Assembly: GCA_027682585.1 (NCBI GenBank) | Contig: JAQCZH010000006.1 | Coordinates: forward strand, 1 to 20,938 | Direction of reading: 5' to 3' | DNA from: Lachnospiraceae bacterium AF51-6-b8A | GTDB taxonomy: Bacteria > Bacillota > Clostridia > Lachnospirales > Lachnospiraceae | DNA: 20,938 bases | Shown: piece after piece, positions 1 to 20,938 of the stretch | Position numbering within the stretch: the stretch's first letter is position 1 | Layout of the letters: every line of letters starts with the position of its first letter | Translations under genes and position numbers: made by a program | Notes under the pieces: model-generated | Told to the model about the DNA's origin: nothing | The model's database searches: none | Seen by the model: the letters and a program-made list of their open reading frames with translations, nothing else

Positions 1-2
1 CG

Positions 3-80
3 AAACGTGTGAGAAAAGATCCGCGGTTTGCGATTCATCTGTATGAAGTTTTGAGGGTACCTGTCTTCGGAGGGGCTTGA
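3..80 (+). CDS. 3' end of an unidentified gene (partial)
   Basis: An open frame enters from the left edge and stops at TGA 78-80 after 25 codons. The visible C-terminal peptide ends in VLRVPVFGGA and has a mixed basic/hydrophobic composition that looks like real protein. The other two forward frames stop within the first 57 bases. The product is not recognised. The stop codon lies inside the -35 box of the tRNA-Cys promoter, a layout seen twice more in this window, which slightly supports the reading frame. It could still be chance, because only 78 bases are visible. Confidence 0.4.
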   Translation, partial: KRVRKDPRFAIHLYEVLRVPVFGGA

Positions 81-105
81 CGGGTTCAGACCCCTCTGAT
101 ATATT
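77..105 (+). promoter_or_regulatory. Sigma-A promoter of the tRNA-Cys gene
   Basis: TTGACG (77-82), a 17-bp spacer and TATATT (100-105), with a TGA extended -10 at 97-99. The predicted start near 112 gives a short leader before the tRNA at 131. An imperfect dyad with one mismatch (71-80 with 86-95) overlaps the -35 region. It may be a remnant terminator of the upstream gene, but no T-run follows it. Confidence 0.75.
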
Positions 106-130
106 GAGAAAGTGCTTTGAGCACATATAT

Positions 131-201
131 GGTGCCATGGCCAAGTGGTAAGGCAAAGGTCTGCAACACCTTCATCACCAGTTCAAATCTGGTTGGCACC
201 T
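131..201 (+). tRNA. tRNA-Cys (anticodon GCA)
   Basis: The acceptor stem GGTGCCA (131-137) pairs with TGGCACC (194-200), and the discriminator base is T201. The anticodon loop CTGCAAC contains GCA, and the T-arm loop TTCAAAT is present. No CCA end is encoded, so it must be added by the CCA-adding enzyme. The discriminator T (U in RNA) is the identity base expected for tRNA-Cys. The gene stands alone with its own promoter and terminator. Confidence 0.95.
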
Positions 202-207
202 TTTGGG

Positions 208-233
208 GCGGGTACGAAAGTACTCGCTTTTTT
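208..233 (+). terminator. Intrinsic terminator of tRNA-Cys
   Basis: An 8-bp stem (208-215 with 220-227, one G-T pair) is closed by a GAAA tetraloop and followed directly by six T (228-233). It lies seven bases past the mature tRNA end. Confidence 0.9.
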
Positions 234-254
234 CATGAGATGATGATGTGTGTT

Positions 255-293
255 TGGCTTATACTTTTGTCACTTGAATAAAAGTATAAGCCA
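255..293 (+). repeat. Perfect 14-bp inverted repeat upstream of the EamA gene
   Basis: TGGCTTATACTTTT (255-268) and its exact reverse complement (280-293) are separated by 11 bases. The repeat ends 37 bases before the likely transporter start codon. Each arm contains TATACT on one strand, a good -10 sequence, so this may be an operator over symmetric promoter elements or a stable hairpin at the 5' end of the mRNA. No T-run follows, which argues against a terminator. Confidence 0.7.
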
Positions 294-330
294 TTAGTTG
301 ATGAGTATTTCTCGGGAAGATGAAGCATTT

Positions 331-744
331 ATGTGGGTGATATTTGCAATCCTGTCCGCCGTTTTTGCAGCATTGACTTCTATTTTAGGAAAGTTAGGGG
401 TAGATGGAGTTAACTCGAATCTTGCGACAGCCATACGAACCTGTGTTGTGGTTCTTATGGCTTGGGGGATGGTGTTTATCACGAATACACAAAAAGGGAT
501 CTTTGAAATAGGAAGAAGAAGCTGGATTTTTCTGATTTTATCGGGTCTGGCGACAGGAGCCTCCTGGCTCTGCTATTATCGGGCTCTGCAAATAGGAGAT
601 GCATCCAAAGTGGTTCCGATTGACAAGATGAGCGTGGTAATCACGATCATTCTGGCATTCATTTTTCTGCGCGAGGAGGTCACAGTCAAATCTTTGCTGG
701 GATGTATTCTGATTGCGGCGGGGACGCTCATGATGACCTTGTAG
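331..744 (+). CDS. EamA-family (drug/metabolite transporter superfamily) one-domain transporter
   Basis: This 137-residue membrane protein corresponds to a single EamA repeat with about four to five membrane segments, whereas many family members carry two repeats in about 300 residues. One-repeat members are thought to work as dimers. The N-terminal segment (FAILSAVFAALTSILGKLGV) and the C-terminal segment ending in the LREE motif and a final hydrophobic helix are typical. The substrate is unknown. The frame extends upstream to TTG 298 and ATG 301, but those have no ribosome binding site. ATG 331 is preceded by GGGAAG and gives the usual MW start. The gene appears to stand alone behind a strong inverted repeat. 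Confidence 0.8.
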   Translation: MWVIFAILSAVFAALTSILGKLGVDGVNSNLATAIRTCVVVLMAWGMVFITNTQKGIFEIGRRSWIFLILSGLATGASWLCYYRALQIGDASKVVPIDKMSVVITIILAFIFLREEVTVKSLLGCILIAAGTLMMTL

Positions 745-869
745 AGACCTGGATTCGCTGCGATAAAGGACAGACTGTTGCATTGAAATTTTGCGATCGT
801 ATTTTTCACGCAGTGTTGTGGAGATATTTACGAGGAGTTGGCGAAGTGTATTGAGAAATGAGAGGAATG

Positions 870-1586
870 ATGAAAATTCTGTATCTGCTTCATGAGTCAT
901 TTGAGCAGCCTGCGATTTATCTGGATTGGGCAAGGGTGAGAGGATATGAGACAGAGATGGTTCATGTCTATCTGAAAGAGTCCATTCCTCAGGAGAACAG
1001 CGGCTATGATATGCTGGTTGTCATGGGTGGACCCCAGTCTCCGGAGGAAGATAAAGAGCATTTTCCATATTATGACCCGCAGGCAGAAGTCGCCCTGATC
1101 CAAAGCTTCATTGAGGCAGGAAAGCCTGTGGTGGGAGCCTGTCTGGGAGCTCAGTTAATCGGAGAAGCCTTCGGAGCCCCTTACGAGCACAGCCCTAACA
1201 GGGAGATAGGAGCTGTTTCTCTGCATCTGACTGAGGATGGGGAAAAGGATCCTCTTCTGCAGGCATTTTCCGAGGGAATGGATGTGGGGAGCTGGCATGG
1301 AGATATGCCGGGATTGACGAAGGACGCAAAGATTCTGGCCTTCTCTGAGGGCTGTCCCAGGCAGATAGTCCGCTATTCTGACCTGGCTTACGCCTTTCAA
1401 TGTCATCCGGAGTTTACGTCGGAGACTGTAGAAGCTTTGATCGCATCTGAGAACAATTTAGAAGAAGACAGTAAGAAGTATTCCTATGTTAAAAATGCCT
1501 CCCAGTTACGTCGAGATACGTATGATCAGATGAATGAGGCTCTGATTCGTTTCCTGGATGCGTATGTCGCCTCAGCAAAAATGTAA
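870..1586 (+). CDS. Class I glutamine amidotransferase-like protein
   Basis: A stand-alone class I (triad) glutamine amidotransferase domain of 238 residues, resembling the GMP-synthase-like amidotransferases (YfeJ type). The nucleophile elbow is VVGACLGAQL with Cys91, and the triad is completed by His179 and Glu181 in CHPE. An oxyanion GGP motif (MGGPQSP) lies near residue 53, and a WHGD motif precedes the C-terminal half. These enzymes release ammonia from glutamine, sometimes acting on gamma-glutamyl compounds. The acceptor is not evident because no synthase partner is adjacent. Starts are possible at 858, 867 and 870. I chose 870 because AGAGGA lies just upstream, although the spacing is short. 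No clear terminator follows. Confidence 0.85.
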   Translation: MKILYLLHESFEQPAIYLDWARVRGYETEMVHVYLKESIPQENSGYDMLVVMGGPQSPEEDKEHFPYYDPQAEVALIQSFIEAGKPVVGACLGAQLIGEAFGAPYEHSPNREIGAVSLHLTEDGEKDPLLQAFSEGMDVGSWHGDMPGLTKDAKILAFSEGCPRQIVRYSDLAYAFQCHPEFTSETVEALIASENNLEEDSKKYSYVKNASQLRRDTYDQMNEALIRFLDAYVASAKM

Positions 1587-1691
1587 AGGGATCTGGACAT
1601 AGCGGAGCCAGTTGAAAAGAGAGAAAGAAGCGGAGGGGATGATTTTGGAAGAGGGGCATGAGCGATGAGGGACAGCAGTGTTTGAACGAGA

Positions 1692-1738
1692 TCTTATGCC
1701 TGCAGGAATTTGCATAAGAAAAAGGAAGAGGGTATCAT
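1692..1738 (+). promoter_or_regulatory. Possible tyrS promoter with overlapping dyad
   Basis: TTGCAT (1710-1715), a 17-bp spacer and TATCAT (1733-1738) would start transcription about 30 bases before tyrS. An 8-bp inverted repeat TCTTATGC/GCATAAGA (1692-1699 with 1712-1719) covers the -35 box and may be an operator. I looked for a T-box leader, common before tyrS in Firmicutes, and found neither the conserved T-box sequence nor a terminator in the 190-bp gap. Confidence 0.35.
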
Positions 1739-1776
1739 AAAGGATAATTTGGACCCTGAATACGAGGAGAGAGAAG

Positions 1777-3000
1777 ATGACCTTATATGACGAGTTAGTT
1801 GCCAGAGGACTGATTGCTCAGGTGACGGACGAAGAGAGAATTAGAGATCTGATCAATCATGGCAAGGCAACCTTCTATATTGGCTTTGATCCAACTGCGG
1901 ATTCCCTGCATGTAGGTCATTTTATGGCTTTGACCTTAATGAAGCGTCTGCAAATGGGGGGAAATCGCCCTATCGCTTTGATCGGCGGAGGTACCGCAAT
2001 GATTGGAGATCCCTCCGGTCGTACTGACATGCGGTCTATGATGACGGTCGAACAGATCGATCACAATTGTGAGTGCTTCAAGAAACAAATGAGCCGCTTT
2101 ATTGAGTTTGGTGAGGACAAGGCGCTCATGGTCAATAATGCGGACTGGCTGCGTGATCTGAACTTCCTGGACTTTATGAGAGAGATAGGTGCACATTTCT
2201 CTGTTAATGATATGCTTCGTGCCAGAGCTTATGTCAATCGCATGGAGCGAGGTCTGTCTTTCTTAGAGTTCTCCTACATGCTTATGCAGGGTTACGACTT
2301 CTATGAGCTCTATCAGAAGTATGGCTGCAATCTGGAATTTGGCGGCGATGACCAGTGGTCCAATATGCTGGCAGGGACGGAGCTGATCCGTAAGAAACTG
2401 GGAAAAGATGCCGCAGCTATGACGATTAATCTTCTGCTCAAGCATGACGGAACGAAGATGGGAAAGACAGCTGGCGGCGCTGTTTGGCTGGATCCAGAGA
2501 AAACGTCCCCATATGAGTTCTTTCAGTATTGGAGGAATGTAGATGATGCAGATGTCCTCAAATTTCTGCGTATGATGACTTTTCTGCCTCTGGAGCAGAT
2601 TGATGAAATGGATCATTGGGAAGGAGCTCAGCTCAATGAGGCCAAGAGGATTCTGGCTTACGAGCTGACTGCAATGGTACACGGAGAAGAAGAGGCGGAT
2701 AAGGCTCAAGAAGCGGCGAAAGCTCTTTTTGCAGGAGGAAGATCCTCTGAGAATATGCCTCAGACCAGGATCAAAGAAGCAGATTTCAGAGAGGGAGAAA
2801 TAGATATTTTGGCTGTTCTTGTCCTCTGCGGTCTGGCGCAGTCTCGCTCTGATGCCCGTCGGGCAGTTGAGCAGGGCGGTGTGTTTGTTAATGGAGAGAA
2901 GGTGACAGATATACATACTTCGTACAGGGCTTTTGATTTCGAGGAGGAATTTATTCTGCGCCGCGGAAAGAAAAAATACTGCAGGGTAATGTGCGAATAA
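1777..3000 (+). CDS. tyrS: Tyrosyl-tRNA synthetase
   Basis: Charges tRNA-Tyr with tyrosine in the cytoplasm. This class I synthetase has 407 residues, close to the usual bacterial TyrS size. The Rossmann catalytic domain carries the HIGH-type motif HVGH (45-48), the tyrosine-binding GFDPTADSLH stretch (36-45), the GGDDQW motif, and KMGKT (227-231) in place of KMSKS, as is normal for bacterial TyrS. A C-terminal S4 RNA-binding domain (about 342-405) includes ARRAVEQGGVFVNG. ATG 1777 is preceded by AGGAG with seven bases of spacing. The gene is followed by a 230-bp structured region rather than a coupled gene. Confidence 0.97.
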   Translation: MTLYDELVARGLIAQVTDEERIRDLINHGKATFYIGFDPTADSLHVGHFMALTLMKRLQMGGNRPIALIGGGTAMIGDPSGRTDMRSMMTVEQIDHNCECFKKQMSRFIEFGEDKALMVNNADWLRDLNFLDFMREIGAHFSVNDMLRARAYVNRMERGLSFLEFSYMLMQGYDFYELYQKYGCNLEFGGDDQWSNMLAGTELIRKKLGKDAAAMTINLLLKHDGTKMGKTAGGAVWLDPEKTSPYEFFQYWRNVDDADVLKFLRMMTFLPLEQIDEMDHWEGAQLNEAKRILAYELTAMVHGEEEADKAQEAAKALFAGGRSSENMPQTRIKEADFREGEIDILAVLVLCGLAQSRSDARRAVEQGGVFVNGEKVTDIHTSYRAFDFEEEFILRRGKKKYCRVMCE

Positions 3001-3017
3001 AGCGGAGAAAACAGTCC

Positions 3018-3074
3018 TCAGGAAGAAAAGGATGCGAGCATGCTTGCATGCAAAGCAGCTTCTTCCTGAAGAAG
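3018..3074 (+). other. Structured leader with mutually exclusive hairpins before the permease gene
   Basis: TCAGGAAGAA (3018-3027) is exactly complementary to TTCTTCCTGA (3060-3069), enclosing an inner hairpin built from two GCATGC palindromes (3038-3043 and 3046-3051). The right arm can instead fold locally as CTTCTT (3059-3064) with AAGAAG (3069-3074). The two folds cannot coexist. About 100 bases downstream is an intrinsic terminator that ends 21 bases before the permease start. This arrangement resembles a transcription attenuator, but I do not recognise a known riboswitch class. It may simply be the tyrS 3' region. Confidence 0.4.
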
Positions 3075-3171
3075 ATTGCGCAGCAAATCCATCGAGAAGA
3101 AGCGCCAGGGGCACGGATTCGAGATGCCTGTTTTTTTACAGGTGAGGTGCAGCGGACAATAGCTCGAGAAG

Positions 3172-3208
3172 AAAAAGATTCGACCTCCTCCTGGATCGGG
3201 TCTTTTTT
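3172..3208 (+). terminator. Intrinsic terminator 21 bases before the permease start codon
   Basis: Arms 3172-3183 and 3196-3207 pair as five A-T pairs plus GATTCGA with TCGGGTC (two G-T pairs), with a 12-base loop and six T at 3203-3208. A small CCTGT/ACAGG hairpin sits upstream at 3127-3142. It may end the tyrS transcript or act as an attenuator for the permease. Confidence 0.65.
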
Positions 3209-3229
3209 CAGTACCAATGGAGAAAACGA

Positions 3230-4501
3230 ATGAAAATACTGGCTTTGGTCCTCTTTGTTCTTATGTACATTGTTATGATTGCCAGGCAGAAATATCGTCC
3301 GCATGCGGCAATGGCAGTAGCCGCACTCTATTTGGTGACAGGAATTCTGCCGCTTGGGCAGGTGTTTTTTAGCATTAACTGGAATGTTCTTATGATGATC
3401 AGCGGAACCATGATCCTGGTTGATTACTTCATTGCCTCAGGGATGCCGCTTCTGATGGCGGATCTGATTATGGAGAAGTCGAAGAATGTGATGTGGATTA
3501 TTATCCTTATGTCTCTCTTCGCGGGTTTGATCTCCGCTTTCATTGATAATGTCGCAACTGTTCTGATGGTGGCTCCTGTGGGGATGGCCGTCTGTAAGAA
3601 GCTGAAGATCAATCCGGTTCCTATGATTTTCTCGATTGCGGTATCCTCTAATCTGCAGGGAGCGGCAACTCTGGTGGGAGACACAACGTCCATTTTGTTG
3701 GGAGCTTATGCCAACATGGACTTTTTGGACTTCTTTTTCATGCAGGGACGGCCAGGTATTTTCTTTGCTGTGGAACTGGGCGCTTTGGCGACGATCCCCA
3801 TCATGAGGTTCGAGTTTCACAAGCTGACACAGAAAACTTTTGTGGCAGAGCGGACGCAGGTCAAGACTTTCTGGCCCTCTTTTTTACTTCTTTTCATGGT
3901 TTTTCTTCTAATTGGGGCCTCCTTTCTTCCAGGAAAGCCAGAGATCAGCAACGGGATCATTTGTCTGGGGCTGGCGGGACTTGCTCTGGTCTGTGATTGG
4001 GTAAAAACCGGAAGCAGAGAGGGGGCGAAGAGGGCTCTTCGAAGTGTTGATCTGGAGACTTTGTTTCTTCTTCTGGGACTCTTTATCGTCATTGCCGGTG
4101 TGACGCAGGCGGGTCTGATTGCAGACCTGACCAATCTGATTGCAGGGGTCGGGGGCAGTCACCTCTTCCTTCTCTACAGTCTGGTTGTCTGGGGATCTGT
4201 TTTCATCTCCGCTTTTGTGGATAATATTCCCTATGTGGCGACGATGCTTCCAGTGTTGACAGGGGTGGCGGCCAGCCTTGGCATCTCCCCCTATGTCCTT
4301 TATTTCGGCCTGCTGACGGGAGCGACTTTGGGAGGAAATTTAACCCCGATCGGGGCATCTGCCAATATCACTGCGGTTGGATTGCTCAAGAAGGAAGGCT
4401 ATGTGACAGGATTCGGAGACTTTATGAAAGTTGGGATCCCCTATACCCTGGCAGCTGTTCTGGCGGGTTACCTCTACACCTGGTTCGTTTGGGCCGGATA
4501 A
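3230..4501 (+). CDS. SLC13 / ArsB-NhaD superfamily permease
   Basis: An inner-membrane ion transporter of 423 residues with about eleven hydrophobic segments. It has the internal two-fold repeat of the ion transporter superfamily: the first half carries FIDNVATVLMVAPVG (105-118) and the second FVDNIPYVATMLPV (329-342), each placing an Asp-Asn pair in a membrane hairpin. GGNLTPIGASANI (368-380) is the conserved C-terminal substrate-site motif. Relatives transport arsenite, Na+ in exchange for H+, citrate or sulfate. The sequence does not decide among these, and no arsenic genes are nearby. ATG 3230 is preceded by GGAG with seven bases of spacing. Expression may be controlled by the structured leader and terminator directly upstream. 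Confidence 0.85.
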   Translation: MKILALVLFVLMYIVMIARQKYRPHAAMAVAALYLVTGILPLGQVFFSINWNVLMMISGTMILVDYFIASGMPLLMADLIMEKSKNVMWIIILMSLFAGLISAFIDNVATVLMVAPVGMAVCKKLKINPVPMIFSIAVSSNLQGAATLVGDTTSILLGAYANMDFLDFFFMQGRPGIFFAVELGALATIPIMRFEFHKLTQKTFVAERTQVKTFWPSFLLLFMVFLLIGASFLPGKPEISNGIICLGLAGLALVCDWVKTGSREGAKRALRSVDLETLFLLLGLFIVIAGVTQAGLIADLTNLIAGVGGSHLFLLYSLVVWGSVFISAFVDNIPYVATMLPVLTGVAASLGISPYVLYFGLLTGATLGGNLTPIGASANITAVGLLKKEGYVTGFGDFMKVGIPYTLAAVLAGYLYTWFVWAG

Positions 4502-4502
4502 A

Positions 4503-4531
4503 TTGCGAATTCACTTTTATACAGGTATAAT
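4503..4531 (+). promoter_or_regulatory. Promoter of the zinc-ribbon gene and metG
   Basis: TTGCGA (4503-4508), a 17-bp spacer and a consensus TATAAT (4526-4531), just past the permease stop. The predicted start near 4538 would place a GACGCC/GGCGTC hairpin at the very 5' end of the mRNA. Confidence 0.65.
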
Positions 4532-4542
4532 ACAGATAATTA

Positions 4543-4572
4543 GACGCCGCTTTTGACATGTGCGCTGGCGTC
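4543..4572 (+). other. 5' leader hairpin of the zinc-ribbon/metG mRNA
   Basis: GACGCC (4543-4548) pairs with GGCGTC (4567-4572), starting about five bases from the predicted transcript start and ending five bases before the AAAGGAG ribosome binding site. It may stabilise the mRNA end or modulate initiation. No T-run is present. Confidence 0.45.
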
Positions 4573-4589
4573 GCAGAAAGGAGCACACA

Positions 4590-5177
4590 ATGGGTTTATT
4601 TGATGAGATTACCAGCACAGTTGTAAATGCCGGTCAGGTTGTCGGTGACAAGGTCAAGACGGCCGTAGATATGACCAAGGCCACTTACGAGGTCAAGGAT
4701 ACGGAGCATAAGTTAAGAGACGCTTATGCAGAACTTGGAAGGCGCTACTATCAGGAGCACAGTGAGGATTCTGAGGAAGATTTCACAGAAATCGAGGCTC
4801 TTCTGGAGAAGTTAGAGGAGAAGAAGGAGACCGTTGAGGTTTTAAAAAAGACACAGAACTGTCCGACATGCGGGGCTTCTGTCTCCAAGGAATCTGCTTT
4901 CTGCCCTAAGTGCGGGGAGAAAATGCCTGTTTCCAATACAGAAGAGGTGAATACCGAAGACAAGACAGCCCCCACCGCAGAGCCGGATGCCTTCGTTGAT
5001 GAAGAGCCGGAAGGTACCGTTTCAGAGCCCCGGCAGCACTTTCAGGAGGAGACTGTTCCGGGAGAGATCTCTGCTGAAGCTCCGAAGGAAGCTGTCGCTA
5101 AGGAGAGTCAGGATATGCCGGTTTACGAGGAGAATTCGGAGGATAAGCCAGTAGAGGAATTCAAGTACGGGGAATAA
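4590..5177 (+). CDS. Zinc-ribbon protein with coiled-coil N-terminus and acidic tail
   Basis: A soluble protein of 195 residues and unknown function. The first 90 residues are helical and charged with heptad-like spacing (about 35-88). A zinc ribbon follows with CPTC (91-94) and CPKC (105-108). The last 85 residues are acidic, rich in Glu, Pro and Ala, and probably disordered. Zinc ribbons of this kind often bind protein or nucleic acid partners. The longer in-frame ATG at 4560 adds ten Arg-rich residues and lacks a ribosome binding site. ATG 4590 follows AAAGGAG by six bases. The gene ends seven bases before metG, so the two are almost certainly co-transcribed. Confidence 0.8.
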   Translation: MGLFDEITSTVVNAGQVVGDKVKTAVDMTKATYEVKDTEHKLRDAYAELGRRYYQEHSEDSEEDFTEIEALLEKLEEKKETVEVLKKTQNCPTCGASVSKESAFCPKCGEKMPVSNTEEVNTEDKTAPTAEPDAFVDEEPEGTVSEPRQHFQEETVPGEISAEAPKEAVAKESQDMPVYEENSEDKPVEEFKYGE

Positions 5178-5184
5178 GGAAGAG

Positions 5185-7158
5185 ATGAGCAATAAGGGTA
5201 AGTACTATATCACAACGGCCATTGCCTACACCTCAGGGAAACCCCATATCGGCAATACATATGAGATCATCCTGGCGGATGCAATCGCGCGATTTCGCCG
5301 TCAGGAAGGCTATGATGTCTTCTTCATGACAGGTTCCGATGAGCACGGACAGAAGATTCAGCTCAAGGCAGAGGAGGCCGGAATCCGTCCCAAGGAACTG
5401 GTGGACAGAAACTCCGGCGAGATCCGACGTATCTGGGATCTGATGGATACCTCCTATGATAAGTTTATGCGAACGACGGATGCAGATCATGAGGAGCAGG
5501 TACAGAAGATCTTCAAGAAGCTTTATGACCAGGGAGACATATACAAAGGTTCTTATGAGGGCTGGTACTGTACCCCCGATGAGTCCTTTTGGACGGATTC
5601 TCAACTTGTTGACGGCAAGTGTCCCGACTGCGGACGGCCTGTCACAAGGGCATCTGAGGAGGCCTATTTCTTTCGGATGAGCAAGTATGCTGACCGTCTG
5701 ATCAATTATATCAACAGTCATCCTGAATTTATTCAGCCGGTTTCCCGCAAGAATGAGATGATGAACAATTTCCTTCTGCCAGGTCTGCAGGATCTCTGTG
5801 TCTCCAGAACCTCATTCTCCTGGGGGATTCCAGTCACTTTCGATCCCAAGCACGTCGTCTATGTATGGCTGGATGCTCTGACGAACTATATTACCGGAAT
5901 TGGTTATGACTGCGACGGAAATCATTCTGACCGCTATAAGAAGTACTGGCCTGCGGATCTGCATTTGATTGGCAAGGATATCATTCGTTTCCACACGATT
6001 TACTGGCCCATTTTTCTGATGGCCCTGGGTCTGCCCTTGCCCAAGCAGGTTTTTGGGCATCCCTGGCTCCTGCAGGCGGATGGCAAGATGTCCAAGTCCA
6101 AGGGAAATGTCATCTATGCGGATGATATGGTCGACCTCTTCGGAGTGGACGCAGTTCGTTACTTTGTCCTGCACGAGATGCCCTTCGAGAACGACGGTGT
6201 TATCTCCTGGGAACTCATGGTTGAGCGCGTTAATTCGGATTTGGCCAATACCATGGGCAATCTGGTCAATCGTACGATCAGCATGTCCAATAAGTATTTT
6301 GCCGGAATTGTAGAGAATAAGGGCGTCGAGGAAGCAGTCGACAGTGAGTTCAAGAATTACGCCACAGATACTGTTAAGAGGGTGACGGACAAAATGGCGG
6401 ATCTGCGTGTGGCAGACGCTATTACGGAAGTCTTTAATCTCTTTAAGCGGTCGAATAAATATATTGACGAGACCATGCCATGGGCCTTGGCTAAGGATGT
6501 GACGAAGCAGGACCGTCTGGCAACGGTACTTTACAATCTTGTTGAATCTATTTCCATCGGGGCAAGCCTGTTGAAGAGTTTCATGCCTTCTACGGCAGAT
6601 CGGATCCTGGCTCAATTAAATGTTGGCCAGATCGACTATGACAGCCTCTCTGTCTTTGGGAATTATCCCTCAGGCAATCAGGTGACTGATCATCCTGAGA
6701 TTCTCTTCGCCCGCCTGGACTTAGAGGAGACGATGGCTAAGGTGGCTGAGATAGAGGCCGGGGAGAAGTCTCTTGTGCAGGAGGCAGAAGAGAAGTCTGA
6801 CCAGGCTGATGCGGTTCATGTTGAGACCAGGGAAGAGATTTCTTTCGATGACTTTGGCAGGATGCAGTTTGTGGTCGGTCAGGTCGAGTCCTGCCAGCCT
6901 GTACCCAAGTCTAAGAAACTTCTCTGTTCGCAGGTGGCTGTTGGTGATCGGACGGTGCAGATTGTCTCTGGCATTCGCAAGTGGTATTCTGCTGAGGAAA
7001 TGGTGGGAAAGAAGGTTATGGTTCTTTTGAATCTGGCTCCCGCTAAGCTGGCTGGGGTTCTGTCCGAGGGGATGATTCTCTGCGCGGAGGATGCTGACGG
7101 TAATGTGGTTCTGATGAGCCCTGAGAAAGACCTGCCCAGCGGTTCGGAGATTTCATGA
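5185..7158 (+). CDS. metG: Methionyl-tRNA synthetase
   Basis: Charges initiator and elongator tRNA-Met. It has 657 residues, the usual length for forms with a C-terminal tRNA-binding domain. The class I catalytic core shows HIGN (21-24) and KMSKS (301-305). A zinc-knuckle insert lies at about 126-153 with Cys129, Cys146 and Cys149. Many relatives have a second Cys in the first half of the knuckle, but here it reads CTPDE, so the metal site has at most three Cys ligands. The anticodon-binding helical domain follows, and a tRNA-binding OB fold occupies about 553-657. ATG 5185 follows AAGGAAG. The gene is coupled to the zinc-ribbon gene upstream. Confidence 0.97.
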   Translation: MSNKGKYYITTAIAYTSGKPHIGNTYEIILADAIARFRRQEGYDVFFMTGSDEHGQKIQLKAEEAGIRPKELVDRNSGEIRRIWDLMDTSYDKFMRTTDADHEEQVQKIFKKLYDQGDIYKGSYEGWYCTPDESFWTDSQLVDGKCPDCGRPVTRASEEAYFFRMSKYADRLINYINSHPEFIQPVSRKNEMMNNFLLPGLQDLCVSRTSFSWGIPVTFDPKHVVYVWLDALTNYITGIGYDCDGNHSDRYKKYWPADLHLIGKDIIRFHTIYWPIFLMALGLPLPKQVFGHPWLLQADGKMSKSKGNVIYADDMVDLFGVDAVRYFVLHEMPFENDGVISWELMVERVNSDLANTMGNLVNRTISMSNKYFAGIVENKGVEEAVDSEFKNYATDTVKRVTDKMADLRVADAITEVFNLFKRSNKYIDETMPWALAKDVTKQDRLATVLYNLVESISIGASLLKSFMPSTADRILAQLNVGQIDYDSLSVFGNYPSGNQVTDHPEILFARLDLEETMAKVAEIEAGEKSLVQEAEEKSDQADAVHVETREEISFDDFGRMQFVVGQVESCQPVPKSKKLLCSQVAVGDRTVQIVSGIRKWYSAEEMVGKKVMVLLNLAPAKLAGVLSEGMILCAEDADGNVVLMSPEKDLPSGSEIS

Positions 7159-7189
7159 TTGTGTCAGGGAACGGTTTTCCTGGGAGAGT

Positions 7190-7312
7190 TTTTGTTGGAT
7201 AAGGCAGCTTGAGCATTGCTGTAAGAAGGTTTATGACTTTTTGAATTTGGTTCCGGCAGGCTGGCCGGGCTTCTGTCAGAAGAGATAGAATGTGCTGAGA
7301 GCGGATGCGGGC
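7190..7312 (+). pseudogene. Decayed, frameshifted copy of the metG 3' end
   Basis: The DNA just after metG resembles the last part of metG itself. In one frame from 7223 it reads KKVYDFLNLVPA, matching KKVMVLLNLAPA encoded at 7009. After a one-base frameshift it continues RLAGLLSEE against KLAGVLSEG, and then ECAESGCG against LCAEDADG. Upstream, WIR at about 7205 matches GIR of the same domain. Stop codons and the frameshift mean no functional product. The offset between copies is about 214 bases, suggesting an old tandem duplication of the tRNA-binding domain or replacement of an earlier metG end. The outer boundaries are approximate. Confidence 0.7.
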
Positions 7313-7331
7313 TGATCCTGTATCCGCTCTC
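7297..7331 (+). repeat. 10-bp perfect inverted repeat after the metG remnant
   Basis: GAGAGCGGAT (7297-7306) pairs with ATCCGCTCTC (7322-7331) across a 15-base loop, and the stem can extend by two more pairs with one G-T. Only a weak T-rich stretch follows, so it may be a poor terminator for metG or an mRNA-stabilising hairpin. A second small hairpin (GCAGA/TCTGC) lies near 7367-7382. No tatD promoter is evident here. Confidence 0.5.
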
Positions 7332-7417
7332 TTCTGAAATAGATTTATTGTGATATCTGCAGGCAGATTTCGGTCTGCAGTCAGTGGACGATAGATACCA
7401 ATGGAAGAGGAGCAGGA

Positions 7418-8329
7418 ATGATTTTTGAGACACATGCCCATATGGATGGGGAGGAGTTTGATCAGGACCGAGAAGAAATCCTGGCTCGCATACGGGAAGA
7501 GGGGATTTCTCACCTGGTCAACGTCGGCTCCGATATAGAGAGCAGCCGACGTTCTCTTGCTCTGGCTCGTCAATATGACTGGATCTACGCGGCGGTGGGG
7601 GTTCATCCGGAAGAGATTCGGGAATTTTATCCGCGTTCTGCGCAGCAGATCAAAAAAACCGCAGATCAAAATGAGGAGGAACGGGAAGAAGAGAATGGGA
7701 TAAATATCATTGAGCCGATGCAGCCAAATTGGAGGGACCGATCCCACGGCGAACAGGTGATGGAAGAAATTCGCAGGATGGCCGGAGAAGATAAGGTGGC
7801 GGCAATCGGAGAAATTGGCCTGGACTACTATTGGGTCAAGGATCTCGAAGAACGGCAGGCGCAGAATTACTGGTTTCGGCGCCAGCTTGCCCTCGCCGGG
7901 GAACTTGACCTGCCGGTGATCATTCATTCCCGCGACGCGGCCAAAGATACTCTGGAGATCATGAGGGGAGTGGCCAAAGAGGGGATTCGAGGGGTGATCC
8001 ACTGTTATTCCTATTCCCGGGAGCAAGCGCTGGAGTATGTCAAGCTGGGTTATTTTATCGGCGTCGGAGGAGTGGTTACCTTCAAGAATGGACGCAGACT
8101 TCGGGAGGTGGTAGAGGCGATTCCAATCCACTCTCTGGTTCTTGAGACGGACTCCCCCTACATGTCACCGGAACCCAGACGGGGGAGGCGTAATGACCCC
8201 TGTAATCTGCGCTATATTGCCAGGCGGATTGCGGAGATCCGGGGGATCCCCTATGATGAATTAGTCAGAGTCACAGAAGAGAATGCGATGCGTCTGTATC
8301 CGGAGGTGAGAGATGGCAAGACTAGGTAA
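7418..8329 (+). CDS. tatD: TatD-family metal-dependent deoxyribonuclease with an unusual insert
   Basis: A TIM-barrel metal hydrolase of the TatD family (3'-5' exonuclease or D-aminoacyl-tRNA-type hydrolysis in relatives). Metal ligands are visible: THAHMD with His6 and His8, GEIGLDYYW with Glu132, His170 in IHSRDA, His195 in IHCYS and Asp245 in ETDSP. It has 303 residues against about 255-260 usually. The extra length is a charged, low-complexity insert at about 74-113 between VGVHPEEIREFYP and the helix before Glu132. ATG 7418 follows AGGAG by six bases. The stop overlaps rsmA by 17 bases, so this is the first gene of a four-gene operon. Confidence 0.93.
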   Translation: MIFETHAHMDGEEFDQDREEILARIREEGISHLVNVGSDIESSRRSLALARQYDWIYAAVGVHPEEIREFYPRSAQQIKKTADQNEEEREEENGINIIEPMQPNWRDRSHGEQVMEEIRRMAGEDKVAAIGEIGLDYYWVKDLEERQAQNYWFRRQLALAGELDLPVIIHSRDAAKDTLEIMRGVAKEGIRGVIHCYSYSREQALEYVKLGYFIGVGGVVTFKNGRRLREVVEAIPIHSLVLETDSPYMSPEPRRGRRNDPCNLRYIARRIAEIRGIPYDELVRVTEENAMRLYPEVRDGKTR

Positions 8330-9185
8330 TCCAGGCAATACGATCGCAGTTCTGGAGAGATATGGCTTTTCTTTCCAGAAGAAATATGGACAGAATTTCC
8401 TGATTGACAGACAGATTCTGGAGGGAATTATTGATGCCGCTCAGATCAGCAGGGAGGACTTTGTTCTGGAGATCGGGCCTGGGATCGGGACACTGACGCA
8501 GTATCTCTGTGAAGCGGCCAAAGAAGTCCTTGCAGTTGAGGTGGATCGTCATCTGATTCCGATCTTGGAAGATACCTTGTCTTCCTACAGTAATGTCGAG
8601 GTGATCTGTCAGGATATCCTCAAGCTAGATCTGATCAGACTGGTCGAGGAAAAAAATGGGGGCAGACCTATTAAAGTGGTCGCCAATCTGCCCTATTACA
8701 TTACCACGCCAATCATCATGTCTCTGTTTGAGAGTCATCTTCCCCTGGAATCCATCACCATTATGGTGCAGAAGGAAGTGGCGGACCGTATGCAGGAGAA
8801 GCCCGGAAGCAAGGATTATGGAGCGCTTTCTTTGGCAGTACAATATTATGCCAGGCCTGAGGTTGTGCTGCAGGTCTCCTCAAGCGCCTTCATTCCTCGT
8901 CCCAAGGTAGGCTCCGCGGTGATTCGTCTGATCAGTCACAAGAGTCATCCGGTAGATGTCAGTGATGAGGCATATCTCTTTCAGGTGATTCGGGCTTCTT
9001 TCAACCAGCGCCGTAAAACGCTGGTGAACGGATTGAAAAATGCGCCGGGCATCAGGGTTCCCAGAGAACAGATCGCACAGGTGATCGAAGCTATGGGACT
9101 GCCGGCGACTGTGCGGGGAGAAACGCTGACTCTGGAGCAGTTTGCCGATTTATCGAATCGCCTGAAAGAGAAGGAGCAGCCCTGA
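8313..9185 (+). CDS. rsmA: 16S rRNA dimethyladenosine transferase
   Basis: RsmA (KsgA) dimethylates the two adjacent adenines near the 3' end of 16S rRNA using S-adenosylmethionine during small-subunit assembly. The protein has 290 residues, normal for the family. It shows GQNFL (26-30), the SAM-binding EIGPGIGTLT (53-62), the acidic EVD (76-78) and the catalytic NLPYYITTP (125-133). ATG 8313 follows GGAGGTGA by five bases and lies inside the tatD end. In many Firmicutes the RNase M5 gene sits between tatD and rsmA; it is absent here. The stop overlaps the next start by one base. Confidence 0.97.
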   Translation: MARLGNPGNTIAVLERYGFSFQKKYGQNFLIDRQILEGIIDAAQISREDFVLEIGPGIGTLTQYLCEAAKEVLAVEVDRHLIPILEDTLSSYSNVEVICQDILKLDLIRLVEEKNGGRPIKVVANLPYYITTPIIMSLFESHLPLESITIMVQKEVADRMQEKPGSKDYGALSLAVQYYARPEVVLQVSSSAFIPRPKVGSAVIRLISHKSHPVDVSDEAYLFQVIRASFNQRRKTLVNGLKNAPGIRVPREQIAQVIEAMGLPATVRGETLTLEQFADLSNRLKEKEQP

Positions 9186-9508
9186 TGGGAAAAGATTTTT
9201 TCGCATATTTGCTTCGCTGCGCCGATAATAGCATTTACGCTGGTTATACGACAGATATAAAGGCGAGGGAGAAGACGCATAATGCGGGCAAGGGAGCCAG
9301 GTATACCAGGACACGCCGGCCGGTGCAGCTGGTCTATTACGAGAAATTTGACAATAAGAGGGAGGCACTGAAGAGAGAAGCCGCTTATAAGAGGCTGACC
9401 CGAAAGGAGAAGATCGCGCTGATTGAGGGGATGAATCCTGAGATGGCCGCGATACTGCGGAAATCCGGGATCATAAGGTCGGTGTCTGTGCAGGAGATGA
9501 GAAAATGA
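9185..9508 (+). CDS. GIY-YIG domain protein, UPF0213 type
   Basis: A small one-domain member of the GIY-YIG nuclease fold with 107 residues, close to the usual size of the YazA/YhbQ group. The two core strands read AYLLRC (7-12) and IYAGYT (17-22), with a conserved helix KAREKTHNAGKGARYT and a later acidic residue in REALKREAAYKRL. Nuclease activity on structured DNA has been reported for some relatives, but the role in cells is not settled. ATG 9185 shares its A with the rsmA stop and is preceded by AAGGAG, so translation is coupled. Confidence 0.9.
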   Translation: MGKDFFAYLLRCADNSIYAGYTTDIKAREKTHNAGKGARYTRTRRPVQLVYYEKFDNKREALKREAAYKRLTRKEKIALIEGMNPEMAAILRKSGIIRSVSVQEMRK

Positions 9509-9882
9509 TGAGGAAACTGCTGTTGTTTTGTATGGATCAGGACCGTCTGCGGGCCATCGGTCGTCTGGCCCGCAGGATGGGGATTGAGGCCATTCAGGTT
9601 GAGCGGTCAAACTACGGGCAGAAGATCGGCTATCTGGCGGGAATCGTCGGTTTTCCAAAGGAAAACAAGGTCTACATGGGAGCGGAACTGCCAGAGGAAA
9701 TGATGTTGATGATCGGTTTTGGACAGAGAGATTTGGACTGGTTCCTTGCTGCCTGGAAGGAAACTGGAACCCCTGGGGTGAGGCTCAAGGCCATGGCGAC
9801 GCAGACCAACCTTCAATGGTCGCCGATGGCCTTGTTTCAGGAGTTATTTGAGGAAGATCGGCAGATGAATTCAGGTTCCTGA
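9505..9882 (+). CDS. DUF3783-like small conserved protein
   Basis: A 125-residue protein that I assign tentatively to DUF3783. It has a basic N-terminal strand-helix unit (RKLLLFCMDQDRLRAIGRLA), a central part with MIGFGQRDLDWFLAAWKETG (about 69-89), and a C-terminal helix LFQELFEEDRQ. No catalytic motif or membrane segment is visible. ATG 9505 overlaps the previous stop by four bases (ATGA), with GGAGATGAG just upstream. ATG 9508 is also possible. It is the last gene of the tatD-rsmA operon, whose context is RNA and DNA maintenance. Confidence 0.7.
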   Translation: MMRKLLLFCMDQDRLRAIGRLARRMGIEAIQVERSNYGQKIGYLAGIVGFPKENKVYMGAELPEEMMLMIGFGQRDLDWFLAAWKETGTPGVRLKAMATQTNLQWSPMALFQELFEEDRQMNSGS

Positions 9883-9952
9883 AGATGGAAACGTTCACCT
9901 TATTTACACAGACAGATCGCATTTGCGTCATAGCTGCCTGCTATATTTGAAA

Positions 9953-9978
9953 TATCAAAGGAACGAATGCCTTTGATA
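9953..9978 (+). repeat. 9-bp perfect inverted repeat after the DUF3783-like gene
   Basis: TATCAAAGG (9953-9961) pairs with CCTTTGATA (9970-9978) across an eight-base loop. Five T appear only nine bases later, so this is at best a weak terminator. It could also be a protein-binding dyad upstream of the possible small ORF. Confidence 0.4.
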
Positions 9979-10008
9979 ACAAACATCTTTTTCATAACAA
10001 CTCCCCCG

Positions 10009-10034
10009 AAGGGCCCGCCGCCAGGCGGGTCTTT
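10009..10034 (+). terminator. GC-rich terminator hairpin
   Basis: CCCGCC (10014-10019) and GGCGGG (10024-10029) pair around GCCA. The stem extends outward through two G-T pairs and one G-C pair to AA/TT ends (10009-10034). The sequence after it is T-rich but broken by C. It probably ends transcripts of the tatD-to-DUF3783 operon about 130 bases after the last stop. Confidence 0.6.
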
Positions 10035-10100
10035 CACTTTCTATACATTTGCGGCATCTTTCATATTTGTAGCGGCACTTTTTTGGGAAAGGTCGGGAAT

Positions 10101-10166
10101 ATGGAACGCTTTATGTTCTGGGCAGCCAATATCAAGCGCAATGGCCTGGATGAATGGTTGTCCTGA
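10101..10166 (+). CDS. Possible 21-residue small protein
   Basis: ATG 10101 opens 21 codons ending at TGA 10164-10166. An AAAGG ribosome binding site sits eight bases upstream (10088-10092). The peptide begins MERFMFWAAN, continues IKRNGLDE and ends in WLS. It is amphipathic, with two Trp and two Phe, and codon choice resembles its neighbours. The stop codon lies inside the left arm of a long terminator palindrome, so the gene would be followed immediately by its own terminator. The unit lies between two hairpins in a 380-bp gap with no other gene. No clear promoter is visible. It could be a chance ORF, since 22 codons is short. Confidence 0.4.
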   Translation: MERFMFWAANIKRNGLDEWLS

Positions 10167-10212
10167 ATAGAAACAGCTCAGACCGTATGGTCTGAGCTGT
10201 TTCTATTCAGGA
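10161..10212. terminator. 52-bp perfect palindrome, bidirectional terminator
   Basis: Two 24-base arms (10161-10184 and 10189-10212) are exact reverse complements around a GTAT loop. On either strand the GC-rich part of the stem is followed by TGTTTCTATT, the U-rich tail of an intrinsic terminator, with the complementary A-rich stretch before it. It sits between the rightward tatD-rsmA operon and the leftward rubrerythrin gene and can end both. A second overlapping hairpin (GGAGGGAG at 10210-10217 with CTCCCTCC at 10237-10244) lies on the rubrerythrin side. Confidence 0.85.
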
Positions 10213-10262
10213 GGGAGCATCTATCAGGGAAGCGACCTCCCTCCCAATATAGGATTTTTATA

Positions 10263-10805
10263 TTAGCCGAAATATCTCTGGAGAAGACCTGCAAAAGCCT
10301 TGCCATGGCGGGCCTCGTCGCGAGCCATCTCATGAACAGAATCGTGGATCGCATCCAGGTTCAGAGCTTTGGCTCTCTTGGCCAGATCAGTCTTTCCCGC
10401 AGTTGCGCCGTTCTCAGCCTCGACGCGCAGCTGCAGGTTCTTCTTGGTGGAGTCGGTCAGAACCTCGCCCAGCATCTCTGCGAACCGGGAAGCGTGATCA
10501 GCCTCCTCATAAGCAGCCTGCTTGTAGTACATGCCAACCTCAGGATAACCCTCACGGAAAGCGACACGGGACATAGCCAGATACATGCCGACCTCGGAGC
10601 ACTCACCCTCAAAATTTGAACGAAGATCAGCCTTGATATCCTCGGGAACATCTGCGGCAACACCGACAACGTGCTCAGCGGCCCAGGTCATCTCGCCGGA
10701 CTGCTCAATGAACTTCTCGCGGGGAGCTTTACATACGGGGCAGACTTCAGGAGCCTGTTCTCCCTCAAAGACATAGCCGCAAACACTGCATACCCATTTA
10801 GACAT
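10263..10805 (-). CDS. Rubrerythrin, N-terminal rubredoxin (reverse) type; NADH peroxidase component
   Basis: A cytoplasmic peroxide-reducing protein of strict anaerobes with 180 residues. The rubredoxin domain is at the N-terminus (Cys6, Cys9, Cys22, Cys25), the reverse of classical rubrerythrin. The ferritin-like four-helix domain follows with diiron ligands Glu67, Glu101, His104, Glu131, Glu164 and His167. Related clostridial proteins serve as the terminal part of an NADH peroxidase. The frame extends 12 codons upstream, but the start at 10805 is preceded by AAAGGAG and gives the family's [11 protein letters not shown] start. It is a single gene with a consensus promoter and faces the tatD operon tail to tail. 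Confidence 0.95.
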
Positions 10806-10858
10806 ATGATTTCTCCTTTCAAAACCCGATTGCGGGATCACTTAATTGATGTGATTGT

Positions 10859-10887
10859 ATTGTAGGCAATGAAAAAAACACTGTCAA
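10859..10887 (-). promoter_or_regulatory. Strong sigma-A promoter of rubrerythrin
   Basis: Read on the minus strand: TTGACA (10887-10882), a 17-bp spacer and TACAAT (10864-10859). This is a near-consensus promoter, in keeping with an abundant protein. Upstream of the -35 is an AT-rich dyad AATAATTATT (about 10899-10908) that could be an operator or UP element. It resembles a PerR box only loosely. The leader also holds small dyads near 10825-10858. Confidence 0.85.
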
Positions 10888-11040
10888 TAGAAAACGCGAA
10901 TAATTATTAAAAACTTTTCTAAGAACCGGAAATATAGAATACAAGATGACAAACGAAAGACTTTTCTTTGAATCTTGCGGATGGTTTAAATCGAATTTCC
11001 CCTGCTCTATCGCTTTATGTTTTTCCCGAATTCCTGTAAA

Positions 11041-11064
11041 CCCTGTTATAATTCTCAGACAGGG
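11041..11064 (+). promoter_or_regulatory. Extended -10 promoter of tadA within a dyad
   Basis: TGT plus a consensus TATAAT (11044-11052) forms an extended -10, and no good -35 is visible at the right distance. CCCTGT (11041-11046) and ACAGGG (11059-11064) form a 6-bp inverted repeat around the -10 and start region, possibly an operator. The promoter points away from the rubrerythrin promoter. The 10806-11172 gap holds these two divergent promoters and otherwise nothing I can support. Confidence 0.5.
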
Positions 11065-11172
11065 AAGAAAGCCGATTAGGAGAACTTTTTGGGCTATATC
11101 CGGGGATTCTGTGTTTCCCGGAGGATTTCTGTCTGTGCGGTTTATTGAGAAGATCAGTATGAGGAAATCAGT

Positions 11173-11649
11173 GTGCAGGAGAACAGAGAATATTATATGA
11201 AGGAGGCCATCTGTCAGGCAAGGAGGGCGGAGGCAATTGAGGAGGTCCCGATCGGCTGCGTGATTGTGCGGGAAGGGAAGATCATCGCTCGTGGTTACAA
11301 CCGCCGCAATACGGATCACAGTGTCTTAAAGCACGCGGAGATCACTGCCATTCAGAAGGCCTGCCGCAAGCTGGGTGACTGGAGACTGGAGGACTGTACA
11401 CTCTATGTGACCCTGGAGCCCTGTCAGATGTGTGCGGGGGCCATTGTGCAGGCCCGCATTCCAAAGGTGGTCATTGGGGCCATGAATCCTAAGGCGGGAA
11501 GCGCTGGCTCCGTGATCAATCTTCTGCAGATGAAAGCGTTCAACCACCAGGTGGAGATTGAGAAGGGGATTATGGGAGAGGAATGCTCGGCCATGCTCAG
11601 CCATTTCTTCGCAACTCTGCGAAGAAAAAGGGCGGCCAAGCCGGATTGA
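11173..11649 (+). CDS. tadA: tRNA adenosine(34) deaminase
   Basis: Converts adenosine 34 to inosine in the tRNA-Arg anticodon, allowing one tRNA to read several Arg codons. The protein has 158 residues. The zinc site of the cytidine deaminase fold is complete: HAE with His54 and the proton-shuttling Glu56, and PCQMC with Cys84 and Cys87. The conserved EEVPIGCVIV (23-32) and the C-terminal MKAFNHQVE stretch are typical of TadA. The start is GTG 11173, preceded by GAGGA with seven bases of spacing; ATG 11197 would cut into the first helix. The stop codon lies inside the -35 box of the SRP RNA promoter. Confidence 0.95.
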   Translation: MQENREYYMKEAICQARRAEAIEEVPIGCVIVREGKIIARGYNRRNTDHSVLKHAEITAIQKACRKLGDWRLEDCTLYVTLEPCQMCAGAIVQARIPKVVIGAMNPKAGSAGSVINLLQMKAFNHQVEIEKGIMGEECSAMLSHFFATLRRKRAAKPD

Positions 11650-11680
11650 CATGGGAAGTTAAGAGCCGCTATAATAGCGG
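11646..11680 (+). promoter_or_regulatory. Promoter of the SRP RNA gene
   Basis: TTGACA (11646-11651) contains the tadA stop codon. After an 18-bp spacer comes TATAAT (11670-11675). The -10 box sits in the centre of a palindrome, CCGCTA (11666-11671), TAA, TAGCGG (11675-11680). Transcription should start near 11682. Confidence 0.8.
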
Positions 11681-11681
11681 A

Positions 11682-11845
11682 GTGCAGGAGCCGCCCCCGG
11701 CAGGTGGCGTTGATATTTGGGTCCCGAGCAATGAGAGCCTACGAACCGTGTCAGGTCAGGAATGAAGCAGCACTAAGTGGGAATTCCCGTGTGCCTCGGG
11801 GGTGCCTGGATTGAGTTAACCACCGGGGTAACGTCCTGCGTTTTT
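11682..11845 (+). ncRNA. ffs: Signal recognition particle RNA
   Basis: The Ffh-binding core is recognisable at about 11752-11775: TCAGGTCAGGAATGAAGCAG carries the conserved asymmetric and symmetric loop bases of bacterial SRP RNA. The flanking helix pairs CCCGAG with CTCGGG. A longer basal helix pairs CCCCGG (11695-11700) with CCGGGG (11823-11828), and the ends close by GCAGGA (11684-11689) with TCCTGC (11834-11839), directly followed by five T that serve as terminator. At about 160 bases it is longer than the roughly 100-base small form and shorter than the roughly 270-base Bacillus form. I cannot identify an Alu domain with confidence. The exact ends are inferred. Confidence 0.9.
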
Positions 11846-11914
11846 GTATGATTTAGGGACTTCCAAAGAGGAAAACAGTTCGATCAGACAGGGCGGGAAA
11901 CCGCTTAAGAAAGG

Positions 11915-11955
11915 AAAGGGAGATAGCGATTGGCGATGTCAGCTATCTCCCTTTT
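11915..11955 (+). terminator. Intrinsic terminator between the SRP RNA and the coiled-coil gene
   Basis: AAAGGGAGATAGC (11915-11927) and its exact reverse complement (11942-11954) form a 13-bp stem with a 14-base loop ending in four T. A GCGG-GAAA-CCGC mini hairpin precedes it (11893-11904). It would stop read-through from the SRP RNA. Two TATGAT boxes just after it (11955-11960 and 11960-11965) may be -10 elements for the next gene, with no clear -35. Confidence 0.75.
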
Positions 11956-12002
11956 ATGATATGATTAGAGCCGTAACAGATAGGTTTATTCAGGAGATTT
12001 TT

Positions 12003-13070
12003 ATGGGCGCGAAAGATGACAGCGAGAAGATACTGCGCGAAATTCACGTGCTCTTCGCAAAAGCAGAACCATATGAGGGCAGCAGGGACCGGGTTGTGGT
12101 CGATAAGAAGCAGATATTTGACCTTTTGGATCAATTAAATGACGCGACAAACAGCATGGTAGATGAGTGCGAATTGACTTGGGCCGAGCGGGACAAGGCA
12201 TACCGCAGACAGAAACGTCAGGGAGATGAGATTGTCTCAGAGGCCCGGCACAAGGCAGAGGATGTCTATGCGGCTTCTGTGATGTATACGGATCGGTCTC
12301 TGGAAGAAATTCAGGATCTGGTCAGCAGAACCTGTGAGGAACTGGATGAGATTCACCGGAAGATGAAGGAGGCGGTCGGAGCCGAACTTCGCCATATGAG
12401 AGACAATCAGACGGAACTGCACGGACAGCTGAGGGATATGGCGGACAGCCAGAAGTACCTGCATCTGATTGAGGATGAGAATCGGCGGGTCGCCAGGGAA
12501 AAGGAGAAGGCAAGGGAGGCTGATGGGGGTGGTACATTTACCCCTCTCTCCTATGCAGGAGCGGTTCCGGAGATTCGTGTGAATCCGGCGTATTTTGAGA
12601 GGCGAGCACAGATGATGGCCGCGGAGGATAAGAGAACAGAAGAGGGAAGCGCAGATCGAGAAGCTGAAGGCGAAGAGATCAGAGGAACGGCTGCGGACGA
12701 GCCGCCTGAAAATAAGATCAGAGGAGAGAATGCCGTGGATCGGGAAGCTGAAGCCAGGATGATCAGAGAAGATGTGTTAGATGCGTCATCGAAGCGCGAG
12801 GCTGGAGAAGAAGACACGGTAGCTCAGGGGTCTGAAAGTAAAATAAGAGATACAGGCACCGCAAACAATTGGGCAGGGAGTGCTTCCAAAGAAAAAGCAG
12901 CTGTATCCAGGATATGTGATAGTAATGCCGAAAAAGAGACGTCCGGGAACTCGGCTGCGGATGCGGCGCTGTCGGATCTTGGCTGGGAGACACGCGGGGA
13001 TCAGATCAACCGGCAGGAGAACCGGGTAGACAAGGTCCTGCAGATCTTTCGCAAGTCCGGGAATTCTTGA
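12003..13070 (+). CDS. Coiled-coil protein of unknown function (DivIVA / ATPase-stalk-like)
   Basis: A 355-residue soluble protein that I do not recognise beyond its architecture. An N-terminal helical part (about 1-55, with KKQIFDLLDQLNDA) precedes a long coiled coil (about 60-175) rich in Glu, Arg, Lys and Gln. That coiled coil recalls DivIVA or V-ATPase subunit H-like proteins. A conserved-looking segment, FTPLSYAGAVPEIRVNPAYF (about 179-198), follows. The rest is an acidic, low-complexity tail with two imperfect DREAE...IR repeats, ending in a short helix DKVLQIFRKSG. The frame is open 53 codons upstream, but the ATG at 12003 follows AGGAG by six bases and lies past a terminator. Septal or membrane scaffolding is a guess. 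Confidence 0.7.
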   Translation: MGAKDDSEKILREIHVLFAKAEPYEGSRDRVVVDKKQIFDLLDQLNDATNSMVDECELTWAERDKAYRRQKRQGDEIVSEARHKAEDVYAASVMYTDRSLEEIQDLVSRTCEELDEIHRKMKEAVGAELRHMRDNQTELHGQLRDMADSQKYLHLIEDENRRVAREKEKAREADGGGTFTPLSYAGAVPEIRVNPAYFERRAQMMAAEDKRTEEGSADREAEGEEIRGTAADEPPENKIRGENAVDREAEARMIREDVLDASSKREAGEEDTVAQGSESKIRDTGTANNWAGSASKEKAAVSRICDSNAEKETSGNSAADAALSDLGWETRGDQINRQENRVDKVLQIFRKSGNS

Positions 13071-13095
13071 ATTGATCGGGATCATTTCTTATAAT
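13067..13095 (+). promoter_or_regulatory. Promoter of the hydratase gene
   Basis: TTGAAT (13067-13072) contains the stop codon of the coiled-coil gene. After a 17-bp spacer comes a consensus TATAAT (13090-13095). The leader of about 80 bases contains a GTCCCC/GGGGAC hairpin (13151-13156 with 13162-13167) that ends 17 bases before the start codon. Confidence 0.65.
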
Positions 13096-13184
13096 TCACC
13101 CTGACCCAGGGCTTTGCAGAAGCCGCTGACAGTTCTTTTGAAGCGTTTTTGTCCCCTGCCCGGGGACTGGATTTGGGGGCAGAC

Positions 13185-15476
13185 ATGAAGTTATTTGAGA
13201 CAGGTGTTTATCTTCTGAACGGCAGCAAGATGATTGCCGATGGACCACAGGCAGATGCGGCTCTCGCAGCATCCTGCGGCAGAAAAATTGATCGTGAAGA
13301 GGCCAGGAAGCAGACGATTGCCTATGGAATTCTGCACGATCACAACTGTTCCGACAACATGGAACATCTCAAGCTTAAATTTGACAAGATGACTTCCCAC
13401 GATATTACCTATGTGGGGATTATTCAGACTGCCAGAGCTTCCGGCCTGGAGGAATTTCCTATTCCTTACGTCCTGACCAACTGTCATAACAGTCTTTGCG
13501 CTGTTGGCGGAACGATCAATGAAGATGATCACATGTTTGGACTGTCTGCCGCGAGGAAGTACGGAGGCATTTACGTGCCTCCTCATCAGGCTGTCATTCA
13601 CCAGTTCGCCAGAGAAATGCTGGCTGAGTCGGGAAAGATGATTCTGGGAAGTGATTCGCATACCCGCTATGGCGCACTTGGAACCATGGCAATGGGAGAG
13701 GGCGGTCCCGAACTGGTCAAGCAGCTGCTGGGAAGAACCTACGATATTGATCTGCCTCAGGTGGTGGGCGTCTATATGACAGGAAAACCGGCCAAAGGGG
13801 TGGGACCGCAGGATATCGCTCTGGCCATCATCAGACAGGTTTTTGACTGTGGTTATGTCAAGAACAAGGTGATGGAGTTCGTGGGGCCTGGTCTGTCCAA
13901 TCTATCTGTTGATTACCGCATTGGAATTGATGTTATGACAACAGAGACCACCTGTTTGTCTTCCATCTGGGCCACGGATGAGAAGACAGAAGAATTCTAT
14001 GAGATTCATGGACGAAAAGATGCCTACAAGAAGCTGACACCTGGTCAGGTGGCCTATTACGACGGCATGATCGAGATCGATTTGTCTCAGATCAAGCCTA
14101 TGATCGCTATGCCCTTCCATCCCAGTTATGCTTATGCGATTGAAGAAGTGAATGCCAATCTTGAGGACATCCTGGATCAGGTAGCCAGGCGGGCGCAGAT
14201 CTCTCTGGGAGACAGAATTTCATATTCACTGAGGGATAAGATTCGGAATGGTCGCCTCTATGTGGATCAGGGGATCATCGCAGGATGCGCCGGCGGCGGC
14301 TATGAGAACATTACGGATGCGGCGGATATTCTCCGTGGGGCCAACATCGGACCGGACGAATTCAGTCTCAGTGTGTATCCGGCTTCTATGCCAGTCTATA
14401 TGCAGTTGATTAAGAATGGGGCAGCTGCGTCTTTTATCGCAGCGGGCGCTGTCTTCAAGACCGCTTTCTGCGGTCCCTGCTTCGGTGCGGGGGATACCCC
14501 GGCCAATCATGGTTTCTCGATTCGTCACTCTACCCGCAACTTTCCCAATCGTGAGGGATCCAAGATCCAGGAGGGGCAGATCTCATCGGTTGCGCTCATG
14601 GATGCCAGATCTATCGCGGCAACCGCGGCTAACAGGGGATTCTTGACGGCGGCTACCGATATTGACGTAGATTTCACTAAGCCCAGGTATTTCTTTGACC
14701 GAAGCATTTATCAGAACAGAGTTTTTGACGCTGAGGGGAAAGCGGACCCTGAGGCTGAGCTTAAATTCGGTCCCAATATTAAGGACTGGCCCAGGATGAG
14801 TCCGCTGCCGGAGAACCTGATTCTCAAAGTGGTATCTGAGATCCATGACCCGGTGACCACGACGGATGAACTCATCCCCTCAGGAGAGACATCTTCCTAT
14901 CGGTCTAATCCTCTTAAGCTGGCTGAGTTCGCTCTTTCCCGCAGAGATCCGGCATATGTTGGCCGCGCCAAAGAGGTGCAGAAGGCGCAGGCGGCGATTG
15001 AGGCGGATTCCTGTCCCGGGGAGGCGCTTGAGGAATTTCATGAGATTATGCAGGCGATTAAGGAGGAATTTCCTGAGATCAATCGCCATGTGATCGGGGT
15101 CGGCAGTACGATCTTTGCGGTTAAGCCGGGGGACGGCAGTGCCAGAGAACAGGCGGCCTCTTGTCAGAAGGTTCTGGGAGGCTGGGCTAATATCGCCAAC
15201 GAGTACGCTACCAAGCGATATCGGTCCAATCTGATTAACTGGGGGATGATTCCCTTCACCATTCCGGCGGGGGATCTGCCCTTCAAGAATTTGGATTATA
15301 TCTTCGTTCCAAAAGTGCGCGAGGCGGTTAAAGCCGGGAAGGACAGGATGGAGGCCTATGCCGTTCACGAGGGACAGCTGATCCCGTTCAGTCTATATGT
15401 GGACGCAATGACGGAGGATGAGCGGGAGATTATCCTGGACGGATGTCTGATCAACTACTACAGAGCACACAAGTAA
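13185..15476 (+). CDS. Aconitase-family hydratase (YbhJ-like)
   Basis: An iron-sulfur hydro-lyase of 763 residues related to aconitase, with no assigned substrate. The three cluster ligands can be placed: Cys368 in GCAGGG, and Cys429 and Cys432 in CGPC, with spacing close to that of mitochondrial aconitase. Substrate-contact motifs persist: [11 protein letters not shown] near 156, an Arg pair in [11 protein letters not shown], and SAREQA in the C-terminal swivel domain, which ends in LINWGMIPF. The usual GSCTNS around the first cluster Cys is changed to GCAGGG, and this, together with similarity to E. coli YbhJ, argues against true aconitase. ATG 13185 follows a G-rich stretch rather than a clean AGGAG. 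Upstream TTG 13149 is less likely. No citrate-cycle genes are nearby. Confidence 0.88.
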
Positions 15477-15490
15477 TATTTTCCTGATCA

Positions 15491-15523
15491 GCCGGTCGAA
15501 AACGACCGGCCAGCGGTGTTTTT
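15491..15523 (+). terminator. Probable terminator after the hydratase
   Basis: GCCGGTCG (15491-15498) and CGACCGGC (15503-15510) form a perfect 8-bp stem around AAAA. Five T follow at 15519-15523, eight bases from the stem, which is rather far. Read-through into the next gene 31 bases downstream is possible. Confidence 0.6.
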
Positions 15524-15554
15524 AGGGAAAAGAAGCAATTGAGAGGAAAATGCT

Positions 15555-18500
15555 GTGGATAGATATGAGTACAAGGAACTGATTGATCGCGTGCGCGGCT
15601 TGATCGATCACAGGGAAATGGAGGAAGCGGTTCGTCGGCTGGATGGAACTAACTGGCGCAAGGTGCCAAGCGTCAATGCGCTGATGAAGGCAGCGGAACT
15701 GTATGAGGAGGCCGGACGACTGGACAGCGCCAAAGAACTCCTGATGGCGGCGCACGAAAGAAGCCCCATCGGCCGGATGGTGATATATCGCCTGGCTCTG
15801 GTCTGCATTCGCTTACAGGAACTTGATGAGGCTCAGGAGTATTATACGGAATTCATGGAGATTGCCCCCCATGACAGCCTGCGCTATGTGATCAACTACC
15901 AGCTTTCCCGCGCCAGGGGCGTCAGCGATGAAGAGCTGATTACCATTCTTGAGGATTTGAAAGAGAATGATTTCTTGGAGGATTGGGCTTTAGAACTGGC
16001 TCTTTTCTACCAGAAGACCAGGCAAATTGACAAGTGTGTTGACCTCTGCAATGAAATAATCCTCTGGTTTGGCGATGGTCCCTATGTAGAGAAGGCCCTG
16101 GAACTGAAGATGATCTATGCGCCTCTGGATCCGGATCAGGAGCAGACTTATCTGAAGCTTCGTCAGAAGCGCAGAGATGAGATCAAGGAGATTTCCGATC
16201 AGACGGCGGAAGCATCCGGGAAGAAGGAGGTATCGGCAGAGACCATGCCTCTTCCAGAAATTCATATTCCGTCAGCCAAGTTCAATACCGTCAATCTGCA
16301 GGAGAAGATTAAGAAGAATATTGAAGAGATCATGAGCGCTACGGGGCCGGATCAGGTGCAGGAAAAGATGGAGAATATCAAGGAACTGACGGATGAGCTC
16401 CCCTTCCTGCGTGTCTCCGAGGGAACCAGGGAACTGGGTCTCCGTAGGGCCAGGGAGACGCAGAAGATCATTGACCAGGACTTGCGTGAGCGCTATAAGG
16501 GCTTGGGAATTGATGATGACGGACAGATCTCTATGGACGTTCCGGAGCAGTCAGAGAATGATATACAGATCGAGGGGCAGCTCTCGATTGACGACCTGGT
16601 GAAAGACTGGGAGAAGACGCGCAGAGAGGCAGAGGATGTTCTGAAGAAGGCGGGCGAGAAGAAGCTGGAGTCAACTAAGGCACAGGCTTTGGTTGAGGCC
16701 AACGAAATCATGGAGCGCCTGACCGGGGTTCTGCCCCGCCTGGAGGCCGGAGCTTCTGTAGAAGATCTTGTCGAGGAAGAGATGCTGCATCATGCGTCTG
16801 TCAGACTCTCAGAGGCGGCGGGCGCCGCCTCCGAGGATTCTTCAGAGGTAGATTACCGAGAGGCCCGCAGGACGGTTTCTGACATCAACAGTATGCTGCA
16901 GCGTGAGATTGATCGTCTGAACGGCGGGGAGGAAGAGGCGATTCTTACCGGGAAAGAGGAGTCTTCCGCAGAGATACAGGATCAGGATTCTGCCATCAAA
17001 GAGGAAACGGAGAGCGCTGACGCACAGGAGAGGAAAGAGGACATTGATCCAGAGGCTGCGGAGCAAAGTATCACAGATTCGGGGGATCAAGAGACGGCTG
17101 CCGCAGAGATGAAAGATGAAGCTTCTGCGGGGACTGAAGATGAAAGTGCAGAAATGACAGAAACCGCGGATCAAAATTCTGCGGATGAGGAGCAGGAAAG
17201 TCAACTTGTGCCGGCAGATGAAGCAAACGCAGAAGAGACAGCGGAAGGGGAAGAGGACAGTCCTTTGGAGGGGAGCGCTCCGGAGATGACGGCATCGGAA
17301 GAGGACGATGATCCGCTGATTATACCGGAGTTTGATTTCCATGAGGGCGCGGGGGAAGATGAGACAACAGCCGAGACGACAGCATCCGAAGAACCTGAGA
17401 TAGAGGAGTCTGGGGAGGCCATGAAAGAGGATGCCTCAGCGCAACCGCTTCTGAAAGGCAATATTTCTTCCCGGTTCGGAGATGAGGAATTTGTAATCGA
17501 GGAGGAGGACGAGGAAGCGGCAGCGGAAGATATGAGCGCCGAAGAAGAGCCGGTGGCAGCAGAGCAGACGGAAATGGCTGCGAAAGAGGTTGTAAAAGAG
17601 GATTCGATCGAATCGGAGCGCATGAAAGAAGATGAGGAAAAACCCAGGCGTGACGCGATCGAAGAAGCCTTCCATATGCAGGCGACCCGCGCGTCATGGG
17701 TGACAGATGACCAGGAGTTCAACTCAGTTGAAACGATGCAGGCGTCCAATGTCTTCTATAATAACGACACGGCAGAGCCAGGGGCTGCAGAGGCTCCAAG
17801 AAAGCTGACAGATGAGGAGAAAGAACGCTTTTCTTCTTATGTCGCGATTGAGGGAATGGAGGCTCATCTGAGCCGGGCTCTGGAAGGGGTCAAGAGGGGC
17901 TTGCTCGATGGCGGCAAGAAAGCGCATCTGAAAATTATTGGTTCTGAGGGTTCCGGCAAGACCAATCTGGCAACTGGGGTTATTGAACTGATGCAGAGGC
18001 AGATCAAACTCCCCGGCGGCCCGGCAGGGAAGATTGATGCGGACAGGTTAAATGAGAAAAATGTCATTGATCTCTTTGATAAGATTCGTGGAGGCGCGCT
18101 GATCATAGAGAAGGCGGGGGCTCTTTCCAGAGTATCTGTCGCGACACTCAATACGCTTTTAGATACGGATACGAGCGGAACGCTTATGATTCTCGAAGAT
18201 GATGTGGAGTCCCTGCAGAAAATGTTCGCGATGAACCGCTCCTTTGCGTCCAAGTTCGTGAATGAGATCAGGATTCCTGTCTTCACTACAGATGAGCTGG
18301 TTGCTTTCGGACGGTCATATGCCAATGACAATGGGTGCAGTGTGGATTCCATGGGAGTTCTGGCCCTCTACAACCGCATCAATATGATTCAGAAGATTGA
18401 CCAGCCTACATCTTTAAGCGAAGTGATTGAGATTGTGGACCAGGCGATGGCCAGGGTCAAGTCAGGTGGTCTCAAGAAGAAGTTCTCCCGTCTGGGGAGC

Positions 18501-18557
18501 AAGAGAAGCGATGCACAGGGCCGTTTGATTCTCCACGAGAAAGATTTTGAGGCTTGA
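15555..18557 (+). CDS. TPR / acidic linker / degenerate SpoVK-CbbX-like AAA+ protein
   Basis: A cytoplasmic protein of 1000 residues with no signal or membrane segment. The N-terminal 200 or so residues form helical TPR-like repeats (for example ALMKAAELYEEAGRLDSAKE). Residues about 200-455 are helical and charged. Residues about 456-695 are a strongly acidic, probably disordered linker. The C-terminal AAA+ domain resembles the SpoVK/CbbX group. Walker A is intact, GSEGSGKT (796-803). At Walker B the expected IDEA reads IEKA (851-854), the sensor-1 AGY position reads EDD (881-883), and the arginine-finger SRF reads SKF (899-901). Nucleotide binding is therefore likely but hydrolysis doubtful. 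The start is GTG 15555 after AGAGGA. It overlaps the next gene by one base. Confidence 0.8.
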   Translation: MDRYEYKELIDRVRGLIDHREMEEAVRRLDGTNWRKVPSVNALMKAAELYEEAGRLDSAKELLMAAHERSPIGRMVIYRLALVCIRLQELDEAQEYYTEFMEIAPHDSLRYVINYQLSRARGVSDEELITILEDLKENDFLEDWALELALFYQKTRQIDKCVDLCNEIILWFGDGPYVEKALELKMIYAPLDPDQEQTYLKLRQKRRDEIKEISDQTAEASGKKEVSAETMPLPEIHIPSAKFNTVNLQEKIKKNIEEIMSATGPDQVQEKMENIKELTDELPFLRVSEGTRELGLRRARETQKIIDQDLRERYKGLGIDDDGQISMDVPEQSENDIQIEGQLSIDDLVKDWEKTRREAEDVLKKAGEKKLESTKAQALVEANEIMERLTGVLPRLEAGASVEDLVEEEMLHHASVRLSEAAGAASEDSSEVDYREARRTVSDINSMLQREIDRLNGGEEEAILTGKEESSAEIQDQDSAIKEETESADAQERKEDIDPEAAEQSITDSGDQETAAAEMKDEASAGTEDESAEMTETADQNSADEEQESQLVPADEANAEETAEGEEDSPLEGSAPEMTASEEDDDPLIIPEFDFHEGAGEDETTAETTASEEPEIEESGEAMKEDASAQPLLKGNISSRFGDEEFVIEEEDEEAAAEDMSAEEEPVAAEQTEMAAKEVVKEDSIESERMKEDEEKPRRDAIEEAFHMQATRASWVTDDQEFNSVETMQASNVFYNNDTAEPGAAEAPRKLTDEEKERFSSYVAIEGMEAHLSRALEGVKRGLLDGGKKAHLKIIGSEGSGKTNLATGVIELMQRQIKLPGGPAGKIDADRLNEKNVIDLFDKIRGGALIIEKAGALSRVSVATLNTLLDTDTSGTLMILEDDVESLQKMFAMNRSFASKFVNEIRIPVFTTDELVAFGRSYANDNGCSVDSMGVLALYNRINMIQKIDQPTSLSEVIEIVDQAMARVKSGGLKKKFSRLGSKRSDAQGRLILHEKDFEA

Positions 18558-19750
18558 TGGACAGAGTGATGGATTTATTGAAGGAAATCGGTTGGTCCTT
18601 GAGGGAACTCTTCTTGCGCCTTTGGACTTTGGTCCGAAGGCACGGGAGGCTCTTTCTTTTCATTGTTCTGGCCCTGGTGCTGATATTTCTTTTCTTTTTT
18701 GTACAGGGAAGGCGCCAATACCGGAATTACAGTGTGATTTCCAGCAAGAAACTGGACGATGCCAGTGGAACCAGGTACACGCTCTTTCAAAATAATGTTC
18801 TGGCCTATAATACGGACGGGAGTATCTATACAAGCACGGCTGGCAGTCTGCTTTGGAGTCAGTCCTATCAGATGAGCTCACCCCATTTAGATTCGGGTGA
18901 TGCTTATGCCGTGATTTATGATCGGGGAGGAACAGGCATTTACCTCTTCTCAAAAGAGGGAAGTCGAGCTCACATCACGACCAATCTGCCAGTCGCAGAG
19001 GCTAAGGTCGCGGATAATGGCTCCGTGGCGGTTCTCATGCAGAACGACAAGGTCGGTTATCTGCATCTCTATAATGCGGATGGAAATCTGACGGCCAGCG
19101 GGGAGGTACATCTTGAGACGACAGGCTATCCCGTGTCCATTGCCATTTCGCAGGACGGGCAGCGCCTGGCGGTGGCTCTTGCAGATGTGAGTGAGGGCAA
19201 GGTTCATTCCAAGCTGCAGATTTACGATTTTGGCGCCGCAGGTAAAAACGCTGACAAGCATATTGTTGCAAGTTTCGATTATGAAGATAGCCTGATAGGA
19301 GAGATCGCGTACGTCAAAGGCGGGAATTTGGCGGTCTATACAGACAAGAAGATTCTGCTGTATCACAACCGCACGAAGCCCGGTCTTCTCAATGAAGTAC
19401 CCGTTGAGGGGCAGATCCGCAGCGTTTATTATAATCAGAATTATTTTGGGTATATCGGGAGCAGCGGTAATGCGTCCGGTCAGAATACGGTTCGTCTGTA
19501 TACATTTAATAATCGAGGGCGCCGTGTAACCAACGCTCAGATCGACATGAGCTATAGCAGAGTTGAAATTCTTGCGAATAACGAAATCGCTCTCTACGGA
19601 GATAAGAGGCTGGAGATTTATAATCTGGCTGGTACATGCAAGTTTACTGGAGATCTTAAGAGCGTCGTGAGTGCGGTGATTCCGGGGAGCGGGACCAGAG
19701 ACTATCTCTTTGTTCGAGAGGGATCACTGGATCGTGCCAAGTTAAAATAA
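18557..19750 (+). CDS. Membrane-anchored beta-propeller-like protein (DUF5711-like)
   Basis: A 397-residue protein with a short amphipathic, basic cytoplasmic N-terminus, one membrane helix at about 32-49 (FLFIVLALVLIFLFFFV) and a large external domain. That domain has repeated strand patterns such as NVLAYNTDGSIY, KVGYLHLYNADGNL, KILLYHNR and EIALYGDKRLEIYNLAG, which suggest a WD40/PQQ-like beta propeller. I believe it matches DUF5711, from memory. The lack of a cleavage site implies an N-in, C-out anchor. ATG 18557 shares its A with the TGA stop of the AAA+ gene (TTG 18554 is the alternative). This tight coupling implies joint action with that protein, and perhaps the propeller is its outer sensor. 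Confidence 0.75.
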   Translation: MDRVMDLLKEIGWSLRELFLRLWTLVRRHGRLFLFIVLALVLIFLFFFVQGRRQYRNYSVISSKKLDDASGTRYTLFQNNVLAYNTDGSIYTSTAGSLLWSQSYQMSSPHLDSGDAYAVIYDRGGTGIYLFSKEGSRAHITTNLPVAEAKVADNGSVAVLMQNDKVGYLHLYNADGNLTASGEVHLETTGYPVSIAISQDGQRLAVALADVSEGKVHSKLQIYDFGAAGKNADKHIVASFDYEDSLIGEIAYVKGGNLAVYTDKKILLYHNRTKPGLLNEVPVEGQIRSVYYNQNYFGYIGSSGNASGQNTVRLYTFNNRGRRVTNAQIDMSYSRVEILANNEIALYGDKRLEIYNLAGTCKFTGDLKSVVSAVIPGSGTRDYLFVREGSLDRAKLK

Positions 19751-19772
19751 GACAATGGGGAGAGGAGAGAAC

Positions 19773-20609
19773 TTGAACACTGCACTGCTAATCTTTGGAC
19801 TGATCATTCTTAGCGCCGTGATCAGAGGTCTGCAAAAGGGTGCTTTGAAAATGCTCTTCGGCCTGGTTTCTTGGATTTTTGTCCTGATCTTTGTTCTGGT
19901 CGCAACGCCGGGGATCGATCAGCTGCTGAGAGAGTACACGCCTTTGGATAATGTGATTCAGGAACAGGTCACAAGGCAGACGCAGGCATACTGGGAGAAA
20001 CAGAAGGCCAGAGCGACCAACCAGGTCGTAAGCGACTTAAAGAAGAAGATAGGCGATCAGGGCTTCCCGCTGGCAGAACTTGGGAAGAGCATTTCGGCCG
20101 ACACGCAGATTCCCCTGAATCTCTTGCAGACCTATCTGGATCAGCATGCGGAGCAGATATATGCCAAATTACCGGCTCTGCTGCGCGAGGCCTATGAGAA
20201 GGGGCAGCTGCGAGTTCAGGTTGCTGCGGATCAAACGACCGGAAATATCAGAGACGCTGTAGATCAGGTGGGGCAAAGCCTTGCGGATCAGGCGGCGGTT
20301 GCGATTACCGGATGGATCATGAGGGCGATTTACCTTCTTCTGGCGCTAGTGATTGCTCGGATCGTGACAGCTGTTGTTGCGGCAGTGATTGATACGGCCA
20401 GTCATGCGCCGGTGATCGGCGGCCTCAGCCGCGCCCTTGGGGGCCTGATGGGGCTTGGTATCGGTCTGATTGACAGCTGGTTCCTTATGTATCTGGTTGA
20501 AATTCTCTCCTGGACTTCCCTGGGGGCTTATTGGGCGGAACAAATCGGGGCGAGCGCTATCCTGAAACTGATCAGCGGATATAATCCTCTGTCCTTGCTT
20601 TTTCGTTGA
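19773..20609 (+). CDS. CvpA-family membrane protein with a long extramembrane insert
   Basis: A 278-residue membrane protein related to CvpA, the colicin V production / integral membrane family. Two N-terminal hydrophobic helices (about 3-20 and 27-44) contain the family's IRGLQKGALKMLFGL motif. A charged helical insert follows at about 55-165 with no hydrophobic stretch. The C-terminal half has further membrane helices and the glycine-rich GGLSRALGGLMGLGIGL motif typical of CvpA. Typical CvpA proteins are about 165-220 residues, so the insert is extra. GGGAGAGGAGAG lies ahead of TTG 19773, which I take as the start. ATG 19755 would read through that ribosome binding site and has none of its own. 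It follows the propeller gene by 22 bases. Confidence 0.78.
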   Translation: MNTALLIFGLIILSAVIRGLQKGALKMLFGLVSWIFVLIFVLVATPGIDQLLREYTPLDNVIQEQVTRQTQAYWEKQKARATNQVVSDLKKKIGDQGFPLAELGKSISADTQIPLNLLQTYLDQHAEQIYAKLPALLREAYEKGQLRVQVAADQTTGNIRDAVDQVGQSLADQAAVAITGWIMRAIYLLLALVIARIVTAVVAAVIDTASHAPVIGGLSRALGGLMGLGIGLIDSWFLMYLVEILSWTSLGAYWAEQIGASAILKLISGYNPLSLLFR

Positions 20610-20719
20610 CCACAGAAGATTTGCTCTGCGCATCATATGGTTTTTGAGAGATAAGCGGGAAGATTTAGTGGTTGAAAAAGAGAACGGACACAACATCTCT
20701 GAAAGGAGGGAAATAGAAG

Positions 20720-20753
20720 AAAAGCCCTGAAAATCAGTGTTGACAGGGTTTTT
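20720..20753 (+). terminator. Terminator of the AAA+/propeller/CvpA unit
   Basis: AAAAGCCCTG (20720-20729) pairs with CAGGGTTTTT (20744-20753), one G-T pair, 14-base loop, ending in five T. The right arm overlaps the -35 box and spacer of the following rRNA promoter. The 110 bases between the CvpA stop and this hairpin hold no gene. A strong GAAAGGAGGG at 20701-20710 leads to no start codon. Confidence 0.75.
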
Positions 20754-20768
20754 GCTCTTTGATAATAT
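20740..20768 (+). promoter_or_regulatory. rRNA operon promoter P1
   Basis: TTGACA (20740-20745), a 17-bp spacer and TAATAT (20763-20768). The spacer contains TTGCTCTTTGA, which resembles boxA, though upstream of the start it cannot act as antiterminator RNA for this promoter. Confidence 0.75.
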
Positions 20769-20833
20769 AATGCTTGCACCGTGCGAGTGGCCTTGAGAGA
20801 GCCATATTCAGAGCAGAGTCAATAAATAAGTGA

Positions 20834-20862
20834 TTGACAGGAAGAACTGAATTTGATATTAT
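20834..20862 (+). promoter_or_regulatory. rRNA operon promoter P2
   Basis: TTGACA (20834-20839), a 17-bp spacer and TATTAT (20857-20862), 94 bases after P1. Tandem consensus promoters with equal spacing are the classic arrangement ahead of Firmicutes rRNA operons. Confidence 0.8.
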
Positions 20863-20938
20863 AACCAAGTTGCTACTTACGGCGAACAGCAAGAACCTTG
20901 ATAACTGAACAATGAAACAACCTTGAAAGATTCTAAGA
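20863..20938 (+). other. rRNA operon leader (pre-16S)
   Basis: Downstream of P2 the text AACCTTGATAACTGAACAAT is the type of sequence found in clostridial pre-16S leaders and 16S-23S spacers, part of the boxA and RNase III processing region. No 16S sequence is present before the window ends, so the identification rests on the tandem promoters and this leader motif. Confidence 0.65.

Follow-up and report, generated by a model that had tools for sequence, protein, structure and literature searches.

The window analysed here, the whole 20,938-nucleotide stretch of contig JAQCZH010000006.1 from Lachnospiraceae bacterium AF51-6-b8A, carries three closely spaced genes, A, B and C (Table 1), and the question they raise is whether they make up one conserved system. 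A sequence-only reading of the window had proposed that they do. Locus counts ruled out a conserved three-gene operon, and we give even chances to the view that two conserved pairs, B with C and A with glgB, meet here, rather than one three-gene machine being present, with the functions proposed in the last section.

Layout of the locus

The tight coupling noted in the sequence-only reading was confirmed: the stop codon of A (TGA, 18555-18557) shares one base with the start codon of B (ATG, 18557-18559), and 22 bases lie between the B stop at 19750 and the start of C. For the latter the TTG at 19773 was used, as called in the Shuttleworthella locus L001; an in-frame ATG also occurs at 19755. 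Folding of the stretch 15474-15556, upstream of A, gave a z score of -3.76, with none of 200 shuffles as good. The earlier placing of one terminator at the end of the unit stood in part: a T-tailed hairpin folds after C (stretch 20690-20770, z -2.53, 2 of 200 shuffles as good), but the consensus terminator scan listed none after C (7 found in 13000-20938, versus a mean of 6.2 in shuffles), so this candidate was judged by folding, and the hairpin overlaps a TTGACA promoter-like hexamer at 20740. Promoter-like matches were no more numerous than expected by chance (8 found versus 5.8, sd 2.8, in shuffles).

In L001 the 16S gene starts 608 bases past C. The window ends short of the corresponding point, and the A-B-C locus probably runs on into an rRNA operon, a continuation that the earlier reading had missed.

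Table 1. Features of the three-gene locus, in positions of the window.
Feature	Coordinates	Strand	Details or basis
Hairpin then T run, between aconitase-like gene and gene A	15491..15523	+	folding
Gene A: TPR, acidic linker, degenerate CbbX-type AAA+	15555..18557	+	1000 aa, GTG start
Gene A TPR region, about residues 1-200	15555..16154	+	Pfam TPR_2 4.7e-07; PDB profile matches to consensus TPR proteins 7.3e-08
Gene A conserved middle region, about residues 230-450	16242..16904	+	invariant columns in family alignment
Gene A variable acidic linker	16905..17795	+	unconserved in family alignment
Gene A C-terminal AAA+-like domain, CbbX/SpoVK/EccA type	17796..18551	+	fold and profile matches
Walker A GSEGSGKT, kept	17940..17963	+	Lys in 85/94 family members
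Degenerate Walker B, LIIEKAG where LFIDEAY expected	18099..18119	+	alignment
Gene B: DUF5711, N-terminal membrane anchor and eight-bladed beta-propeller (model)	18557..19750	+	PF18975 7e-106
Gene B transmembrane helix	18650..18706	+	hydropathy, residues 33-51; helix 31-52 in model
Gene B propeller	18728..19744	+	model; Foldseek
Gene C: CvpA-family membrane protein	19773..20609	+	TTG start; PF02674 3.4e-11
Candidate terminator hairpin with T tail after C, overlapping promoter-like element	20720..20753	+	folding

The B-C pair across Clostridia

Gene B matched Pfam DUF5711 (PF18975) over profile positions 2-344 of 344. Its single transmembrane-like segment agrees with the earlier description of a one-helix protein, and the predicted structure (pLDDT 95.7) has 32 strands, which would make eight four-stranded blades; B thus models as a membrane-anchored eight-bladed propeller. 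In the Foldseek comparison BamB (4imm, E 4.7e-11) was the second-best and YxaL (7dxn, 1.7e-10) the third-best match, each with TM about 0.5 and some 14 per cent identity; similar scores were obtained for many eukaryotic WD40 propellers. Gene C, of 284 aa, was also as previously described, a CvpA-type membrane protein: PF02674 (CvpA / Colicin_V) was its sole match over cut-off (43.7 bits versus 29.3), and transmembrane-like segments lie near both ends. About 140 residues separate its second and third hydrophobic segments, a span missing from the short homologues in L088, L089, L092 and L094.

The homologue search for B gave 3 proteins among 7999 scored candidates, and its distribution was therefore taken from genome searches, in which B occurred in 186 of the 196 genomes of the order. 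DUF5711 had no match on plasmids. Gene C lay directly after B in 39 of 40 order-level loci (L108-L147, chosen from the 186 B-positive genomes) and in 34 of 39 class-level loci (L163-L202, the usable ones of 40 fetched from 207 positives and picked for room around the gene; some may belong to the order). It also adjoined B in 46 of the 47 B-holding loci among the best 80 of 353 hits in the scan for A, the exception, L012, being cut by the locus end. Among Clostridia genomes with both places among the matches listed, which are the better-scoring part, B and C adjoined in 90 of 92; in the other two, the CvpA match was on another contig (G208) or was listed 27 kb from B (G371).

Presence across genomes pointed the same way, with a CvpA match in 190 of 207 B-positive and 53 of 84 B-negative genomes (Fisher p 2.8e-8, uncorrected for relatedness). 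The 53 genomes with CvpA and no DUF5711, together with 17 with DUF5711 and no CvpA match, imply that neither strictly needs the other. All six fetched genomes with B lacking an adjoining C (G100, G222, G332, G354, G433 and G446) were without a PF02674 match, indicating that C there was lost or escapes detection rather than having moved. For 11 of the 12 genomes checked, all CvpA matches sat at the B locus, where C was the only CvpA homologue found.

The flanks of the pair varied, and included glgA, a YkvI-like gene, truA-ecfT, DUF4340 and an ilvD-like gene, with Pfam names taken from one example each. A presumably YkvI-like gene, the example of which has no Pfam match, directly preceded B in 13 of 40 order loci and in 9 of 39 class loci; in the latter, an ecfT-like gene lay within 3.5 kb upstream in 18 of 39 and DUF4340 lay upstream in 12 of 39. 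Across Clostridia, B and C are thus an old, conserved, co-directional unit encoding an anchored propeller together with a CvpA membrane protein. A glycogen theme for this unit was considered and dropped: 16 of the 40 order loci had glgA no more than 3.5 kb ahead of B, but none of the 39 class loci did.

Gene A and its glgB neighbour

TPRs, an acidic linker and a P-loop domain at the C-terminus were confirmed in A. Pfam TPR_2 places the repeats at about residues 41-107, and the hydropathy profile contains no transmembrane-like segment. The C-terminal domain, as modelled, had CbbX as its closest structural match; CbbX was also the best profile match (3.4e-13), followed by EccA1 (5.7e-11). Motifs were counted in one alignment of 94 family members with 7 comparator domains from 4 proteins, leaving out identical sequences and C-terminal hits that do not span the domain (for example, L152, L155 and L156). 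The pore loop was absent from all 94; the Walker-B Asp was found in none and the catalytic Glu in 4, the window having EK; and of the sensor-1 GY signature, replaced by DD in the window, Gly remained in 4 members and Tyr in none. The sensor-2 Arg (second arginine finger) was missing at the NGR position throughout, and 8 members had an Arg at the following VRN position. For the first arginine finger, expected four residues after an Asn (N), no member had Arg at N+4, where just 3 of 7 comparators carry it; at N+6, all 7 comparators and 37 of 94 members had Arg, and the Asn was found in 29. Some AAA+ domains with an altered Walker B still hydrolyse ATP. The family-wide absence of the pore loop, Walker-B Asp and sensor-2 Arg makes A a probable pseudo-ATPase, as judged from this alignment, and the loss of the P-loop Lys in 9 members suggests that ATP binding may be dispensable in those.

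Gene A was sought in one order and in a reference scan. In the homologue search, 7937 of 7983 scored candidates matched at E<=0.001, some perhaps through the TPRs alone; in the order it was patchy, occurring in 21 of 196 genomes at E<1e-40 and in 26 at E<=0.001. The neighbour that usually accompanied it was glgB, which followed A in 76 of the 80 close loci (L001-L080, the best 80 of 353 confirmed hits) and stood beside it in 8 of 17 divergent loci, the other 9 having no glgB next door. Two of the latter, L206 and L219, look like one arrangement in related genomes. In seven of the eight divergent A-glgB loci, a gene that we take, by eye, to be KsgA-like lay directly upstream in place of the aconitase and AI-2E genes; the window, too, has TatD and KsgA some 6 kb ahead of A, making this difference in context weaker than it appears. 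Genome presence gave no discrimination as to whether A depends on glgB, with all 12 genomes searched having glgB and glgA over the cut-offs.

The order A-glgB-B was found in 46 of the same best 80 loci, with C after B in 45 (L012 ends after B), and in 30 the fetched locus contained A-glgB but lacked B, with <4 kb of room in 3 of them. In the genomes behind three of the 30, L051, L072 and L014 (G003, G005 and G006), B lay outside the fetched A locus and had C beside it. Gene A abutted B in only 2 of the 81 loci compared, the window and L001. The missing glgB between A and B in these two is most simply explained by loss, which would have left A overlapping or abutting B. In G001 (Shuttleworthella), the sole branching-enzyme match over cut-off lay some 67 kb away from A and roughly 2.4 kb from glgA.

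Two pairs or one system

On the reading that we favor, B and C would assemble into a single membrane complex. Its propeller, predicted to lie outside the cell, would be an external ligand- or partner-binding subunit and the CvpA protein its membrane base, and this complex may work in envelope homeostasis or membrane-stress resistance. Gene A would be a soluble TPR protein whose AAA+ domain, from the dedicated-chaperone clade of CbbX, SpoVK and EccA, has, on the alignment above, lost parts required for ATP hydrolysis and substrate threading, most members keeping the P-loop, and it could be a nucleotide-sensing scaffold that holds or tunes GlgB, the glycogen branching enzyme encoded next door. 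A bolder form, which we regard as improbable, makes DUF5711 the dedicated extracytoplasmic subunit of CvpA in much of Clostridia and A a pseudo-AAA+ of the CbbX activase clade that has become an adenylate-sensing TPR scaffold for glycogen branching, recruited in Shuttleworthella to the CvpA complex and so coupling carbon storage to the envelope.

A single envelope-associated complex for sensing or assembly, built from all three proteins with A supplying the cytoplasmic nucleotide-binding part, now seems very unlikely. The one-base overlap, the 22-base spacing and the A-glgB-B run in 46 loci (45 with C) would fit such a complex, and the conserved B-C pair by itself fits an envelope complex; however, only this run, confined to one branch, and an overlap in one genus place A there. 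Of the 81 loci compared, an A abutting B was seen outside the window in L001 only, which comes close to the refuting outcome named in the sequence-only reading, a neighbourhood conserved nowhere but in this genome. The 30 A-glgB loci lack B within the fetched stretch, G003, G005 and G006 have the pairs apart, and B occurs in 186 of the order's 196 genomes versus 26 for A. The overlap in the window could still mean a real new link. A different proposal concerns B-C alone, as a transport or sensing module tied to upstream uptake genes (YkvI-like, EcfT-type, or DUF4340 plus an ABC auxiliary protein), for which the propeller would be a substrate receptor. The recurrence of these genes at the frequencies given above speaks for it, but no single transporter persists as C does, and truA, glgA or glgB occupies the same place at other loci, and we consider this proposal unlikely.

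There is a small chance that A is an active or conditionally active EccA-type AAA+ chaperone. Its fold and TPR-AAA+ order are those of EccA, as set out in the accessible text of PMC10659427, and the P-loop Lys is retained in 85 of 94 members, but the three motif losses run through the whole family and even that Lys is gone in 9. Equally doubtful is the idea that both adjacencies, A-glgB and B-C, reflect nothing but gene order that decays slowly and has no bearing on function: the loci all belong to one class, the search for A covered one order and the reference scan, and A-glgB, confined to part of that order, could be inherited synteny there, but B-C outlasts the exchange of its flanks over the class, and A-glgB outlasts a change in the genes directly upstream.

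Function should not be read from the three-gene set. CvpA is a widespread protein of obscure function for which we know of no settled mechanism; if the bolder form is right, DUF5711 would give it a constant partner. The conserved propeller partner, in genomes of which 11 of the 12 checked showed no other CvpA, makes the role of CvpA testable in Clostridia. In addition, an activase-clade member that is degenerate throughout its family and encoded beside glgB would extend dedicated chaperones or scaffolds to carbohydrate storage.

As covered in the accessible text of PMC10659427, sensor-1 GY is a signature of the SpoVK/CbbX/EccA clade, its characterised members serve a dedicated target (for SpoVK, the glycosyltransferase MurG), carbohydrate metabolism is named for the clade in general terms, and EccA has TPRs followed by AAA+. 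The C-terminal domain of A shares this fold, with CbbX its best structural match, and A has N-terminal TPRs ahead of a CbbX-type AAA+, as EccA does; no T7SS genes (EccC and others) were recognised among A-locus neighbours inspected by eye. Unlike the clade, all 94 aligned A-family members are without pore loop, Walker-B Asp, sensor-1 Tyr and sensor-2 Arg, and 90 of them also without the catalytic Glu; A moreover adds the conserved middle region and acidic linker, and usually neighbours glgB. E. coli CvpA shares PF02674 with C, which differs in the span of about 140 residues between its second and third hydrophobic segments and in having a propeller gene beside it; CvpA is needed for deoxycholate resistance in EHEC and matters for bile-salt resistance in enteric bacteria, according to the accessible part of PMC6705877. 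BamB and YxaL are eight-bladed PQQ-like propellers, the fold that B has in its model; BamB is anchored as an outer-membrane lipoprotein, whereas B has a transmembrane helix and lacks Cys in residues 1-60. In MarP, a serine protease lying outside the cell is fused to a CvpA-like membrane part. Gene C, which has no serine protease domain, scored 10.7 bits against the NCBIfam MarP model (E 0.19, cut-off 250). The proposed B-C complex would resemble MarP in joining a CvpA-like membrane base to an extracytoplasmic domain, here through two genes and with a propeller in place of the protease.

Context of the three genes in the window

The coordinates (see the table) confirmed that genes A, B, and C are tightly spaced and run in the same direction, as the sequence-only reading had described. 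The closest named relative of the window genes was Shuttleworthella (Shuttleworthia) satelles, with 86% identity for B and 73% for the best segment of A. The gap separating A from the aconitase-like gene contained a hairpin with a T run; past C, a weaker hairpin overlapped a promoter-like site at 20740. The window ended ahead of any 16S gene, and the locus probably continues into an rRNA operon, since 16S begins 608 bases past C in the Shuttleworthella locus L001 and, of the three promoter-like matches that scored best, two (20740 and 20834, in a set whose number was not above that of shuffles) lie at the end of the window. A 16S motif was present within the fetched stretch of 6 of the 40 loci from the Lachnospirales (order) sample.

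Coordinates and content of features in the window
Feature	Position (strand)	Orientation	Content
Bacterial large SRP RNA	11681-11842 (+)		RF01854; directly upstream of the coiled-coil ORF
Coiled-coil ORF	11844-13070		DivIVA-like by eye
Aconitase-like hydratase	13149-15476 (+)		Single-chain; NCBIfam NF008503, 1300 bits
Gene A	15555-18557	Co-directional with B and C	Carries TPRs
Gene B	18557-19750	Co-directional with A and C	Pfam DUF5711
Gene C	19773-20609	Co-directional with A and B	Pfam Colicin_V/CvpA

Locus L001 had the same order of RF01854 RNA and coiled-coil ORF. The aconitase-like hydratase gene lay upstream of A in many relatives, and an AI-2E family transporter gene was found between the two in L003 (by Pfam) and in L030, L051, and L014 (by eye).

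Gene order around relatives of A

When reference genomes were scanned with the alignment of the A family, 353 relatives were confirmed, and we retained the best 80. The gene directly after A was the glycogen branching enzyme gene glgB in 76 of these 80; among the other four loci, three ended too early for a full glgB, and L001 had B next. In 46 of the 76 A-glgB loci, glgB was followed by B, and then by C in 45 (L012 ends after B). The remaining 30 fetched loci lacked B, and in 3 of them less than 4 kb was available. For three of the 30 (L051, L072, and L014), the corresponding genomes (G003, G005, and G006) carried B elsewhere than in the fetched A locus, with C as its neighbor. A abutted B only in the window and L001. 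The three genes are not one conserved unit, and the earlier three-gene proposal does not hold generally. The genome of L001 (G001) still encoded one branching enzyme that passed the cut-off; its gene lies about 2.4 kb from glgA and about 67 kb from A. Because 46 loci have glgB between A and B, the A-B overlap is best interpreted as a local event, the presumed loss, by parsimony, of the intervening glgB.

The DUF5711-CvpA pair

DUF5711 was present in 186 of 196 order genomes and 207 of 291 genomes of the Clostridia (class) sample, with two matches in 6 and 3 of these, respectively, and one in the rest. C followed B in 39 of 40 order loci and 34 of 39 class loci, mostly at most 50 bases apart, and among the matches listed for both, the two were adjacent in 90 of 92 class genomes. 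A CvpA match was found in 190 of 207 B-positive versus 53 of 84 B-negative class genomes (Fisher p 2.8e-8, uncorrected for kinship). The CvpA search gave no match anywhere in the six fetched genomes that had B without a neighboring C; in a search of 12 genomes for CvpA alone, all matches in 11 lay at the B locus, and the twelfth (G100) had no match. B and C are an old pair.

Directly upstream of the pair were glgA (11) and YkvI-like (13) genes in the 40 order loci, and truA (17), YkvI-like (9), and DUF4340 (3) genes in the 39 class loci. Pfam provided names for single examples of glgA, truA, the ecfT-type CbiQ protein, and DUF4340; the names YkvI, ilvD, and CYTH are presumptive. Since the pair persists while its flanks are exchanged, this gene order is good evidence for a shared function, though not for physical contact. 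In L178, L182, and L183, a gene that appeared CYTH-like by eye occupied the usual place of C after DUF5711, and L178 had DUF4340 and ABC auxiliary protein genes upstream (Pfam).

In the B model (65-row alignment, pLDDT 95.7), a helix (2-29) precedes a membrane helix (31-52), and the 32 strands would form eight four-stranded blades. Foldseek ranked a designed propeller, BamB, and YxaL highest, followed closely by many eukaryotic WD40 propellers. The B profile matched propellers of the designed and PQQ-like kinds, and NHL propellers weakly. We infer that the propeller lies outside the cell; a few homologues had a long, cytoplasmic-looking N-terminal extension ahead of the anchor. A stretch of about 140 residues separated the hydrophobic segments at the two ends of C, and G29, G229, and G233 were invariant across 36 aligned sequences. 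EHEC and two Vibrio species need CvpA to resist deoxycholate (PMC6705877), and for this reason we lean to a role of B-C in membrane-stress resistance.

Gene A, GlgB, and known families

Among 17 order-sample regions around A relatives, most of them more divergent, glgB was next to A in 8 and not in 9. In seven of the eight, a KsgA-like gene directly upstream replaced the aconitase and AI-2E genes, a contrast softened by the TatD and KsgA genes about 6 kb upstream of A in the window. This retention of glgB in 8 of 17 regions, 7 with a changed upstream gene, modestly supports a role of A alongside GlgB, in which A may hold the enzyme or glycogen through its TPRs and middle region and could report ATP or ADP through its P-loop domain.

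Upstream of the A homologue in L204 were a 1489-aa SMC-like ATPase gene and two smaller genes, Wadjet-type-like by eye only. In L207, L208, L211, L212, and L215, A-glgB preceded a gene for a protein of about 1000 aa, which was itself followed by a flagellin-like gene (by eye). Proteins with at least two AAA plus AAA_lid_6 stretches in L148, L149, and L151 are apparently intact CbbX-clade members; the L148 and L149 genomes also carry the degenerate gene A.

Among the papers listed by our literature searches, none was seen on the pairing of DUF5711 with CvpA or of pseudo-CbbX, the degenerate AAA+ domain of A, with GlgB. The A-B-C locus splits into these two pairs, both of which are made of known families.
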